From Paludisphaera soli (lineage in GTDB: Bacteria; Planctomycetota; Planctomycetia; Isosphaerales; Isosphaeraceae), in assembly GCF_011064595.1 (NCBI RefSeq), contig NZ_JAALJI010000018.1, positions 90,803-154,802 of the forward strand: a stretch of DNA of 64,000 nt, written 5' to 3'. The first letter of the stretch is position 1; every line of letters begins with the position of its first letter. Positions 1 to 64,000 of this stretch are shown piece after piece. The notes under the pieces were generated by a model, which searched no databases, had not been told where the DNA came from, and was given only the letters and a program-made list of their open reading frames with translations. Both the position numbers and the translations under genes were made by a program.

Positions 1-312
1 CCCAAGCACGTCGAGGAGGACGCCCTGATGGAAGTCGCCCTCGAAGCCGGCGCCGACGACGTCGAACTGGTCGAGAACTACTTCGAGGTCACCTGCGACC
101 CCAAGCAGTTCGACGTCGTCCAGAAGGCCCTCGAAGACGCCAAGATCCCCACCGAGAGCGCCGAGACCAGCTACATCCCCTCCACCTACGTCGACCTCGA
201 CGTCGACGCCGGTCGGAAGATGCTCAGGCTCCGCGACCTCCTCGACGAGAACGACGACGTCCAGAACGTCTACGCCAACGACAACATCCCCGAGGAAGTC
301 CTCGCGGACTGA
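1..312 (+). CDS. YebC/PmpR family DNA-binding transcriptional regulator, C-terminal part
   Basis: The reading frame is open from the first base of the window and ends at a TGA at 310-312, so the N-terminus lies outside. About 103 residues remain. They match the C-terminal domain of the YebC/PmpR family: an acidic stretch (GADDVELVENYFEV), then CDPKQFDVVQKALEDA and a conserved ending in which DDVQNVYAND precedes the stop. Family members are cytoplasmic DNA-binding regulators, and related proteins also act in translation; which applies here cannot be told from a fragment. The ATG at 28 is internal, because the family needs about 240 residues. No downstream co-directional partner follows within 7 kb. 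Confidence 0.93.
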   Translation, partial: PKHVEEDALMEVALEAGADDVELVENYFEVTCDPKQFDVVQKALEDAKIPTESAETSYIPSTYVDLDVDAGRKMLRLRDLLDENDDVQNVYANDNIPEEVLAD

Positions 313-710
313 GGCCAGCCCGGACCTCCGCTCCCGGTCCTGAGTCGCCCGGAGGGAAGGTCAGCGGCGCCGTCGATCGTTGGCCCGTAGGGGGGGCGGC
401 CTAGCCCCTCTCGCCAACCCCTCGTCACGGAGGGCAGGCCCGATCAGGATCGGGCGGACGAGACGTACAACCCGGCCAGGTGCGAGGCGCCGACCTCGGC
501 GATCGCGCGGAGGGCGTCGGCCGAGAACCGGGGCGTGGCGGAGGCTCACGCGGTGAAGGCCGGGTCCTGCGGATCTGTCGTTGTCAGGGTCGGGGCCAGT
601 CATCCTCCTACAATCCGTCCGTCTCCCCCGTCCGAAAGCGTTCACGAGTCGAGGAGAAAATTTATTTGTATATAAATACGTTGATTTTAGGAGCGGAGCC
701 CTGATCGCCA
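313..710. other. Intergenic region with hairpin and AT-rich patch
   Basis: This 400-bp gap holds the gene fragment listed at 444-545, an inverted repeat near 438-455 (GCCCGATC around a 2-nt centre) and an unusually AT-rich patch at about 655-695 containing TTTATTTGTATATAAATA. The patch stands out sharply in such GC-rich DNA. It lies just 3' of the minus-strand gene ending at 711. I see no intact gene. Confidence 0.5.
444..545 (-). pseudogene. Fragment resembling the C-terminus of a DUF4279-like protein
   Basis: On the minus strand about 33 codons are open between a TGA at 546-548 and a TGA at 444-446. They read RFSADALRAIAEVGASHLAG and then LYVSSARS before the stop. The pattern 'F/L-S-x-x-A-L-R-x-I-A-x-x-G-A-S' followed by a short hydrophobic strand at the C-terminus is what I recall of DUF4279 proteins. 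There is no start codon and the frame is blocked upstream, so it looks like the decayed tail of a lost gene. The identification rests on one short motif and is tentative; chance resemblance is possible. Confidence 0.35.
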
Positions 711-1082
711 TTAGCCTTGTTTGGCGACTTCAGCAAAATGCCGAAGCCAGTCTTCGACCGCTTGCACGATCTCTGCCTTGGAGCGACTCTCCAACATCTT
801 CAGTGGATTAGCCCAAGAGACTGACATCTTTGTGTCGTCGGGGGATTTCCGGATCGCGAGAAGGCGGAAGGTGCCATGAGGGTCGCCGTCGGGATACCAC
901 CCGAGGTCGATAAGGACCGAATTCCGCCCATGTACCAGTTGGAGAAGGTCCTCGCCGAATCCAATTGAAGCATGATCGTCGGCTTCAAATCCGGATTCGG
1001 TATCAAGGAACATGTTCCATTGGATCTCCCAGCCGGTCGGAATCCGGAGCGGCTGGAGGGAGGGTTCCGGCATGACGGGCAT
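711..1082 (-). CDS. Hypothetical protein, 123 aa
   Basis: I do not recognise this family with certainty. The protein is soluble, with no signal peptide or membrane segment. It has an N-terminal PLRIPTGWEIQWNMFLDTE segment, a central strand-rich LIDLGWYPDGDPHGTFRLLAI and a helical C-terminus ending in EDWLRHFAEVAKQG. The size and composition resemble single-domain immunity-type or SUKH-like proteins, but that is only an impression. The ATG at 1082 is chosen because GGAGG lies 8 nt upstream; a second ATG at 1073 is possible. The gene stands alone, next to a decayed fragment (444-545) and an AT-rich patch, which suggests an accessory locus. Confidence 0.7.
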   Translation of the reverse strand: MPVMPEPSLQPLRIPTGWEIQWNMFLDTESGFEADDHASIGFGEDLLQLVHGRNSVLIDLGWYPDGDPHGTFRLLAIRKSPDDTKMSVSWANPLKMLESRSKAEIVQAVEDWLRHFAEVAKQG

Positions 1083-1266
1083 CCTGCATTCCTCCGATGC
1101 AAGTACAGGCTTGGCGGAAAGCCATCATACCCTCGACAGCAGCGAGGGAACGGCATCGCACTGCTGCGAACCCGGCGAGCACGCTCGCGGCTGCTGGGTC
1201 ATCGATTCGATCCCGGGACGGTCTTGAAGCGCAGGCCGTCCCGATGATCTCCGAGGCCGGTTGAGG

Positions 1267-3273
1267 TCAGCGCACCCCCGCCGTGGAGACCTGGGAGACG
1301 CCCAGCGTGGACGAGCCGCTGGGGCCCGGCCGGGCGAGCAGGCGGGGCAGCTCGACGTTCTCGAAGAACGCGTAGTTGGGCTGCTCGAACTTCTTGACGT
1401 GGTCGGCCAGCGACTCGTTCGGGCCGAGATGGGCGATCTCGAAGTGCGGCAGCGTGGACGAGCCGGACTCCCACGCCGGTTTGCCCTGATACGTCATCTT
1501 GATCCGGCTGATCTGGGGGCGGACCTTGAAGGTGTCGGTCCGGAACCCCAGCCCCATCGTCCGGTAGGAGATCTCCTCCTCCTTGCCCGCCTCCACCGCC
1601 GGGAGCAGCACCAGGGCCGCGCCCGGCGCCACCTTCACCTGCATCGCGGCGAGCTTCGCCGTCAGGGACTCCACCACCTTGCCCCGTCGCGAGGCGTCGG
1701 GGACGGCCGAGGCGTCGATCGAGACGGTCGCCCCCGGGCGGAGGATGAAAAAGTTCGGGTCGGCCAGCGCCTGCTTGAGCGTCTGCAGGACGCTCGGCTG
1801 GGGGAGGCGGGCCGGCACCAGGGCGCCGGGCTGGTTGTGCCCCGCGCCCAGGAGGAACCAGCAGAGCCCGTCGCGGTCGCAGACGGCGGCCTCGGGCCCC
1901 TGGTACTCCCAGAGCTTGACCTGGCTCTCGACGTCGATCAGGTAGCGGCCGCCCGCCAGGAAATGCTCGTCGTCCACCCAGGCGGGGGGCTGGTCGGGGG
2001 TGACGGCGATCGGGTGGAGGGCGATCTCGCGCCGGAGCACGCCGTCCTCGGCGTTCCAGACGAACGCCTTGCCGGCCGTGATGCAGGCGAACTTCTTCCC
2101 CGAGGGGCTGAACCCGAAAGTCGGCCAGGGGGCGTGCTGGACCGGAAGGGGTTGGAGCGCGGCGACCTGGCCGGCCTCGACGTCGAGCAGGCCGACCTTG
2201 CCGTCGCCGGCGAACGCCAGGAACTTGCCGTCGGGCGAGAGGGCCGGCAGGCAGCCGTCGGCCACCGAGAGGGTCAGCGTGGGACGCACCGGCTCGGCGT
2301 CCCAGACCACGAGCTTGCCGCCCCCCACCGTCGCGAACCGATCCGGCCCGAGGAACGCGGCCCACTTCACGTCACGCGCCGGCCCCTGCACGTCGCCGTA
2401 GGGGGCCATGCGCCAGGCCCGCGTCGGCCCCTGGGGCGTCAGCTCCCACAACTCCAGCTTGTCGGCGTTGCCGAAGCCGAATTCGTCCTTGCGCATCAGA
2501 GCCCGGTCGCCGGCGTCGGAGAGCGCCACGGGCGACATGACGCCCTCGGCCTTCGCCACGCCCAGGGTCTTGCCGGCCTTGAGGTCGCAGAGGACCAGCC
2601 GAGTGACGCCGGGCTTGGGGTCGTCCAGCGTGTAACCGATCGCGGCGTGGGTGCCGGGCGCGTTCAGGACGTAGCCCTTGCGACGCTCGAAGAAGTTGGT
2701 CGTCCCGGGGATCGGCACGCCTCGGGGCCGCGCGGCGGCGGCGGCGGGATCGGATGGGGCGGCGGGCGCGATCGCGACCTTCCAGTCGCCGTCGGGAGGG
2801 AGTCCCGCGAGCTGGGCCGAGGACCAGTCGGGCTCGATCTCCTCGGGCTCGCCGCTGGTCGGGGCCGGGCGCTGACGCGGGCTCGCCGCGGTCGCTCGGG
2901 ATGGCCGGGCCATCGCGCCGGGGCGGCCGGCGGGGGCCTTGGGCTGGAACGGATCGGCGGCTTCCTTGGGCTTGAACGGGTCCTCGTCGGCCAGCTTCTT
3001 CTGCTGCTCGGCGACGTAATTCCGGTCGGCCGAGCAGAGTCGATCCAGCAGGACCTGCATCTCCTTCCCGTCGGCCTTACGGAGGGTGACGTTCTCCCCC
3101 TCCACGCCGACGTACCGGGCCTCGATCTTGAACCGGCCGCTGACGTCCTTCCAGATGCGCAACTCGGGCTCGTCGGCCCGGACCGTCACCGGCGGGGCGA
3201 GGCCCGTCGCCAGCAGGAACGTGCAGCCGATCGCCCACCGCCGCCACGAACCCCAAGAGGGGAATCCGCGCAT
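1267..3273 (-). CDS. SHD1 domain-containing secreted protein with WD40-like propeller
   Basis: A 668-aa protein with an N-terminal signal peptide (about residues 1-33, hydrophobic core CTFLLATGLAPPV). It is followed by an SHD1-type domain at about 38-92 (RIWKDVSGRFKIEARY, then a strand pair and LLDRLCSADRNYVAE), a fold common in planctomycete secreted proteins and named after yeast Sla1. A Pro/Ala-rich linker leads to about 180-440, where repeated strands such as LSPDGKFLAFAGDGKVGLLD and FSPSGKKFACITAGKAFVWN look like WD40-type propeller blades. The last 200 residues are not recognised. It is probably periplasmic or exported. Substrate and partner are unknown. It is the last gene before a 180-bp gap and lies downstream of the SPFH gene on the same strand. 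Confidence 0.85.
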   Translation of the reverse strand: MRGFPSWGSWRRWAIGCTFLLATGLAPPVTVRADEPELRIWKDVSGRFKIEARYVGVEGENVTLRKADGKEMQVLLDRLCSADRNYVAEQQKKLADEDPFKPKEAADPFQPKAPAGRPGAMARPSRATAASPRQRPAPTSGEPEEIEPDWSSAQLAGLPPDGDWKVAIAPAAPSDPAAAAARPRGVPIPGTTNFFERRKGYVLNAPGTHAAIGYTLDDPKPGVTRLVLCDLKAGKTLGVAKAEGVMSPVALSDAGDRALMRKDEFGFGNADKLELWELTPQGPTRAWRMAPYGDVQGPARDVKWAAFLGPDRFATVGGGKLVVWDAEPVRPTLTLSVADGCLPALSPDGKFLAFAGDGKVGLLDVEAGQVAALQPLPVQHAPWPTFGFSPSGKKFACITAGKAFVWNAEDGVLRREIALHPIAVTPDQPPAWVDDEHFLAGGRYLIDVESQVKLWEYQGPEAAVCDRDGLCWFLLGAGHNQPGALVPARLPQPSVLQTLKQALADPNFFILRPGATVSIDASAVPDASRRGKVVESLTAKLAAMQVKVAPGAALVLLPAVEAGKEEEISYRTMGLGFRTDTFKVRPQISRIKMTYQGKPAWESGSSTLPHFEIAHLGPNESLADHVKKFEQPNYAFFENVELPRLLARPGPSGSSTLGVSQVSTAGVR

Positions 3274-3418
3274 GACCAGGCCCCCGAGACGCGAAATGGA
3301 GAGACGCCCCGGCCGCGTCCCCGATCCGCGACGTGGGATCGAGGCGTGCCGAGGCGTCGAATCTATCGGGGCGGCGCGGGAGGTTCAAGCGTGCAACGTT
3401 GCGGGTTTCGCGGGGGCC

Positions 3419-4318
3419 TCACTTGCCGGCGTTGACCGTCGGCTGGGTGCCCCGGTCGGAGCAGAGGACGACGAGTAGGTTGCCGATCATGGCGGCCTTC
3501 TTGTCGTTGTCCAGCTCGACGATGTTGTGGTGAGAGAGCCGGTCCAGGGCCATCTCGACCATCCCCACCGCGCCCTCCACGATCATCGTCCGGGCGGCGA
3601 TCACCGCCCCCGCCTGCTGGCGCTGGAGCATCGCGTGGGCGATCTCCTGGGCGTAGGCCAGGTGGCTGATGCGGGCCTCCAGCACCAGGACGCCCGCCTG
3701 CACGAGCCGCTCCTGGATCTCCGTCTTGAGGTGCTCGGCGACCTCCGCCGTGTGGCTCCGCAGGGCGATCTCGCCGTCGACGTGGGGGTCGTACGGGTAG
3801 TTCAGGGCCAGGTTCCGCAGCGCGGCCTCGCTCTGGACGTGGACGAAGTCGTTGTAGTCGTCGACGTGGAAGAGGGCCTCGGCCGTGTCGACGACCCGCC
3901 AGACGACGACCGCGGCGATCTCGATCGGGTTGCCGGCCAGGTCGTTGACCTTCAGCCGCTCGCTCTCGAAGTTCCGCACCCGCAGCGACACGCTGCGCTT
4001 GGTGAAGAACGGGTTGACCCATCGCAGCCCCGGCTCGCGGACCGTGCCGCGGTAGTCGCCGAAGAGCTGCAGCACCTTGGCCTCGTTCGGCCCCACCGTG
4101 AACAGCCCGATGAGCCCGAAGAAGAGGGCCACCCCCGCCGCCAGCGCCGGCACCACGAAGACGCCGTTCTCGGTGCCGATCGCCACGGCCAGGAACAGAA
4201 GCCCGGCCGCCAGCAAGGCCCCGAACCAGGAGAGCACGCTCATGCCCGACCGCGGCTCGACGAGCACCTCGCGCATCTGGATCGTCGCCTTGCCGGTACC
4301 TTCCCAATCCGCATCCAT
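3419..4318 (-). CDS. SPFH (band 7/stomatin-like) domain membrane protein
   Basis: A 299-aa protein. Two hydrophobic segments lie at about residues 27-48 and 52-74, followed by [20 protein letters not shown] and [20 protein letters not shown], the characteristic entry of SPFH domains. The domain continues with [17 protein letters not shown] strands and a helix rich in Glu, Ala and Gln ([20 protein letters not shown]). Family members oligomerise at membranes and scaffold proteases or lipid microdomains. AGGA 9 nt upstream supports the ATG at 4318. No NfeD partner is adjacent. The following SHD1 gene is on the same strand about 145 nt away, so co-transcription is possible. Confidence 0.93.
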
Positions 4319-4677
4319 CGTCGGAATTCCTGTTTGTTTCTGATGTTGGGTTGCGTCGTTCTCGCCCGTGTCTTCGCCAGGGACCCGGAATTATTGCCCG
4401 CAATGGGCGCGGGACGACGACGCGGCCGAAGAGGGGCGTCCCCTGTCTCGACGCGAAGGCCGGCGGCGGCCGCGCGGGAACGGATGGAGACCCGCCTCCG
4501 CCGCCGTCGCGGCCGGGCGCGGCCCGCCGTGGCGACGGCCGACGGTGGTCCGCCGCGCGAGTCGACGACCGGGTGCAGCTTCGTCCTGAGCCTTCGGACC
4601 GGACCCTAACGGGGCCCCGGTCGGCGGAAGCGAAAATCGACCGTTTTTCACCCGTTTCGCAACGACAGGACGTCGAC

Positions 4678-5160
4678 TCAAGGTCGGTACTTCTCGTCGG
4701 GGCCCAGTTCCCGGACCAACTCGGCGAGGCAACCGACGAGCAGTTTCCATTGTTCGACGCCCGCGCCCGGAGGGTACTGGACCTTCGACGGCAAGTTCTT
4801 GTCGTGCTTCGTCTTCGTCTCGACCTTGATCAGCCGGTCCGGCCCCGTCAACGTCCAGGTCGCCCGGACGTTGTCCTTCGCCCGGACCTCGGGGCCCCGC
4901 ATGAAACGGCGATCGATCTCCTCGTACTGCGCCGGCCACAACTCGACCGGCCCGCCTGCCGGTTTCCCGCCCGACCAGTGCGTGTGTCCAACGAACGCGA
5001 AATGGTCGTTCGAGGGGAGCATGAGCAGCGCGAAGATCTCCGCCCCCTCGGCCATCCGTCTCTCGTCGAACCCCAGCAGCCAGGCCATCTCCCTGGGGGT
5101 CTTTCCGAGGACCCATCGCTCCCTTGTTATGTAGCCCGTAACCAACTTGGTGTTCGTCAT
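4678..5160 (-). CDS. Hypothetical protein, 160 aa
   Basis: I do not recognise the family. The protein is soluble and lacks a signal peptide. Visible blocks are an N-terminal VTGYITRERWVLGKTPREMA, a hydrophobic FALLMLPSNDHFAFVGHTHW and a Lys-rich VETKTKHDKNLPSKVQYPP before an amphipathic C-terminal helix. The coding call is supported by a strong ribosome binding site (GGGGGAGGAG immediately before the ATG at 5160) and by normal codon use for this genome. The gene is solitary: 360 nt separate it from the SPFH gene start and about 280 nt from the DUF2071 stop, so no operon partner informs function. Confidence 0.72.
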   Translation of the reverse strand: MTNTKLVTGYITRERWVLGKTPREMAWLLGFDERRMAEGAEIFALLMLPSNDHFAFVGHTHWSGGKPAGGPVELWPAQYEEIDRRFMRGPEVRAKDNVRATWTLTGPDRLIKVETKTKHDKNLPSKVQYPPGAGVEQWKLLVGCLAELVRELGPDEKYRP

Positions 5161-5439
5161 GGCTCCTCCCCCTTACAAAGTGGTGGAATCCATGCGTTCA
5201 TGATTAGCCGGATTTCGTCCTAAAGCAAGGACCGAAGCCGGCCGGAGGGCCGCTCGCCGCTGGAGGATCCGGGGCGATGAGGATTCCGGCGGGGCCGGGC
5301 GACCTCGTCCCCCGCGCCCTCGGCGGCCGGGGCCGGGCCGGTCTGATCCGTCGACGTCAGGGACGCGACGTCGGTCGTCGATCGCGACCGGGACAAGCTG
5401 GCGAACGGGGGAAGCCGCGAATCGACCGCCGGGCCGGAT

Positions 5440-6180
5440 TCACCCCGCGGGGCGCAGCGGGAAGACGCGGACGCGCACCTCGCTCGCGTAATGGGCGAGG
5501 GGCGCGACGTCCGGACGCGGCAGCCCGGCGGCGGCGAGGAGGCACTCCTCCAGTCCGTCGACGCGGGCCGGCTGGAGCGGGTAGGGCGCGTGGTGGACGC
5601 GGCCCGCGAGGAGCCGGCCCCGGTGGGTCGTGTAGAGGATGTAACGCTCGGCGAGGAAGTGTTCGAGCGTGCCGGGGGCCGAGGCTCGGGGCGTCCCCTT
5701 GGGGCGGTAAGCCAGGTCGCAGCCGGCGGGGGTCGGGCCCGGCCAGAGGCGTTCGGAGCGGTAGGCGATCCCTCCGGCGGCCCGGCTCAGGCCCATCCTG
5801 GCGAAATGGTAGGGCAGGCTCCAGAACCGCCGCGCCACCCGTACGGCGAGCGCGTTGGCGGCGTCCAGGCTGAAGAACCAGACGCCCGGATCGCGACCCT
5901 GGTGATGCACATAGGTGCGAACGTTGACCTCGTGAAACCGCGAGGTCCCCGGCACCGGCGGCGACCACGAAAAGCGGATCCCGGTCATCGTGAACGGGAC
6001 CAGGCCGACGTAGGCGACGCCCTCGTGCTCGTCGACCTCCAGAGCCTCGGGGATCAAGGGCCGGAGGACCGCCGCCGGGACGGGCCAGTGGAGGAACAGC
6101 AGGTCCGCCCAGCGCTGGCGCATCGAGGTGCGGCCGGCGGGGCGGAGGGTCGGGCCGATGCGGTCGATCGCGTCCGTCAT
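5440..6180 (-). CDS. YqjF/DUF2071 family protein
   Basis: A 246-aa cytoplasmic protein of the DUF2071 (YqjF) family. Diagnostic blocks are the N-terminal RQRWADLLFLHWPVPAAVLR with PLIPEALEVDEHEG, the middle FHEVNVRTYVHHQGRDPGVW followed by FFSLDAANALAV, and a WSLPYHFARM motif. The fold is related to acetoacetate decarboxylase-like proteins, but the substrate is unknown. GGGGAG 8 nt upstream supports the ATG at 6180. Length is typical for the family. It is separated by a strong hairpin (6267-6298) from the PEP-CTERM gene upstream, so it probably has its own promoter. Confidence 0.92.
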   Translation of the reverse strand: MTDAIDRIGPTLRPAGRTSMRQRWADLLFLHWPVPAAVLRPLIPEALEVDEHEGVAYVGLVPFTMTGIRFSWSPPVPGTSRFHEVNVRTYVHHQGRDPGVWFFSLDAANALAVRVARRFWSLPYHFARMGLSRAAGGIAYRSERLWPGPTPAGCDLAYRPKGTPRASAPGTLEHFLAERYILYTTHRGRLLAGRVHHAPYPLQPARVDGLEECLLAAAGLPRPDVAPLAHYASEVRVRVFPLRPAG

Positions 6181-6266
6181 GTCGCGGCTCCCCTTCGCCG
6201 TGAGGGCGAGGAGCCGAGTCTAGCGTGCCGCGGAGGGGCCGGCCATCCGTCTCTTTCGCGCGGCGA

Positions 6267-6298
6267 AAGGCCCGGCCCCATCGCGGGGGCCGGGCCTT
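6267..6298 (-). terminator. Rho-independent-type terminator after the PEP-CTERM gene
   Basis: A perfect 13-bp stem (AAGGCCCGGCCCC with its complement) closes a 6-nt loop. It lies 27 nt past the stop of the minus-strand gene at 6325. On the minus strand it is followed by TTTCG, a short T tract. Confidence 0.7.
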
Positions 6299-6324
6299 CG
6301 GTCGAGATCCGCTTGCGGCTTGGT

Positions 6325-6972
6325 TCAGGCGGTCGTGGCGCGGCGGCGACGGACGGCCCCGACGAGGCCGAGGGCGCCCGCCCCGAGGCCGAACATGGCG
6401 ACCGAGGCCGGCTCGGGCACCGCGGGGGCGATCCCGCCGATGCGGAGCTGGCGGACGTCGTCGATCCCGCCGGGCGACGAGAAGCCGACGCTGCTGATCC
6501 GCTCGCCGTTGATCGCCGTGATGGTGAAGAAGTTCTGCCCGTTGCCCAGGGCGAAAGCCGAGGACGTGTACTGCTCGGGGTTGTTGAAGGCGTCGAAGCC
6601 GTTGATCGTGAAGACCACGCTGCCGCTGCCGCTGAACAGGTTGAAGATCAGGCTGGTGAAGGTCGCACCGCCGGCGAGGTTGATGGAATCGAGCCCGAGC
6701 AGGTCGCCGGTCTCCGCCTCGACCCGAGCCTGGCCGCTCGAAGGCGACTCCAGGACCTGGGCGGCCGACGTGATGAACACGCCGGTGTTCGTCTGGTTGG
6801 TGACTCCGGTGATCGTGTTGCCGACCTCGCCGCTGGTCAGCAGCACGTTCTCGTCGACCTGGGGCACGTTCGCCTTGACGACGACGAAATCGGCCCGGGA
6901 CAGCCCGGGGGCCGCTGCGAAGCCCAGCAGGGCGAGGGCCAGCGAGAGCACGGACAAGCGAGAAATCTTCAT
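6325..6972 (-). CDS. PEP-CTERM sorting domain-containing secreted protein
   Basis: A 215-aa exported protein. The start at 6972 gives a clean signal peptide (MKISRLSVLSLALALLGFAA, cleavage near LSRA-D) with GGAG about 11 nt upstream; a longer frame upstream adds only a low-quality extension. The body is strand-rich and low in charge. The C-terminus has the PEP-CTERM tripartite signal: VPEPAS, a hydrophobic helix (VAMFGLGAGALGLVGAV) and an Arg cluster RRRR. Proteins with this tail are processed by exosortase and displayed at the surface or in extracellular matrix. No exosortase gene is in this window. The function of the body is unknown. Confidence 0.93.
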   Translation of the reverse strand: MKISRLSVLSLALALLGFAAAPGLSRADFVVVKANVPQVDENVLLTSGEVGNTITGVTNQTNTGVFITSAAQVLESPSSGQARVEAETGDLLGLDSINLAGGATFTSLIFNLFSGSGSVVFTINGFDAFNNPEQYTSSAFALGNGQNFFTITAINGERISSVGFSSPGGIDDVRQLRIGGIAPAVPEPASVAMFGLGAGALGLVGAVRRRRATTA

Positions 6973-7552
6973 AGGTGCCAGTTCTCCAATCGCAAATCGA
7001 AGGTGGTGGGGAAATCGACCGAAACTTCCTGGACCGAGCGCTTCGGAGTTCGACAAATCGTCCGCCTCGCGACCCCTGTCCGCCGAGCTCCCGAGCCGTC
7101 GCCCGGATCGGTCGTCCGATCCAAGGTCCGACATCCAACGGATCGCTCGGGTGAATCTGTGTTGAACGATAGCCGGGGCTCGGAGCCCTCGCCATCCGAG
7201 GATGAGCGAGAATCCGCCGGCCTTATCGAGGATCGGTCGGTTCCTCCGCAAGTTGATATTGGGCAGTAGTTTCGGCTGTGACTCCGGATGATTCGGGGAT
7301 CCCACGCGATGTTTTGTAGAGGCATCATGAGTTGTTCATGTCGACTTCGGTGAGCCCTGCGAGGCGGCCCCGCCGCGGATGGGGGTTTCGCGGAGCCCCC
7401 GGCCGTCCGGATCCCGCCGGACTCGCGACGCGGTCGAGGTCGGATCGCCCCCCGATTTTCTCCCACGCTTCGTGAAACCCTCTCGAAACGGGCCCATAAT
7501 GGACCGTCCGTCCCGACGCCAGCCTGGAACCCGCAGCCGGAGATCCGCCGTC

Positions 7553-9280
7553 ATGAGAATGGTCCCCCCCGCCGCCCTGGCCCTGGCCTTGATGGCCGCC
7601 CTCGGCCTCGCGCAGGCCCAGCAGGCGCCCAACGCGCCGGCTCCCGGCGCGCCGAAGAACCCGACGGAGGCCGTCGTCCCGGCCGACGCCTCGCCGAGCC
7701 CCGCCCCGGCGGCCCCCGTCGGACAGGCGGCGACCGGCCTGGTCTTCCACGACCGCGACGGCGACGGCGTCCGCGACGAGGGGGAGCCGGGCCTGCCGGG
7801 CGTCCGGGTCTCCAACGGCCGCGACGTCGTCCGCACCGACGACTCGGGCCGCTACACCCTGCCGGTCGACGACGACACGATGCTGTTCGTCATCAAGCCG
7901 CGGAACTGGATGACGCCCGTCGACGGCGAGCAGCTGCCGAAGTTCTCCTACAACCACAAGCCCGGCGGCTCGCCCAAGACCCACTTCCCCGGCGTCGCGC
8001 CGACCGGCCCCCTGCCCGCCTCGGTCGACTTCGCGCTCGTCCCCCGGGAGGAGCCCGACTCGTTCAAGCTGCTCCTCTTCGGCGACACCCAGCCGCGCGA
8101 CGTGAAGGAGGTCGAGTACATCACCCACGACGTGATCGAGCCCCTGATCGCCGCCGGCAAGCACGGGGCGGTCCTGGGCATGACCCTGGGCGACGTGGTC
8201 TTCAACGACCTGTCCGTCTTCGAGCCCCTCAAGCAGTCGATCGCGCTCCTGGGCCTCCCCTGGTACAACGTGCTGGGCAACCACGACATGAACTTCGACG
8301 CGGCCGACGACCGCTACTCGGACGAGACCTGGGAGCACTACTTCGGCCCGCCGTACTACTCGTTCGACCACGGCCCGGTCCACTTCGTCGTCCTCGACGA
8401 CGTGATCTGGGTCGCCGCCGACCCGAACGACAAGAAATCCAAGGGGAAGTACCACGGCGGCCTGGGCGCCAGGCAGATGGAGTTCCTCCGCAACGACCTG
8501 GCGAACACCCCCAAGGACCAGCTCGTCGTCCTGACCATGCACATCCCGATCACCGAGGTCGAGGAGCGCCGCGAGATCTTCAAGCTGCTGGCCGAGCGCC
8601 CGCACTCGCTGTCGATCTCGGCCCACCTGCACCAGCAGCAGCACCGGTTCCTCGGCCCCGAGGACGGCTTCTCCGCCGAGAACCCCCACCACCACCTGGT
8701 CCACGGAACCGTCTGCGGGAGCTGGTGGTCCGGCGCGCCGGACGAGAACGGCATCCCCAACGCCACGATGTCCGACGGCGCCCCCAACGGCTACTCGATC
8801 GTCACGTTCGACGGGCCCAAATATGACGTGGAGTTCCACGCCGCCCGCCGCCCCGCCGATCACCAGATGAACATCCACGCCCCCGAGGAGGTCGCCTCCG
8901 GGGCCCTCGCGGAGACCGACGCGATCGTCAACGTCTTCGCCGGCAACGAGAAGTCGACCGTGGAGATCCGCCTCGGCGACTCGGGCGAATGGCGGCCGAT
9001 GGAGCAGGTTCGCGAGGCCGACCCGTACTACCTCGCCATGAAGAAGCTGGAGGAGGGCCCCAACCCCCCGCCCGGCCGCAAGCTCCCGAATCCGGCCAAG
9101 TCCACCCACCTGTGGAAAGCCAGGCTGGCCGCCGGCGCGGAGGTCCCCGCCCCGGGCACCCACCTGATCCACGTCCGCGCCACCGACATGTTCGGCAAGA
9201 CGTTCGAGGATCGCCGCGCCGTGCGGATCGCCGGGGGCTCCGACTCCGCCCCCGCCCAGCCGGCCGCCGCCGGCAACTGA
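7553..9280 (+). CDS. Secreted calcineurin-like metallophosphoesterase with N- and C-terminal accessory domains
   Basis: A 575-aa exported enzyme. The start at 7553 gives a signal peptide (hydrophobic residues about 6-22, AQA cleavage) and has GGAG about 9 nt upstream. A Pro/Ala linker leads to an SdrD-B-like or MetallophosN-type domain (about 62-165, VFHDRDGDGVRDEGEPGLPG). The phosphoesterase core follows with metal ligand motifs GDTQ (177-180), GD (213-214), GNHD (242-245), a later TMHIP and SAHLH. The last 160 residues resemble MetallophosC. It probably hydrolyses a phosphate ester in the periplasm or outside; the substrate is unknown. It is monocistronic, ending before a shared hairpin at 9304-9350. 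Confidence 0.93.
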   Translation: MRMVPPAALALALMAALGLAQAQQAPNAPAPGAPKNPTEAVVPADASPSPAPAAPVGQAATGLVFHDRDGDGVRDEGEPGLPGVRVSNGRDVVRTDDSGRYTLPVDDDTMLFVIKPRNWMTPVDGEQLPKFSYNHKPGGSPKTHFPGVAPTGPLPASVDFALVPREEPDSFKLLLFGDTQPRDVKEVEYITHDVIEPLIAAGKHGAVLGMTLGDVVFNDLSVFEPLKQSIALLGLPWYNVLGNHDMNFDAADDRYSDETWEHYFGPPYYSFDHGPVHFVVLDDVIWVAADPNDKKSKGKYHGGLGARQMEFLRNDLANTPKDQLVVLTMHIPITEVEERREIFKLLAERPHSLSISAHLHQQQHRFLGPEDGFSAENPHHHLVHGTVCGSWWSGAPDENGIPNATMSDGAPNGYSIVTFDGPKYDVEFHAARRPADHQMNIHAPEEVASGALAETDAIVNVFAGNEKSTVEIRLGDSGEWRPMEQVREADPYYLAMKKLEEGPNPPPGRKLPNPAKSTHLWKARLAAGAEVPAPGTHLIHVRATDMFGKTFEDRRAVRIAGGSDSAPAQPAAAGN

Positions 9281-9303
9281 CCGACGCCGACCGCCTGAAG
9301 CCC

Positions 9304-9350
9304 CGACGAGCCCGGCCCTCCTCCATCACGAGGGGGCCGGGCTCTCGTCG
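9304..9350. terminator. Bidirectional hairpin between convergent genes
   Basis: A near-perfect inverted repeat with arms CGACGAG...CCCGGCCCTC and GAGGGGGCCGGG...CTCGTCG lies between the plus-strand phosphoesterase stop (9280) and the end of the minus-strand membrane protein. It overlaps the last 25 nt of that gene. It could terminate both transcripts. There is no long T tract. Confidence 0.55.
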
Positions 9351-9949
9351 CTCCCGGGCCTGGCCCGACCGTCGCGAGGCCCCGCCACCTCGCGAGACAG
9401 TTCGGCGAGCCGCAGCTCGTTCTCCAGCGCCGCGACCCGGCTTTCAAGCCGGAGGCGACGGGCCCATTCGACCGCCAGCCCGGCGCCGGCGCCGGCCAGC
9501 ATCACGACGGCGACGCCGAGCATCCCGAACGCGGCTCGACGGTCGTCCAGCGAGCGGCCGACCTCGAAGGCCGCGGCGGCCAGGGCGACGACCGCGACCA
9601 CGCCGACGACCTGAAACGCCCGATCGGCCCGCCACGTCACGCGCCCGCCGCCGAGCAGCACGTGCAAGGTCCAGCCGCCGACCGCCAGCAACCCCGCCGC
9701 GCCCGCGACGTGGAAAGCGATCCATTCCGGCGGCATCCCCGGCCCGGCCCCCCCCAGCCGCCAGACGACCAGGAGCGCCAGCCCCAGGTTCAGCGGGGCG
9801 CTCAACCAGCCGGCGGCCTTCTGGGCCGGGGTCAGCCGCCGTTCCCGGAGCGCGAGCTTGCCCTCCTCGTAACGGCGCCGGAGTTCGGCGTCCTCGGGCT
9901 CGACGCGGATGAGTCGCTCGCCCAGGGTGAGATCGTTACCCGTATTCAT
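9326..9949 (-). CDS. Membrane protein downstream of ECF sigma factor (possible regulator)
   Basis: A 207-aa protein starting at ATG 9949 (MNTGNDLTLGERLIRVEPED). The charged N-terminal 45 residues (DAELRRRYEEGKLALRERRL) are followed by four predicted membrane segments (about residues 50-65, 75-95, 108-125 and 137-155) and a cytosolic coiled-coil-like tail (RLRLESRVAALENELRLAEL). It follows the ECF sigma gene on the same strand, separated by a 280-nt spacer that holds a palindromic repeat. Sigma-neighbouring membrane proteins of this size often control the sigma factor, but no anti-sigma domain is recognisable, so this role is inferred from position. A longer N-terminal frame exists but lacks support. 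Confidence 0.75.
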   Translation of the reverse strand: MNTGNDLTLGERLIRVEPEDAELRRRYEEGKLALRERRLTPAQKAAGWLSAPLNLGLALLVVWRLGGAGPGMPPEWIAFHVAGAAGLLAVGGWTLHVLLGGGRVTWRADRAFQVVGVVAVVALAAAAFEVGRSLDDRRAAFGMLGVAVVMLAGAGAGLAVEWARRLRLESRVAALENELRLAELSREVAGPRDGRARPGSDESPAPS

Positions 9950-9995
9950 GGCTGAAATGTCCCTTGGTATGAGCACGATGGATTTGTGCGAAAAC

Positions 9996-10191
9996 GCCCT
10001 TCCCCCCTGGCGGGGGAAGGTGGCCCGTAGGGCCGGATGAGGGGGAAGACCAGCACGGGAGCCGTCCGGAGGATCAGGCGGGCCCGCCGTCAGGGAGACG
10101 AATCGAGACCGTAGGCTCTCGGTGCGTCCGCCTTGATGGTCCCCCTCATCCGGCCTTCGGCCACCTTCCCCCACCCGGGGGGGAAGGGGAG
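9996..10191. repeat. Nested palindromic intergenic repeat, copy A
   Basis: Two inverted arms of about 50 nt (9996-10047 and about 10138-10191) enclose about 90 nt of unrelated DNA. Each arm is itself made of two hairpins: CCTTCCCCC/GGGGGAAGG and GGCC...GGCC, joined by GGATGAGGGGGA. The same arms occur at 40209-40380 with a different centre, so this is a dispersed element and not a gene-specific terminator. It lies between the sigma gene and its downstream membrane protein. Confidence 0.8.
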
Positions 10192-10230
10192 ATATGCGAA
10201 TTCCGATTACGTTCCCCCTCCGGCAGGCAT

Positions 10231-10785
10231 TCACGGCGCCCGTGACGGGGCCAGCGCCGCTCTCAGCCGTCGCCGGGCGTGGTGGAGGCGGGACTTGACC
10301 GTCCCGATCGGGGCGGAGACGACCTCGGCGATCTCGGCCAGGGGCATGTCCTCCAGGAGGTGCAGGGTCGCGACCTCGCGGTGCGCCAGGCTGAGCGTCG
10401 CGAGGGCGGCGTGGACGGCCTCGGCGTCGGCCGGGTCGGGGGCCCAGGCGTCGTCGAGGAGTTCGTCCGGGTCGAGTTCCTCAATGCGGCCTCGTCGGGC
10501 TTGCTCGGAGCGGAGGTGGCTCACGGCCTGATTCCGCGCCACGCGGTAGATCCAGGCGCGGAAGGCTCTCGGGTCTTTCAGGTCCCGGAGGTCGCGGAAG
10601 GCGGCCATCCAGGTGCGCTGGAGCGCGTCCCAGGCGTCGGCCTCCTGGGGCGTCGTCCGGCGGAGATAGTAGAGGAGCCGGGGCTCCCAACGGCGCATCA
10701 GCTCGTCGAACGCCGAGGCGTCCCCGAGCCGGTGCTTCAGGACCAGGATCTCTTCGCGCAGGTTTTCGGGGGCGTCGGTCGTCAT
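10231..10785 (-). CDS. ECF-type RNA polymerase sigma-70 factor
   Basis: A 184-aa sigma factor with only regions 2 and 4. Region 2 spans about residues 20-90 (FDELMRRWEPRLLYYLRRTT, DALQRTWMAAFRDL, FRAWIYRVARNQAVSHLR). Region 4 spans about 125-180 with the helix-turn-helix LAEIAEVVSAPIGTVKSRLH. The acidic linker (EELDPDELLDDAWAPDPADA) is typical of planctomycete ECF factors. It would direct RNA polymerase to a small regulon, usually stress or envelope related. It is followed on the same strand by a membrane protein and is divergent from a 60-aa hydrophilic protein. The ATG at 10785 gives the usual family length. Confidence 0.96.
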   Translation of the reverse strand: MTTDAPENLREEILVLKHRLGDASAFDELMRRWEPRLLYYLRRTTPQEADAWDALQRTWMAAFRDLRDLKDPRAFRAWIYRVARNQAVSHLRSEQARRGRIEELDPDELLDDAWAPDPADAEAVHAALATLSLAHREVATLHLLEDMPLAEIAEVVSAPIGTVKSRLHHARRRLRAALAPSRAP

Positions 10786-10966
10786 GGGGCCCTCGTCGAC
10801 GGGCTCGCCGGCCCGCCTGGATCAAGGTCGCACCCCGACCCCCGTCGGTTCAATCCGAGGCTCACGCAGGGGAAAAGATTCCGATGGGTCCGGGAGTTGC
10901 TCCCCTGCCCTCACCTGTCGAGTCCTCTCCCAGAACAGACCCCCTGACTGCGAACGGAGCGATCCC

Positions 10967-11149
10967 ATGCCCGAAGATCCCAAGAAGCACGACCAGTTCG
11001 AGAAGGACGCCGACGCCATCGACGGCGGCGGCGCCACCACCGATCGCGGCAACCGCGACATGGGCCATCCCGGGCCCGCGCCCGAGGAAGCCGACAAGGA
11101 GCGCGAACGCGGCGAGCACCATAAGGCCGGCGAGCCCAAGAAGGGCTGA
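10967..11149 (+). CDS. Small hydrophilic, probably disordered protein, 60 aa
   Basis: The ATG at 10967 has GGAG 8 nt upstream and opens a 60-aa frame. The protein is almost entirely charged or small residues (MPEDPKKHDQFEKDADAIDG at the start, ERERGEHHKAGEPKKG at the end), with no hydrophobic core. It resembles small general-stress proteins in composition but I do not recognise the family. It is divergent from the ECF sigma gene, 180 nt away, which makes control by that sigma factor possible. Codon use fits the genome. It is short, so the coding call is moderate. Confidence 0.6.
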   Translation: MPEDPKKHDQFEKDADAIDGGGATTDRGNRDMGHPGPAPEEADKERERGEHHKAGEPKKG

Positions 11150-11224
11150 CGACGACTTCGATCCCGCGACGGCAAGGCGGGACGCCCCTCGCTCAACACC
11201 ACCAAGGCGTGGCGGAAAGCCTCA

Positions 11225-11327
11225 GGGTGCCACGGGTTCGGAGAACCCGTGGACCGGCCGGGGACCTCGGCCGTGGCTCGGGACCGGCCCGACGCCGATT
11301 CACGGGTTCGCAGAACCCGTGGCACCC
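11225..11327. repeat. MITE-like inverted pair of hairpins
   Basis: Two small palindromes lie 71 nt apart: CCACGGGTTC-GGA-GAACCCGTGG at 11230-11252 and CACGGGTTC-GCA-GAACCCGTG at 11301-11321. The outer flanks are also inverted (GGGTGCCACGGGTTC on the left, GAACCCGTGGCACCC on the right), so the 103-bp unit has 15-nt terminal inverted repeats. No coding capacity. No flanking target-site duplication was obvious to me. Confidence 0.7.
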
Positions 11328-11588
11328 GGTTCAACGCCCGTCGACGACCTCGAGGCGGTGGTGTCGAGTGAGGAGCGTCCCAGGCGGATGACCTTCGGCC
11401 CGTCCCCGCCGAGACGTCGCTTTTCCGCCCTCCGAATCCCACGTGGCCCCTGCGCGCGCACAATTCCTCCTGGGGCCGGGTGGAAAATCCGTCTCCAGCT
11501 TTTCGAGCCCACGCGACGGCGGACCCCGCGAGGGGCCCGGAGCCCCGCGAATCTCGGCGTGTCCGAGCGAAAAGCCAGTGAGGAAGCG

Positions 11589-11682
11589 TCGAACGAACCC
11601 AATTTTGTATCGATGTTAAAGCATTGTTGGGTATAGGTTTACGGTTGATTTTCTGTTGGCGAACGAACCCAATCGAAGCCAA
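11589..11682 (+). repeat. Paired direct-repeat element, copy 1
   Basis: Two half-sites start exactly 70 nt apart: GAACGAACCCAATTTT at 11591 and GAACGAACCCAATCGAAGCC at 11661. An AT-rich core lies between them. A second copy with the same spacing is at 37199-37292. It sits about 170 nt upstream of the start of the large secreted protein gene at 11850 and in the same orientation. Confidence 0.75.
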
Positions 11683-11849
11683 CGGCAGGCGACAGGCGGG
11701 AGCGGCCCAGGGCTTCGGGACGAAGGCGCGGGGTGGGCCCTCGGCGAGGGGCGGCTCTTGCCCTTCTCGGTTTTCGGGGGGGCGGATAAGATCCGCGATC
11801 CTGAAGGATTCCGTGGAGGGTGGCCCGAGTACAGGGAGGTCTCGAGCCG

Positions 11850-14800
11850 ATGCGAAGCCGGCGACGATCGCGCGTGGGTTGGTGCCTGGTCCTGACGGCC
11901 GGGCTGGCGGGGACGGGGATCGGGACCAGGGCCTCGGCCCAGGGGCCGGCGTCGGTGGGGCCCGCGGACGCGCCCGAGGCGGCGGCCGCGCCGCCGCCGG
12001 GCGTCCTGCACGATGGGTTCGAGAGCTCGGCCGCCGTCTGGCGTCGGGAGCACACCGACACTACCATCAACCTCCTGGCCCAGGAGCGGTCCGACCGCGC
12101 CGCGCACGACGGCCGGCTGTCGGAGCGGTTCCAGTTCGAGGCCGAGCCGGGCAGCCAGTTCTTCGTGAGCTACCCGCTGCCGAACATCCCGGTCACCGAC
12201 GCCCTGGAGGCGTCGCTGAGCGTCCGGGCGAACCGGGCCGGGGCGCAGCTGTTCGTCCGGGTCGTCCTCCCCAAGGACGTGGACCCGGAGAGCCGGGCCC
12301 CGTCGTTCGTGCTGGTCCCCGGCACGGTCTTCGACCGGGTCGACCGCTGGCAGACGCTGGACGTGACCCAGATCCCCCCCGCGGTCGAGCGTCAGGCCCG
12401 CGTGCTGCGGGCGTCGTCGAACCGGCCGGTCCCGCTGGAAGGGGCCTACATCGACTGCGTGGTGGTCAACCTGATGGGGGGCCAGGGGGGCGCGGAGGTC
12501 TTCCTGGACGACCTCCAGGTCGGCCCCGTCGCGCCCGAGGTCGCCGCCTCGTGGACGCCCCCCGGCGTACGGCCGGAACGCCCCGAGGCCGAGGCCCTGC
12601 CGGACGCCTCCGCGCCGGCGTCGGCCCCGGCGGCCGTGGCCGAGGACGCCCCGCGAGGGAAGTACGACCGCATCCGGCTCGACCGCAACTACCTCAGCCG
12701 GCTGGAGGACGACCAGCGCCGGCATCCCTGGTTCCCGACCGCCGTCGAGGCCCCCGGGGCCGACGTGGTGGAGCTTCGGCGATACGGGTTCGACGTCCTG
12801 GTCGACTCCCACGACGCCGACCGCGACCGCCTGCAGGAGGCCGTCGACCACGGCTTCTCGCTGATGCCCCGGCTCTCGCGTCCGAAGGCCGGCGAGGGGA
12901 CCGACGCCCGGCTGAGGGAGGTGAAGGAGTATCCGTTCAAGGACGCCGCCGCCTTCTGGATGATCGGCGAGGACCTGGGCCGGAACCGCGAGCGAAAGTT
13001 CCGCGACGAGGAGCTGAAGCGGACCCGCGAGCTGATCCAGTCCCTCCACGCCCTGCCGCCGACCTTCTCTCGCCTGACCGTCGGCGAGGTCCGGGGCGAG
13101 CTCCCCCTCTACGCCCGCGCGCCTTCGAACCTGGACACGATCGCGATCCCGACCAACCACTGGGCCGCCGCCCAGGACCAGACCGAGTTCCACCGCTTCC
13201 TCCTCCAGCGCCGGGAGCTGACGGCCCGGGCGAACGCCGGCCAACTCTACTGGGCGATGATCCCGGCCGCGGCCCCCCGGGCCCTGGTGGAAAACATCTG
13301 GGGAGAGGCCCCGCCCCCCGCCTGGGGCGTCCCCCGGCCCCTGCCGGAGCACCTCCGGCTGATGACCTACCTGGCGCTCGCGGCCGGCTACCGCGGGCTG
13401 ATCTTCCAGGGCGACGCCGACCTCACCCGCCCCGCCGGCCGGCCCCTGCTGATCGAGTCGGCCCTGCTCAACATGGAGATCGACCTGGTCCAGGGGATCC
13501 TCGCCCGGAGCGCCGACCCGATCCCGGTCCACTCGGTCTTCGACCCCCCGCCGTCGGACCTGCCGCCGCCGGGGTCGATGCCGACGACGCGGGTGCGGCT
13601 GCAACCGGAGGCCAAGGCCAAGCCCTGGCACAAGGCGGCGGCGATCTCGGTGGACCGCCGTGGCGCCCTGCTGCTGATGTCGGACTACTCCGACCACGTC
13701 CAGTACCAGCCCCACCAGCTGGCCACCCGCGACCTGGTGGTCCGCGCCATCCTCCCCGAGGGGGTCGAGGCGTTCGACGTCAGCCCCGGCGGGGTGGACG
13801 TGCTGGAGCACAAGCGGGGCCCGGGCGGGACCTACGTCACGCTCGGGGAGTTCGGGGTCACCTCGATGATCCTCTGCACGACCGACATGGCGCTGAAGGA
13901 CCGGATCGAGGTCGCCATCGCGCGGGCCCGGCCGACGGCCGTGCAACTGGCCATCGAGCAGGCCGAGCTGATGCTCCAGCAGGTCGCCGAGATCAACGGC
14001 CGGCTCGCCGCCGACGGCGTGACGATCACCTCCCAGGAGGACGTGGCCCAGCGCCGGGCGCTGGGGCTGGACAAGCCCTTCAACGACGCGGCCGAGCTGC
14101 TGGCGCGGGCCGAGGCCAGCATCAAGTCGGCCCGCGAGGCCCGCGACCGCGAGGATTTCGGCCTGGCCTGGAAGGAGGCCCGGCGCGCCCACCGTCCGCT
14201 CCGCATCCTGGCCTTCGCCCACTGGGTCCAGGCCTACACCGCCCTGTCGAAGGCGGTGCCGTCCGACGCCTTCTCGCCCGACCCGCGCGAGTTCCGGGCC
14301 GTCAAGCGGTCCGACCCGCCGGTCCTGATGAAGCCGACGAGCTGCCCCCCCCTGACGACGTTCGCCACCCTCCCCGAGCTCTACGTCTGGCTCGACTGGA
14401 TCCGCGGCGCGGCCGGCTACGAGTTCGGGGCCAACCGCGTCCCCTCCGGGGCGTTCGACGACCCCGCGGCGATGGCCGACGAGGGCTGGATGAACATGAG
14501 CTACGAGGCCGAGGGGATCAAGCCGACCATGGCCGTCGTCGCCCCCGACGTGGGGGTCTCGCGCACCGACCCCGACGCCTCCCCCGACGCCCCGTCCGAC
14601 GACGGCAACACGGCGATCCGCATGAACGCCACCCCGATCAACCCCAAGGACCTGGAGACCACCCTGCCGCCGTTCGTCGACCACCCCCTGGTCGCCGTCC
14701 GCTCGCCGACCCTGAAGGTCCGGGCCAACAACCTGATCCGGATCTCGGTGCTGGTCCGCCGGCCGATCGAGTCGGCCGCGGGCGCGGGGGGGATCATCGT

Positions 14801-15185
14801 CCGCGACTCGCTCGGCGGCGAGGCCCTCCAGTTCCGGAGCACGGCCCCGATCGTCAACTGGTCGCGGGTCGTCCTGTTCCGCAAGGCCCCGGCCGATGGC
14901 GAGTTCAACGTGACCCTCGGCCTGGCGGGCTACGGTCAGGCCTGGTTCGACGACTTCCGCGTGGAGCTGGTCGAGCAGGATCGGGGCGACCTCCCGGTCG
15001 ACCCGGCCGACGGCCTCGCCGGCGACGAACCCGCCGCCGAGGACGCCGCCGCCGCCTCGACCTCCGCCGCCTCGGCCGATTCCGCCCCCGACCCCCGCCG
15101 CGAGTCCCGCGTCCCCCGCCTGCCCGACCCCCGGCTCCCCGCCACGGCCGGGTCGCCTGAACAAAACCCCGCCCGCCGACGTTGA
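11850..15185 (+). CDS. Large secreted protein of unknown function, 1,111 aa
   Basis: The ATG at 11850 has an excellent ribosome binding site (AGGGAGGT, 9 nt upstream) and gives a signal peptide (Arg-rich n-region, then WCLVLTAGLAGTGIGTRASA). Residues about 45-225 look like a strand-rich carbohydrate-binding-type module (VLHDGFESSAAVWRREHTDT to GGAEVFLDDLQVGP). The middle (about 270-560) has alternating strands and helices suggestive of a TIM-barrel: FDVLVDSHDADRDRLQEAVD, FWMIGEDLG, PPTFSRLTVGEVRG, YLALAAGYRGLIFQGDAD. After a helical region, about 880-1040 is another strand-rich module (NNLIRISVLVRRPI to AWFDDFRVELVE). A Pro/Ala tail ends the protein. A glycoside-hydrolase-like role is only inferred; no catalytic residues can be assigned. 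Confidence 0.85.
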   Translation: MRSRRRSRVGWCLVLTAGLAGTGIGTRASAQGPASVGPADAPEAAAAPPPGVLHDGFESSAAVWRREHTDTTINLLAQERSDRAAHDGRLSERFQFEAEPGSQFFVSYPLPNIPVTDALEASLSVRANRAGAQLFVRVVLPKDVDPESRAPSFVLVPGTVFDRVDRWQTLDVTQIPPAVERQARVLRASSNRPVPLEGAYIDCVVVNLMGGQGGAEVFLDDLQVGPVAPEVAASWTPPGVRPERPEAEALPDASAPASAPAAVAEDAPRGKYDRIRLDRNYLSRLEDDQRRHPWFPTAVEAPGADVVELRRYGFDVLVDSHDADRDRLQEAVDHGFSLMPRLSRPKAGEGTDARLREVKEYPFKDAAAFWMIGEDLGRNRERKFRDEELKRTRELIQSLHALPPTFSRLTVGEVRGELPLYARAPSNLDTIAIPTNHWAAAQDQTEFHRFLLQRRELTARANAGQLYWAMIPAAAPRALVENIWGEAPPPAWGVPRPLPEHLRLMTYLALAAGYRGLIFQGDADLTRPAGRPLLIESALLNMEIDLVQGILARSADPIPVHSVFDPPPSDLPPPGSMPTTRVRLQPEAKAKPWHKAAAISVDRRGALLLMSDYSDHVQYQPHQLATRDLVVRAILPEGVEAFDVSPGGVDVLEHKRGPGGTYVTLGEFGVTSMILCTTDMALKDRIEVAIARARPTAVQLAIEQAELMLQQVAEINGRLAADGVTITSQEDVAQRRALGLDKPFNDAAELLARAEASIKSAREARDREDFGLAWKEARRAHRPLRILAFAHWVQAYTALSKAVPSDAFSPDPREFRAVKRSDPPVLMKPTSCPPLTTFATLPELYVWLDWIRGAAGYEFGANRVPSGAFDDPAAMADEGWMNMSYEAEGIKPTMAVVAPDVGVSRTDPDASPDAPSDDGNTAIRMNATPINPKDLETTLPPFVDHPLVAVRSPTLKVRANNLIRISVLVRRPIESAAGAGGIIVRDSLGGEALQFRSTAPIVNWSRVVLFRKAPADGEFNVTLGLAGYGQAWFDDFRVELVEQDRGDLPVDPADGLAGDEPAAEDAAAASTSAASADSAPDPRRESRVPRLPDPRLPATAGSPEQNPARRR

Positions 15186-15687
15186 AAGAAGGTCGTTCCC
15201 GCCGCCCGGCCCCTACCCGTCACGTCGAAGGGGGCCGGCGAGCGGGGCGTCGCGGCGCGTGGCCGAAAGGCGATCGACGGCGTTTCCGGGCAGGGCCCGC
15301 GGACGCCCGTCGCCGCTCCGTCGTTGACAGCGGGCCCCGGGGATGATGCACTTACGGTCCTCGGACGCCGGAAGCCGAAGCGGCCCCTCGGCGTTGTGCT
15401 AAACTCGTTCGAGGGCCCGGCTCGCCGGGAGGCCGCGCCGGCGCGGGCCGAAAGCCCCGTCGTCGGCCCCGGAAATCCGGGAGACGTCGGAACTTTCCGC
15501 CCCGGCGCCGCATCGAAGGAATTGAGAAAGGGAGGGCGCGGGCCGACACGCCGGCCGGACGCCCCTCCCCCGCCGCCGCCATTCTCGCATTCACGAACCG
15601 AATCCACGACGCATATTGACGATACGGCGGGCGGCCCGACGCCGATCGGGGCCTCCCGTCCGCTCGACCCGAGAGGAGTCTCACCTC
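15186..15687. other. Intergenic region upstream of the pilM-type cluster
   Basis: About 500 bp with no supported gene. It contains the promoter candidate at 15324-15352 and a second extended -10-like TGCTAAACT at about 15398-15406. No T-tract terminator for the gene ending at 15185 is evident. Confidence 0.5.
15324..15352 (+). promoter_or_regulatory. Candidate sigma-70 promoter for the pilus-like cluster
   Basis: A perfect TTGACA at 15324-15329 is followed after 17 nt by TGCACT (3 of 6 to TATAAT). It lies about 340 nt upstream of the pilM-type start. The weak -10 keeps confidence low. Confidence 0.3.
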
Positions 15688-18189
15688 ATGGCGAAGATCC
15701 AGTCCGTCTGGGCGATCGACATCGGCCAGGCCGCGCTGAAGGCGCTCAAGCTGGCCCCCGGGGGGGACGCCGAGCACGTCACCGCCGAGGCGTTCGACTT
15801 CATCGAGTATCCCAAGCTCCTCAGCCAGCCCGACGCCGACCCCGAGGAGCTGGTCCGCGAGGCCCTGGCGACGTTCACCGACCGCAACGACCTGAAGGGC
15901 TGCCGGGTGGCCATCGCCGTCCCCGGCCAGGCCGGCCTGGTGAAGTTCATCAAGCTGCCTCCGGTCGAGAAGAAGCGGATCCCGGACATCGTCAAATTCG
16001 AGGCCAAGCAGCAGATCCCGTTCGCCCTCGAGGAGGTCGTCTGGGCCTACCAGCAGATCGGCGACGACGACGAGGAGGGGGACGACGACGAGTTCATGAT
16101 GGCCGAGGTCGGCCTCTTCGCCATGAAGCGGGACCAGATCGCCCGCGCCATCCTCCCCCTGACCGTCGCCGGCATCGAGGTCGACGTCGTCCAGATGGCC
16201 CCGATCGCCCTGTACAACTACATCACCTACGACCAGATCAAGGGGAGCGGCTCCAAGGACTCGGTGGTCCTCCTGGACATCGGGGCCGACAACACCGACC
16301 TGATCATCACCGACGGCGTGCGGATCTGGCAGCGGAACGTGCCGATCGGCGGCAACCACTTCACCCGGGCCCTGACCAAGGAGCTGAAGCTCACCTTCGC
16401 CAAGGCCGAGCACCTGAAGCGGAACGCCACCAAGGCCCCCGACCCCCGCGCCATCTTCACCGCCATGCGGGGCGTGTTCAACGACTTCGCCAGCGAGGTC
16501 AACCGCTCGATCGGCTTCTATTCGAGCATCAACCGGACGGCCAAGATCCGCAAGGTGGTGGGCCTGGGCAACGGCTTCAAGCTGCCGGGGCTCCAGAAGT
16601 TCCTCCAGCAGAACCTCAGCCACGAGGTCGAGAAGGTCGACGAGTTCAAGAGGCTGGAAGGCGACGAGGTCAAGGCGGCGCCCCAGTTCCAGGACAACCT
16701 GGCGTCGTTCGCCGTCGCCTACGGCCTGGCGCTGCAGGGGGCGGGCCGGTCGGCCCTGCGGACCAACCTGCTGCCGCCGGAGATGGAGACCATCCGCCTG
16801 ATCCGGGCCAAGAAGCCCTGGGCGCTGGCCGCCTCGGCCCTGATCATGCTGGGCCTCAGCTCGCTGTTCGTGCTGGGCGACTACCGGGCGCTCGCCAAGA
16901 TCTCCACCCCGCAGTTCAAGTCGGCCGTCGACCAGGCGACCGGCGTCTCCAAGAACGGGGCGTCGATCAAGAGCGGCCTCGACACCGCCAAGTCCGAGTG
17001 GCAGGCCAAGTACGACGAGGGCAAGGCCCTGATCATCGACCCCTCCAACAAGGGGATGTGGCCCGCCTTCCTCAAGACCGTCAGCGGCTACTTCCCCGAC
17101 CCCGTCGCCGACTACGGGCTCAACCCCAACGAGCCCAAGAACGAGTACCTGATCGAGAAGCTCCGCCTCCACATCGACCGGATCATGCCGGTCTGGCGCA
17201 CCGACCTCGCCGTCGACTGGTTCGACGAGCTCGACCCGCTCTACAAGCGGCTCATGCACCCCTACGACGCCGAGAACCCGCCGACCGGCGAAGGCTGGAT
17301 CGTCCAGGTCGTGGCGCACCACTACAACCCGTACCCCAACGCCGAGCAGCTCCGTCTCCCCGTCGACGACCCCCGCCGGGTCGACTTCGGCCCCTACGAG
17401 TTTCTCGTCCGCAAGGTGCTCCGCAAGCTCAACTCCCCCTCGCTGCGGCTCTACGGCGTCACCCACGTCGCCCTGGCCTGGATGAACACCGACAAGAACT
17501 GGACCAACGAGAAGGGGAGCCAGACCAACAACCTCGCCAGCCGGACCGTCCCCCTCCTCGACCGCGCCGCTCCTCCGGTTGAAGAAGGCGGCGCAGGCGA
17601 GATGGGAATGATGGGCGGGATGATGGGGAGTATGATGGGGAGCATGAGTTCCGGCATGATGGGAGGCCGGGGCGGCCGAATGGGTGAGATGGGCGGCATG
17701 GGCATGGAAGGTATGATGGGCATGGGGAGCATGATGCCCGGCATGATGGGCCCCGGCGGGATGCGCGGCATGGGCGGACCGAACGCCGAGGCCGAGAAGA
17801 ACATCCGCAAGCTCACCCGCACCGACTTCCTGCTCCAGTTCGTCTGGATCCCTCCCGCGCCCAGCGAGGAGGACAAGGACAAGACCCCCGAGGAGCTGCT
17901 GGAAGCCCGCAAGGCCCAGCTCCAGGAGATCGTCGGCAAGATGAGCGAGGCCGAGAAGGGGAACTCGGCGGTCACGATCCCGGTGTCCGAGGCCGAGATC
18001 GAGAAGGCCTCCACCAAGAAGTCCGACGAGATCGACAGCGCCATCACCAAGGCCCTGAGCGCCCCCGCGCCGGGGACCCCGGGTGCCCCCGCCGCCAAGG
18101 GAGCGACGCCCCCCGCCGCCCCGGGCGCCGCGACGCCCCCGGCCGCCAAGGGCGCGGCGGCACCGGCCGAGGCCGCCCCCAAGTCCTGA
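15688..18189 (+). CDS. pilM: PilM-type pilus assembly ATPase fused to a PilN-like half
   Basis: An 833-aa protein; ATG 15688 has GAGAGGAG about 9 nt upstream. Residues 1-350 are an actin-like PilM domain: WAIDIGQAALKALKL phosphate-1 loop, LPPVEKKRIPDIVKFEAKQQ, VVLLDIGADNTDLII phosphate-2 loop (193-207) and VVGLGNGFKLPGL adenosine motif (290-302). TNLLPPE at 359-365 matches the cytosolic motif with which PilN normally binds PilM. It is followed by one membrane helix (about 378-396, WALAASALIMLGLSSLFVLG) and a periplasmic region. Residues about 635-700 are a Met-Gly tract, then LTRTDFLLQFVWIPPAPSEE and an Ala/Pro tail. Usual PilM is about 350 aa, so this is a fusion. It is first of four co-directional genes ending with a secretin. 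Confidence 0.92.
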   Translation: MAKIQSVWAIDIGQAALKALKLAPGGDAEHVTAEAFDFIEYPKLLSQPDADPEELVREALATFTDRNDLKGCRVAIAVPGQAGLVKFIKLPPVEKKRIPDIVKFEAKQQIPFALEEVVWAYQQIGDDDEEGDDDEFMMAEVGLFAMKRDQIARAILPLTVAGIEVDVVQMAPIALYNYITYDQIKGSGSKDSVVLLDIGADNTDLIITDGVRIWQRNVPIGGNHFTRALTKELKLTFAKAEHLKRNATKAPDPRAIFTAMRGVFNDFASEVNRSIGFYSSINRTAKIRKVVGLGNGFKLPGLQKFLQQNLSHEVEKVDEFKRLEGDEVKAAPQFQDNLASFAVAYGLALQGAGRSALRTNLLPPEMETIRLIRAKKPWALAASALIMLGLSSLFVLGDYRALAKISTPQFKSAVDQATGVSKNGASIKSGLDTAKSEWQAKYDEGKALIIDPSNKGMWPAFLKTVSGYFPDPVADYGLNPNEPKNEYLIEKLRLHIDRIMPVWRTDLAVDWFDELDPLYKRLMHPYDAENPPTGEGWIVQVVAHHYNPYPNAEQLRLPVDDPRRVDFGPYEFLVRKVLRKLNSPSLRLYGVTHVALAWMNTDKNWTNEKGSQTNNLASRTVPLLDRAAPPVEEGGAGEMGMMGGMMGSMMGSMSSGMMGGRGGRMGEMGGMGMEGMMGMGSMMPGMMGPGGMRGMGGPNAEAEKNIRKLTRTDFLLQFVWIPPAPSEEDKDKTPEELLEARKAQLQEIVGKMSEAEKGNSAVTIPVSEAEIEKASTKKSDEIDSAITKALSAPAPGTPGAPAAKGATPPAAPGAATPPAAKGAAAPAEAAPKS
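17599..17784 (+). repeat. Met-Gly low-complexity tract in the PilM/PilN protein
   Basis: Degenerate in-frame repeats of ATGATGGG and GGCATG encode runs such as MGMMGGMMGSMMGSMSSGMM. Similar tracts occur in the next two genes (19072-19578; 20737-20790, 21325-21537, 22201-22277). Confidence 0.85.
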
Positions 18190-18291
18190 TCCATCGAGAC
18201 GCCGTCGCCGTCCCCGGGGCCGAATCGGCCCCGGGACGGCCGGCGGCCTCGCCCCTTCCCTTCCCCGGCCCATCGATCGAGGTTGCCCATC

Positions 18292-20115
18292 ATGGATCAA
18301 GTCAAGGATATCCTCCGGCAGATCGCCCGGTACCGATTCTGGATCTCCGTCTGCATCGCGGCCATGCTCTCGGCCGGGGCGTACGTCCTCGGCTCGGGCC
18401 CGGTCCAGAAGCAGACCGCCGACGAGACCGGCAAGATCACGTCGGCCTACAAAGACGTCCAGCAGTATGCCAGCAGCACCGTCCCCACCGGCGACTTCGC
18501 CCCGATCGTGGAGCAGAAGACGGCCGTCCTGACCAAGGACGTCGACACCGCCTGGCGGAAGCTCTACGATCGCCAGGCACCCCTCCTGACCTGGCCCGAG
18601 ACCGTCTCGGAGCGGTTCACCAAGTGGGGCCGCAAGTGGCCTGAGGACGTCGCCCCGAGCGCCGTGACGCTCGCCATCGTCGACTACGTCGAGGCCTACG
18701 ACCCCTACGTCGATCAGGTCTTCAAGGTCTTCCGGCCGTTCGACTACGAGACCGGTGAGGGGGTGGTCGCCTCGGCACCCAAGGAGCAACTCCTCCGCCC
18801 CGTCAAGTTCGACCTCAATTCCAAGCCCCCCCGCCTCGGCGACGTCTGGTCCGCCCAGGAACGGCTCTGGGTCCAGCGCACCGCCCTCGAGGTGATCGCC
18901 GCCGTCAACCGCGGCGCCAAGGACTGGAACTCCGCCTACATCAAGGAGATCAAGGCCCTGGAAGTCGGCAGCGCCCTGGCCCAGGACCAGCGTTCGCTCG
19001 CCGCCGGCGAGGAGCTGGAAGAAGCCGAATCCATCCTCGCCCCGGGTGAGACCGAGGAAGAGGAAGAAACCGGCGGCATGGGCGAGATGGGGATGATGGG
19101 CGGCATGATGGGCGAGGCGATGAGTCGCCGTAGTGGAATGATGGGCGGCGGCGGCGGCCCCGCGGCCGGCACCAACGAGGCCGAGAGCGTCCTCTTTCTC
19201 AAGCCCGAGAACGCCACCCAGTACAAGATCCTGCCGATCATGCTGACCGTGCTCGTCGATCAGGACCACGTCCAGGATCTGCTCGTCGAGCTGGAAAACT
19301 CGCCCATGTCCATCGAGGTCCGTGACTTCGAATTGCTCCGACCCACCGAGAAGGTCACGAAACCCGAGAAGGGCGAGCAGTTCATGGGTGGCTACGGCAT
19401 GATGGGAATGATGGGGATGATGGGTGGCCGCGGTCGCGGCGGCATGCAGGGTTATGGTGGGATGATGTCCGGCATGATGGGTGGCCGCGGCGGCCGCATG
19501 GACGAGATGGGAATGGCCGGAATGATGGGGGGCATGGGCCCCGGCATGGGCGGCATGGGTGCCATGGGAGGAATGAACACCCGGAAGGGCGTCGACAAGC
19601 GTGGCGAGAACCGCGCCGAGAAGCGCAAGGAAGACGAGAAGGCCCTGGCGGCCTCCCGCCCCGTCGTCAACTTCGACGCCTACTTCAACATCGTCGAGGT
19701 CACCGTCTACGGTCAGGCCCGCTTCTATAACGATCCGGCCCTGGAGCCCGCGGCGACCGATTCGCTGGGCGAGGCCGGTGCCGAGGCCGAGACGCCCGCG
19801 GAACCGACTGCGGAAACGACCCCGGGCGAAGCCCCCGCCGAGACCCCGGCCGTCGAGACTCCGGCCGCCGAGACCCCGAAGGCCGACGCCTCGCCGACGG
19901 AGGCCACTCCGGCCGAGGCGCCGAAGGCGGAAGCGGCCCCGGCGGACGCGCCGAAGACGGATGCGCCCCCGGCCGAGACCCCCGCGGCCGAGGCGCCGAA
20001 GGCGGAAGCGGCCCCGGCCGCGCCCGCCCAGCCGGCCGAGGCGCCGAAGGCGGAAGCGACCCCGGCCGCGCCCGCCCAGCCGGCCGAGGCGGATGCGGCG
20101 GCCCCCCAACCCTGA
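18292..20115 (+). CDS. Inner-membrane-anchored component of pilus-like apparatus, Met-Gly rich
   Basis: A 607-aa protein starting at ATG 18292 (GAGG 9 nt upstream; a TTG at 18283 would add three residues). One N-terminal membrane helix (about 16-34, FWISVCIAAMLSAGAYVLG) places the rest in the periplasm, as in PilN/PilO. Residues about 40-235 are helical and strand-mixed; about 260-290 and 365-430 are Met-Gly tracts that flank a strand-rich block (YKILPIMLTVLVDQDHVQDL then LVELENSPMSIEVRDFELLR). That block ends with VNFDAYFNIVEVTVYGQARF and resembles a PilO-like ferredoxin fold by pattern only. The last 115 residues are an Ala-Pro-Glu-Lys repeat. It lies 102 nt after the PilM/PilN gene, in a gap with a GC hairpin. 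Confidence 0.85.
   Translation: MDQVKDILRQIARYRFWISVCIAAMLSAGAYVLGSGPVQKQTADETGKITSAYKDVQQYASSTVPTGDFAPIVEQKTAVLTKDVDTAWRKLYDRQAPLLTWPETVSERFTKWGRKWPEDVAPSAVTLAIVDYVEAYDPYVDQVFKVFRPFDYETGEGVVASAPKEQLLRPVKFDLNSKPPRLGDVWSAQERLWVQRTALEVIAAVNRGAKDWNSAYIKEIKALEVGSALAQDQRSLAAGEELEEAESILAPGETEEEEETGGMGEMGMMGGMMGEAMSRRSGMMGGGGGPAAGTNEAESVLFLKPENATQYKILPIMLTVLVDQDHVQDLLVELENSPMSIEVRDFELLRPTEKVTKPEKGEQFMGGYGMMGMMGMMGGRGRGGMQGYGGMMSGMMGGRGGRMDEMGMAGMMGGMGPGMGGMGAMGGMNTRKGVDKRGENRAEKRKEDEKALAASRPVVNFDAYFNIVEVTVYGQARFYNDPALEPAATDSLGEAGAEAETPAEPTAETTPGEAPAETPAVETPAAETPKADASPTEATPAEAPKAEAAPADAPKTDAPPAETPAAEAPKAEAAPAAPAQPAEAPKAEATPAAPAQPAEADAAAPQP
19795..20112 (+). repeat. Ala-Pro-Glu-Lys coding repeat
   Basis: Short in-frame repeats of GCCGAGGCGCCGAAGGCGGA encode APKAEA-type motifs, with duplicated longer blocks near 19918-19950 and 19990-20090. 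It forms the C-terminal tail of the 607-aa protein and looks like a flexible periplasmic, possibly cell-wall-spanning, linker. Confidence 0.75.
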
Positions 20116-20201
20116 CCCCTCGCCTCGCGGCGGAGCGAACCACCCGATCGACCACGGTCCTCCCCAAACCCGGGGGGCTCACTTCTCACGGAGATCCTCG
20201 C

Positions 20202-22298
20202 ATGGCCAACGCCACTGCGGAAAAGCTCAAGAACTTCGGCCTGAGGTTCGGCGACAAGATCGCCGTGGCCCTGGCCTCGGTCCTCTTCGTCTTGTGTCTG
20301 GTCAGCGCCCTGCAGCGGCCGACGATCGACGTCTCGCCAGAGCAGATCAAGAAGGCGGCCGAGCAGTCCGACTCCAACCTGCGCCGCAAGGTCCCGACCG
20401 ATCAGATCGTCGAGACCCTGGCCGAGGGGGGCCTCAAGAATTCCGACTTCGCCAAGGAGGCCGAGAAGTCGTCGCAGATGGTCCTCGTGGCGGCCGACTT
20501 CAAGCCCCGCCGCGAGTGGGTGGTACCTGAACCGGGCGCGGGCCTGATCCGCGACCAGCCCGAACTGATCGCGCCGACCGACGTCTTCGCCTATCCCGGC
20601 CGCGGCGGGGCGCTCGTGTACGCCCTCGACGCCGAAGGGAACCGGATCGTCGAGACCGAGACGAAGGAGCCGCCGAAGTCCACCACCTTCCGCCGCAACC
20701 GTCGCGGTCGTCGCGGCGGTGGAGGCTCGTCGAGCATGATGGGAAGCATGATGGGCGGAATGGGCGGCATGGGCATGGAAGGCATGATGGGCGGGGCCCC
20801 TCGGACCCCTGAGGAGGAGAAGGCCCAGAAGGCCGAGTACGAACGCCGCAAGCGTGAAATGCAGGCCCGCCTGGCCGGCAAGGACGCGCCCGCCAAGGAC
20901 GAGCCCGAGGATCCGGCCACGAAGGGCCAGGGCCCGCCCGCCAAGGAGATCACCAAGGGGCTGCGCTGGGTCGCCCTGACCGCGACCCTCGACCACAAGC
21001 AGATGCTCGACAACTACCGCTCGGCGCTCAAGAACCCGGCGATCGCCCACCCCAACTACTCCCGCCTGGACGTCCAGCGTCAGGCGAAGCAGAAGGACGG
21101 CTCCTGGAGCGATTGGGCCGACGTCTCGGCCGACCGCAACCTGGAAATCCTCGACAACCTGCCGATGGAGGACGAGGAACTCGCCCCCGATACCGTCCGC
21201 CCCTCGAACCTCGTCGACCCCCTGCCGTTCCTGACCACCGGCCTCTGGGAGAAGGTCCACATCGCCAGCCTGGTCCCCAAGGAGTTGAAGGACATCCCCG
21301 ACCCGACCGCGGCCGGCCAGGGAGGCATGATGGGCCGGGGCGGCATGATGGGAAGCATGATGGGGGGCATGATGGGCATGGAAAGTGAGATGGGCGGCAT
21401 GATGGGCGGCTCCGGCATGATGGGCGGCTCCGGCATGATGGGCCGGGGCTCCGGCAGCATGATGGGCATGGCCGGCATGATGGGCATGGAAGGTGAGATG
21501 GGCGGAATGATGGGCGGCTCCGGCATGATGGGGGGCGGGGCCACCGAGACCCTGGCCAACTTCTGGCGGTCCGAGGAAGAGAAGGTGATGATCCGCGCCC
21601 TGGACTTCACCGCCCAGCCGGACGAGAGCTACCGCTACCGGGTCCGGATCGTGGTCTACAACCCGAACCTGAGCCGGGACGACGTCTCGCCGGGCGTGGA
21701 CACCAAGTCCGAGACGCTGCCAGGCCCCTGGAGCGAGACGACGGCCGAGGTCCACATGCCGCCGGACGTGACCGCTTACGCGATGGGGACGCTCCCCGCC
21801 ACGCCCAAGTCGGAGATGAAGGTGGTGTTCCAGGTCGTGAAGTTCAACCCGGAAGACGGCATGATCCTGCCCCGGAACTTCGAGGCCAGCCCCGGCGAGA
21901 TCATCGGCGACCCGCGATCGGCCCCGATCCCGACGTCGGACGGCACGGGCCAGAAGACGAAGCTCGTGGACTTCAACAGCCACCTGATCGTGCTGGACGT
22001 GGCCGGCGGCCTCAAGCCGCTGCCGGAGGACTTCCCGGGCAACGTGATCGCCCAGCCGGCCGTCGCCCTGCTGCTGCGTCCCGACGGGGCCGTGGAGCTC
22101 CGGGACGAGGCCGAGGACCGTCCCGACGAGGTCCGCAAGGACGTCGAGAGCAACTACAAGCGCGAGCTCAAGGAGTCCGACAAGGTCCGCTCCAGCTCCA
22201 TGGGGGGCGGCTACGGCGACATGATGGGCGGGATGGGCTCCGGGATGATGGGCGGCTCCGGGATGATGGGCGGCGGCACCGGCCGCGGCCGTCGTTGA
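20202..22298 (+). CDS. Second inner-membrane-anchored component of pilus-like apparatus, Met-Gly rich
   Basis: A 698-aa protein; GGAG precedes ATG 20202. A short cytosolic start (MANATAEKLKNFGLRFGDK) leads to one membrane helix (about 20-38, IAVALASVLFVLCLVSALQ), so most of the protein is periplasmic. Met-Gly tracts lie at about 178-196, 375-445 and the last 35 residues. Between them are folded blocks: LRWVALTATLDHKQMLDNYR, PDESYRYRVRIVVYNPNLSR and SHLIVLDVAGGLKPLPEDFP. I recognise no named domain; position between PilN/O-like and secretin genes suggests a periplasmic alignment or PilP-like role. The gene is followed by a strong terminator at 22352, so the secretin may also be transcribed from its own promoter. 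Confidence 0.83.
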   Translation: MANATAEKLKNFGLRFGDKIAVALASVLFVLCLVSALQRPTIDVSPEQIKKAAEQSDSNLRRKVPTDQIVETLAEGGLKNSDFAKEAEKSSQMVLVAADFKPRREWVVPEPGAGLIRDQPELIAPTDVFAYPGRGGALVYALDAEGNRIVETETKEPPKSTTFRRNRRGRRGGGGSSSMMGSMMGGMGGMGMEGMMGGAPRTPEEEKAQKAEYERRKREMQARLAGKDAPAKDEPEDPATKGQGPPAKEITKGLRWVALTATLDHKQMLDNYRSALKNPAIAHPNYSRLDVQRQAKQKDGSWSDWADVSADRNLEILDNLPMEDEELAPDTVRPSNLVDPLPFLTTGLWEKVHIASLVPKELKDIPDPTAAGQGGMMGRGGMMGSMMGGMMGMESEMGGMMGGSGMMGGSGMMGRGSGSMMGMAGMMGMEGEMGGMMGGSGMMGGGATETLANFWRSEEEKVMIRALDFTAQPDESYRYRVRIVVYNPNLSRDDVSPGVDTKSETLPGPWSETTAEVHMPPDVTAYAMGTLPATPKSEMKVVFQVVKFNPEDGMILPRNFEASPGEIIGDPRSAPIPTSDGTGQKTKLVDFNSHLIVLDVAGGLKPLPEDFPGNVIAQPAVALLLRPDGAVELRDEAEDRPDEVRKDVESNYKRELKESDKVRSSSMGGGYGDMMGGMGSGMMGGSGMMGGGTGRGRR

Positions 22299-22351
22299 TC
22301 CCCGAGATTCTCCGACCCGTCCGATTCGACCGACCGACCGAACGACCCGAG

Positions 22352-22386
22352 ACGCCCCCGCCGTACAGCCGGCGGGGGCGTTTTTT
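22352..22386 (+). terminator. Rho-independent terminator
   Basis: An 11-bp GC stem (ACGCCCCCGCC and its complement) with an 8-nt loop is followed directly by TTTTTT. It lies 54 nt past the stop at 22298 and is the clearest terminator in the window. Confidence 0.9.
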
Positions 22387-22445
22387 CTTGCCTCGTCGGA
22401 GCGGCCGGCATTTTCCGCGTTTTCGGGAAAAGTCGACCCCCCGTC

Positions 22446-22474
22446 TTGACCGAAACTCTCATTAGAGGTACACA
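22446..22474 (+). promoter_or_regulatory. Candidate promoter for the secretin gene
   Basis: TTGACC at 22446-22451, a 17-nt spacer and TACACA at 22469-22474 lie just after the terminator and about 225 nt upstream of the secretin start. The -10 is weak. Confidence 0.35.
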
Positions 22475-22512
22475 CCGCCGCATCTTCTCCCGTTCTCGAC
22501 GCGCCCCTTTGG

Positions 22513-22665
22513 ATGAACACCTCGACTCGACGCGTCGGGAGGGATTTTCGTTTCACTTGGGTTGAAGACCCCGTCCTGGTGTACCTGGACGGGTTCCGGG
22601 CGCAGCTGCCGCACAAATTGTCTCTCGCCGTGGGACTCGAACGAAGGCCGCTCTCAGGGATGTAG
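22513..22665 (+). CDS. Possible small protein or leader peptide, 50 aa
   Basis: An ATG at 22513 opens 50 codons ending at TAG 22663-22665. The translation contains FTWVEDPVLVYLDGFRAQLP and HKLSLAVGLERRPLSGM, which looks more protein-like than the other frames here. The ribosome binding site is weak (TTTGGATG). The frame lies wholly between the candidate promoter and the secretin start at 22700. It could be a leader peptide or chance; a near-palindrome at about 22572-22590 suggests RNA structure instead. I do not recognise it. Confidence 0.3.
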   Translation: MNTSTRRVGRDFRFTWVEDPVLVYLDGFRAQLPHKLSLAVGLERRPLSGM

Positions 22666-22699
22666 GCGGTCGTCCGCGTGGCGGCGAAAGGAGGTCGCG

Positions 22700-25600
22700 T
22701 TGAGAAGGCTCAGAACGCTCACTTTCATCATGGTCCTCGGTGCAGGGGGGGGAGCGTCCACGGAAGGTGCGACCCTCGACGACGCGGTCGCCTCGCCGTC
22801 ATCGACGACGGCCCGGAAGCCGTCGCCGGCGCCCCCGGTCAAGTATCTGGAGGCGGGGGCCAAGCTCTTCAACGGCGGGCAGTTCGACCTGGCCGCCAAG
22901 TATCTCGATGCGGCCCAGCTGTATCGCGATCAATTGGAGCCGGCCCACCAGGCCCTGCTCGACGAATATGCGAGGGAGCTCAAGAAGGTCAAGGGGACGG
23001 TCCTGGCGGCCGCCCCGGCCCCGGCGCCGGCCGCAACGCCGGCCGCCGCGGCGGTGACGCCGTCGGCCTCGTCGCCGGCGATCGCCGAGGCCCGCCCGGT
23101 CTCGCGTACGGAATCGGCCCCGGCCTCGGCCCGGCCCGAAGACCCGGACGCGAAGCAGCGGGGCCGCTGGCTCCTGCAGGAGGCCGGCGAGCAGATCCTG
23201 CTCGGCGACTACGACGCCGCCGAGGCGAAGATCGCCGAGGCCGAGGCCCTGAACGTCAAGTGGGGGCTCTTCGACGTGACGCCGGCCAAGGCCCGCGCGT
23301 CGCTGGCGAAGGCCCGCCCGAAGGGGGCCCCGGCCGCCGCGGGCAAGGCCGTGCAGGTGGCGGACCACAAGACCGCCAAGGCCAAGCTCAAGGAGGCCCG
23401 CACCGCCCTGGACGACCGCAAGTTCGAGGTCGCCGAGGCCATCGCGCTGGAGGTCAAGGGCTGGAACCTGTCGTACGGCATGTTCGAGGACAACCCGGAG
23501 AAGGTGGCGGCCGCCGCCCGCGCCCTCCGCAAGCGTGACGCGATCCGCGGCACGCCGAGCCGGGACCAGGCCAGCCCGGGCGTCTACGACGTGCTGGTCC
23601 AGGAGTCCCGCGAGCTGTTGAAGGCGGGCAAGCTGGCGGAGGCCGAGTCCAAGGCCCGCCAGGCCCAGCGCATGAACGTCGTCCCGGCCCTGACCGCCGA
23701 CCGGGCGGAGGCCGTGCTGCACGAGGTCGCCATGGCCCGCGCCGCCGGCGACGCCGCCCCGACCGTCGCGGCCGCCCCGGCCGAGACCGTGGAGCGCGAG
23801 GCCGACGCCCTGCTCGCCAAGGGCGACCAGGCCGCGGCCGCCGCCAAGTTCGCCGAGGCCGACCGGCTCCGCGCCCAGGGCGCCGGCCTGCCGGCCCTCG
23901 CCGTCGCCTCCCCGCGGATCGACGACCAGGTGCAGAAGAGCGGGGCCGAGGAGCCCGCTCTCGACGCGCCGGGACTCGAACTCGCCCCGGCCCCCGCCCT
24001 CGCGGCGGACGCCGACGACCTCGCCGCCCCGGCCCCGGCCCCGGCCGAGGCCCCGGCCCCCGCCCTCGCGGCGGACGCCGACGACCTCGCCGCCCCGGCT
24101 CCGGCCGCGGCCCCGGCCCTCGCCGACGTCGACGCCGACGCGGCCCCGGGCAAGCCCGGCGATCGGATGCTGTCCCAGGCCAAGGCCCTCTACTCCGAAG
24201 GCAACTACGCGGCCGCCCGGCAGCTCGCCGAGCAGGTCAAGGCCGGCGGCTTCGGCCTCGAGGACGAGGCCGACGAGCTGTCCGCCCAGGTCGGCCTCGC
24301 CGAGCAGGGGGGCGCCCTCAGCCTGTACGAGTCCGCCCTCACCGCGATGCGGCAGGGTGAGAAGGATCGGGCCAGGAACCTGCTGACCGAGGTCGCCTCG
24401 GCCGGCTCGGTCCTCGACGAGAGCCTCCAGGCCAAGGTCCAGGAGCTGCTCAAGTCCCTGACCACCGACCAGATCGGCGATCCCGCCGGTCGGGCCGTCG
24501 TCAACGACCGGATGCAGAGCGCCAGCGACGTCGAGAGCGTCGCCGCCCAGAAGCTCAACGCCGAGGTCGGCGCCAAGATCGCCGAGGCCCGCCGGCTCCA
24601 GGAAGTCGACCCCGAGAAGGCCCTGGCCATCTACGAGCAGACCCTCAAGGCGGTCAAGGCCTCGGAAGTCGCCCCCAACCTCCAGCGTCCGATGGTCCGC
24701 CGCCTCGAGGTGGCCGTCGAGCTCGCCAAGAAGGACAAGGTCCTCTTCGACGAGAAGATGAAGGAGAAGGGCGCCCGCGAGGAGATCGAGGTCAAGCGGC
24801 TGCGGATCCTCGAGGCCGACAAGGCCAAGAAGGCCCGCTACAAGGAGCTGTTCGAGAAGGCCCAGGCGGCCTACGCCACCGAGGACTTCTACCGCGCCGA
24901 GTCCTACGCCAAGCAGGCCATGGAGATCGACCCCACCGAGGTCGCCGCCCCCATGATGGTCTTCAAGGCCAAGGCCGAACGCCGGTACAAGCAGGACAAG
25001 GACACGAAGGCCGCCAAGGAGGACGCCGTGGTCGTCGCCCTCCAGGAAGTGGACCGCGCGTCCTACGCCGACCCCGAGGTCCAGCTCCGGGACATCAGCT
25101 TCCCGAAGAGCTTCAACGACCTGACCAAGAGCCGCCTGGCGATGAACAAGCGGCTGGAGCCCAAGAAGAACCCCAAGACCCTGGCGGTGGAGACCAAGCT
25201 CCGCGAGCCCATCAGCGTCAACTTCGACAAGCAGCCGCTCGGCGAGGCCATGGCGTTCATCAGCAACTACACCGGGGTGAACATCACGATCGACCCGAAG
25301 GCGCTCAGCGACGAGGGCCTCACGTCCTCGACGCCGGTGTCGCTGAACCTGGCGAACGTGTCGCTCAAGACGGTGCTGAAGCTCATGCTCAAGCCCCTGG
25401 GCATGAACTACACGATCGAGGAAGACGTCCTCGTCGTCACCAACAACCAGGCCTCGAGCCAGGAGACGTTCACCAACACGTACTACGTCGGCGACCTGAT
25501 CGTGCCCAAGTCGAAGACCGGCCAGGAGACGGCCGGCTCGGCGTTCAGCCCGATCAAGGTGCCCAACGCCGACGGGACCGGCGGGGCCCAGGGGATCCCC

Positions 25601-27199
25601 CTGGGGGCGACCACGCCCGGGGCGCCGACGGCCGTCGGCCAGGAGCGGCCCGAGGTGAACATGGCCCCCCTGATCCAGCTCATCACCGCCTCGATCGCGC
25701 CCAACACCTGGCGGGTCATCGACGGCGGCGAGAACGGCCAGGACGTCTCGGCGGCCTACGGCCTCGGCGGCGGCTTCGGCGGCGGCGGCGGGGCGGGCGG
25801 CGACATCGACGCGGGGCGTCCCCCCGGCTCGATCACGCCGTTCTTCCTCAGCATCAGCCTGATCATCCGCCACACGGCCGAGGTGCATGAACAGGTCGCC
25901 GACCTGCTCCGCCAGCTCCGCCGGCTCCAGGACCTGCAGGTCTCGATCGAGGTCCGGTTCATCACGGTCACCGACTCGTTCTTCGAGCAGATCGGCGTCG
26001 ACTTCGACTTCGCCATCAACTCCAAGAGCGTGGGCAAGCAGAGCACCTGGGCCTACCCGAACAACACCGTCACCAACCAGTTCGGGGCGCCCGGCGGCGG
26101 CGGCACGACCGGCGGCGGCGGCGGGATCGGCGGCGGCGGCGGCACGACCGGCGGCGGCACGACCGGCGGCGGCACGACCGGCGGCGGCACGACCGGCGGC
26201 GGGGCCGGCGGGATCGGCGGCGGCGGGGCCGGCGGGATCGGCGGCGGCGGGGCCGGCGGCGGCATCGGCGGCGGCGGGATCGGCGGCGGCGGGGCCGGCG
26301 GCGGGATCGGCGGCGGTGGCGGCACGACCGGCGGCGGCGGCGGCAACACCACGCCCGCCTACCTGATCAACCCGATCCGCGACTACTCCAACTACCTCCC
26401 CGGCGGCAAGCAGCCGATCGTGGTGGGGACGCAGGGGGGCGGGCTCTACAACTTCTCGCCGAACCTGCAGATCCCGTTCACCAACACCCAGGGGAGCCTG
26501 ATCGCCCCGTTCAACACGGTGGCCGGGGCCGGCGCCTCGCTGGGCATGGCGTTCCTGAGCGACCTGGAAGTCTACTTCTTCCTCACGGCCGCCCAGGGCG
26601 ACACCCGCAACAACATCCTCCAGGCGCCCAAGGTGACCACCTTCAACGGCGCCGCGGCCACGATCCAGAACGGCGACGTGCAGTACTTCGTCTCGTCGCT
26701 GCTGCCGATCATCGGCCCCGGCTCGGTGGCCTTCCAGCCCCAGGTCACGCCGCTGAACAACGGCGTCTTCCTGACGGTCACCCCGGTCGTCACGGCCGAC
26801 CGCCGGTACGTCCGGCTGAGCCTGTCGCCGCAGTTCACGATCGTCAACGGCTTCACCACGATCTCGGTCCCGGCCGCGGTCGGCGGGGCCGGCCTGGGCG
26901 GCGCCTCGGCGGCGATCAACGGCACGATCCAGCTGCCGAACTTCACCTTCACCACCGTCAACACCACGGTCACCGTCCCCGACGGCGGCACGGTGCTGCT
27001 CGGCGGCGTCAAGCAGCTCCAGGAACAGCGTCTGGAGTACGGCGTCCCCGTCCTCTCCAAGACCCCCTGGATCGACCGCCTCTTCCGCAACGTCGGCATC
27101 GGCCGCACGTCCTCCAGCCTCATGCTGATGGTGACCCCCCGGATCATCATCCTCGAGGAAGAGGAAGAGCGGCTGGGCATCCCCTCGGTCGCCTTCTGA
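22700..27199 (+). CDS. Type II/IV-type secretin with TPR-like N-terminal half
   Basis: A 1,499-aa outer-membrane secretin. The start is a TTG at 22700 with AAAGGAGGT directly upstream; it yields a signal peptide (RRLRTLTFIMVLGAGGGAST). Residues about 45-800 are helical repeats resembling TPRs (YLEAGAKLFNGGQFDLAAKY, LSQAKALYSEGNYAAARQLA) with Ala/Pro linkers. About 833-920 is a secretin N/STN domain (ISVNFDKQPLGEAMAFISNY). A second N-domain precedes a long Gly-Thr-rich insert (about 1131-1216). The secretin domain follows to the C-terminus with VPDGGTVLLGGVKQLQ, YGVPVLSKTPWIDRLFRNVG and SSLMLMVTPRIIILEEEEE. It is about twice the usual length of GspD or PilQ. It would be the outer-membrane pore for the upstream PilM/N-type proteins. 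Confidence 0.95.
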   Translation: MRRLRTLTFIMVLGAGGGASTEGATLDDAVASPSSTTARKPSPAPPVKYLEAGAKLFNGGQFDLAAKYLDAAQLYRDQLEPAHQALLDEYARELKKVKGTVLAAAPAPAPAATPAAAAVTPSASSPAIAEARPVSRTESAPASARPEDPDAKQRGRWLLQEAGEQILLGDYDAAEAKIAEAEALNVKWGLFDVTPAKARASLAKARPKGAPAAAGKAVQVADHKTAKAKLKEARTALDDRKFEVAEAIALEVKGWNLSYGMFEDNPEKVAAAARALRKRDAIRGTPSRDQASPGVYDVLVQESRELLKAGKLAEAESKARQAQRMNVVPALTADRAEAVLHEVAMARAAGDAAPTVAAAPAETVEREADALLAKGDQAAAAAKFAEADRLRAQGAGLPALAVASPRIDDQVQKSGAEEPALDAPGLELAPAPALAADADDLAAPAPAPAEAPAPALAADADDLAAPAPAAAPALADVDADAAPGKPGDRMLSQAKALYSEGNYAAARQLAEQVKAGGFGLEDEADELSAQVGLAEQGGALSLYESALTAMRQGEKDRARNLLTEVASAGSVLDESLQAKVQELLKSLTTDQIGDPAGRAVVNDRMQSASDVESVAAQKLNAEVGAKIAEARRLQEVDPEKALAIYEQTLKAVKASEVAPNLQRPMVRRLEVAVELAKKDKVLFDEKMKEKGAREEIEVKRLRILEADKAKKARYKELFEKAQAAYATEDFYRAESYAKQAMEIDPTEVAAPMMVFKAKAERRYKQDKDTKAAKEDAVVVALQEVDRASYADPEVQLRDISFPKSFNDLTKSRLAMNKRLEPKKNPKTLAVETKLREPISVNFDKQPLGEAMAFISNYTGVNITIDPKALSDEGLTSSTPVSLNLANVSLKTVLKLMLKPLGMNYTIEEDVLVVTNNQASSQETFTNTYYVGDLIVPKSKTGQETAGSAFSPIKVPNADGTGGAQGIPLGATTPGAPTAVGQERPEVNMAPLIQLITASIAPNTWRVIDGGENGQDVSAAYGLGGGFGGGGGAGGDIDAGRPPGSITPFFLSISLIIRHTAEVHEQVADLLRQLRRLQDLQVSIEVRFITVTDSFFEQIGVDFDFAINSKSVGKQSTWAYPNNTVTNQFGAPGGGGTTGGGGGIGGGGGTTGGGTTGGGTTGGGTTGGGAGGIGGGGAGGIGGGGAGGGIGGGGIGGGGAGGGIGGGGGTTGGGGGNTTPAYLINPIRDYSNYLPGGKQPIVVGTQGGGLYNFSPNLQIPFTNTQGSLIAPFNTVAGAGASLGMAFLSDLEVYFFLTAAQGDTRNNILQAPKVTTFNGAAATIQNGDVQYFVSSLLPIIGPGSVAFQPQVTPLNNGVFLTVTPVVTADRRYVRLSLSPQFTIVNGFTTISVPAAVGGAGLGGASAAINGTIQLPNFTFTTVNTTVTVPDGGTVLLGGVKQLQEQRLEYGVPVLSKTPWIDRLFRNVGIGRTSSSLMLMVTPRIIILEEEEERLGIPSVAF
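26091..26346 (+). repeat. Gly-rich simple repeat inside the secretin gene
   Basis: About 255 bp of GGCGGCGGC-based repeats encode GGGTTGGG and GGIGGGGAGG motifs with no frame break. It interrupts the region between the last N-domain and the secretin pore. The unit GGCGGCACGACC is tandemly repeated four to five times at about 26130-26200. Confidence 0.9.
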
Positions 27200-27234
27200 C
27201 CCGAGGGCCGTCGACCGCGACGGGACGAGAAAGG

Positions 27235-27261
27235 GGCCGCCGGGATCAACTCCCGGCGGCC
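27235..27261 (+). terminator. Hairpin terminator after the secretin gene
   Basis: A perfect 10-bp stem (GGCCGCCGGG) with a 7-nt loop, 36 nt past the secretin stop, is followed by TCGCCCGTTT. The T tract is poor. Confidence 0.6.
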
Positions 27262-27381
27262 TCGCCCGTTTCGAAGCCCGCGCCGCTTGCAACGGCCGCC
27301 GCGGCGGATCATGCTGGAGGGCCGGGCGGCGGCCGGGATCGAACCCGTCCCGCCCCGCGACGAGGCCCCGAGGAGCCCCGC

Positions 27382-28089
27382 ATGAGCCCGCTGATCCTGT
27401 CCGCGACCGTCCTGGCGACCCTGGGCTGGCAGGCCCCCGACGCCGAGCCGGCCGAGCCCCCCGCCGCCTTCAAGCCCGACCCCGCCTGGAAGCCCCTGGG
27501 GCGCAGCCTCTGGTTCGACGCCGCCTCGGAGCCCAAGCGGCTGATCGTCCGGGCCCGCGTCGCGTTCCGCGAGGGCCCGCTGGAGCACATGGTCTGCCTG
27601 CGGGGCACCAAGGAGCACGAATCGATCCTGGCGACCGACGCCCCCCCCACCCAGATCCACGCCGGGCTCCTCCTGACCGGCGCCGAGCCCGGCGGGCCCG
27701 TCCGCTTCAAGCCCGAGTTCCGCCCCCCCCACGGGCCGGCGATCGCCCTGACCGTCCGCTGGATGAAGGACGGCGAGGTCGCCGAGGCCGACGCCCGCAC
27801 CTGGATCCTCGACGAGAAGACGAAGAAGGACCTCGACGTCGACTGGGTCTTCGCCGGCAGCATCCTCTACGAGGACCCGGTCACCCGGAAGTCCGTCTAC
27901 GCCGCCGAGGAGGGGGACCTGATCACCGTCGCCAACTTCGCGAGCGCGATCCTCGACCTCCCCATCGTCAGCTCGGCCGACGACGCCGAGCGGACCTTCG
28001 TCGCGCACACCGATCGCATCCCCCCGATCGGGACCGAGGTCCAGCTCATCCTCAGCCCCCGGCCCGCCAGGGCCGCGAAGGCCCCATGA
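27382..28089 (+). CDS. YdjY domain-containing protein
   Basis: A 235-aa protein with a short signal-like N-terminus (MSPLILSATVLATLGWQAPD). The body matches what I recall of the YdjY domain of planctomycete proteins: SLWFDAASEPKRLIVRARVA, FREGPLEHMVCLRGTKEHES, then IHAGLLLTGAEPGGPVRF and DVDWVFAGSILYEDPVT. The domain is periplasmic or extracellular and its function is unknown. The ATG at 27382 is preceded by GAGGAGCC. It follows the secretin on the same strand across a hairpin, so it is probably a separate unit. Confidence 0.85.
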   Translation: MSPLILSATVLATLGWQAPDAEPAEPPAAFKPDPAWKPLGRSLWFDAASEPKRLIVRARVAFREGPLEHMVCLRGTKEHESILATDAPPTQIHAGLLLTGAEPGGPVRFKPEFRPPHGPAIALTVRWMKDGEVAEADARTWILDEKTKKDLDVDWVFAGSILYEDPVTRKSVYAAEEGDLITVANFASAILDLPIVSSADDAERTFVAHTDRIPPIGTEVQLILSPRPARAAKAP

Positions 28090-28127
28090 AACCGGCCCCG
28101 GCCGCCCTCCCGCGCCGCCGCCGACTC

Positions 28128-28346
28128 CTATTCGGCCACGCGCAAGGCGCACCAGACGCCGAAAGGATGGTACTGGGCGTCGATCGGCCGGACCTCCAGC
28201 TCCTCCCACTCCTCGCGCGACCAGATCAGGAGTCGCGCCGGATGGCCGTTGATCCGCCACCCGCACGTGGGCTCCCTCCGCTCCTCCGGCCTCTGCGGCC
28301 GGAAGCTCGACATCGCCGCGCCGCTCATCCGACGGGTATAAATCAT
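28128..28346 (-). CDS. Small hypothetical protein, 72 aa
   Basis: The ATG at 28346 has GAGGAG about 9 nt upstream and opens 72 codons (MIYTRRMSGAAMSSFRPQRP at the start, YHPFGVWCALRVAE at the end). The centre contains CGWRINGHPARLLIWSREEW, with a Cys-Gly-Trp and a Trp-rich stretch. I have an impression of similar short planctomycete proteins but cannot name the family. It is convergent with the YdjY-domain gene, 38 nt away. An in-frame extension upstream to 28427 is Arg-rich and not supported. Confidence 0.6.
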   Translation of the reverse strand: MIYTRRMSGAAMSSFRPQRPEERREPTCGWRINGHPARLLIWSREEWEELEVRPIDAQYHPFGVWCALRVAE

Positions 28347-28743
28347 TCCGGGACTCCTCTTCGGTCCGGGTCGAAACCGACCGCGCGGACGCCAGCGAGA
28401 TTCTCTTGTCTTGGGACGCGACACCACGAACGAAGAGGCGAAAGCACCATCGCTCCCGCCCGGATCCGACTCGGCAACATGGTGTTCAAGGCTTTCGCCC
28501 GGGACGCGCGAGGGTCTCGGGGGCGATTCTCGTCGAGGGGTGCGGGCGATCGATCGAGCCTCGATCGCCGCTCAGGGAGCAGGGCTTAAAGTCATTTCCA
28601 TTATGCGCTTATTAAGGCTTCGAGGCAAGGGCTTCGGCAAAGATTCTATGTTTTGATGATATGGTGCATGCATTGTTGGTGCTGCCGACCCGGGCCGGCC
28701 CCCGGCAGAGCCTCTTCGATACCCCGAAGCCGAGTCCCCGCCC
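28347..28743. other. Intergenic region with AT-rich segment before the ABC genes
   Basis: About 400 bp with no supported gene. The stretch at about 28585-28675 (TTATGCGCTTATTAAGG and CTATGTTTTGATGATATGG) is markedly AT-rich and probably holds the promoter for the ABC transporter genes, though no clean -35/-10 pair stands out. Confidence 0.45.
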
Positions 28744-29661
28744 ATGGATAGACCCCCCCTGATCGTCTCGGACGGACTGACCAAGGCCTACGGGCCGACC
28801 TTCGCTCTACGCGACCTGAGCATGGACGTCCGTCAAGGAGAGGTGTACGGGTTGTTGGGACCTAACGGGTCGGGCAAGACGACCACGATCCGGCTCTGGC
28901 TAGGCCTGATGAGGCCGACGCGGGGCCGGGCGACGATCTTCGGCCACGACTGCTGGCGGGGCGGCCTGCAGGTGCGTCGGCTGGTCTCGTACCTGCCGGG
29001 CGAGCTGCGGATGCCGGGCTCGCTCTCGGGCCTGGGGGTGCTGAAGTTCCTGAGCGGGCTCCGCGACGGCGAGGGGCTCGACCGTGCGGCGGCGATCGCC
29101 GAGCGGGTCATGAAGCTGGACCTCCGCCGCAAGGTCCGCAAGTACTCCACCGGCATGAAGCAGAAGCTGGCCCTGGCGCAGGCGTTCGCCGACCCGGTCG
29201 ACGTGCTGATCCTCGACGAGCCGACCTCGGCCCTCGATCCCTCGGCGCGGCTCGACGTGATGAACCTGATCCGCGAGGCGAAGGCCCAGGGCCAGACGGT
29301 CGTCTTCTCCGGCCACGTCCTCTCGGAGATCGAGGCGGTCTGCGACCGGGTCGCGATCCTCCGACGCGGCCGGCTGGTCCACGTCGAGGACATGCACGCC
29401 CGGCGTCGGCTCCGGATGCTCCTGGTCCGGTTCGCGGGCGGCGCGGCCCCCCCCTTCCCCGAGGAGCTGGGGCTTTCGGTGCGGAAGACGGAAGGCCCGG
29501 CGCTCCTGCTGGAGCATCGCGGGGAGCTGGCCCCCCTGCTCCGCTGGCTGGCGACGGCCCCGGTCGAGGACCTGGCGATCGGGACGGAGGACCTGCACAG
29601 CCTCTACAACCAGTTCCACGGCGCCGAGGCCGTCGACGAGGACGAGGAGCCCGCCCGATGA
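28744..29661 (+). CDS. ABC transporter ATP-binding protein
   Basis: A 305-aa nucleotide-binding subunit. Walker A is GPNGSGKTT (about residues 39-47), the signature is YSTGMKQKLALAQ, Walker B is VDVLILDEPTSALDP and the H-loop is VVFSGHVLSE. It has the short C-terminal extension seen in the CcmA/NatA-like exporters (ABC-2 type). It would energise the permease encoded next, whose start overlaps its stop (ATGA at 29658-29661), so the two are translationally coupled. The substrate cannot be told from sequence; relatives export drugs, lipids or ions. Confidence 0.96.
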   Translation: MDRPPLIVSDGLTKAYGPTFALRDLSMDVRQGEVYGLLGPNGSGKTTTIRLWLGLMRPTRGRATIFGHDCWRGGLQVRRLVSYLPGELRMPGSLSGLGVLKFLSGLRDGEGLDRAAAIAERVMKLDLRRKVRKYSTGMKQKLALAQAFADPVDVLILDEPTSALDPSARLDVMNLIREAKAQGQTVVFSGHVLSEIEAVCDRVAILRRGRLVHVEDMHARRRLRMLLVRFAGGAAPPFPEELGLSVRKTEGPALLLEHRGELAPLLRWLATAPVEDLAIGTEDLHSLYNQFHGAEAVDEDEEPAR

Positions 29662-30485
29662 AGCCGTTCTGGACCCTGGTGCGCAAGAACTTCCACGACG
29701 TGCGCTGGTCGCTCTTCCTGTCGGCCGCCGCGCTGGCCGCGCTGGGGTGGCTGCTGGTCCACGTCGCCTCGCTCCAGGAGACGCGGATCCGCCAGGCCCT
29801 CAGCAACGGCAAGGGCTTCAACTGGGTCCGCCAGATGGGCCTGGACGCCGACCCGCCGTCGATCGAGATCATGATGGCGTTCTGGAACCACCCGTTCATC
29901 ATCCTGGTGGTGGCGATGTGGGCGATCGGCCGGGGGTCGAACGCGGTCAGCACTGAGATCGAGCGCGGGACGCTCGACATGGTGATGTCGCGGCCGGTCT
30001 CGCGGTCGTCGTACCTGGCGTCGCAAGTCCTGACGTCGACCCTGGGCCTGCTGCTGATCGCGGCGGCCCTGGCGGCGGGGGCCTACGCGGCGACCTTCTA
30101 CAACATCCTGAAGGTGCCGCCGCCGTTCTGGCTGCTGATGCGGCCGGCGTTCAACCTTGCGGCGCTGGCGTTCCCGATGTACGGCTACGCCCTGCTCCTC
30201 TCGTCGTTCGACATCGTCCGCTGGCGGCCCCTGACGATCGCCTCGGTGCTGACTTTGGGGGGCTTCATCGCGCGGGTGATCTCGGTGATCCCGGTCTTCA
30301 AGGACTCGGTTTGGCAGCCCTGGGCCGAACGTGCGTCGCTGTTCACGCTCTATAACCCCGTGGACGCCGTCTCCGAGCGTTCCCGTTACGATTTCGACGT
30401 GGCGGTGCTGTTGGGCCTGGGGTCGGCGTGCATCGCGCTGGCGTTCCTCGCGTTCGCCACGCGCGACCTGCCGGCCAACGCCTGA
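29658..30485 (+). CDS. ABC-2 type transporter permease
   Basis: A 275-aa membrane protein with six predicted segments, including WSLFLSAAALAALGWLLVHV (N-terminal), FIILVVAMWAIGRGSNAVST, LGLLLIAAALAAGAYAATFY and VAVLLGLGSACIALAFLAFA (C-terminal). The motif STEIERGTLDMVMSRPVSRS is typical of ABC-2 permeases. It starts within the stop of the ATPase gene and ends 35 nt before the PhzF-like gene, so all three may form one transcript. It forms the membrane pore of the exporter. Confidence 0.92.
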   Translation: MKPFWTLVRKNFHDVRWSLFLSAAALAALGWLLVHVASLQETRIRQALSNGKGFNWVRQMGLDADPPSIEIMMAFWNHPFIILVVAMWAIGRGSNAVSTEIERGTLDMVMSRPVSRSSYLASQVLTSTLGLLLIAAALAAGAYAATFYNILKVPPPFWLLMRPAFNLAALAFPMYGYALLLSSFDIVRWRPLTIASVLTLGGFIARVISVIPVFKDSVWQPWAERASLFTLYNPVDAVSERSRYDFDVAVLLGLGSACIALAFLAFATRDLPANA

Positions 30486-30520
30486 CGCCCGCGACCGCCC
30501 AGAGCGAGGACTTCCCCGCC

Positions 30521-31339
30521 GTGAACCCGACCTTGACCACCGTCGACGCCTTCACCGACCGCCCGTTCGCCGGCAACCCGGCCGCCGTCTGCGTGCTCGA
30601 CGCACCCGCCCCGGACGGCTGGATGCAGCTCGTCGCCCGCGAGATGAACCTGTCCGAGACCGCCTTCCTGCACCCGATCGACGGCGGCCCTCGTTATCGC
30701 CTGCGCTGGTTCACCCCGACGGTCGAGGTCGACCTCTGCGGCCACGCCACGCTCGCCACCGCGCATGTCCTCTGGGAGGAGGGGCGGCTCGCCCCCGACG
30801 CCACGGCCGAGTTCGAGACCCGCAGCGGCCTCTTGACCGCCCGCCGGGTCGACGGCTGGATCGAGTTGGACTTCCCCGCCAAGCCCGCCGACCGCCCGGT
30901 GAATCCCGCCGAGCTGGCGACGATCGCCGAGGCCCTGCGCGGCCCGGTCGTCTCGGCCCGCCGCAACGCGTTCGACCTGCTGGTCGAGCTGGCCGACGAG
31001 CGCGCCGTCCGCGAGCTGGCGCCGGACTTCGGCCTGGTGAAGGGGATCACCCCGCGCGGGGCGATCGTCACGAGCCGGTCGAGCGACCCGGCCTTCGACT
31101 TCGTCTCCCGCTTCTTCTGCCCCAACGTGGGCGTCGACGAGGACCCCGTCTGCGGCTCCGCCCATTGCTGCTCCGGCCCCTTCTGGGCCGCCCGCCTCGG
31201 CCGCGCCGACCTGCTCGCCCACCAGGTCTCCGCCCGGGGCGGCGTCCTCCGCCTCCGCGTCGGCCCCGACCGCGTCGCCCTCGCCGGCCAGGCCGTCACC
31301 ACCTTCCGGGGCCAACTGCAAGGCGCGGCAGGGTTCTGA
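30521..31339 (+). CDS. PhzF family isomerase/epimerase
   Basis: A 272-aa enzyme of the PhzF/DapF-like superfamily. A GTG start at 30521 fits the family's N-terminus (NPTLTTVDAFTDRPFAGNPA) and has GAGGA 10 nt upstream; a longer frame from 30428 overlaps the permease gene and is unlikely. Family motifs are NLSETAFL with the catalytic Glu (about residue 46), the middle EVDLCGHATLATAHVL, and VDEDPVCGSAHCC in the second half. Members isomerise small carboxylated substrates; phenazine synthesis is not implied because no other phz genes are nearby. It may be co-transcribed with the ABC exporter. Confidence 0.93.
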   Translation: MNPTLTTVDAFTDRPFAGNPAAVCVLDAPAPDGWMQLVAREMNLSETAFLHPIDGGPRYRLRWFTPTVEVDLCGHATLATAHVLWEEGRLAPDATAEFETRSGLLTARRVDGWIELDFPAKPADRPVNPAELATIAEALRGPVVSARRNAFDLLVELADERAVRELAPDFGLVKGITPRGAIVTSRSSDPAFDFVSRFFCPNVGVDEDPVCGSAHCCSGPFWAARLGRADLLAHQVSARGGVLRLRVGPDRVALAGQAVTTFRGQLQGAAGF

Positions 31340-31566
31340 CGACGTCGCGCGATCTCCGGCGGTTCGTCGGCCACTCATTGACACGCCCAGTTTGATCGGT
31401 AGTGTCGGGGTTGTTGATCTGGTCGATGTGATCGGTCGGTCGAACCACCCCCGGGCGAGCTTTCGCGATGCGGGGGAGGACTGCTCGATCCCGGCCCGCC
31501 CGCCGGATCGATCCGCGATGAAGCGGGAGCGCGGGCCGGCCGCATCGAGCCATCGAAAGGCATGCC

Positions 31567-33813
31567 ATGAGCACGATTCAACGGATGGGCCCTCGGGCGT
31601 CCGGACGATCGTCGGGCCGCCCGCAGCGCGGGAGCACACAGATTCGACTCCGGGCCCAATGCGAACGGTTGGAGCCCCGGGCGCTCCTCAGCCTGTTCCC
31701 GGGGGTTCAGGATTATTCCGTGGGGGTCCTGAACCAGGCGGCGGCCGTGGGCGACTTCGATCGCGACGGCAACCTGGACCTCGCCACCGCGAACAGCGTA
31801 GGGGTGTCCGTGCTCCCCGGGCTGGGGACCGGAGGCTTCGGGAGCCCAAGGTCGTTCGAGGCCGGGGGCGGCGGCGCGGCGAGCCTAGCGGTCGCGGACT
31901 TCAATCGCGACGGCTGCCTCGACGTCGTGACGGCGAACCGCTTCCCCTTTTGCGTCGGTCTGCTGCTGGGCGACGGATTTGGCTCGTTCCTGCCGGCTTC
32001 CACCTTCACGGTCGGCGGTGGTCCCGTCTCGGTCGCTGTGGGCGACGTCGACGGCGACGGTCGGCTCGACGTGGTCACGGCCGAAGACGTCTTCGGCACG
32101 GTGAGCGTCCTGCTGGGCGACGGGCTCGGATCCTTCGCACCAGCCGTCTCGTCGCCGGCCGGGGTGCGGCCGGACGCGGTCGCCGTGGCCGATCTCGACG
32201 GGAATGGCCGGGCGGAATTGGTCGTGGCCGACCCCGGAGGCGGAGTGGTCCGGATCCTTCAGGGGGACGGCTCCGGGGCGTTCGTCGCGGCCGCGACCTA
32301 CGCCGTCGGTACGGATCCGTCGGCGGTCGCCGTGGGCGATTTGGACGACGACGGTCGGCTCGACGTGGCCGTAGCCGATCGTGGCGCCGACGCCGTCGTC
32401 GTCCTTTACGCGCGACCGGACGGCTCCTACAGGGCCGGCGGTACAACGGCGGTGGGCCCGCAGCCAAATTCCTTGGCGCTGGCGGACCTCAACGGCGACG
32501 GGCTCCTGGATCTCGCCGTCGCCGCGTCCGGCGACTGGATGTTTGGCGGGCACGGCTTCAATCCGTCCCCGACTTCGGCCGGCGGGGTGAGCGTGCTCCT
32601 GAACCGGCGCCGCGGCGGTTTCACGCGGGTCCTTCCCGAGCTTCCGACCGGGGCGGAAGCCAGGGGGATCGTGGTGGGGGACTTCAATCACGACCGCCTC
32701 CCCGACTTCGCCACGGCGAACTTTTTCGGCTACAGCGCGAGCGTGGCCCTGGCGCAGAGCCCGGGAAAGTATCCGGCCTCCCATTCGTACGACGCCGGCC
32801 CGGCTCCCCTGGCGCTCGCTGCCGGCTCGATTTTCCGTCGCGGCGGGGCGGATCTGGTGAGCGCGGACCCGGCCGACCCGAGCGTTGGCCTGTTGCGCAA
32901 CTTGGGCACGGGACGTTTCGCCCAACCTCGGACGCTCGACGTCGGCGTCAAGCCGCAGGCGATCACCCTGGGCGACCTCGCCGGACGCGGCTGGGACGCG
33001 ATCCTCGCCGTCGGGAACGAGGGGGAGGACGGCCGCTTGACCGTTCGGCAAGGGCTCGGCCATGGCCGGTTCGGTGCCGCCCAGTCTTACAATGTGCCAG
33101 GCTCGCCCCGGGCGATCGCAATCGGCGACCTCGACGACGACGGCCGGAACGATGTCGTCACGGCAAACGGCTGGAGCGGCGATCTCAGCGTTTTCCTAAA
33201 CGTCGGCCGCGGCCGGCTGGCGGTCTTCGGGACCTTCGCCGCCGGGGTGTATCCTGCGCATCTCGGGCTCGGTGACCTCGACTGCGACGGCAAGCTCGAC
33301 GCCGTGGTCGCCGGCAGCTTCGGCAGCGAGGTCCTCGTCCTCCGCGGCCGGGGGGACGGCTCGTTCGAGCTCGGCCAGCCCTATCCGGCACCTCAGTTCC
33401 TGAGCGGGCTCGCGCTCGCTGATATGAACGTCGACGGCCGGCTCGACGTCGTCGTCGGTAGCGGATTGCCTGCACTCAGCGTGTTGTACAACCAAGGCGG
33501 CGCGCTGTCCGCCCCCGTCGGCTACCCGGGGCCGGCTTGGGGCTCAGGCCGCCTGGTCGTGGCCGATTTCGACGCCGACGGGCGGCCCGACGCCGTCGTG
33601 ACGCAGGCGCGAGGGCAGATGGCGGCCTACGTGGGAGCCGGAGGGCTCCATTACGATGCCACCTACGCCGTCGCCCCCTTCCCCGTCAGCCTGGCCGCCG
33701 GGCCGTTCTTCGGGCCCGGCCGGACCGATCTGGCGGTGGGAGACTCCCTGGACGACCTGATCTATCTGTTCCCGGGGAGGGATACCAAGGGGGCGCTCAG
33801 GCGTTCGCGGTGA
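31567..33813 (+). CDS. LEPR-XLL domain-containing FG-GAP/VCBS repeat protein
   Basis: A 748-aa surface or exported protein. Residues 35-41 are LEPRALL, the LEPR-XLL motif found near the N-terminus of large planctomycete surface proteins, after a basic region and without a classical signal peptide. The rest consists of about a dozen FG-GAP/VCBS repeats with the Asp-rich calcium-loop pattern DxDxDGxxD (VGDFDRDGNLDLATANS, VGDVDGDGRLDVVTAED, LGDLDCDGKLDAVVAGS), predicted to form beta-propeller blades. It probably binds calcium and acts outside the cell in adhesion or polymer binding. It stands alone, ending 20 nt before the convergent trans-sulfuration gene. Its GC content is slightly lower than that of the neighbours. 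Confidence 0.93.
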   Translation: MSTIQRMGPRASGRSSGRPQRGSTQIRLRAQCERLEPRALLSLFPGVQDYSVGVLNQAAAVGDFDRDGNLDLATANSVGVSVLPGLGTGGFGSPRSFEAGGGGAASLAVADFNRDGCLDVVTANRFPFCVGLLLGDGFGSFLPASTFTVGGGPVSVAVGDVDGDGRLDVVTAEDVFGTVSVLLGDGLGSFAPAVSSPAGVRPDAVAVADLDGNGRAELVVADPGGGVVRILQGDGSGAFVAAATYAVGTDPSAVAVGDLDDDGRLDVAVADRGADAVVVLYARPDGSYRAGGTTAVGPQPNSLALADLNGDGLLDLAVAASGDWMFGGHGFNPSPTSAGGVSVLLNRRRGGFTRVLPELPTGAEARGIVVGDFNHDRLPDFATANFFGYSASVALAQSPGKYPASHSYDAGPAPLALAAGSIFRRGGADLVSADPADPSVGLLRNLGTGRFAQPRTLDVGVKPQAITLGDLAGRGWDAILAVGNEGEDGRLTVRQGLGHGRFGAAQSYNVPGSPRAIAIGDLDDDGRNDVVTANGWSGDLSVFLNVGRGRLAVFGTFAAGVYPAHLGLGDLDCDGKLDAVVAGSFGSEVLVLRGRGDGSFELGQPYPAPQFLSGLALADMNVDGRLDVVVGSGLPALSVLYNQGGALSAPVGYPGPAWGSGRLVVADFDADGRPDAVVTQARGQMAAYVGAGGLHYDATYAVAPFPVSLAAGPFFGPGRTDLAVGDSLDDLIYLFPGRDTKGALRRSR

Positions 33814-33832
33814 ATCGGGCCCGCCGCTTCGC

Positions 33833-35017
33833 TCAGGCGAACTCCAGCGCCTGGGCGAAGTCGGCCCAGAGGTCCTCGACGTCTTCGAGGCCCACGGAGA
33901 CGCGGATCAGGCCCGGGGTGACGCCGAGGCGTTGGAGCGTCTCGGGGTCCTGGCCGCGGTGGCTGGTGGTGCAGGGGTGGCTGACGGTGGTCTGGGCGTC
34001 GCCGAGGCTGGGGGCGAGGGGGATGGCGCGGAGGGCTCGGACGAGGCGGTCGGCCCGGTCGCGGCCGCCGGCGTCGAACGAGATCATCGCGCCGAAGCCG
34101 GCGGGGAACTGCCGTTTCGCCAGCGCATGGTCGGGGTGCGAGACGAGTCCGGGGTAGAGCGTCCGTTCGACTTTGGGGTGGGCGTCGAGCCGACGCGCCA
34201 GCTCCAGCGCGGTGAGCGAGGTCCGCTCGACCCGCAGCGGCAGCGTGACGGCCCCGCGCATGGCCAGCCAGGAGTCGAACGGGTTGCCGGTCTGGCCGAA
34301 CGTCGAGGCGACCGCGTGGATCCGGGCGATCAGGTCGCGAGGGCCGACGACCGCCCCCAGCGTCACGTCGGCGTGGCCGCCGATCAGCTTGGTCAAGGAG
34401 TGGACGACCAGCGTCGTCCCCATCGCGATCGGCTTGCACAAAAGCGGGGCGAACGTGTGGTCGACCATCAGGGGGACGCCGGCCTCGCGGGCGACGGCCC
34501 CGATCCCCTCCAGGTCGCAGACCCGGAGCAAGGGGTTCGACAGGGTCTCGGCCACCACCAGGCGGGCGTCGGGCGCGGCGGTCAGGGCCTGGCGGAGCGT
34601 CTCGGGCCGCGAGGGGTCGAACAGTCCGTGGGTGACGCCGAACCGGGCCAGCTCGCGGGCGACCAGCGTGGTGGTCTTGCCGTAGAGTCCCTCGGAGAGG
34701 AGGACGCGGCCCCCCTGCTCCGCCAGGGTGAGGATCGTCGCGGCGATCGCCCCCATGCCCGAGGCGCAGACGACGCCGGCCTCGGCGCCTTCGAGCTTGG
34801 CGAGCTTGTCGGCGAGCTGGGCGGCGTTGGGGTGGCCGTCGCGGGCGTAGAAGAAGCCCTCGGCGCGGCCGTCGAAGAGGGCGTCGACCTCGTCGAGGCC
34901 GGCGATCCGGTAGACCGAACTGAGCTGGATCGGCGGGGCCAGGGGCTCGCTGATGGTGCGCGGGGGCTCGGGCGCGCGGGCGCAGCGGGTCGCGTCGGAG
35001 GGGTGGTCGTGGGGCAT
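33833..35017 (-). CDS. Trans-sulfuration family PLP-dependent enzyme
   Basis: A 394-aa enzyme of the Cys/Met metabolism PLP family (cystathionine gamma-synthase, O-acetylhomoserine sulfhydrylase, cystathionine or methionine gamma-lyase). The start at 35017 gives the normal length; the longer frame is not supported. Motifs are PLAPPIQLSSVYRI near the start, GFFYARDGHPNAAQLADKLA, GAEAGVVCASGMGAIAA for phosphate binding, VVAETLSNPLLRVCDLE and the PLP-lysine motif VVHSLTKLIGGHADV. The C-terminus (LIRVSVGLEDVEDLWADFAQ) is typical. Specificity between synthase and lyase cannot be told. The PP2C gene lies upstream on the same strand, 47 nt away, so co-transcription is possible. Confidence 0.94.
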   Translation of the reverse strand: MPHDHPSDATRCARAPEPPRTISEPLAPPIQLSSVYRIAGLDEVDALFDGRAEGFFYARDGHPNAAQLADKLAKLEGAEAGVVCASGMGAIAATILTLAEQGGRVLLSEGLYGKTTTLVARELARFGVTHGLFDPSRPETLRQALTAAPDARLVVAETLSNPLLRVCDLEGIGAVAREAGVPLMVDHTFAPLLCKPIAMGTTLVVHSLTKLIGGHADVTLGAVVGPRDLIARIHAVASTFGQTGNPFDSWLAMRGAVTLPLRVERTSLTALELARRLDAHPKVERTLYPGLVSHPDHALAKRQFPAGFGAMISFDAGGRDRADRLVRALRAIPLAPSLGDAQTTVSHPCTTSHRGQDPETLQRLGVTPGLIRVSVGLEDVEDLWADFAQALEFA

Positions 35018-35064
35018 CGTCGGGCGTCCGTCCTTGCCTGGATCGTCGGTGGGAGGGCCGCCGA

Positions 35065-36225
35065 TCAGGTGGCGGCGTGCTTGCGATGGAACCGGCCGGC
35101 CTGGCCGAGCATCGAGGCGATCTCGCCGATCTCGCGGAGCATCACCCAGGAGTTGGCGGCGGCCTGCGCTTCGGCGAACTTCCGGCGGTGTTCCGAGAGC
35201 GCGGTCCAGTCGACCGACCAGGCCTGGGAGATGGCCGTCTCGCGGACGTCCTCGACGAGCTGCGAGAGCGTGTCGATCAGGCGGTCGTCGATCGTGCACT
35301 CGGCCGATCGGTAGCGGTGCTCGTCCTCGGGGGCCAGCGGCTGGACCGCCTTGGGGGCGGTGAGCCGCTCCACGAGCCGATCCTTCCAGGATTTGGCCGC
35401 GGCGGAGGACCCGGCCGAATTCTTCCGGGGCGCGTCGCGCTGGTCGGTCTCGCCGGACTCGGGGTCGACCCAGGGGCCGACCCGGACGATCAGGACGGTG
35501 ATGTTGTCGAGGCCGCCGCGGAGGTTGGCCAGGTGGACGAGGTAGCGGCAGGCGTCGCGGGGGTGGAAGTGCCCGGCGAAGGCCCCCAGCTCGGGGTCGG
35601 TCACGGGGCCGGAGAGGCCGTCGGAGCAGAGCAGGAAGACGTCTCCCGGCTGGACGGCCAGCGGGCCTTCCAGGTCCACGTCGACCTCGGCCGGGCCCAG
35701 GCTCCGGGTGATCACGTTCTTGGGGATGGAGACGTTGGCCTGCTCGGACGTCAGGTGGTTGCGGCGGACCAGCTCCCAGACCAGGCTGTGGTCGAACGAG
35801 AGCTGGTCGATCCGGCCTTCACGCACCCGGTAGACCCGCGAGTCCCCGACGTGGGCCACCAGGGCGCCCTCGGGCAGGAGCAGGAGCGACGAGCAGGTGG
35901 TCCCCATGCCGTCGAAGTCGCGGTTGGCGGCGGCCCGCACGTTGATCTGGGCGCTGACGTCGCGGAAGGCCTTGGCGATCGCCTCGCCCGCCGCGCCGGC
36001 CTTGGCCTTCATGTAGTTGTGGGGGATCAGGTCGCAGGCCATCTTGCTGGCCAGCTCGCCGGCGGCGTGCGCGCCCATGCCGTCGGCGACCATGAACAGG
36101 TGCCCGCGCCGCCGCCAGGTCTCGCGGTTGGCCGCGCGGACCGTCGCATGGCTGTCCTGGTTGTTCCGGCGACGCATCCCGGTGTCGGAGGCCGAGGCGT
36201 CGATGATGATGTCGTCCCAGTTCAC
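35065..36225 (-). CDS. PP2C-type serine/threonine protein phosphatase with C-terminal extension
   Basis: A 386-aa protein. The GTG at 36225 is chosen because it begins the conserved fold (NWDDIIIDASASDTGMRRRN) and AAGG lies 8 nt upstream; the longer frame is Arg/Pro-rich. PP2C metal and phosphate motifs are NQDS, FMVADGMGAHAAGE, GMGTTCSSLLL, AHVGDSRVYRVREG, LLCSDGLSGPVTD and DNITVLIVRVG (about 1-255). A further 130 residues form a linker and a helical region (DDRLIDTLSQLVEDVRETA to LREIGEIASMLGQAGRF) of unknown role. It would dephosphorylate Ser/Thr in the cytoplasm, usually opposing a Ser/Thr kinase; none is adjacent. Confidence 0.94.
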   Translation of the reverse strand: MNWDDIIIDASASDTGMRRRNNQDSHATVRAANRETWRRRGHLFMVADGMGAHAAGELASKMACDLIPHNYMKAKAGAAGEAIAKAFRDVSAQINVRAAANRDFDGMGTTCSSLLLLPEGALVAHVGDSRVYRVREGRIDQLSFDHSLVWELVRRNHLTSEQANVSIPKNVITRSLGPAEVDVDLEGPLAVQPGDVFLLCSDGLSGPVTDPELGAFAGHFHPRDACRYLVHLANLRGGLDNITVLIVRVGPWVDPESGETDQRDAPRKNSAGSSAAAKSWKDRLVERLTAPKAVQPLAPEDEHRYRSAECTIDDRLIDTLSQLVEDVRETAISQAWSVDWTALSEHRRKFAEAQAAANSWVMLREIGEIASMLGQAGRFHRKHAAT

Positions 36226-36527
36226 ATCCCGACCTTCTGGAAGAACTCTCGGAATGGGCCCGCCCCCGGCCGCGGACCCGGCGGAGATCGGACGACCTCG
36301 GCCGCCGCTCGGGGCATGCCTGCGTGGGACGGCGCACCCCTGACGGCGACTCCTCGACCAAGGCTTCATTCTAACCGCTCGACGCACCGCCCCCCAGCGC
36401 CGTCCCCAAAAATCGCCGGGCGTCGCGGCCGATGCGGTCTTATAAGATTAGGCGTTGTTGGGTCCGGCCGGCAAGGCGTCCGCCCCTGGATCATACACGG
36501 TGCGCGCCGGCGCTTGTGACGGGGAGA
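36226..36527. promoter_or_regulatory. Intergenic region with candidate -10 for the phosphatase gene
   Basis: No gene is supported in these 300 bp. On the minus strand TAATCTTATAAGACC at about 36436-36450 contains TATAAG (5 of 6 to TATAAT), which could be the -10 for the PP2C gene 210 nt downstream. No matching -35 at the usual spacing. Confidence 0.3.
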
Positions 36528-36884
36528 CTAGCTCCAGAGCCGGAGGCCCTGGGGCCCCGCGATCCACCACTCGGCCCAGCCGACGGCGGCGACATGCCCC
36601 GCCCCGGCCGCCAGCAGGGCCAGGCCCCAGCGTCGCGGGCCGAGGAGGATCATCCAGAGCCCGATGCCGATCATGGTCGGCCCCGCCGTCTTCGTCAGGC
36701 CGATGACGATCAAAGGGAGCAACAAGCTCAGCAAGACGCCCCGCCCGACCAGGCCGCCGGTGAGATGCAGGCAGATCACCGCGACGAAGCCCAGCAGCGA
36801 GGCCGTCCCCAGGCCCGCGAAGGTGATCGCGAGATCCCGGCCGAACCGGTCGTCCAGCTTGAAGAGCTTGAGGAACTCCCGCAT
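36528..36884 (-). CDS. Small integral membrane protein, 118 aa
   Basis: ATG 36884 has a very strong ribosome binding site (GAGGAGGGG, 3 nt gap) and opens 118 codons. A basic amphipathic start (MREFLKLFKLDDRFGRDLAI) is followed by four hydrophobic segments (FAGLGTASLLGFVAVICLHL, LLSLLLPLIVIGLT, PTMIGIGLWMILLGP, LALLAAGAGHVAAVGWAEWW). I recognise no named family. It is solitary on the minus strand, 300 nt from the PP2C gene, and its own function is unknown. Confidence 0.72.
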   Translation of the reverse strand: MREFLKLFKLDDRFGRDLAITFAGLGTASLLGFVAVICLHLTGGLVGRGVLLSLLLPLIVIGLTKTAGPTMIGIGLWMILLGPRRWGLALLAAGAGHVAAVGWAEWWIAGPQGLRLWS

Positions 36885-37492
36885 GTCCCCTCCTCGCGGA
36901 GCCGGGCGCGTCATCTCGACTCGGGAGCCTACCACAACGCGCCGCCCGGATCGTTCTCGATCGCGGGAATGACGGGAGACGATGCGGGGCGGCTTTCCGC
37001 TCGGGCCTCCGGCGATCGAGGGCCCGCCCCCCTCTCCATCCCGCGCTCCGGGTGTACATTTTCTTCAGGGGTGCGCCTTGAGCTTTTCAAGGTCCCGGGA
37101 CCGGGGCCCCGGCTCGGCCGGATCGATCAACGTCCCGGCGAGCGTCCCCACATCGCTCCTCGGGCCTGGGCGAGGGGGCGGGGATCGCATCGAAAGCGCC
37201 GAACGAAGCCAATTTTTCTACGGAGGTAAACCGATTGATTGCTTGAGTTTAAAGCGAAATTCCAGGCTGCGAACGAACCCAATCGAAGCCGATTTCCGCG
37301 GCGGAGTCCGGGGACGCGGTTGGGGATGGCGCCGGGCCTCCCGCGGCCGGATTTCCGGGAGCCGGGGCGACGCCCGACGCCGTCTCACTGGCCTGCCCGG
37401 AAATGGCCGAGGACGCTAAACTGCAACCTTTTCGCCCCGACGATGGCCGGGATCGACGCCGACACCCTGCAGCACCCAGCGAGCCCCCCGCG
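36885..37492. other. Intergenic region upstream of the M16 peptidase gene
   Basis: About 600 bp without a supported gene. It holds copy 2 of the paired direct-repeat element (37199-37292), a GC hairpin near 37099-37115 (GGTCCCGGGACCGGGG), and an AT-rich core. The reading frames open here do not resemble proteins. Confidence 0.6.
37199..37292 (+). repeat. Paired direct-repeat element, copy 2
   Basis: Half-sites GAACGAAGCCAATTTT at 37201 and GAACGAACCCAATCGAAGCC at 37271 start exactly 70 nt apart, as in copy 1 (11591/11661). The second half-site is identical in both copies over 22 nt; the AT-rich cores differ. It lies about 200 nt upstream of the M16 peptidase start in the same orientation. 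Confidence 0.75.
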
Positions 37493-40147
37493 ATGAGCGA
37501 GACGCCGACGCCCCCGCCGTTCGAATTCCGCAAGCAGACGCTCGCCAACGGCCTCGACGTGATCGCGAGGCGTCGGCCGGGGCTGCCGGTCGTCGCGATC
37601 AACCTGTGGTACCACGTCGGCTCCAAGGACGAGGAGCGCAACCAGCGCGGGTTCGCCCACCTCTTCGAGCACATCATGTTCGAAGGCTCGGAGCACTACC
37701 CCGGCGACTACTTCAAGCACCTCCAGCCGCTGGGGGCGAGCATCAACGGCTCGACCTCGACCGACCGCACGAATTACTTCGTGGACATCCCCGCCGCCCA
37801 CGCCGAGCGGGTATTCGCGATGGAGTCCGACCGTATGGGCTGGCTGATCCCGGCCCTGGACTCCAAGAAGCTGGACGTCCAGCGCGACGTGGTCAAGAAC
37901 GAGTACCACCAGACCCACGCCAACCGCCCCTACGGCCAGGCCTGGCGGATCCTCTCGGAGGCCCTCTATCCGCCCCAGCACCCGTATAGCTGGCTGACGA
38001 TCGGCGTGATGGAGGACCTGGACTCGGCCTCGCGCGACGACGTGGCGGCGTTCTTCCGGCGCTATTACGTCCCGGCGAACGCCAGCCTGGCCGTCGTGGG
38101 GGACCTGCCCGAGGACGAGGTCTTCGCGATGGCCGAGCGCTACTTCGGCCCGATCCCCGGCGGCTCGAAGGCGCTGCGGCCCTGGACGCCCCCCGTCGTC
38201 CTGCCAGAGCCCGTGGAGCTGGAGCTTCGCGACCGCGTGGAGCTGGACCGCGCGTACATGATCTGGCATACCGTGCCCCAGTTCGACCGCGACGACGCCG
38301 CGCTCAGCCTGCTGGGCGACGTGCTGGGCCGGGGGCGGTCGAGCCGGCTCTACAAGGAGCTGGTGCTCGAACGCCAGTGGGCGCAGGACGTGACGGCCTA
38401 CCAGTCCGGCCGCGAGCTGGCGGGGACGTTCGGCCTGATCGCGACCCTCCGCCCCGGCAAGTCGACGGCCGACGTCCGCCGGGCCCTGCTCGACGCCGTC
38501 GAGGCGATCGCCCGCGACGGCGTGACCGAGGAGGAGCTGGAGCGGGTCAAGACGATGAAGGCGTCGGCCTTCCTGTTCGCGCTGGAGCACGCGGGGGGCT
38601 TCGGCGGCGTGGCCGACCGGCTCAACGCCTACAACGTCTATCGCGGCGACCCGTCGCTGATCACGACCGACCTGGAGCGGTTCCTCCGCGCCACGCCCGA
38701 GGACCTCCGCGAGGCGGCCGTCGACTACCTCGACTGCCGTCCGTTCGTGGGGCTCTCGATCCACGGCCGCAAGCCGGCCGTCGGGGTCGCCAAGGTCGAG
38801 CGCGCCACGCCGCCGCCGTCGCGAAAGCCGGCACAGTTCCGCGCCCCGACGCCCGAGGTCCACGCGCTCTCGAACGGCCTGCCGGTCTGGGTGCTCCCCA
38901 AGCGCGACCTGCCGACCGTCTCGATGACCGTCGCGATCCGAGGCGGGGCCGGCCTCCAGCCGATCGACCGCCCGGGCCTGGCGCAGCTGGCCGTCGGGAT
39001 GCTGGACGAGGGGACGAAATCGCGGTCGGCCGCCCAGATCGCCGAGGACGTGGAGTCGATGGGGGCCGCGCTCTCGGCCTCATGCGGCTGGGACGGCTCG
39101 TTCGTCTCGATCCGCTGCCTGAAGTCGGTCCTCGACCGGATGCTCGGCCTGGCGACCGACGTCCTCCGCGAGCCGAGCTTCCCGGCCGACGAGTGGGACC
39201 GCCTGCGCGGCCAGACCGTCGCGGCCCTCCGCGCCGAGCGCGACGGCGCCGACGCCCGATGCCACCGGGCCCTGATGAAGGCCCTTTATCCCAAGGGCCA
39301 CCCCTACCGGCATCCGCTGGACGGCGTGGAAGCGGTCGTCGCCGGGCTGGGTCGCGAGGAGGCCGTCTCGTTCTACGGCCGCGCCTTCAACCCCGCGGAG
39401 GCGGCCGTCGTCGTGGCCGGCGACGTGGACCCCGACGCGATCCTGGCGATGCTGGAGGACCGCCTGGGCGACTGGCGGGGCGACGCCGCCCCCGCCCCGT
39501 CCATCACGCCCCCGGCGCGAGGGAAGAGGCCCCGCATCCTGCTGCTGAACCGCCCCGGCGCCCCCCAGGCCGTCGTCCGATTCGGCCACGTCGGCATCGC
39601 CCGGAACGACCCGGACTACGACCGCCTCGGGCTGTTCAACCAGGTCCTCGGCGGCCAGTTCACGTCGCGGCTCAACGAGAAGCTCCGCGAGGAGCGCGGG
39701 TTCACCTACGGCGTCCGCAGCAGCTTCGACGGCCGCCGCGGCGCGGGGCCGTTCGCGATCGCCGCCTCGCTCCAGGCCGACAAGCTCGACGTGGCCTTCG
39801 AGGACGTCCGCGCCGAGCTGGACGCCCTGCTCGGCGACCGTCCCCCGCGGCTCGACGAGATCGACGACGCGCGGCGGTCGCTGATCGAGGGGCAGTCCCG
39901 CCACTTCGAGACCCCCTCGTCCCTGGTGAACCGCTACGCCAACGTCTTCATCCACGGCCTGCCGATCGACCACCTGGCGAACTTCCCCGAGCGGATCGCC
40001 GCCGTCGACCTGGACTCGGTCGTCGACGCGGTGCGCCGGCGGATCGACCCCCAGGCCCTCGTCGCCGTGGTCGTGGCCGACGCCGAGCACGTCCGTCCCC
40101 TGCTCGAATCGGTGGCGTGGGCGGATTTGGAGCAGGTCGAGGACTGA
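37493..40147 (+). CDS. M16 family (pitrilysin/insulinase-like) zinc metallopeptidase
   Basis: An 884-aa two-half M16 peptidase. The first half carries the inverted zinc motif HLFEH (residues 56-60), with the third ligand Glu in VVKNEYHQTHANR, so it should be catalytic. The second half (from about residue 455, VHALSNGLPVWVLPKRDLPT) has the same fold but lacks HxxEH (PGLAQLAVGMLDEG), as usual in the inactive half. The conserved RSSRLYKELVLERQWAQDVT and TSRLNEKLREERGFTYGVRS blocks are present. The absence of a signal peptide suggests a cytoplasmic enzyme, though many relatives are exported. Start choice is uncertain: ATG 37493 fits the fold; ATG 37403 would add 30 Pro/Arg-rich residues. A nested palindrome follows. 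Confidence 0.94.
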   Translation: MSETPTPPPFEFRKQTLANGLDVIARRRPGLPVVAINLWYHVGSKDEERNQRGFAHLFEHIMFEGSEHYPGDYFKHLQPLGASINGSTSTDRTNYFVDIPAAHAERVFAMESDRMGWLIPALDSKKLDVQRDVVKNEYHQTHANRPYGQAWRILSEALYPPQHPYSWLTIGVMEDLDSASRDDVAAFFRRYYVPANASLAVVGDLPEDEVFAMAERYFGPIPGGSKALRPWTPPVVLPEPVELELRDRVELDRAYMIWHTVPQFDRDDAALSLLGDVLGRGRSSRLYKELVLERQWAQDVTAYQSGRELAGTFGLIATLRPGKSTADVRRALLDAVEAIARDGVTEEELERVKTMKASAFLFALEHAGGFGGVADRLNAYNVYRGDPSLITTDLERFLRATPEDLREAAVDYLDCRPFVGLSIHGRKPAVGVAKVERATPPPSRKPAQFRAPTPEVHALSNGLPVWVLPKRDLPTVSMTVAIRGGAGLQPIDRPGLAQLAVGMLDEGTKSRSAAQIAEDVESMGAALSASCGWDGSFVSIRCLKSVLDRMLGLATDVLREPSFPADEWDRLRGQTVAALRAERDGADARCHRALMKALYPKGHPYRHPLDGVEAVVAGLGREEAVSFYGRAFNPAEAAVVVAGDVDPDAILAMLEDRLGDWRGDAAPAPSITPPARGKRPRILLLNRPGAPQAVVRFGHVGIARNDPDYDRLGLFNQVLGGQFTSRLNEKLREERGFTYGVRSSFDGRRGAGPFAIAASLQADKLDVAFEDVRAELDALLGDRPPRLDEIDDARRSLIEGQSRHFETPSSLVNRYANVFIHGLPIDHLANFPERIAAVDLDSVVDAVRRRIDPQALVAVVVADAEHVRPLLESVAWADLEQVED

Positions 40148-40208
40148 CGACGGCCGGCGCGGGGCCTCGGAGTCTGTCTCGGAGGCTCAATCCGCGGCGG
40201 TCTCCGAC

Positions 40209-40380
40209 GCCTTCCCCCCTCGCGGGGGAAGGCAGACCCCGAAGGGGTCGGATGAGGGGGATGACGCTCCAGGGCCCCGTCGGAATCCGAGGCCCGGTCG
40301 GCCGCGACGCCGACGGTTTCCGTGCTCGTCTTCCCCCTCATCCGGTCCTTCGGACCACCTTCCCCCGCGAGGGGGGAAGC
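40209..40380. repeat. Nested palindromic intergenic repeat, copy B
   Basis: Arms at 40209-40262 and 40327-40380 match those of copy A at 9996-10191 (CCTTCCCCC hairpin, GGTC/GACC hairpin, GGATGAGGGGGA) around an unrelated 65-nt centre. An additional flanking inverted pair, GAGTCTGTCTCGG at about 40171 and CCGGGACAGACTC at about 40407, makes the whole 250-bp spacer palindromic. It lies between convergent genes. Confidence 0.8.
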
Positions 40381-40419
40381 CCGTTATGATCCGGCGAAGC
40401 CGGCTTCCGGGACAGACTC

Positions 40420-41892
40420 TCACGCCGGGGCGTCCCACGCCCCGGTGCTCAAATACTCGTGGATCGACGCGGCGGCCTTGCGGCCGGCCCCCATGGCGAG
40501 GATGACCGTCGCGCCGCCGGTGACGATGTCGCCGCCGGCGAAGACGCCCCGCTTCGACGTCCGCAGCGTCTCCGGGTCGGCGGCGATGTAGCCCTTGCGG
40601 GTCGTCGCGAGCTCCGGCGTGGTCGACTGAACGAGCGGGTTGGCCGACGTCCCCAGCGCGATCACGGCCATCTGGATCGGCGTCTCGAACTCCGAGCCGG
40701 GGATCTCCTTGGGCGATCGGCGGCCCGAGGCGTCGGGCTCGCCCAGCTCCATCCGGACGCAGCGCACGCCCGAGACGAACCCGTCGGCGTCGCCGAGGAA
40801 GGCGACCGGGTTGGTCAGCGTCATCAGGGCGATCCCCTCCTGCTTGGCGTGCTTCAGCTCCTCGGCCCGGGCGGGCATCTCGGCCTCGGAGCGGCGGTAG
40901 ATCAGGTAGCTGGTCCGCGCGCCCAAGCGGCAGGCGGTTCGGACGGCGTCCATCGCCGTGTTGCCGCCGCCGACGACCGCCACGTCGCGGCCCCGGCAGT
41001 CGAAGACCGGCTCGTCGCTCTCGGGGAAGGCATCGGCCCGCATCAGGTTCACCCGGGTCAGGAACTCGTTCGCCGAGTAGACGCCGTTCAGGTGCTCTCC
41101 GGGGACGTCCAGGAACTTCGGCAGCCCCGCGCCGGTGGCGACGAAGACGGCGTCGTAGCCCTCGTCGGCCATCAATTCGTCGATGGTGACCGTCTTGCCG
41201 ATCACGACGTTGGTCTGGAATTCGACCCCCATCATCCGCATGGCGTCGACCTCGTGGCGGACGATCTCCTTCGGGAGCCGGAACTCGGGGATGCCGTACA
41301 AAAGGACGCCGCCGATGGCGTGCAGCGCCTCGAAGACCGTCACCGCGTGGCCCTGCCGGACGAGGTCTCCTGCCGCGCTGAGCCCCGCCGGGCCGCTGCC
41401 GACGATCGCCACCTTCTTGCCGGTGGCCAGGGGCCGCTCGGGCAGGCCGACGCGGCCGGTCCGGCGCTCGTAATCGGCGACGAACCGTTCGAGGTAGCCG
41501 ACGCCCAGGGGCTCGAATTTGTTGCCCAGGATGCAGCAGCCTTCGCACTGGGTCTCCTGCGGGCAGACCCGGCCCGTGATCGCCGGCAGGATGTTGTCCT
41601 CGCGGATCTTGGCGGCCGCGCCCAGGAAGTCGCCGGCGACGATCAGATCGACGAAGTCCTTGACCTTCACCCCCACCGGGCAGCCCGAAGTGCACTTGGG
41701 ATTCGCGCAGGAGAGGCAGCGCAGGGCCTCGGTCGCGGCCCCCATGACGGTCAGGCCCTGGTTGACCTCCTCGAAGTTCGTCCGCCGCCGGGCCGGGTCC
41801 TGCTCGGGCATGGGCTGCCGGGGGATCTTCATCCGATCCTTCTTCGACAGCGGGGGGGCGGGGACGGCGGGGTCGGGCGTCTCGGCGTTCAT
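40420..41892 (-). CDS. NfnB/GltD-type NADPH-dependent FAD/iron-sulfur oxidoreductase
   Basis: A 490-aa flavoprotein related to the small subunit of glutamate synthase and to NfnB/SudA. N-terminal Cys at about 59, 62, 67, 71 and 110, 116, 119/120 (CLSCANPKCTSGCPVG and CPQETQCEGCC) fit two [4Fe-4S] clusters. FAD-binding VAIVGSGPAGLSAAG lies at about 161-175 and the NADPH-binding VAVVGGGNTAMDAVRTACRL in the middle; GVFAGGDIVTGGATVILAMG closes the FAD site. The ATG at 41892 overlaps the stop of the NfnA-like gene (ATGA), so the subunits are coupled. The pair could act as an NADPH:ferredoxin transhydrogenase or as an NADPH-reductase module; no large GltB subunit is in this window. Confidence 0.9.
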   Translation of the reverse strand: MNAETPDPAVPAPPLSKKDRMKIPRQPMPEQDPARRRTNFEEVNQGLTVMGAATEALRCLSCANPKCTSGCPVGVKVKDFVDLIVAGDFLGAAAKIREDNILPAITGRVCPQETQCEGCCILGNKFEPLGVGYLERFVADYERRTGRVGLPERPLATGKKVAIVGSGPAGLSAAGDLVRQGHAVTVFEALHAIGGVLLYGIPEFRLPKEIVRHEVDAMRMMGVEFQTNVVIGKTVTIDELMADEGYDAVFVATGAGLPKFLDVPGEHLNGVYSANEFLTRVNLMRADAFPESDEPVFDCRGRDVAVVGGGNTAMDAVRTACRLGARTSYLIYRRSEAEMPARAEELKHAKQEGIALMTLTNPVAFLGDADGFVSGVRCVRMELGEPDASGRRSPKEIPGSEFETPIQMAVIALGTSANPLVQSTTPELATTRKGYIAADPETLRTSKRGVFAGGDIVTGGATVILAMGAGRKAAASIHEYLSTGAWDAPA

Positions 41893-42797
41893 GATCGGCG
41901 GGCCTCCGCGCGGACTTCCGGGTGCTCCCACTCCAGGCGGCACGACTCGCGGACGCGGTCCAGGTCGCGTTCGGGGTCTTCCAGGAACCGCCTGAGCGAC
42001 TCGGACTCGTTCGAGAGATAGGTCCGGTTGCGGCGGACGAGCGTCTCGAAGTCGATCTCGTGGGCGTCGAACTCGGGGCCGTCCACGCAGGCGAACCGCG
42101 CCCCGGCGGTGGTGAGCACCCGGCAGCCGCCGCACATGCCGGTGCCGTCCACCATCAAAGAGTTGAGGCTGACGACCGTCTTGATCCCCTTCGGCCGGGT
42201 CGTCTCGGCGACCGCCTGCATCATGCGGGTGGGGCCGATCGCCAGCACCAGGTCGATCGCCCGGCCCGACTCGATCAGCTCGCGGAGGACCTCGGTCACG
42301 AACCCCTTGCGGGCGTAGCTGCCGTCGTCGGTCGTCACCAGCAGTTCGTCGCTGATCGCGCCGATCTCGGCCTCGAGGATCACCAGCTCCTTGTTGCGGG
42401 CGCCGACGATCGACACGACGTGGTTGCCGGCCTCCTTCATGGCCTTCGCAGTCGGGTAGGCGATGGCCGCCCCCAGGCCCCCGCCGATGACGACGACCGT
42501 GCCGAAGGCCTCGACGTGCGAGGGCGTCCCCAGCGGCCCGACCAGGTCCAGGATCGCGTCGCCGGGGCCGAGCATGTTGAGGAGCTTGGTCGTCTTGCCG
42601 ACCCCCTGGACGATCAGCGTGACCGTGCCGCGATCGGGGTCCGAATCGGCGATCGTCAGCGGGATCCGCTCGCCGTGATCGTGCAGCCGGAGGATGACGA
42701 ACTGGCCGGCCTTGCGCTTCCTCGCCACGCGCGGGGCCTCGATCACGAAACGCTTGACGTCGGGTGCGAGGAACTCGGCCTCGACGATCGGGAACAT
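41889..42797 (-). CDS. NfnA-type (sulfide dehydrogenase/ferredoxin-NADP reductase subunit) FAD/[2Fe-2S] protein
   Basis: A 302-aa protein of the ferredoxin-NADP reductase/PyrK-like family. It starts at ATG 42797 (FPIVEAEFLAPDVKRFVIEA). The FAD-binding block is RIPLTIADSDPDRGTVTLIV and the NAD-binding block VVVIGGGLGAAIAYPTAKAM. The C-terminal MVDGTGMCGGCRVL and ARFACVDGPEFDAHEIDF give Asp 218, Cys 222, Cys 225 and Cys 237, the one-Asp/three-Cys [2Fe-2S] ligand pattern known for NfnA. Together with NfnB it would form the heterodimer that couples NADH, NADPH and ferredoxin. It stands first in this two-gene unit. Confidence 0.9.
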   Translation of the reverse strand: MFPIVEAEFLAPDVKRFVIEAPRVARKRKAGQFVILRLHDHGERIPLTIADSDPDRGTVTLIVQGVGKTTKLLNMLGPGDAILDLVGPLGTPSHVEAFGTVVVIGGGLGAAIAYPTAKAMKEAGNHVVSIVGARNKELVILEAEIGAISDELLVTTDDGSYARKGFVTEVLRELIESGRAIDLVLAIGPTRMMQAVAETTRPKGIKTVVSLNSLMVDGTGMCGGCRVLTTAGARFACVDGPEFDAHEIDFETLVRRNRTYLSNESESLRRFLEDPERDLDRVRESCRLEWEHPEVRAEARRS

Positions 42798-43055
42798 GGC
42801 AGGGGCCTCGTCGAACGCGAGTCGGGCCGGCGACGACCGGCCGGCGACGACGCCGGATTCGGGGCATGAGCGTTCGTCATGCGGAGGCCCGGGCGAGGGC
42901 CTCGGGAAAGTCGACCGGCGTCGGTCAGGAGGCGGCGCCCGGGGTCGCCGGGCCGCCCTTCGCACTGGGGGCACCTTCGATTATGCATCGCCCCGCGCGG
43001 GGGGCCTAGCCGAAACCGTCGGGCGCGGCGATTTTGACGGAATCGACCGAAATGA

Positions 43056-44399
43056 TCATCGCGGCCTGTCCGGAGCCGGCGATTCCCCCGGGAATTTGCC
43101 CCGGAGTCGGTACAGGGCGATGAGGGCTCGGTCGAGCATCGTCTCGCCGGCGCCGAGGGCGATGGGGGACATCCGGGGGTCGGCCCCGTAGCCCCCTTCG
43201 GAGGCGGCCTCGATCGTCGGGAAGTAGAGGAGGTGGCCGTTGCAGTAGCCCAGGACGAGGGCGTGGGGGAGGTCGGCGCGTTCGCGGAGGCGGGTCGCGT
43301 GGCGGTGGAAGGGCTCGCCGGGGAGGCCGACGAGGCCGAGCGAATCGCCGAGGAGGGCCGTCGTGGTCTCGGGGGTCACGCCGCCGGCGAACTCGTCCGC
43401 CACGTTCGCCACCAGCTCGGGGAAGAAGGCCCGGCCGTAGAGGATGCGGTTCAGGGGGTTGGCCAGGTCGAGCCGGGCGTCGAACCGATGCGACTCGACC
43501 GCCACGCCGATCGCGGGCCGGACGGCCTCGGCGGACCGGGCCTGCTCGGCCGCCTCCAGGGCGGCGAGGCCGAGAACGCGGCCGAAGGCGTCCGCCCCCT
43601 CGACGCCGGCCGGCGCGTTCGGGCTCATGTCCCCGCCGGCCCCCTGGAGGAACACGCAGGGGGCGCTCAGGCCTTCCTCGACCGTCGCCCGCAGCGCGCC
43701 CGGGTAGTCGGCCGAGAACCGGAGGTCGTCCCCCGCCCGCATGACCGGATGGGCGGCGAAGTGGACGACCGCGGCCAGGGGCGAACCGTCGGGGCGGTCG
43801 AGCCGGATCACGGTGAGCTTCGGGTCGGTGGCCTTCGGCTCCTTCTTCGTGTGCCGGTTGCGGTTGAGCGTCAGGTCCTTCGCCGCCGCCCGGATCGCGA
43901 CCGGTTCGAGCCGGTCGTCGGCCTCCAGGATCGCGCCGGCCAGTTGATCGGGGAGGTCGCGGGCGTAGGCGACGGCGTCGTCGAACTTTCCGCGGCCGCG
44001 GCCGGGCTCGTCGGTCAGCTCGATCACCGGGCCGTGGTGGGTGTGGCTGCCGCAGAGGAGGACGGCGACGATCCCCCTGGGGGCGACGGCCTCGCGGATC
44101 CTCGCCGTCATGGCCGGAGTCGGGCCGCGGCCCAGGTCCATCCCGACGATCGCCAGCTTCTTCCCCCCCGCCTCGACGACCACGGTCCGGGCCAAAAGTC
44201 GGTCCCGGACGCCCGTCGAGAGGACGTCGTGTCGCGCGCCGTAGCCCCACATGGGCGTGGGCTTCGGGGGCGTGACGTCGCGGTCGGCGACGCCCGCCCG
44301 GAACGTCGGCGGGGGCTCCTCGGCCGGCGTGGGGGGGGTGAGCAGGGCGGCGGCGAGGCCGAGCAGGCCGACGAGTCCCGGGGTGTTCCGCACGCTCAT
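43056..44399 (-). CDS. Neutral/alkaline ceramidase-like secreted protein
   Basis: A 447-aa exported protein. ATG 44399 has GGAGGG about 8 nt upstream and yields a signal peptide (MSVRNTPGLVGLLGLAAALL). The body matches the N-terminal domain of neutral/alkaline non-lysosomal ceramidases: FRAGVADRDVTPPKPTPMWG, then GSHTHHGPVIE with metal-binding His, FAAHPVMRAGDDLRFSADYP and FLQGAGGDMSPN. Planctomycetes carry many such proteins; ceramide hydrolysis is not established for most of them and the C-terminal ceramidase domain is absent here. It is solitary and followed by a 260-nt spacer. Confidence 0.9.
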   Translation of the reverse strand: MSVRNTPGLVGLLGLAAALLTPPTPAEEPPPTFRAGVADRDVTPPKPTPMWGYGARHDVLSTGVRDRLLARTVVVEAGGKKLAIVGMDLGRGPTPAMTARIREAVAPRGIVAVLLCGSHTHHGPVIELTDEPGRGRGKFDDAVAYARDLPDQLAGAILEADDRLEPVAIRAAAKDLTLNRNRHTKKEPKATDPKLTVIRLDRPDGSPLAAVVHFAAHPVMRAGDDLRFSADYPGALRATVEEGLSAPCVFLQGAGGDMSPNAPAGVEGADAFGRVLGLAALEAAEQARSAEAVRPAIGVAVESHRFDARLDLANPLNRILYGRAFFPELVANVADEFAGGVTPETTTALLGDSLGLVGLPGEPFHRHATRLRERADLPHALVLGYCNGHLLYFPTIEAASEGGYGADPRMSPIALGAGETMLDRALIALYRLRGKFPGESPAPDRPR

Positions 44400-44469
44400 G
44401 GGAGGTCCCTCCGAGTCGGCGGGAGAGGTCCCCCCGCCCGCCAAAACGCCCCGGGTCGAGCGTCGACCC

Positions 44470-44497
44470 TTGCAAGGGCGTCACGGCCTAGTAAAAT
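44470..44497 (+). promoter_or_regulatory. Candidate promoter upstream of the Phd-type gene
   Basis: TTGCAA at 44470-44475, a 16-nt spacer and TAAAAT (5 of 6) at 44492-44497. It points to the antitoxin-like gene 263 nt downstream, leaving a long leader with an AT-rich TTTTTTAAGC stretch. Confidence 0.4.
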
Positions 44498-44759
44498 AGT
44501 CGTACCGCGTCGCGCGGGACGCATGTCTCGGCCCCCGCAGCGCCAGGAGCCTCGGGCCTCCGGCCTGCATCGTCGATTTCCGAGGGCGGATCGTCGCCCC
44601 AACTGTTCAAGACGTTTTTTAAGCAAGCTGTCGAAATTCGCCGCATGCGTCGAATCGAACCGCCGCGAGGTCTCGCGACGATCGACCGCGCCTGGCGGTC
44701 GCGAGGGCCCCGAGGATCGAGGGGCGTCGCATCATCTTTGATTGGCGGAGGCCTTGTTC

Positions 44760-45056
44760 ATGGCGGAAAAGACCTCGGATTCACCCGTCCGGATCATCGG
44801 CAGCCGGGAGCTGCACCAGAACCTGCCGGGCATCCTCCGGGAGCTGGAGAACGACAAGGTCCGCTACGTCCTCACCGTCCACGGCAAGCCCCGCGCGGTC
44901 CTGGTCGGGGCCGAGCCCTACCTCGGCATGATCCTCGACGGCCGGAAGTCGAGCGAGGCCCTCGTCGGCCTGCAGCTCACCGCGCTTTTGGGCGGCGACC
45001 TGGGCTCCGTCCCGCTCGATGACCTGGAGCGGGCCCTCGACCCCCGTCAGGACTGA
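44760..45056 (+). CDS. Phd/YefM family antitoxin-like protein without adjacent toxin
   Basis: A 98-aa protein; ATG 44760 has GGAGG 9 nt upstream. Residues about 8-60 resemble the Phd/YefM fold: VRIIGSRELHQNLPGILREL, VRYVLTVHGKPRAVLVGAEP and YLGMILDG. Such proteins bind their own operator through the N-terminus and neutralise a toxin through the C-terminus. The C-terminal 40 residues (LQLTALLGGDLGSVPLDDLE) differ from classical antitoxins. No RelE, Doc or PIN toxin gene is adjacent: the next gene is the convergent DedA gene. It may be a solitary regulator or a remnant. Confidence 0.82.
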   Translation: MAEKTSDSPVRIIGSRELHQNLPGILRELENDKVRYVLTVHGKPRAVLVGAEPYLGMILDGRKSSEALVGLQLTALLGGDLGSVPLDDLERALDPRQD

Positions 45057-45096
45057 CGCCGGCGGCCGAGGCGAGGACCCCCTCCCCTCCCCTCGC

Positions 45097-45792
45097 TCAT
45101 TCGGCCAGGCCCGCCTCCACGGCCTCGCGCTCGGCCTCCCGCTTCGAGTTCATCCGGGCGCGGACGAACTCGAACACGGCCGGCAGGACCGAGATGACGA
45201 TGATCGCCACGACGACCAGCTTGAAGTTCTTCTGGACGATCTCGCGGCCGCCGAACCACCAGCCCCCCACCAGGAACATCGCCACCCAGGCGATGGCCCC
45301 GGTGACGTTGTAGAGCGCGAACTTGCCGTAGCTCATCCGGCCGATGCCGGCCACGAACGGGGCGAAGGTCCGCACGATCGGGATGAACCGCGCCAGGATG
45401 ATCGTCACGGCGCCGTACTTCTCGTAGAACTCGTGCGCGTGGATCAGGTGCTTGCGGTTCAGCAGCCGCGAGTTCTCCTTCGCGAAGACCTTGGGCCCGA
45501 CGTACCAGCCGATCGCGTAGTTCACCGCGTCGCCCAGGATCGCCGCGACGATCAGGAGGATGGTCAGCGGCAGGAGCTGCACCGGCGCGTCCGGGTGCGC
45601 CGCCACCGCGCCGGCCGCGAACAGCAGCGAGTCGCCGGGCAGGAACGGCGTGACGACCAGGCCGGTCTCGGCGAAGATGATCGCGAAGAGGATCACGTAG
45701 AGCCAGGGCCCGACCATCTGGGCCATCTGGTTGAGCGACTCCGGGCTGAAATGGATCACGAAATCGACTAGCTGCTGGACAAGCTCCATCAT
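45097..45792 (-). CDS. DedA family membrane protein
   Basis: A 231-aa polytopic protein of the DedA (VTT/SNARE-associated) family. Motifs are FAETGLVVTPFLPGDSLLFA, ILGDAVNYAIGWYVGPKVF and the basic hallmark ARFIPIVRTFAPFVAGIGRM. Members act as undecaprenyl-phosphate or lipid flippases and in membrane-potential maintenance. The start is one of two adjacent ATGs (45792 or 45789) just after GGAG; the second has the better spacing. It is convergent with the Phd-like gene, and the ExbD/ExbB genes lie upstream on the same strand, 54 nt away, so a three-gene transcript is possible. Confidence 0.95.
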   Translation of the reverse strand: MMELVQQLVDFVIHFSPESLNQMAQMVGPWLYVILFAIIFAETGLVVTPFLPGDSLLFAAGAVAAHPDAPVQLLPLTILLIVAAILGDAVNYAIGWYVGPKVFAKENSRLLNRKHLIHAHEFYEKYGAVTIILARFIPIVRTFAPFVAGIGRMSYGKFALYNVTGAIAWVAMFLVGGWWFGGREIVQKNFKLVVVAIIVISVLPAVFEFVRARMNSKREAEREAVEAGLAE

Positions 45793-45846
45793 CGGCTCCA
45801 AAAGGAGGGGGCGGGGCGGGGCGGTCGAGGCGGGGACGATCCTTCG

Positions 45847-46299
45847 TCACGGCGAGGGCCGGTCGCCCTGGCGGTTCGATTCGTCGCGCGAGCGGACCGG
45901 GAGGCGGACGTTGCGGATCCCGGCCGAGTCGCAGACCGACAACACGTCGGCGAGGTCCTGATAGGCCAACGCGGCCCCGCCGCGGATCATCACGCCCTGG
46001 TTGGCGAACCGCGCCCGGGCCCGGCGGAGCAGCACGGCCAGGCCGTCCAGGTCGTGGACTTCCTCGCCGACGCCGACCTTCCCCGGCTCGATCACGGTGA
46101 GCACCAGGTCGTCGGGGGCGGCGGTCAGGGGCGCGGCGTCGGCCACTTCCGGGACCTTCACCGCGAACTCGCTCTCGTCCCAATCATACAGGCGGGTGGC
46201 CGCCATGAAGAACACCAATAAGCAGAGGATGACGTCCACCATCGGCGTCATGTTGATGAAAGGCGCTTCGTCCTGGGCCTGCAGGCGGCTGGAGAGCAT
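45847..46299 (-). CDS. ExbD/TolR family biopolymer transport protein
   Basis: A 150-aa protein with the family architecture: short cytosolic start, one membrane helix (about 17-37, NMTPMVDVILCLLVFFMAAT) with the proton-relay Asp in MVDV, and a periplasmic domain (LVLTVIEPGKVGVGEEVHDL, ANQGVMIRGGAALAYQDLAD). It works with ExbB to turn proton flux into work on the envelope. The ExbB gene lies 51 nt upstream on the same strand. The partner TonB or Tol-like protein is not in this window. Confidence 0.93.
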   Translation of the reverse strand: MLSSRLQAQDEAPFINMTPMVDVILCLLVFFMAATRLYDWDESEFAVKVPEVADAAPLTAAPDDLVLTVIEPGKVGVGEEVHDLDGLAVLLRRARARFANQGVMIRGGAALAYQDLADVLSVCDSAGIRNVRLPVRSRDESNRQGDRPSP

Positions 46300-46350
46300 C
46301 GAGGGGGCCTCGGGGGTTCCGCCGCGGGCGCGGCCAGGGGGCGGCTTGGC

Positions 46351-47241
46351 TCAGACGACGCGCGTCTCCTGGGCGGGCCGAGGGGCCTCGTTGGGGAGCC
46401 CGGGGGGGATGCGGCGGTCGAGGATCGAGGGCCGGATCGAGTCGCCGGCGACCAGCTCCACGACCTCGCGCGCGTGCTCGTCGACCTCGCGGGTCAGCAC
46501 GTCGAGGCGGTTGAGCAGATAGTAATACATGCAGACGGCCAGGATCGCGATCGCCAGCCCGAAGGCGGTGGCGATCAGCGCCAGGCTGATCCCCTGGGCC
46601 AGCATCTCGCCCCGAGAAGGCCCGGCCTTGCCGCCGAGGGCGTCGAACGACTGGATGATGCCGACGACCGTCCCCAGCAGCCCCAGCAGCGGGCCGAGCG
46701 TCGCCATGCCGCTGAGGACCCGGAGGTTCCGCTTCAATTCGAGGACCTCGCCGGCCGAGTCGAAGGCGACGATCTGGCGGATCTCCGCCCCCGGCCGGCC
46801 CCAGGCCCGGACGGCGTGGCCGAACACCCGCGCCGCCACGCTGTCGTGCGCCTTGCACAGCTCCAGGGCCCGGTCGCGGTCGAGCTTCCCCGCCGCCAGC
46901 CGCTCCAGGAAGCGGTCGACGAACTCGGGCGGGGCGATGCGCTTGCGGCGGAGCGCCAGCAACCGCTCCAGGGCGATCCCCATCGTCAGAATCGAGCACG
47001 CGGCCAGCGGCCAGAGCATCGGGTTGGCGGTTAGCAGCAGCCGTCGCATCGCGTTCCGGTCCACCCCCGGCTTGGCGTCGACGCCCGACGGGGCGGACGG
47101 CTCGGCCTTCGCCTCCACGACCGGGGTCACGGCGGGGGGGGCCGAGGCGTCCTGCGCCGACGCGGTCCCGATCCCGCCGGCGATCAGGAGGCAGGCGGAC
47201 GCGGCGAAGAGCCGCAGGGGCGTCGAGCGAAGGCGGGGCAT
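46351..47241 (-). CDS. MotA/TolQ/ExbB proton channel family protein with signal peptide
   Basis: A 296-aa protein starting at ATG 47241 (GGAGGGAGCC upstream). Unlike classical ExbB, it has an N-terminal signal peptide (RLFAASACLLIAGGIGTASA) and a short periplasmic Ala/Pro linker before the first membrane helix (MLWPLAACSILTMGIALERL). The channel domain has LSGMATLGPLLGLLGTVVGI and the closing helices ALIATAFGLAIAILAVCMYY. It forms the pentameric stator with ExbD encoded next. This extended form is common in planctomycetes. The gene is divergent from the DUF1501 gene, 206 nt away. Confidence 0.93.
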   Translation of the reverse strand: MPRLRSTPLRLFAASACLLIAGGIGTASAQDASAPPAVTPVVEAKAEPSAPSGVDAKPGVDRNAMRRLLLTANPMLWPLAACSILTMGIALERLLALRRKRIAPPEFVDRFLERLAAGKLDRDRALELCKAHDSVAARVFGHAVRAWGRPGAEIRQIVAFDSAGEVLELKRNLRVLSGMATLGPLLGLLGTVVGIIQSFDALGGKAGPSRGEMLAQGISLALIATAFGLAIAILAVCMYYYLLNRLDVLTREVDEHAREVVELVAGDSIRPSILDRRIPPGLPNEAPRPAQETRVV

Positions 47242-47447
47242 GGAGGCTCCCTCCGGGGGCGTGGTCATCCGAGGCCGATCCGTCGTGGATTCTAACGGAC
47301 CGGCCGACCCTGTCAATCGAGCCGACCGCGCCGAAACCCGCCGCCGGGCCCGGGTTTGGATGGGCCCGGCGGCCCTTTGGAGGTATCCTGGAGGACCAGC
47401 CGAGGAACGAGGAGGAAGACGCCGCAAGAATTCGGAGGACGCGACTC

Positions 47448-48914
47448 ATGAGCGGACTGGATCCCCTCCAGCCGAATCACGGCCACGCCCACCCCCACGC
47501 CTTCGGCGACCTTCGGGCCCGCGAGCGCGAAGGGCTGGTGATCGCCAGCCGCCGCAGCATGCTCAAGGCGAGCCTGGCGGGCCTGGCCGGGCTGACCCTG
47601 CCCGACCTCCTGCGCCTCCGCGCGTCGGCCTCGGCGACCAAGCCCCCGGGGGGGAAGGCCGTCATTCTCCTCTGGATGGCCGGCGGCCCCAGCCAGATCG
47701 ACACCTGGGACCCCAAGCCCAACCGCCCGCTGGAGAACCGCGGGCCGTTCGGCGTGATCTCGACCGCCCTGCCCGGCGTCCACATCTGCGAGCACCTGCC
47801 GAAGCAGGCGGCGATGCTCGACAAGTTCACGATCATCCGCTCGGTCGACGCCCGCCACAGCAACCACGAGCCGAACAAGGTCTTCCAGACCGCCAACCTC
47901 GACGCCGAGCCCCGCCGGAGCCCCAGCAAGGACCTGTATCCGGCCATAGGCTCGATCGTCGCCAAGCACCACGGGCCCAACCGGCCCGGAATCCCGCCGT
48001 ACGTCGCCTTCCAGACCTCGCGGTCGCACATCGCCTACGGCGGCCACCTCGGGAAGCAGTTCGACCCCTTCATCGCCAACCAGGCGTGCAAGCTGCCGAT
48101 CTACAACAACGTCGGCGTGGACTCCGGGCGGACGTCGCCCGCCGGGTTCTTCAAGCTCCCCGGCGGCATGACTCAGGAGCGGCTGGTGAGCCGCCAGGCG
48201 TTGCTGGAAGACCTCGACGGCCTCCGCCGCGCCCTCGACCACTCGCCCGACGTCGCCGCATTGGACAAGTACGGTCGCGAGGCCGTCGACCTCCTCATCG
48301 GCCGCCGCGCCCAGGAGGCGTTCGACCTGGAGAAGGAGCCGCAGGCCGTCCGCGACCGCTACGGCAAGCACCTCTGGTGTCAGCAGGCGCTGCTGGCCCG
48401 CCGCCTGGTCGAGGCCGGCTCGTCGTTCATCACGCTCGACCTGAGCTACCACGGGGCGTCGGGCACCTGGGACAATCACGGCGACAACATCCCGCCGTAC
48501 GGCGGCATCAGCAAGGGGCTCCAGCCGTTGTTGCCCTTGTTTGACCACCTGATCACCACGCTGGTCTCCGACCTCGACGAGCGCGGGCTGCTCGACGACG
48601 TGCTGGTGATCGCCATGGGCGAGTTCGGCCGGACGCCGAGGATGGGGACGCAGGGGAGCACCGACGGCCGCGACCACTGGAACGCGGTGATGTCCATGTG
48701 CCTCGCCGGCGGCGGCCTCAAGCACGGCCAGGTCATCGGCTCCACCGAGGCCGACGGCGGCCACATCAAGGACCGCCCGGTCACCCCCAGCGACCTCGCC
48801 GCCACCATCTACCGCCACATGGGCGTCCCCCTCGACGCCTACTATCAGGACGCCAACCAGCGCCCCCACTTCATCGTCGCCGACAACGGCCAGCCGATCG
48901 CCGAGCTGTTCTGA
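47448..48914 (+). CDS. DUF1501 domain-containing protein (Tat substrate)
   Basis: A 488-aa exported protein. A twin-arginine motif ASRRSMLK lies at about residues 34-40, before a hydrophobic segment (ASLAGLAGLTLPDLLRL). The DUF1501 body has ILLWMAGGPSQIDTWDPKPN, CEHLPKQAAMLDKFTIIRSV with HSNHE, and near the end VIAMGEFGRTPRM followed by GRDHWNAVMSMCLAGGG. The fold is alkaline-phosphatase/sulfatase-like, with His/Asp metal ligands, but no activity is proven. It usually pairs with DUF1549/DUF1553 cytochrome-type proteins; none is adjacent here. The esterase gene follows 25 nt downstream. Confidence 0.94.
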   Translation: MSGLDPLQPNHGHAHPHAFGDLRAREREGLVIASRRSMLKASLAGLAGLTLPDLLRLRASASATKPPGGKAVILLWMAGGPSQIDTWDPKPNRPLENRGPFGVISTALPGVHICEHLPKQAAMLDKFTIIRSVDARHSNHEPNKVFQTANLDAEPRRSPSKDLYPAIGSIVAKHHGPNRPGIPPYVAFQTSRSHIAYGGHLGKQFDPFIANQACKLPIYNNVGVDSGRTSPAGFFKLPGGMTQERLVSRQALLEDLDGLRRALDHSPDVAALDKYGREAVDLLIGRRAQEAFDLEKEPQAVRDRYGKHLWCQQALLARRLVEAGSSFITLDLSYHGASGTWDNHGDNIPPYGGISKGLQPLLPLFDHLITTLVSDLDERGLLDDVLVIAMGEFGRTPRMGTQGSTDGRDHWNAVMSMCLAGGGLKHGQVIGSTEADGGHIKDRPVTPSDLAATIYRHMGVPLDAYYQDANQRPHFIVADNGQPIAELF

Positions 48915-48939
48915 ACCGACCCCGGCACGGAGACCGCCC

Positions 48940-49791
48940 ATGCCTTCGACCTTCCTCTTTCTCGCGCTCTCGGCCGTCGCCTGGGCCGACGACGTCCTCG
49001 TCCGCAAGGACGTGCCGTACCTCGGCCCCGACCGCGCCGAGAAGCTCGACCTGTATCTGCCCGGGGGCGAGCCGAAGGCCGGTGAACGTCGGCCGGGGAT
49101 CGTCATCATTCACGGCGGCGGCTGGACCGGGGGCGAGAGGGGGGCGAAGCGCGAGATCGAGATCGGCACGACCCTCGCGCAGCACGGCTACGTCTGCATC
49201 AGCATCGACTACGCGCTGGCGAAAGCGGGGAGCCCCACCTGGCCGGGGAACCTGAAGGACTGCAAGCGCGCCGTGCAGTGGCTCCGCAAGCACGCCGACG
49301 AGTACCAGATCGACCCCGACCGCATCGGCGCGATCGGCGGCTCGGCGGGGGGTCACCTCACGGCGATGCTCGCGTTGACGGGCCCCGAGGACGGCTTCGA
49401 GCCCGAGGAAGACCCCGGCGTCTCCACCCGCATCCGGGCCGCCGTGCCGATGTACGCCCACATGGCCGCCGGGTTCGACCGCGACCACGTCATGTTCCCG
49501 TCCAAGCGGAGCGAGGAGCCCGACCTCTACCGCCTCGCCGCGCCCATCAACCATGTCACGAAGGACGACCCGCCGATCCTCCTGCTGCACGGTACGGCCG
49601 ACACGACGACCCCCCTATTCCACTCGGAACGCCTGGCCGCGAAGCTCCAGGACGTGGGCGTGCCGCACCAACTCGTCATCGTCGAGGGCGCCCCCCACAG
49701 CTTCGCGCTGCGGCCTCGCCAGCGCGACCTGAGCGGGCTGGTCGTCGGGTTCTTCGACGATCACCTGAAGGCGACGAAATCCGGCGAGTGA
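48940..49791 (+). CDS. Secreted alpha/beta hydrolase (esterase, BD-FAE-like)
   Basis: A 283-aa enzyme with a signal peptide (MPSTFLFLALSAVAWADDVL). Motifs are the oxyanion HGGGWTGGERG, the nucleophile elbow GAIGGSAGGHL, the acid in LLHGTADTTTPL and the catalytic His in EGAPHSFAL. This is the carbohydrate-esterase or BD-FAE type of serine hydrolase, frequent next to DUF1501 proteins. It probably deacylates polysaccharides outside the cytoplasm. The start follows the DUF1501 stop by 25 nt, so the two are likely co-transcribed. Confidence 0.94.
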   Translation: MPSTFLFLALSAVAWADDVLVRKDVPYLGPDRAEKLDLYLPGGEPKAGERRPGIVIIHGGGWTGGERGAKREIEIGTTLAQHGYVCISIDYALAKAGSPTWPGNLKDCKRAVQWLRKHADEYQIDPDRIGAIGGSAGGHLTAMLALTGPEDGFEPEEDPGVSTRIRAAVPMYAHMAAGFDRDHVMFPSKRSEEPDLYRLAAPINHVTKDDPPILLLHGTADTTTPLFHSERLAAKLQDVGVPHQLVIVEGAPHSFALRPRQRDLSGLVVGFFDDHLKATKSGE

Positions 49792-49845
49792 CGGACGGGA
49801 CGGGGAGGCCGGCGTCGGTCTCCGCTTCCGACTCGATCCTCGCGG

Positions 49846-50151
49846 TCAGTTCGAGGCGACGGCGTAGTCCTGGAACAGCTCGGCCCGCAGGCGCTGCATG
49901 ATCGCGAGGAAGGTCTCGCGTTCGTACTCGGTGCGGAGGCGGGGCGTCAGGCGATCGACGCAGCCGGCGATCGCGTTCCAGGCCACGGTCAGGGGGACGC
50001 CGGCGGCCATCGCCGCGGAGGCGAGGCGGCGGCAGCGGTTGATGAAGACCCGCTCGCGGTCGCAGGTCATCCCGGGCAGGCTCACGATGAACACGCGAGC
50101 CCGAATGTGGTCGATCGGCCGTCGATCCTGCGCATGCTTCGACATCCGCAT
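49846..50151 (-). CDS. Hypothetical protein, 101 aa
   Basis: ATG 50151 has GGAG 8 nt upstream and gives a 101-aa soluble protein (MRMSKHAQDRRPIDHIRARV at the start). It is rich in Arg and Cys: SLPGMTCDRERVFINRCRRL, WNAIAGCVDRLTPRLRTEYE and FLAIMQRLRAELFQDYAVAS. No domain is recognised. A longer frame upstream to 50277 lacks a good start. It is convergent with the esterase gene and 270 nt from the tRNA gene, with no operon partner. Confidence 0.6.
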   Translation of the reverse strand: MRMSKHAQDRRPIDHIRARVFIVSLPGMTCDRERVFINRCRRLASAAMAAGVPLTVAWNAIAGCVDRLTPRLRTEYERETFLAIMQRLRAELFQDYAVASN

Positions 50152-50422
50152 CAGAACGTCTCCAAGCCGGCGAGCCTTCGCCGTGACAGAATCCTTCGAA
50201 TCACGACCGGGACGATCGTGACGACGAACTCGGACGAGGCGATCCGGTGGCGGAACGCACCCGGCCGGGGACGTCAAACCGTGGAGAGCTTGGAGAGGCT
50301 CGAAGCGGCCGACCCGGGGAGGGTGGCCGCGAGCCGTCTGATTCAGCGAATGTGGGTCAGATCAGATGATGCGGCGGGCTGACCGGAAAGGAATCGACTG
50401 AGTCGGCGTCGATTCAAAAGAG

Positions 50423-50496
<74 letters not shown>

Positions 50497-50631
50497 TAAG
50501 GCGGTTCTGGGGTGAAGTCGACTTCGAGGCTTGTCGGCACTCGTCGTCGCGTCACAGGGGATATATTACCGGGGCCCCCGGCCGAGATCAACGCCGATTT
50601 GGCCGCGTTCGCCGGGTTTTTTCCGGCATGC

Positions 50632-51240
50632 TCACCCCAGGGGCGGGACGTCGGGCCCCTGGATGGCGAAGACGCCGTCGTAACCCCTGCCGGGGACTCC
50701 GGAAACCTCCTCGAAGATCACCTGGCAGATGCGCAGGCCGCGCACCAGGCGGACGGTCATCGGGCCGACGTTCCAGATCTCCAGCTGGATCGGGTTGCCG
50801 ACGAACTCGGGGTCCTGGCCCCGGAAGCCGAAGCCGGCGTGGATGGTTGGCGCGGTGACGTGGACGCCGATCCCGATCCGCGCCAGGCTGCTCTTCCCCT
50901 CGACCCTCGCGGCGATCCGCGAGGCGTGGGGGAGCTGGATCTTCTCGATGGTCCAGCCCAGCAGGAACATCCCGGGCTCGACCTCGAAGCCCTCGGTGCA
51001 GTCTTCCTCGTGGGCGTGCGCCGAGGCCAGTTCGGTGGCGCTGAAGTTCACGTCGCAGGGGTCGACGACGAACCGCGAGGCCGGCCCTTCCGGGGGCTTC
51101 CAGACTTGCAGGCGGGCGTCGAGCCGGAGGTCCAGCGCCGTGGACGACCAGACGCCGGAGGCCAGGTCGTCGGGGGGCGGGGTGATCCGGACCTGCCCGC
51201 GCCGGATGGCGGCGTCGATCTCCCGGTCCGAGAGGATCAT
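50632..51240 (-). CDS. dcd: dCTP deaminase
   Basis: A 202-aa enzyme of the dCTP deaminase/dUTPase family. It begins MILSDREIDAAIRRGQVRIT, the standard N-terminus, and contains ALDLRLDARLQVW, ILTE-type strands before PGMFLLGWTIEKIQLP and the conserved RVEGKSSLARIGIGVHVTAP with IHAGF. The segment FRGQDPEFVGNPIQLEIWN is longer than in the E. coli enzyme between the Gly loop and the catalytic Glu strand. It converts dCTP to dUTP (or dUMP) for thymidylate synthesis. Its ATG at 51240 overlaps the stop of the 93-aa gene upstream (ATGA), so both are translationally coupled. Confidence 0.9.
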   Translation of the reverse strand: MILSDREIDAAIRRGQVRITPPPDDLASGVWSSTALDLRLDARLQVWKPPEGPASRFVVDPCDVNFSATELASAHAHEEDCTEGFEVEPGMFLLGWTIEKIQLPHASRIAARVEGKSSLARIGIGVHVTAPTIHAGFGFRGQDPEFVGNPIQLEIWNVGPMTVRLVRGLRICQVIFEEVSGVPGRGYDGVFAIQGPDVPPLG

Positions 51241-51518
51241 GAGACGGCCTTCGCCGGCTCGATCTTGCGGAGGTTCCCCATCCGCACCCAGAGCCGGTTG
51301 ATCCCGGCGTCGGACTCGTGCGGCAGCTCCACCAGGGCGAGCTGCTTGGCCTCGTCCACGCCGATCAGGCCGACCGGGAGGTACGACTTGCCGTCGACCT
51401 CGGCGAGGAACCCGGCCTCCACGCGGAGGTGGTGGCGGTCGCCGTAGACGTCCGGGACGGCCGCCGTCCGCTCCGAGGGCCGCAGCCCCGCCCCGACCTC
51501 GCAAAGGACTTCCCACAT
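51237..51518 (-). CDS. Hypothetical protein coupled to dCTP deaminase, 93 aa
   Basis: A 93-aa soluble protein with ATG 51518 (GGAG 11 nt upstream) whose stop overlaps the dcd start by ATGA. The strand-rich sequence (HHLRVEAGFLAEVDGKSYLP, VGLIGVDEAKQLALVELPHE, GINRLWVRMGNLRKIEP) suggests a small beta barrel, but I recognise no family. Coupling to dcd suggests a role near nucleotide metabolism or a regulatory subunit; this is inference from position only. Confidence 0.75.
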   Translation of the reverse strand: MWEVLCEVGAGLRPSERTAAVPDVYGDRHHLRVEAGFLAEVDGKSYLPVGLIGVDEAKQLALVELPHESDAGINRLWVRMGNLRKIEPAKAVS

Positions 51519-51642
51519 GATGTTCCGGCTCCCGGCACGAGTCGACGATCGGGCGGTGTATGCACGATCAGTCTAACCCCCCGGACGCGGGTTGCAAACG
51601 GCGGGGTCGGATCGCCCGCGCCGGGGGTTCGGGATCTGCCGA

Positions 51643-53049
51643 TCAGCCGCTGATGGCCCGCTTGTCGACGGCCATCGCCGCCTCGCGGACGACCTCGCTG
51701 AGGGTCGGGTGGGCGTGGCTGGTGCGGGCCACGTCCTCGGCCGAGCCGCCGAACTCCATCACCGCCACCAGCTCGGCGATCATGTCGCTGGCCCGCGCGC
51801 CGACGATGTGGGCGCCCAGCAGTCGGTCGGTCTCGGCGTGGGCCAGCAGCTTCACGACCCCTTCGACCTCGTCCATCGCCTTGGCCCGGCCGTTGGCCAT
51901 GAACATGGACTTGCCGACGCGGTAAGGGACCCCTTCCTCCTTCAACTGCTCCTCGGTCCGGCCCACGCTGGCCAGCTCGGGCCAGGTGTAGACGACGTTG
52001 GGGATCGTGTTGTAGTCGACGTGCCCGGCCTTGCCGACGAGCAGCTCGGCGAAGGCGACCCCCTCGTCCTCGGCCTTGTGGGCGAGCATCGGCCCGGCGA
52101 TCAGGTCGCCGAGGGCGGAGATCGTCGGGACGTTGGTGCGGAAGTGCTCGTCGACCGGGACCTTGCCGGTCTTCGGGTCGGCCTTCACGCCGGCCTTGTC
52201 GAGGTCCAGGCCCTCGGTGTAGGCCCGCCGGCCGACCGAGACCAGGATCTTGTCGCAGGGGAACTCCAACTCCTCCCCCTTGGCGTTCGTCGCCTTGACG
52301 ATGGCGCCGTCGGGCTTGATGGCGGCCCCGGAGACCTTGGTCTCCAGGTGGAACTCCAGACCTTGCTTGGCCAGGCTCTTGCGCAGGGCTTCGCCGATCT
52401 CGACGTCCGAGGAGGGCACGATGCGCGGGAGGAACTCGATCACGGTGACCTTGGCGCCCAGGCGGCGCCAGACCGAGCCCAGCTCCAGGCCGATCGCCCC
52501 GCCGCCGACCACGACGAGGTGCTTGGGGACGGCGTCGAACGCCAGGGCCTCGGTCGAGCTGACGACGGTCTTGCCGTCGAACGGCAGGAAGGGCAGGTTG
52601 ATCGGCGCGGAGCCGGTGGCCAGCAGGATGTGGCCGGCCTCCAGGTCGACGTCCTTGCCGTCGTTCCCGGTCACCCGCACGGTCGTCGGCGAGGTCAGCT
52701 TCGCCGCGCCGAAGACGGGGGTGATCTTGTTCTTGCGGAACAGGAAGGCGACGCCGTCGGTCAGCCCCTTGACGACCTGATCCTTGCGCTTGTGCATCGT
52801 CGGTAGGTCGATGCCGAGGTTGTCGAGCTTGATGCCGTGCTTGGAGAACTTGGCTTCGGCCAGATGGTACAGCTCGCTGGAGTCCAGCAGGGCCTTGCTG
52901 GGGATGCAGCCGATCCGCAGGCAGGTCCCCCCCAGGGCGTCCGCCTTCTCGACGCACGCCACCTTGAGCCCGAGCTGCGCCGCCCGGATCGCCGCCACAT
53001 AACCGCCGGGGCCCGCCCCGATCACGACCAGGTCGTACCGTTCCGCCAC
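51643..53049 (-). CDS. lpdA: Dihydrolipoyl dehydrogenase (E3)
   Basis: A 468-aa FAD enzyme. It starts MAERYDLVVIGAGPGGYVAA (FAD-binding), with the redox disulfide GGTCLRIGCIP (Cys 43 and 48), a second nucleotide site (VVVGGGAIGLELGSVWRRLG), IVPSSDVEI, the FAD-closing STLG-type ALGDLIAGPMLAHKAEDEG and the active-site SHAHPTLSE near the C-terminus. It reoxidises the dihydrolipoyl arm of E2 with NAD+. It lies 142 nt downstream of the E2 gene on the same strand, as the last gene of the oxoglutarate dehydrogenase group. Length is typical. Confidence 0.97.
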   Translation of the reverse strand: MAERYDLVVIGAGPGGYVAAIRAAQLGLKVACVEKADALGGTCLRIGCIPSKALLDSSELYHLAEAKFSKHGIKLDNLGIDLPTMHKRKDQVVKGLTDGVAFLFRKNKITPVFGAAKLTSPTTVRVTGNDGKDVDLEAGHILLATGSAPINLPFLPFDGKTVVSSTEALAFDAVPKHLVVVGGGAIGLELGSVWRRLGAKVTVIEFLPRIVPSSDVEIGEALRKSLAKQGLEFHLETKVSGAAIKPDGAIVKATNAKGEELEFPCDKILVSVGRRAYTEGLDLDKAGVKADPKTGKVPVDEHFRTNVPTISALGDLIAGPMLAHKAEDEGVAFAELLVGKAGHVDYNTIPNVVYTWPELASVGRTEEQLKEEGVPYRVGKSMFMANGRAKAMDEVEGVVKLLAHAETDRLLGAHIVGARASDMIAELVAVMEFGGSAEDVARTSHAHPTLSEVVREAAMAVDKRAISG

Positions 53050-53191
53050 CGCGTGTTCCTCTTTCTTGGCTCGGCCGGGCCGAGGGTCGGCGGGGCCGCT
53101 CTGGGGGGTCGGGCCTTCGATTCGTTTCGAAGAAAAGGCCCCGGACGGGCCCGCGCGGGGCCGGTCCGAGGCTGTGAGGTCTTCGGTTTCG

Positions 53192-54481
53192 TCAGATCGC
53201 CAGGAGCAGGCGTTCGGGATCTTCGAGGCAGTCCTTGATCCGGACGAGGGTGCTGACGGCCTCGCGGCCGTCGATGATCCGGTGGTCGTACGAGAGGGCC
53301 AGGTACATCATCGGGCGGATGACGATCTGGTCGTCGACGACGACGGCGCGCTTCTTGATGGCGTGCATCCCGAGGATGCCGCTCTGGGGCGGGTTCAAAA
53401 TCGGGGTCGACAACAGCGAGCCGAAGACGCCGCCGTTGGTGATCGTGAACGTCCCGCCTTGCAGGTCGTCGACGCCGATGGCGCCCTTGCGGGCCTTGTC
53501 GGCGAAGACGCCGATCGCCTTCTCGATGTCGGCGAACGAGAGCTGGTCGGCGTCGCGGATGACGGGGACCATCAGCCCGCGCTCGGTGCTGACGGCCACG
53601 CCGATGTTGAAGTAGTTGTTGTAGACGATCTCGTTCCCCTCGATCCGGGCGTTGACCGCCGGGAACGCCTTGAGGGCCTCGATCGTCGCCTTGATGAAGA
53701 AGGACGAGAAGCCCAGGCCGACGCCGTGGGCCTTCTGGAACGCCTCCTTATATTTCGCCCGGGTCGCCATGACGCGGGTCATGTCGACCTCGTTGAAGGT
53801 CGTGAGGATGGCGGCGGTCTGCTGGGCCTCGACCAGGCGCTGGGCGATCCGCTGGCGGAGTCCGCTCATGCGCTCGCGGGTCTCGCGGCCTTCCTTCGCC
53901 GGCGCCGGCTTCGGGGCCGGCGGGGCCGGGGCCTTGGCTTCGGCCGGGGCCGGCGACGTGGCCGGCTCGGCGGCCTTGGCGGACGCGCCGGAGGAGGCGT
54001 GGGCGAGCACGTCCCCCTTGGTGAGCCGACCCCCCTTGCCGGTCCCCTCGACCTGGGACGGGTCGACGTCTTCCTCGGCCACCACCCGGCGGACGGCCGG
54101 CGAGAGGTGCTCGGCCCCCTGGTCGGGCTTGGCGTCGGCCTTGGGCTGGGGCGTGGGCGCGGGCTTGGAGTCGGCCTTCGCCTCGGCGGCGGGCTTGGCG
54201 TCGGCCTTGGGCTCGGGCTTGGAGTCCGCGGCGGGGGCGCCCGAGGGGTCGATGACGCCGACGGACGAGCCGATGGCGACGGTGTCCCCCTCGGCGGCCT
54301 GGACCTTGAGGACGCCCGAGGCCGGCGCGGGGACGACGTTGGTCGCCTTGTCGGTCTCCAGCTCGAAGAGCGGGTCGCCGGCCTTGACCGTCGAGCCGTC
54401 GGCGGCGAGCCACTTGGCGAGGATGCCTTCGGAGATCGATTCACCGACCCCGGGGACGCTGATCGGAACGGCGGCGGACAT
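53192..54481 (-). CDS. sucB: 2-oxoglutarate dehydrogenase E2, dihydrolipoyllysine succinyltransferase
   Basis: A 429-aa E2 with one lipoyl domain (1-80; lipoyl Lys 45 in ETDKATN), an Ala/Pro/Lys linker, a peripheral-subunit-binding domain (about 124-162, [20 protein letters not shown]) and the catalytic domain from about 200 ([20 protein letters not shown]) ending with the active-site DHRIIDG (about 399-405). The lipoyl lead [13 protein letters not shown] and the [10 protein letters not shown] entry are of the SucB type. It transfers the succinyl group to CoA as core of the complex. The start is 3 nt after the E1 stop, so the two genes are translated together. Confidence 0.96.
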
Positions 54482-54484
54482 CTT

Positions 54485-57298
54485 TCAACGGACTCCTTCC
54501 CGCGACCCGGCGACGGCCAGGGAGCGGACGGGGGTTGCGGTGACGAGGTGCGGCACGGCGGCGCCGAGGGCCGCCTCGACCAGCTCGGACTGCTCGCGGT
54601 CGTGGACCAGCTTCGAGCCGGTCGCCGGGCTGGCGCTGGCGTCGCGGCCGACGTACTGGAAGGGGACGCCCATCAGCTCCTCCAGCCGGGGGGCGACGAA
54701 CGTCCAGCAGCCCATGTTCTGCGACTCCTCCTGGACCCAGACCCAGTCGCGGACGTCCGGGTAGGCGTCGAGGATCCGCTTCAGCTCGGCGGCCGGGAAC
54801 GGGTAGGGCTGCTCCAGGCGGACGATCGCGACCTCTTGCTCCTTGCCCAGCTCGGCCCGACGGGCGGCCAGGTCGTAGTAGACCTTGCCGGAGCAGAGCA
54901 GGAGCCGGCGCGCCTTCTTGGGGGCGGCCGGGTCGTCGAGCACGTCGTGGAACCGGCCGACGACCAGCTCGTCGACGGGGGAGACGGCCTCCTTGCGGCG
55001 GAGCAGGCTCTTGGGGGTCATGACGATCAGGGGGCGGCGGAAGTTCCGCAGCACCTGCCGCCGCAGCATGTGGAAGTACTGGGCCGGCGTCGAGGGGACG
55101 CAGACCTGCATGTTCTCCTCGGCGCAGAGCTGGAGGAACCGCTCCAGGCGGGCGCTGGAGTGCTCGGGCCCCTGCCCTTCGTAGCCGTGGGGCAGGAGCA
55201 TGACCAGGCCGCTGCCGCGGCCCCACTTGGACTCGGCCGAGGCGATGAACTGGTCGATGATCACCTGGGCGCCGTTGGCGAAGTCGCCGAACTGGGCCTC
55301 CCACATGATCAGCATGTTGGGCTCGTCGAGCGAGTAGCCGTAGTCGAACCCGAGCACCGCCGCCTCGGACAGCAGGCTGTCGTAGACGCAGAACTGGGCC
55401 TGGCCGCCCCCCAGGTTGTTCAGCGGGACCCAGGGCTGGCCGTTCTGCTGGTCGATCAGGACGGCGTGCCGCTGGCTGAACGTCCCCCGGCGGCTGTCCT
55501 GGCCGCTGAGGCGGACCGGGATCCCCTCCTGCAGGAGCGTCCCGAACGCCAGCGACTCGGCGAACGCCCAGTCGATCCCGCCCCGCTCCTCCAGGACCTT
55601 CACGCGGTTCTTGAAGATGCGGACCAGCTTGTGGTTCGGCGTGAACCCGGCCGGCGGGTCGACGGCGACGGCCGCGATCTTCCCGAGCGCCTCGTACGAG
55701 GCCCCGGTCTCGATCGGGTCGAACGAGAAGGCGGGCGAGAGGTCGGCCCACGGGCCGCTGGAGTAGCCGGGCGGGACCGTGCGGGGCTCGACCCCCTCGC
55801 GCTTGACCTCCTCGAAGACCTGCTGGAGCTTCTCGGCGAAGGTCTCGGCGATCGTCTCCGCCTCCTTGCTCGACAGCTCGCCGGACATCACCAGCTGCTC
55901 GGTGTACAGCTCGCGGATGCTGATCCGGTTGTTGATGTTGTCGTACATCACCGGCTGGGTGAACGCCGGCTCGTCCCCCTCGTTGTGGCCGTGGCGGCGG
56001 TAGCAGACCATGTCGATGACGACGTCGCGGCCGAACTGCTGGCGGAAGTCGGCCGCCAGCTCGCCGACGAAGAGGACCGCCTCGGGGTCCTCGCCGTTGA
56101 CGTGGAAGATCGGCACCTCGATCATCTTGGCCACGTCGGTGCAGTACCGGGTCGACCGGCCGTCGACCGGCGCGGTCGTGAAGCCGATCTGGTTGTTCAC
56201 GACGATGTGGATCGTCCCGCCCGTGCGGTAGCCCGGCAGCTGCGACAGGTTGAGCGTCTCGGCCACCAGGCCCTGGCCGGCGAACGCGGCGTCGCCGTGG
56301 ATCAGGATCGGCATCCCGAGCTTCCGCAGGGCGTCCTTGGCCCGCCGCTGCTTGGCCCGCATCCGGCCCTCGACCACCGGGTTGACCGCCTCCAGGTGGC
56401 TGGGGTTGGGGGTGAGCGTCAGGTGGACCGTCTTCCGGTCCTGGGTGACGTGCTCGGCCGAGAAGCCCAGGTGATACTTCACGTCGCCGTCGCCGGCGAC
56501 CGTCTCGGGCATGTTCCCCTCGAACTCGCTGAAGATCAGCCCGTACGGCTTGTGGAGGATGTTCGCCAGGACGTTGAGCCGCCCCCGGTGGGGCATCCCC
56601 ATGACGATCTCCTGCACCCCCAGGCCGCCGGCCCGCTCGATGATCGCGTCCAGGAGCGGGATCAGCATCTCGCCCCCTTCGAGCGAGAACCGCTTCTGCC
56701 CCACGAAGTTCTTGTGGAGGAAGGTCTCGAACAGCTCGGCTTCATTCAGCTTGTAGATGATCCGCCGCTTCTTCTTCAGGTCGAAGCGGGGGTGGTTGCG
56801 CACCGGCTCCATCCGCTCGAAGAGCCAGCGGCGGATCTCCAGGTCGCGGATGTGCATGAACTCGACGCCGATCGTCCGGCAGTAGGTCTCGCGCAGGACC
56901 TTGATGATCTCGCGCAGGGTGCCGTGCCGCTCCTCGCCGAGCTTGCTGTAGAAGTCGCGGTCGAGGTCGGCCTCGGAGAGCCCGAAGGTGGGCAGCTCGA
57001 GCTGCTCGTCCGACTTGCCCCGGGGGGAGAGCTTCAACGGGTCGAGGTCGGCCAGGTTGTGGCCCATCTCGCGGTAGGCGTCGACCAGCCGGGTCACGGC
57101 CTTGACGGCCTGCTGGGCGGGGGGGGGGGCGTCGCCGTACGCCGCGGCGTACGGGTTCAGGAGCGAGGCTCCGAGGTCGTAGCCCTCGAAGAAGTTCCGC
57201 CAGGACTGGTCGACCGAGGCGGGATCCTCCCGCCACCGTCGCTGATACTCCTCGACCAGGTCCAGGTTCGCTCGGCTCACGACCGACGTGGGTGTCAT
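54485..57298 (-). CDS. sucA: 2-oxoglutarate dehydrogenase E1 component
   Basis: A 937-aa thiamine-diphosphate enzyme. The N-terminal E1k segment is YQRRWREDPASVDQSWRNFF; the catalytic domain has RSFSLEGGEMLIPLLDAIIE-type FSLEGGE, GMPHRGRLNVLANIL, HGDAAFAGQGLVAETLNLSQ for cofactor binding with VVNNQIGFTT, then TRYCTDVAKMIEVPIFHVNG. The transketolase-like half (LVRLSGQDSRRGTFSQRHAV, VLGFDYGYSLDEPNMLIMWE) and the C-terminal domain complete the family length. It decarboxylates 2-oxoglutarate and loads E2. It is first of the E1-E2-E3 row. A GC palindrome (57383-57408) lies upstream. Confidence 0.97.
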   Translation of the reverse strand: MTPTSVVSRANLDLVEEYQRRWREDPASVDQSWRNFFEGYDLGASLLNPYAAAYGDAPPPAQQAVKAVTRLVDAYREMGHNLADLDPLKLSPRGKSDEQLELPTFGLSEADLDRDFYSKLGEERHGTLREIIKVLRETYCRTIGVEFMHIRDLEIRRWLFERMEPVRNHPRFDLKKKRRIIYKLNEAELFETFLHKNFVGQKRFSLEGGEMLIPLLDAIIERAGGLGVQEIVMGMPHRGRLNVLANILHKPYGLIFSEFEGNMPETVAGDGDVKYHLGFSAEHVTQDRKTVHLTLTPNPSHLEAVNPVVEGRMRAKQRRAKDALRKLGMPILIHGDAAFAGQGLVAETLNLSQLPGYRTGGTIHIVVNNQIGFTTAPVDGRSTRYCTDVAKMIEVPIFHVNGEDPEAVLFVGELAADFRQQFGRDVVIDMVCYRRHGHNEGDEPAFTQPVMYDNINNRISIRELYTEQLVMSGELSSKEAETIAETFAEKLQQVFEEVKREGVEPRTVPPGYSSGPWADLSPAFSFDPIETGASYEALGKIAAVAVDPPAGFTPNHKLVRIFKNRVKVLEERGGIDWAFAESLAFGTLLQEGIPVRLSGQDSRRGTFSQRHAVLIDQQNGQPWVPLNNLGGGQAQFCVYDSLLSEAAVLGFDYGYSLDEPNMLIMWEAQFGDFANGAQVIIDQFIASAESKWGRGSGLVMLLPHGYEGQGPEHSSARLERFLQLCAEENMQVCVPSTPAQYFHMLRRQVLRNFRRPLIVMTPKSLLRRKEAVSPVDELVVGRFHDVLDDPAAPKKARRLLLCSGKVYYDLAARRAELGKEQEVAIVRLEQPYPFPAAELKRILDAYPDVRDWVWVQEESQNMGCWTFVAPRLEELMGVPFQYVGRDASASPATGSKLVHDREQSELVEAALGAAVPHLVTATPVRSLAVAGSREGVR

Positions 57299-57382
57299 CG
57301 AAATGGATCTCCTGGCCGGCCCGGGCGCCTGGGCCTCGGGGCGGGCCGCGGACTTGACGTTGGTTGGCCGAGCCCGGGGGCC

Positions 57383-57408
57383 CGGCCCCCCCCGCGGGGG
57401 GGGCCGGC
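57383..57408. terminator. Perfect 26-bp GC palindrome between lipoate-ligase-like gene and sucA
   Basis: CCGGCCCCCCCC-GC-GGGGGGGGCCGG is symmetrical without mismatch, with no loop bases. It lies downstream of the stop at 57575 and upstream of the sucA start at 57298, so it may terminate or attenuate on the minus strand. There is no T tract. Confidence 0.4.
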
Positions 57409-57574
57409 CGACCGATCTCGGGAATGCGACCGGACCCTCAAGGAGGCGCGCGACGCCCCGCCTCCGCCCTTCGCGAACCCGGCGCGCGACGGCCCGGCGG
57501 GCGTCCGGCGCGCCCGTTCGGTCGTCTCGTTTCGCCTTCGCCGCAACACCACGGGCGACTCCATCGCCATGCCG

Positions 57575-58306
57575 TCATAGTCGCTCGATCCAAGATCGGT
57601 TCGCGAACTTCTCCGCACGCAGAGTTTCGAGCAGATCTTGTGGGACATCCGACGTCGTAGTGAGAAGAGTGGAGCGGGACCACGCCGAGCGGATCGATTC
57701 GATTGAAATTCTACGACGCAGGGGGAGATTCATCAAGAAGTCCTCGTGCGTCCGCCCCCCCCGATAATCGGGCTGACGCCCCGGAATCCGCAAATAGCGG
57801 GTGATCCGGGCGATCGGAAAATCGTGGAGGATCGTCGCGTGCACCAGCAGCCGCCGCCGCAGCCGCCGTTGGGCGCTCCCCGAGAACTTCCGGCCGGCGA
57901 TCGTCAGGTCGCCCGAACCCTTCACCTCGACCGCCGGCCCCAGGGCGCGCAGCGACTCGGCGATCCGGCCCAGCACGTACGCCTGGGCCCCGTCCACCGT
58001 GACCAGCTCCGGGGCGGAATCCATCGCCAGGACGACCGCGACGTTCACCGCCCCGGGCCCGATCAGCACTGTGCCGCCGCCGCTGGCCCGACGCGCGATC
58101 GCCACCCCGTCGGCCTCGCAGGCCGCCACGTCCACCTCGTCGCGAAGCCGCCGGGAAGACCCCAGCACCACGGCGAAATCCGGCTGCTCCCAGAAGCGGA
58201 TCAGGGGGGGGCCGTCGCGCTCGTCGGCGTCGACCAGCATCGCCTCGTCGAGCGCGAGATTCTCGAAGACGGTCGGCAGCGTGAGTTCGAAGGGATGAGG
58301 GGGCAC
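57575..58306 (-). CDS. Lipoate-protein ligase family protein
   Basis: A 243-aa protein of the biotin/lipoate A/B protein ligase family. Motifs are LALDEAMLVDADERDGPPLI, RFWEQPDFAVVLGSSRR, the Gly-rich IARRASGGGTVLIGPGAVN and the adenylation-site KGSGDLTIAGRKFSGSAQRR with its Lys. The C-terminal extension is short (DVPQDLLETLRAEKFANRSW). It should attach lipoate or octanoate to E2 domains. It lies just upstream of the genes for E1, E2 and E3 on the same strand, which fits modification of the lipoyl Lys of SucB. Specificity (LplA, LipM or lipoyl transfer) cannot be told. Confidence 0.88.
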   Translation of the reverse strand: MPPHPFELTLPTVFENLALDEAMLVDADERDGPPLIRFWEQPDFAVVLGSSRRLRDEVDVAACEADGVAIARRASGGGTVLIGPGAVNVAVVLAMDSAPELVTVDGAQAYVLGRIAESLRALGPAVEVKGSGDLTIAGRKFSGSAQRRLRRRLLVHATILHDFPIARITRYLRIPGRQPDYRGGRTHEDFLMNLPLRRRISIESIRSAWSRSTLLTTTSDVPQDLLETLRAEKFANRSWIERL

Positions 58307-58405
58307 GCCGCGGGGCCTTCCTGCAATGCTTGGCGCCGCTGCTCGAGGCGGCCCGGGCGCGGCCCTCCCCCGGGGACGGGGGGGAGGGTCGCGGTCCCGC
58401 TCGGG

Positions 58406-58870
58406 TCAGAAGCTCTCTTCGGCGTCGATCCGGAAGACCTGGTGGCATTCGGTGCAGGTCTTGTTGATGGTGTTGAGCTGGTCCTTGGCGTCCTTCTGGG
58501 TGGAGTCGGCCTTGGCGGCGATCTCGGCCAGCTTCTCGGACTCCTTGGCCCAGAGGTCCATCAGCTCGTCCCACTTCTTGACGGGGTCGGCCTGGCCCTT
58601 GGCGGCCTTGGCGGCGTCGTTGAGCGGCTTGGACTCCTTGGCGAGCTTCGCCCAGTCCTTCGCCGCGTCCTCGACCTCCTTCTGCGACTTCTTGTAGGAG
58701 GCGACGTTGCGGGTGCCCTTGGTGATGATCGCCTTGTTCTTCTGGACCTTCTCCATGATCTGGCCCAGCGGGGACGCGTCGTCGTCGGCCGGCTCGGAGA
58801 AGGCGGTCGCGCCAAGGCCCAGCCCGAAGGCCAGGGTGGCGGCCAGGGCGATCCATTTCCGCTGCATCAT
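58406..58870 (-). CDS. Cytochrome c'-like (class II) haem protein
   Basis: A 154-aa exported protein: signal peptide (KWIALAATLAFGLGLGATAF), then four mostly helical Lys/Glu/Ala-rich stretches (VASYKKSQKEVEDAAKDWAK, DELMDLWAKESEKLAEIAAK), and a haem-binding CTECH near the C-terminus (Cys 139, Cys 142, His 143), as in cytochrome c'. The C-terminal position of the motif and the helical bundle support class II. It is periplasmic; electron transfer or NO binding are known for the family but not shown here. The gene is minus-strand and divergent from purM, 270 nt away. Confidence 0.88.
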   Translation of the reverse strand: MMQRKWIALAATLAFGLGLGATAFSEPADDDASPLGQIMEKVQKNKAIITKGTRNVASYKKSQKEVEDAAKDWAKLAKESKPLNDAAKAAKGQADPVKKWDELMDLWAKESEKLAEIAAKADSTQKDAKDQLNTINKTCTECHQVFRIDAEESF

Positions 58871-59141
58871 CGGTTCTCCTCGGAACGGGGGAAATCGGGG
58901 CGGACCGTGGGGACGGAAAAAAGGGGTGGGTGCGATACGAGGGCCGAAACCTCGCCGTTCGGTCCGGGGAACCTTAATCTATCCCGCGCGGGCGGTTCGA
59001 TCAAGCACGGGGGGGCCCGGCTCCCGCCGGCCTCGGGGGCGGAGGCGCCTTGCCGGCGTCGGCGTCGCTCGGCGATGATTTCCCGGCAGGCGCATCGGTT
59101 TCGGGGCGACTCCCCCCTGGGTTCTCTTTCTGCGGACGGAC

Positions 59142-60209
59142 ATGAGCGAGCCACTGAATTATCGATCGGCGGGCGTGGACCTGACCACTTATGACGAGAC
59201 GATGGCTCGCCTCCCCCCCCTGATGCGCCGGACGTTCACGCCCCGGGTCATGGAATGGAAGGACGGATTCGCCGGCCTCTTCCGGCTCGACGCCAAGATC
59301 GGCCTCCTCTCGCGCACCTACCGCGACCCGGTCCTGGTGGCCTCCACCGACGGCGTGGGGACCAAGCTGAAGCTCGCCGTGGCGACCGGCCGGCACGACA
59401 CGGTGGGGATCGACCTGGTGGCGATGTCGGTCAACGACTGCCTCTGCGCCGGGGCGGAGCCGCTGATCTTCCTCGACTACGTCGCCATGAGCAAGGACGA
59501 CCCCGAGCTGACCGCCCAGGTCGTCAAGGGGATCAGCGACGGCTGCATCGACGCCGAGTGCGCCCTGATCGGCGGCGAGACGGCGATCCTCCCCGAGTTC
59601 TACCAGCCCGGCGAGTACGACCTCGCCGGCTTCTGCCTCGGCGTCGTCGAGCGCAAGCGGCTGCTGGACGGCCAGGACGTGCGGGTCGGCGACAAGGTCA
59701 TCGGCCTGGCCTCGTCCGGCCTGCACTCCAACGGCTACAGCCTGGCCCGCAAGATCGTCCTCGACCACGCCGGCTTCAAGCTCGACGACCGCGTCGACGC
59801 CCTCGGCTGCACCGTGGCCGACGAGCTGCTCCGGCCGACCCGGATCTACACCCGGCCCCTGAAGGAAGTCTATCGCCGCTACCGGGTGAAGCGGATCATC
59901 CACGCCATCGCCCACATCACCGGCGGCGGCCTGATCGACAACCCCCCGCGGATCCTCCCCGAGGGCTGCGGCATGCGCCTGAAGAAGGGCTCCTGGCGGG
60001 TCCCCCCGGTCTTCACCTGGATGCAGGAGCTGGGCGGGGTGACCGACGAAGAGATGTTCCGCGTCTTCAACATGGGGATCGGGATGGTGATCGTCGCGGC
60101 GGACTACTACGCCGAGTCGATCGTCCGCCACCTCAATCAGGAGGCCGAGATCCCCGCCTGGATCATCGGCGAGGTGGTCCCCGGCTCCCGAGAGGTCGAG
60201 TGGGCGTGA
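59142..60209 (+). CDS. purM: Phosphoribosylformylglycinamidine cyclo-ligase
   Basis: A 355-aa enzyme of purine synthesis (AIR synthase). It starts MSEPLNYRSAGVDLTTYDET, with the family motifs VLVASTDGVGTKLKLAVATG, GIDLVAMSVNDCLCAGAEPL, FLDYVAMSKDD, CALIGGETAILPEFYQPGEY and ITGGGLIDNPPRILPEGCGM. The ATP-dependent ring closure of FGAM gives AIR in the cytoplasm. Length and motifs are complete. The MBOAT-like gene follows 67 nt downstream, so read-through is possible. Confidence 0.97.
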   Translation: MSEPLNYRSAGVDLTTYDETMARLPPLMRRTFTPRVMEWKDGFAGLFRLDAKIGLLSRTYRDPVLVASTDGVGTKLKLAVATGRHDTVGIDLVAMSVNDCLCAGAEPLIFLDYVAMSKDDPELTAQVVKGISDGCIDAECALIGGETAILPEFYQPGEYDLAGFCLGVVERKRLLDGQDVRVGDKVIGLASSGLHSNGYSLARKIVLDHAGFKLDDRVDALGCTVADELLRPTRIYTRPLKEVYRRYRVKRIIHAIAHITGGGLIDNPPRILPEGCGMRLKKGSWRVPPVFTWMQELGGVTDEEMFRVFNMGIGMVIVAADYYAESIVRHLNQEAEIPAWIIGEVVPGSREVEWA

Positions 60210-60276
60210 AGCCCGCGCGGATCCCGAGGGGCTCCCGAGCCTCGTGGGGACGCGACGGCGCGAGGTCTCGAAAGGG

Positions 60277-61224
60277 ATGGGCCGCTTCCTCCTGGCCGTC
60301 GCCGTCGCCTTCGCCTGCGCGGCGGCGGCCCCGTTGCTGAATGGACGCTCGCGGGTCCGCCTCGCCGGTCGGCGGGCCCGGTGGTGCGCGCCGGCGATCC
60401 TCGCCGCCCCGCTGCTCATCCCGCCCGACCGCGTGGGGCTGCGGGCGGCGGCGGCCGTCCTCGCGGCCGACCTCGCGCTGAAGGTGCTGGACTTCTTCCC
60501 ACGAGGGACCGGCCGCGGACCCGCGGGATATCGCGAGTACGTCCGGTTACTCGTCCCCTTCCCGATCTTCGCGGTCGTCTACCCGGCCCACAAGCGACGA
60601 CTCCCCCGCCCGGACGCCCCAGGCCCCCACGTCGCGCGGGTCCTGGCCGGGACCGCCGGCTTCGTCGCGGCGCTCTCGGTCCTGCACGCCCTCTCGTCCA
60701 TGGAGTGGCTCCCGGCCGATTTCGCGGCCGCCCACGCGGCGAGGCTCGTCCTCTTCGTGGTGGCGATCGAGTCCCTCTCGCAGGCCCTCTTCGGCCTCGA
60801 ACGCCTGGCCGGCTACGACACGACGCCGATCGTCCGGGACGCCTACCGCTCGCGGACCGTCGCCGAGTTCTGGCGGCGCTGGAACCCGCGGGTCCACGAA
60901 TGGCTCCTGCGGCACGTCTTCCGGCCGGCCGGCGGCCGACGCGCGCCGATCCGCTCGACGTTCGCGGTGTTCCTCGTCAGCGGCCTCTTCCACGAGGTCA
61001 TGTTCGGGATGGCGACCTCGCGGTTCGACGGCCTGCAACTGGCGTTCTTCCTGGCCCAGATACCCGCGGTGCTGGCGTCGGGCCTGCTGGAGCGGCTCGC
61101 CCGGCAGAACCTCGTCGGGAGGGCCGCGGCGCACGCCCTGACGCTCCTGTTCCTGGCGTCCACCGCGATCCTCTTCTTCCGGAGCCTGGCCCGCGTGTTC
61201 CCCAGCGTCCGGTTCGCCTGGTAG
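60277..61224 (+). CDS. MBOAT-like membrane acyltransferase
   Basis: A 315-aa polytopic protein. The ATG at 60277 (MGRFLLAVAVAFACAAAAPL) starts in a hydrophobic segment and has GAGG about 11 nt upstream; a GTG at 60244 could add 11 residues. The block VAEFWRRWNPRVHEWLLRHV and then FLVSGLFHEVMFGM carry the Asn/Trp and His typical of MBOAT and wax-synthase-like acyltransferases. Several more membrane helices surround it. It probably transfers an acyl group to a lipid or polymer at the membrane; the acceptor is unknown. It follows purM and precedes the large membrane protein gene. Confidence 0.82.
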   Translation: MGRFLLAVAVAFACAAAAPLLNGRSRVRLAGRRARWCAPAILAAPLLIPPDRVGLRAAAAVLAADLALKVLDFFPRGTGRGPAGYREYVRLLVPFPIFAVVYPAHKRRLPRPDAPGPHVARVLAGTAGFVAALSVLHALSSMEWLPADFAAAHAARLVLFVVAIESLSQALFGLERLAGYDTTPIVRDAYRSRTVAEFWRRWNPRVHEWLLRHVFRPAGGRRAPIRSTFAVFLVSGLFHEVMFGMATSRFDGLQLAFFLAQIPAVLASGLLERLARQNLVGRAAAHALTLLFLASTAILFFRSLARVFPSVRFAW

Positions 61225-61348
61225 CATGCATGCTCCGCTGGGGCTGAAAAGATTCGGGGCGGTGTTGGCCCTTTGCGGCCTCGGACACGTATAATAGACG
61301 GACCTATCTCGCTCGGGCACGCGCACGCACATCCACGGAGACGGACGC

Positions 61349-64000
61349 ATGACGGTCGGCGCCCAGACGCGGACGCAGGGCAAGCTCCTGGACTACAAGG
61401 AGTTCATCGAGCACCAGATCGCCGTCACCCGGCGACGGATCAAGTACACGGACCTCGTCACCGCCTGCCTGACGCTGGCGGTGGGCGTCGCCCTGGTGCT
61501 CTTGATCGAGGTGGTGCTCGACCACGCCTTCGGCCTGCCGGCCTTCGTGCGGCGGATCATCTTGATCGCCGGGACGGTGGCCGCCGCCGGCTTCGTCATG
61601 CTGCGGATGATCCGGCCGCTCCTGATGTCGATCAACACCCTCTACGCCGCCAAGACGATCGAGGGCGCCGACCCCGAGATCAAGAACAGCCTGATCAACT
61701 ACCTGGAGATCCGCCGCGATTCGGCCCGCGTGTCGAAGAACGTCATGGCCGCGCTGGAGTCCCGGGCGGTCGCCGACCTCGCCCACGTCGAGATCGAGGA
61801 GGTGGTCGACCAGCGTCGGGCGATGCAGGCCGCCTACGCGCTCTGCGGCGTGATAGTCGCCTTCTGCCTCTACGCGGCCATCACCCCCAAGAGCATCCTC
61901 GACTCCACCAAGCGCGCGTTCCTCGCCGACGTCGTCCGGCCCACGAACACCAAGCTGGTGAACATCAAGCCCGGCGACAATCGCGAGCTGGCCGAGGTCG
62001 TCGCCGGATCCCACGTCCCGTTCTCGGTCGACGTCCAGGGCGTGCGGCCCGGCAAGGTCAAGCTCCACTACAGCGCCGACGGCGGCAAGTTTTACGCGGT
62101 CAAGGAGTTCGAGCCGGGCAAGAACTACTACGACCCCTGGTCGGTCACGCTGTCGAATCTTCAGCAGAGCCTGGACTACTACGTTTCCGCCAACGACGCC
62201 GAGTCGCTCCACTACGAGCTGAAGGTCCTGCCGGCGCCGATGGTCGAGACGGTCTCGGTCGATTACGAGTTCCCCGGCTACACCGGCCTCCCCCCCCGCG
62301 CGAACATCGAAGGGGGCAACGTCGAGGCCGTCGAGGGGACCATCGTCACCGTCCACGCCCGCACCAACGAGCCGGCCAAGGCGGGCTCGCTGAACCTGAC
62401 CGCCGGGGCCTCGGCCGCGATGACGGTCTCGGAGGCCGACGCCCACGCGATCACTGGCAAGTTCAAGGTCGAGAAGACCGGCACCTACACGATCAACTTC
62501 CGGACGACCGGCGGCCAGCTCAACCCCAACCCGGTCGTCTACGACATCCTGGCCCTCCCCGACCGCCAGCCCGCGGCGCGGTTCGTCAGGCCCGAGCGCA
62601 GCGGCGTGAAGGTGCCGGCGAACGTTCCGGTCGACCTCGGCATGACCGGCGACGACGACCACGGCGTCAAGGACGCCACCCTCCACGTCATGCTCGGCGA
62701 CGAGTCGCTGGTGACGAAGAACGTCCTGGAAGGCCGTCCGCCGATGCCGGCGTTCGAGGCCGCCGAGACCCTGGACCTCGAACAGCTCAAGGTCCCCGCC
62801 GGCTCGACCCTCACCTACTGGCTGGCCGTCCGCGACAACCGCGAACCGACCTCCAACCGCATCGAGACCCCGCGCTGGACCCTGGACGTCGGCGAGCCCG
62901 TCGCCCCCCAGGAGAAGCAGGAGATCGAGCAGCGCCAGGCCGAGGAGCGCGAGCGTCGCGAACGCGAGGCCCGCGAAAACCAGCCCCCGCCCCCCGCCGA
63001 CCAGCCCCCGCAGCAGGACCCGACGGCCCAGCCCGACCAGCCGCCTTCCGAGCCGGGCGACCAGGCCGAACAGGGCCCGAGCCGCCCCGAAGGCGACGCC
63101 CCCCGCCAGGACCGCGGCGAGAACGCCCGCGGCACCCAGCCCGGCGACGCCGACCGCGAGGATCCCAACGCCCCGGCTAGTGAGGACGGCCAGCCCGGCG
63201 ACGCCGACCGCGACCCCGGACAGGCCCCGGACCCTGCCGAGACGTTGCGGCGCATGAAGGAGACGCTCGAAAAGAGGCAGGAGAAGGGCCCCGACCAGCC
63301 CCAAGGCCAGCAGCCGAACCAGGGCGCCCCCGGCGACGGCCAGCCTGATGCGGGCGACCGTCCCGACGCCCCCCCGCAAGGCCAGCGCCCCCGCACCCAA
63401 CAGCCCGACGCCGCCCCCGGCGCGAACCCGAACCAGCCCCAGCCCCCGCGTCAGCCCGGAGACAACGACCCGGCCGCCGAGGTCAACCCCGGCCAGCGCG
63501 ACCAGAAGCCGCCCCAGCCCGACGACAACTCTGATCAACGGCAAGGCCAGCAGGGCCAGGCCGGCGACCAGCAGAAGGGCCAGCAAGGCCAGCAGGGCCA
63601 GGCGGGTGACCAGCAGAAGGGCCAGCAAGGCCAGCAGGGCCAGCAGGGCCAGGCCGGCGACCAGCAGAAGGGCCAGCAAGGCCAAGGCCAGCAGGGCCAG
63701 CAGGGCCAGGCCGGCGACCAGCAGAAGGGCCAGCAGGGCCAGCAGGGCCAGGCCGGCGACCAGCAGAAGGGCCAGCAGGGCCAGGCTGGTGACCAGCAGA
63801 AGGGCCAGCAGGGCCAGGCTGGTGACCAGCAGAAGGGCCAGCAGGGCCAGGCTGGTGACCAGCAGAAGGGCCAGCAGGGCCAAGGCCAGCAGGGCCAGGC
63901 GGGTGACCAGCAGAAGGGCCAGCAAGGCCAGCAGGGCCAGGCCGGCGACCAGCAGAAGGGCCAGCAGGGCCAGGCCGGCGACCAGCAGAAGGGCCAGCAG
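61349..64000 (+). CDS. Large membrane protein (DUF4175-like), incomplete at the window end
   Basis: The ATG at 61349 has GGAG about 9 nt upstream and the frame stays open to base 64000, giving 884 residues without a stop. Membrane helices are at about 38-58, 67-86 and 165-183 (AYALCGVIVAFCLYAAITP). Residues about 200-530 contain strand-rich Ig-like or CARDB-like domains (YYDPWSVTLSNLQQSLDYYV, VSVDYEFPGYTGLPPRANIE, VPVDLGMTGDDDHGVKDATL), as in planctomycete DUF4175 proteins. From about 545 it is Gln/Pro/Asp-rich, and from about 730 it is a perfect-to-degenerate GQAGDQQKGQQ repeat. It is probably a periplasmic or envelope protein. The C-terminus is outside the window. Confidence 0.88.
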   Translation, partial: MTVGAQTRTQGKLLDYKEFIEHQIAVTRRRIKYTDLVTACLTLAVGVALVLLIEVVLDHAFGLPAFVRRIILIAGTVAAAGFVMLRMIRPLLMSINTLYAAKTIEGADPEIKNSLINYLEIRRDSARVSKNVMAALESRAVADLAHVEIEEVVDQRRAMQAAYALCGVIVAFCLYAAITPKSILDSTKRAFLADVVRPTNTKLVNIKPGDNRELAEVVAGSHVPFSVDVQGVRPGKVKLHYSADGGKFYAVKEFEPGKNYYDPWSVTLSNLQQSLDYYVSANDAESLHYELKVLPAPMVETVSVDYEFPGYTGLPPRANIEGGNVEAVEGTIVTVHARTNEPAKAGSLNLTAGASAAMTVSEADAHAITGKFKVEKTGTYTINFRTTGGQLNPNPVVYDILALPDRQPAARFVRPERSGVKVPANVPVDLGMTGDDDHGVKDATLHVMLGDESLVTKNVLEGRPPMPAFEAAETLDLEQLKVPAGSTLTYWLAVRDNREPTSNRIETPRWTLDVGEPVAPQEKQEIEQRQAEERERREREARENQPPPPADQPPQQDPTAQPDQPPSEPGDQAEQGPSRPEGDAPRQDRGENARGTQPGDADREDPNAPASEDGQPGDADRDPGQAPDPAETLRRMKETLEKRQEKGPDQPQGQQPNQGAPGDGQPDAGDRPDAPPQGQRPRTQQPDAAPGANPNQPQPPRQPGDNDPAAEVNPGQRDQKPPQPDDNSDQRQGQQGQAGDQQKGQQGQQGQAGDQQKGQQGQQGQQGQAGDQQKGQQGQGQQGQQGQAGDQQKGQQGQQGQAGDQQKGQQGQAGDQQKGQQGQAGDQQKGQQGQAGDQQKGQQGQGQQGQAGDQQKGQQGQQGQAGDQQKGQQGQAGDQQKGQQ
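63540..64000 (+). repeat. 33-bp in-frame minisatellite at the window end
   Basis: About eleven GACCAGCAGAAG cores, spaced 33 nt in the clearest part (with 42-54 nt variants), encode G-D-Q-Q-K-G-Q-Q-G-Q-A units. The array is still running at base 64000. Unit-length changes are multiples of three, so the frame is kept. Confidence 0.9.

Follow-up and report, generated by a model that had tools for sequence, protein, structure and literature searches.

In the T4aP systems of M. xanthus (3jc8) and T. thermophilus (2ych), and in the split systems of planctomycetes, PilM and PilN are encoded by two genes and made as two chains. According to the accessible text of a paper citing both structures (PMC5805733), an engineered P. 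aeruginosa chimera and the T. thermophilus complex place the conserved PilN motif in a pocket of PilM. In that chimera, PilM:PilN1-12 (5eou), the PilN docking peptide directly follows PilM. For type II secretion, sources available in part already describe GspL/PulL as a fusion of PilM and PilN, with a PilM-like cytoplasmic domain, one membrane helix and a PilN-like periplasmic domain in one chain. Here we analyse a 64,000-nucleotide stretch of the Paludisphaera soli genome (the window) and the product, P0001, of one of its genes (Table 1). P0001 is very probably PilM joined end to end with a PilN-like part, composed of the docking motif, a helix, a predicted coiled coil and a predicted ferredoxin-like domain, and as such the likely inner-membrane PilM-PilN subunit of a type IV pilus-type machine. 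It has the domains, motif, helix and R-x-L-W of the separate T4aP proteins, in the same order and with the same spacing, but in one gene and one chain and with large periplasmic inserts. Like 5eou it places the docking peptide directly after PilM, although 5eou is man-made and includes only the first 12 residues of PilN whereas P0001 is natural. It also has the layout of GspL/PulL, yet unlike GspL it scores as PilM, keeps TNLLPPE and has a large periplasmic part. GspL is not known to carry a PilN docking motif.

Table 1. The fused gene, its parts and the genes that follow it, in window coordinates (residues are those of P0001).
Feature	Position	Strand	Description
Fused PilM-PilN gene	15688..18189	+	833 aa; ATG start with GAGAGGAG upstream; single open frame (P0001)
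PilM actin-like domain	15688..16737	+	residues 1-350
Junction	16726..16761	+	residues 347-358; about as long as split PilM tail plus PilN start
PilN docking motif TNLLPPE	16762..16782	+	residues 359-365
Single membrane helix	16816..16881	+	residues 377-398; hydropathy scan; model helix 364-405
Predicted periplasmic long helix (coiled coil)	16909..17031	+	residues 408-448; AlphaFold2 models
PilN-like periplasmic region	17041..17847	+	residues 452-720; models and profile match to split PilN
Met/Gly-rich low-confidence loop in periplasmic domain	17581..17778	+	residues 632-697; pLDDT <50
Next gene, PilO position (by place only)	18292..20115	+	membrane segment after a short N-terminus; Met/Gly loop; assigned to no known family
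Third gene, PilP position (by place only)	20202..22298	+	single membrane segment at the N-terminus; Met/Gly loops; assigned to no known family
Secretin, PilQ/GspD kind	22562..27199	+	ORF of 1545 aa, whose true start may lie further in

Residues 10-350 of P0001 match PilM_2 (PF11104) in Pfam with an E-value of 1.4e-36 (126.6 bits against a cut-off of 27), and residues 7-351 match the NCBIfam model pilM (TIGR01175) at 167.7 bits against a cut-off of 133; P0001 has the actin-like PilM fold, and the preliminary description, which had read the first 350 residues as PilM, is supported by two models that both exceed their cut-offs. It had further placed the motif TNLLPPE at residues 359-365, followed by a single membrane helix. 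A scan of all six frames of the window returned this TNLLPPE as its only [TIV]NLLPPE, and a hydropathy scan of P0001 found one membrane helix, at 377-398, so that both elements are borne out. Near the start of the periplasmic region, K455-G-M-W stands at the family's conserved R-x-L-W; column 455 is occupied by Arg in 107 and by Lys in 10 of 117 homologues, P0001 being among the latter.

Among the aligned homologues P363 is invariant, L361 is Leu in 116 of 117 and N360 is Asn in 95 of 117. The invariant G346, which stands at the end of PilM, is separated from P363 by 16 residues in 116 of the 117, and 13 residues separate P363 from the P377 column in every one. In split systems the PilM tail continues for 6-9 residues beyond the same glycine (19 rows, with 8 the commonest length in 11), and 7 residues precede the motif proline of split PilN in all but one of 17 rows, which has 8. 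The junction is roughly as long as the tail of a split PilM and the start of a PilN put together, so the fused chain is an end-to-end join to which almost nothing has been added. R-x-L-W lies 84-92 residues beyond the motif proline in 104 of 117 fused homologues and 85-86 residues beyond it in the 14 of 17 split PilNs where it is readable. The engineered chimera 5eou aligns to the fused-family profile across the join (GLAL...INLLP) and is one residue longer there.

The Pfam PilN model, PF05137, performs poorly in this phylum: of the two true split PilNs tried it misses L007 and scores L118 below its cut-off. It does not match P0001 either. Alongside it we used an alignment, A3, of 17 true split PilNs from other planctomycetes. 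Compared with A3, the fused family after residue 353 reached an hhalign probability of 98.0% (E 2e-13 over 123 columns), against 35.7% for PilO, 28.7% for the next gene and 6.4% for the gene after that. With the motif removed, PilN still reached 95.4% versus 39.8% for PilO. The fused-family profile also found the solved M. xanthus PilN, 3jc8_Na, at an E-value of 4.7e-6 (profile positions 344-466). By these sequence comparisons the part after PilM is akin to true PilN rather than to PilO or to the products of the next two genes.

It is nevertheless conceivable, though we think it unlikely, that P0001 is a PilM with an unrelated tail, in which the motif and helix are PilN-like and the periplasmic domain is a different, lineage-specific one. 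The periplasmic part alone scores 67.7% with PilN in hhalign, a poor match, it contains large inserts, no PilN was found when it was used in a PDB profile search, and solved structures gave no clear fold match to its model; the piece from residue 383 onward matched no family. The same periplasmic part, on the other hand, scores below 1% with PilO (0.7%) and with the operon neighbours, and R-x-L-W follows the motif at nearly the split-PilN spacing. AlphaFold2 predicts two long helices (364-405 and 408-448) followed by alpha 483-492, beta 495-504, beta 536-545, alpha 569-581, beta 591-605 and beta 709-720, with small helices between; this predicted order fits the alpha-beta-beta-alpha-beta-beta arrangement that partly accessible sources give for PilN/PilO. 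The earlier proposal that the part after residue 358 is PilN-like therefore holds at the level of profiles, of the match to 3jc8_Na and of the predicted element order, while for the periplasmic domain by itself the profile match is weak and a clear structural counterpart was not found. We retain the reading of P0001 as a fused PilM-PilN.

The layout that P0001 shares with GspL/PulL, one chain combining PilM and PilN in the partly accessible descriptions, raises the question of whether it is the GspL of a type II secretion system and not a pilus PilM-PilN. A fused relative from outside the class to which P. soli belongs, L111, matches T2SSL (PF05134) at an E-value of 3.6e-5, with 23.7 bits against a cut-off of 25.5, and a few of the listed homologues (P0245, P0274, P0275 and P0279) carry a precomputed PF05134 tag. 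P0001 itself, however, exceeds the PilM_2 and TIGR01175 cut-offs and retains the PilN docking motif, and the split PilM L007 matches GspL better (1.1e-5) than do the fused L111 (0.03) and L112 (0.013). Neither PF05134 nor the GspL model TIGR01709 matches P0001, and a GspL identity was rejected on this ground; we consider it improbable. Whether the machine built around the fused PilM-PilN serves a surface pilus or secretion is a distinction that sequence cannot make.

Split loci of planctomycetes outside the class have a separate PilN after PilM, starting with M-I-R-I-N-L-L-P-P-E or some variant; if the locus is long enough, a PilO-type gene usually comes next. PilN follows PilM in 18 of 19 distinct split loci, the next ORF picked at the other (L006) not being PilN. 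At fused loci a PilO-position gene was picked after PilM-N in 10 of 11 cases, and none of these genes begins with the docking motif; SLLP is present in that of L102, but within the membrane segment, and at L089 no next gene was picked, though an ORF lies 370 bases downstream. In P. soli the secretin ORF matches PF00263 at residues 1344-1529 (E 1.8e-26) and the PilQ model TIGR02515 at 9.9e-29, the latter below its cut-off. PF00437 (T2SSE) has eight matches in the genome, none of them on this contig. A secretin in the operon together with a PilB/GspE-type ATPase in the genome fits a type IV pilus-type machine.

Several further features of the neighbourhood were recorded. The secretin ORF is very long, with its secretin domain confined to 1344-1529 and a weak STN domain at 916-960, and just after it lies a gene for a YdjY-domain protein (27382-28089; NF040466, E 8.5e-57). 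The preceding ORF on the same strand (11820-15185) matched no Pfam family, and a promoter and terminator scan gave nothing useful. The products of 18292-20115 and 20202-22298, taken with their relatives, showed no profile match to split PilO (0.8-1.5%), and the two families share ~31 N-terminal columns (67.3-93.6%). Met/Gly-rich loops occur in the fused protein and in both following products, with 18-21 Met in the richest 50 residues. At least 10 Met per 50 residues after residue 400 were found in 114 of the 120 closest homologues listed for P0001 and in 0 of 240 proteins from two other searches.

The preliminary description had named a separate PilN gene elsewhere, bearing the docking motif, as counter-evidence to the fused reading. 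Neither the Pfam PilN model nor A3, each with known blind spots, found a match in the P. soli genome up to an E-value of 10. In a control on 26 genomes that had supplied no sequence to A3, all 16 genomes from outside the class were positive at 3.2e-27 or better, and the 10 class genomes, P. soli included, gave no match except weak ones in G167 and G205 (E 0.04-0.05). A3 misses the fused PilN itself, and it gave nothing in four class genomes (G048, G152, G238 and G283) in which the Pfam model matches a PilN-type gene. Of 20 class genomes, 11 have a PilN-type gene by the Pfam model, and all but one of these 11 also carry a second PilM_2 match (G048, G069, G152, G167, G181, G205, G227, G238, G283 and G291). 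These ten class genomes are likely to have a second, split machine beside the fused one; P. soli has a single PilM_2 match.

The same fusion, sought in other planctomycetes, recurs throughout the class loci that were read: in all 49 of them (L054-L102), the motif or a variant, TTLLPPE, GNLIPKE and NSLVPRE among them, follows PilM in the same ORF. Matches to P0001 were found in 192 of 198 class genomes. The nearest protein is from Planctomyces sp. SH-PL62, and others listed bear the names Paludisphaera and Isosphaeraceae. In 80 named loci the motif and a basic-proline pattern lie in one ORF in 74, and three more (L144, L145 and L205) were seen by eye to be joined, giving 77 joined by pattern or eye, with L143 and L147 unassigned to either form. 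The 80 named loci include those of Singulisphaera acidiphila, Tautonia sociabilis, Aquisphaera insulae and Thalassoglobus neptunius. At L146, from Singulisphaera sp. GP187, the frame breaks right after TNLLPP. That the join is an artefact, a sequencing error uniting two genes, has a negligible chance of being correct: the same join recurs at constant spacing in the 49 other class loci and in 77 of the 80 named ones, and nothing was found in its favour. Read-through, a frame error and a local assembly error were likewise rejected because independent genomes share the join.

Beyond the class, PilM_2 is present in 291 of 294 genomes of the phylum, in short and long frames alike, and a search with the fused-family profile was positive in 273 of 288 genomes at 1e-10; among the matches listed, all but one (G067) extend past model position 410, beyond PilM. 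The preliminary description had implied that the fusion is rare by noting that PilN is a separate gene in most bacteria. This does not hold, given a join in every class locus read, fused-type matches across the phylum and GspL/PulL as an already known case of the same kind. The literature searched, which left subscription papers and preprints mostly outside, yielded no account of such a fusion for planctomycetes or Akkermansia.

A quick, midpoint-rooted tree of 89 PilM domains carries a long-branch warning, and its rows were chosen by two different searches, which favours a split into two sides. In it a branch with SH-aLRT 100 separates 41 of the 42 fused-labelled rows, together with four labelled 'other', from the full set of 31 split rows, a further 12 'other' rows and the mislabelled L104. 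Labels were assigned automatically: L104, with its proline-rich tail, was wrongly called fused, and L083 (GNLIPKE) and L096 (NSLVPRE) were wrongly called 'other', the label that P0266 and P0356 also received on the fused side. Both forms can occur in one genome, as in G107, a single contig with the fused form at 9291548-9293179 and the split form at 8496296-8497297, and in G071 (L022 and L111). From these sequences the fused type appears to be a lineage apart from split PilM that sometimes sits beside it in one genome. In other planctomycete families PilM can have a Pro/Ala-rich tail (L029/L115, L113, L114 and L104, L106, L107, L117); in L029/L115, L113 and L114 this tail has hydrophobic segments and a second, short PilM is close by.

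The Akkermansia muciniphila protein Amuc_1101 may belong to the same story. P0001 matches positions 1-427 of its 608-residue model, NF045709, including the linker and helix, but at 210.5 bits, below the equivalog cut-off of 650, and is thus not a member of the Amuc_1101 equivalog. Taken by itself, the stretch ~340-560 of P0001 aligns through residues 346-465 with model positions 344-457 (E 5.7e-6); a true split PilN also matches the model, though weakly, at 355-480 (E 0.013). Since both match there, Amuc_1101 likely has a PilN part too, as judged from the NF045709 model. In the accessible text of the papers that treat it, Amuc_1101 is called PilM (PMC13174399) or FtsA (PMC6828834 and PMC5332112) and is not described as carrying PilN.

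How such a protein would work can be outlined from its parts. Because the join has nearly the same length as that of the engineered chimera, we infer that the motif docks into the PilM groove, either of its own chain or of a neighbour; by analogy, docking within the same chain is plausible. PilM would be held at the membrane and its ratio to PilN fixed at 1:1; this fixed stoichiometry and membrane tethering through the covalent link, both put forward in the preliminary description, are reasonable inferences. The chain would present its PilM side to the motor ATPases and use its PilN side to pair with the product of the next gene and through it with the secretin, so that the motor ATPase side would be linked to the secretin by way of the next two gene products. 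The layout would be that of GspL of type II secretion with the PilN docking motif retained, and the inner ring would likely be kept clipped to the membrane, much as in the type II secretion machine. Release of PilM from PilN to swap partners would no longer be possible. PilN binding reportedly changes the partners of PilM; if it does so, the fused form would be expected to be locked in one state.

More tentatively, and with less than even confidence, we suggest that these proteins may represent an old lineage of type IV pilus machine that runs across Planctomycetota and reaches Amuc_1101 of Akkermansia. In it PilM would be hard-wired to PilN, with the motif permanently in the groove of its own chain and the partner exchange of T4aP gone; some planctomycetes would run this machine beside a split one, and P. 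soli would apparently have only the hard-wired one.

The novelty here is modest. The fusion amounts to a counterpart of GspL on the pilus side, with the docking motif retained; it is common to the class loci read and widely matched over the phylum. It is a parallel to GspL that still bears this motif, and a natural copy of the PilM-PilN docking construct of the crystallographers, kept over the class and found through the phylum. Many database entries named only PilM, and Amuc_1101 with them, likely carry the missing PilN as well. A laboratory strain of the phylum, Planctopirus limnophila, is genetically tractable, pilQ genes having been deleted in it according to the accessible text of PMC11958385, and the fusion permits a clean test of whether PilM must leave PilN for pilus dynamics.
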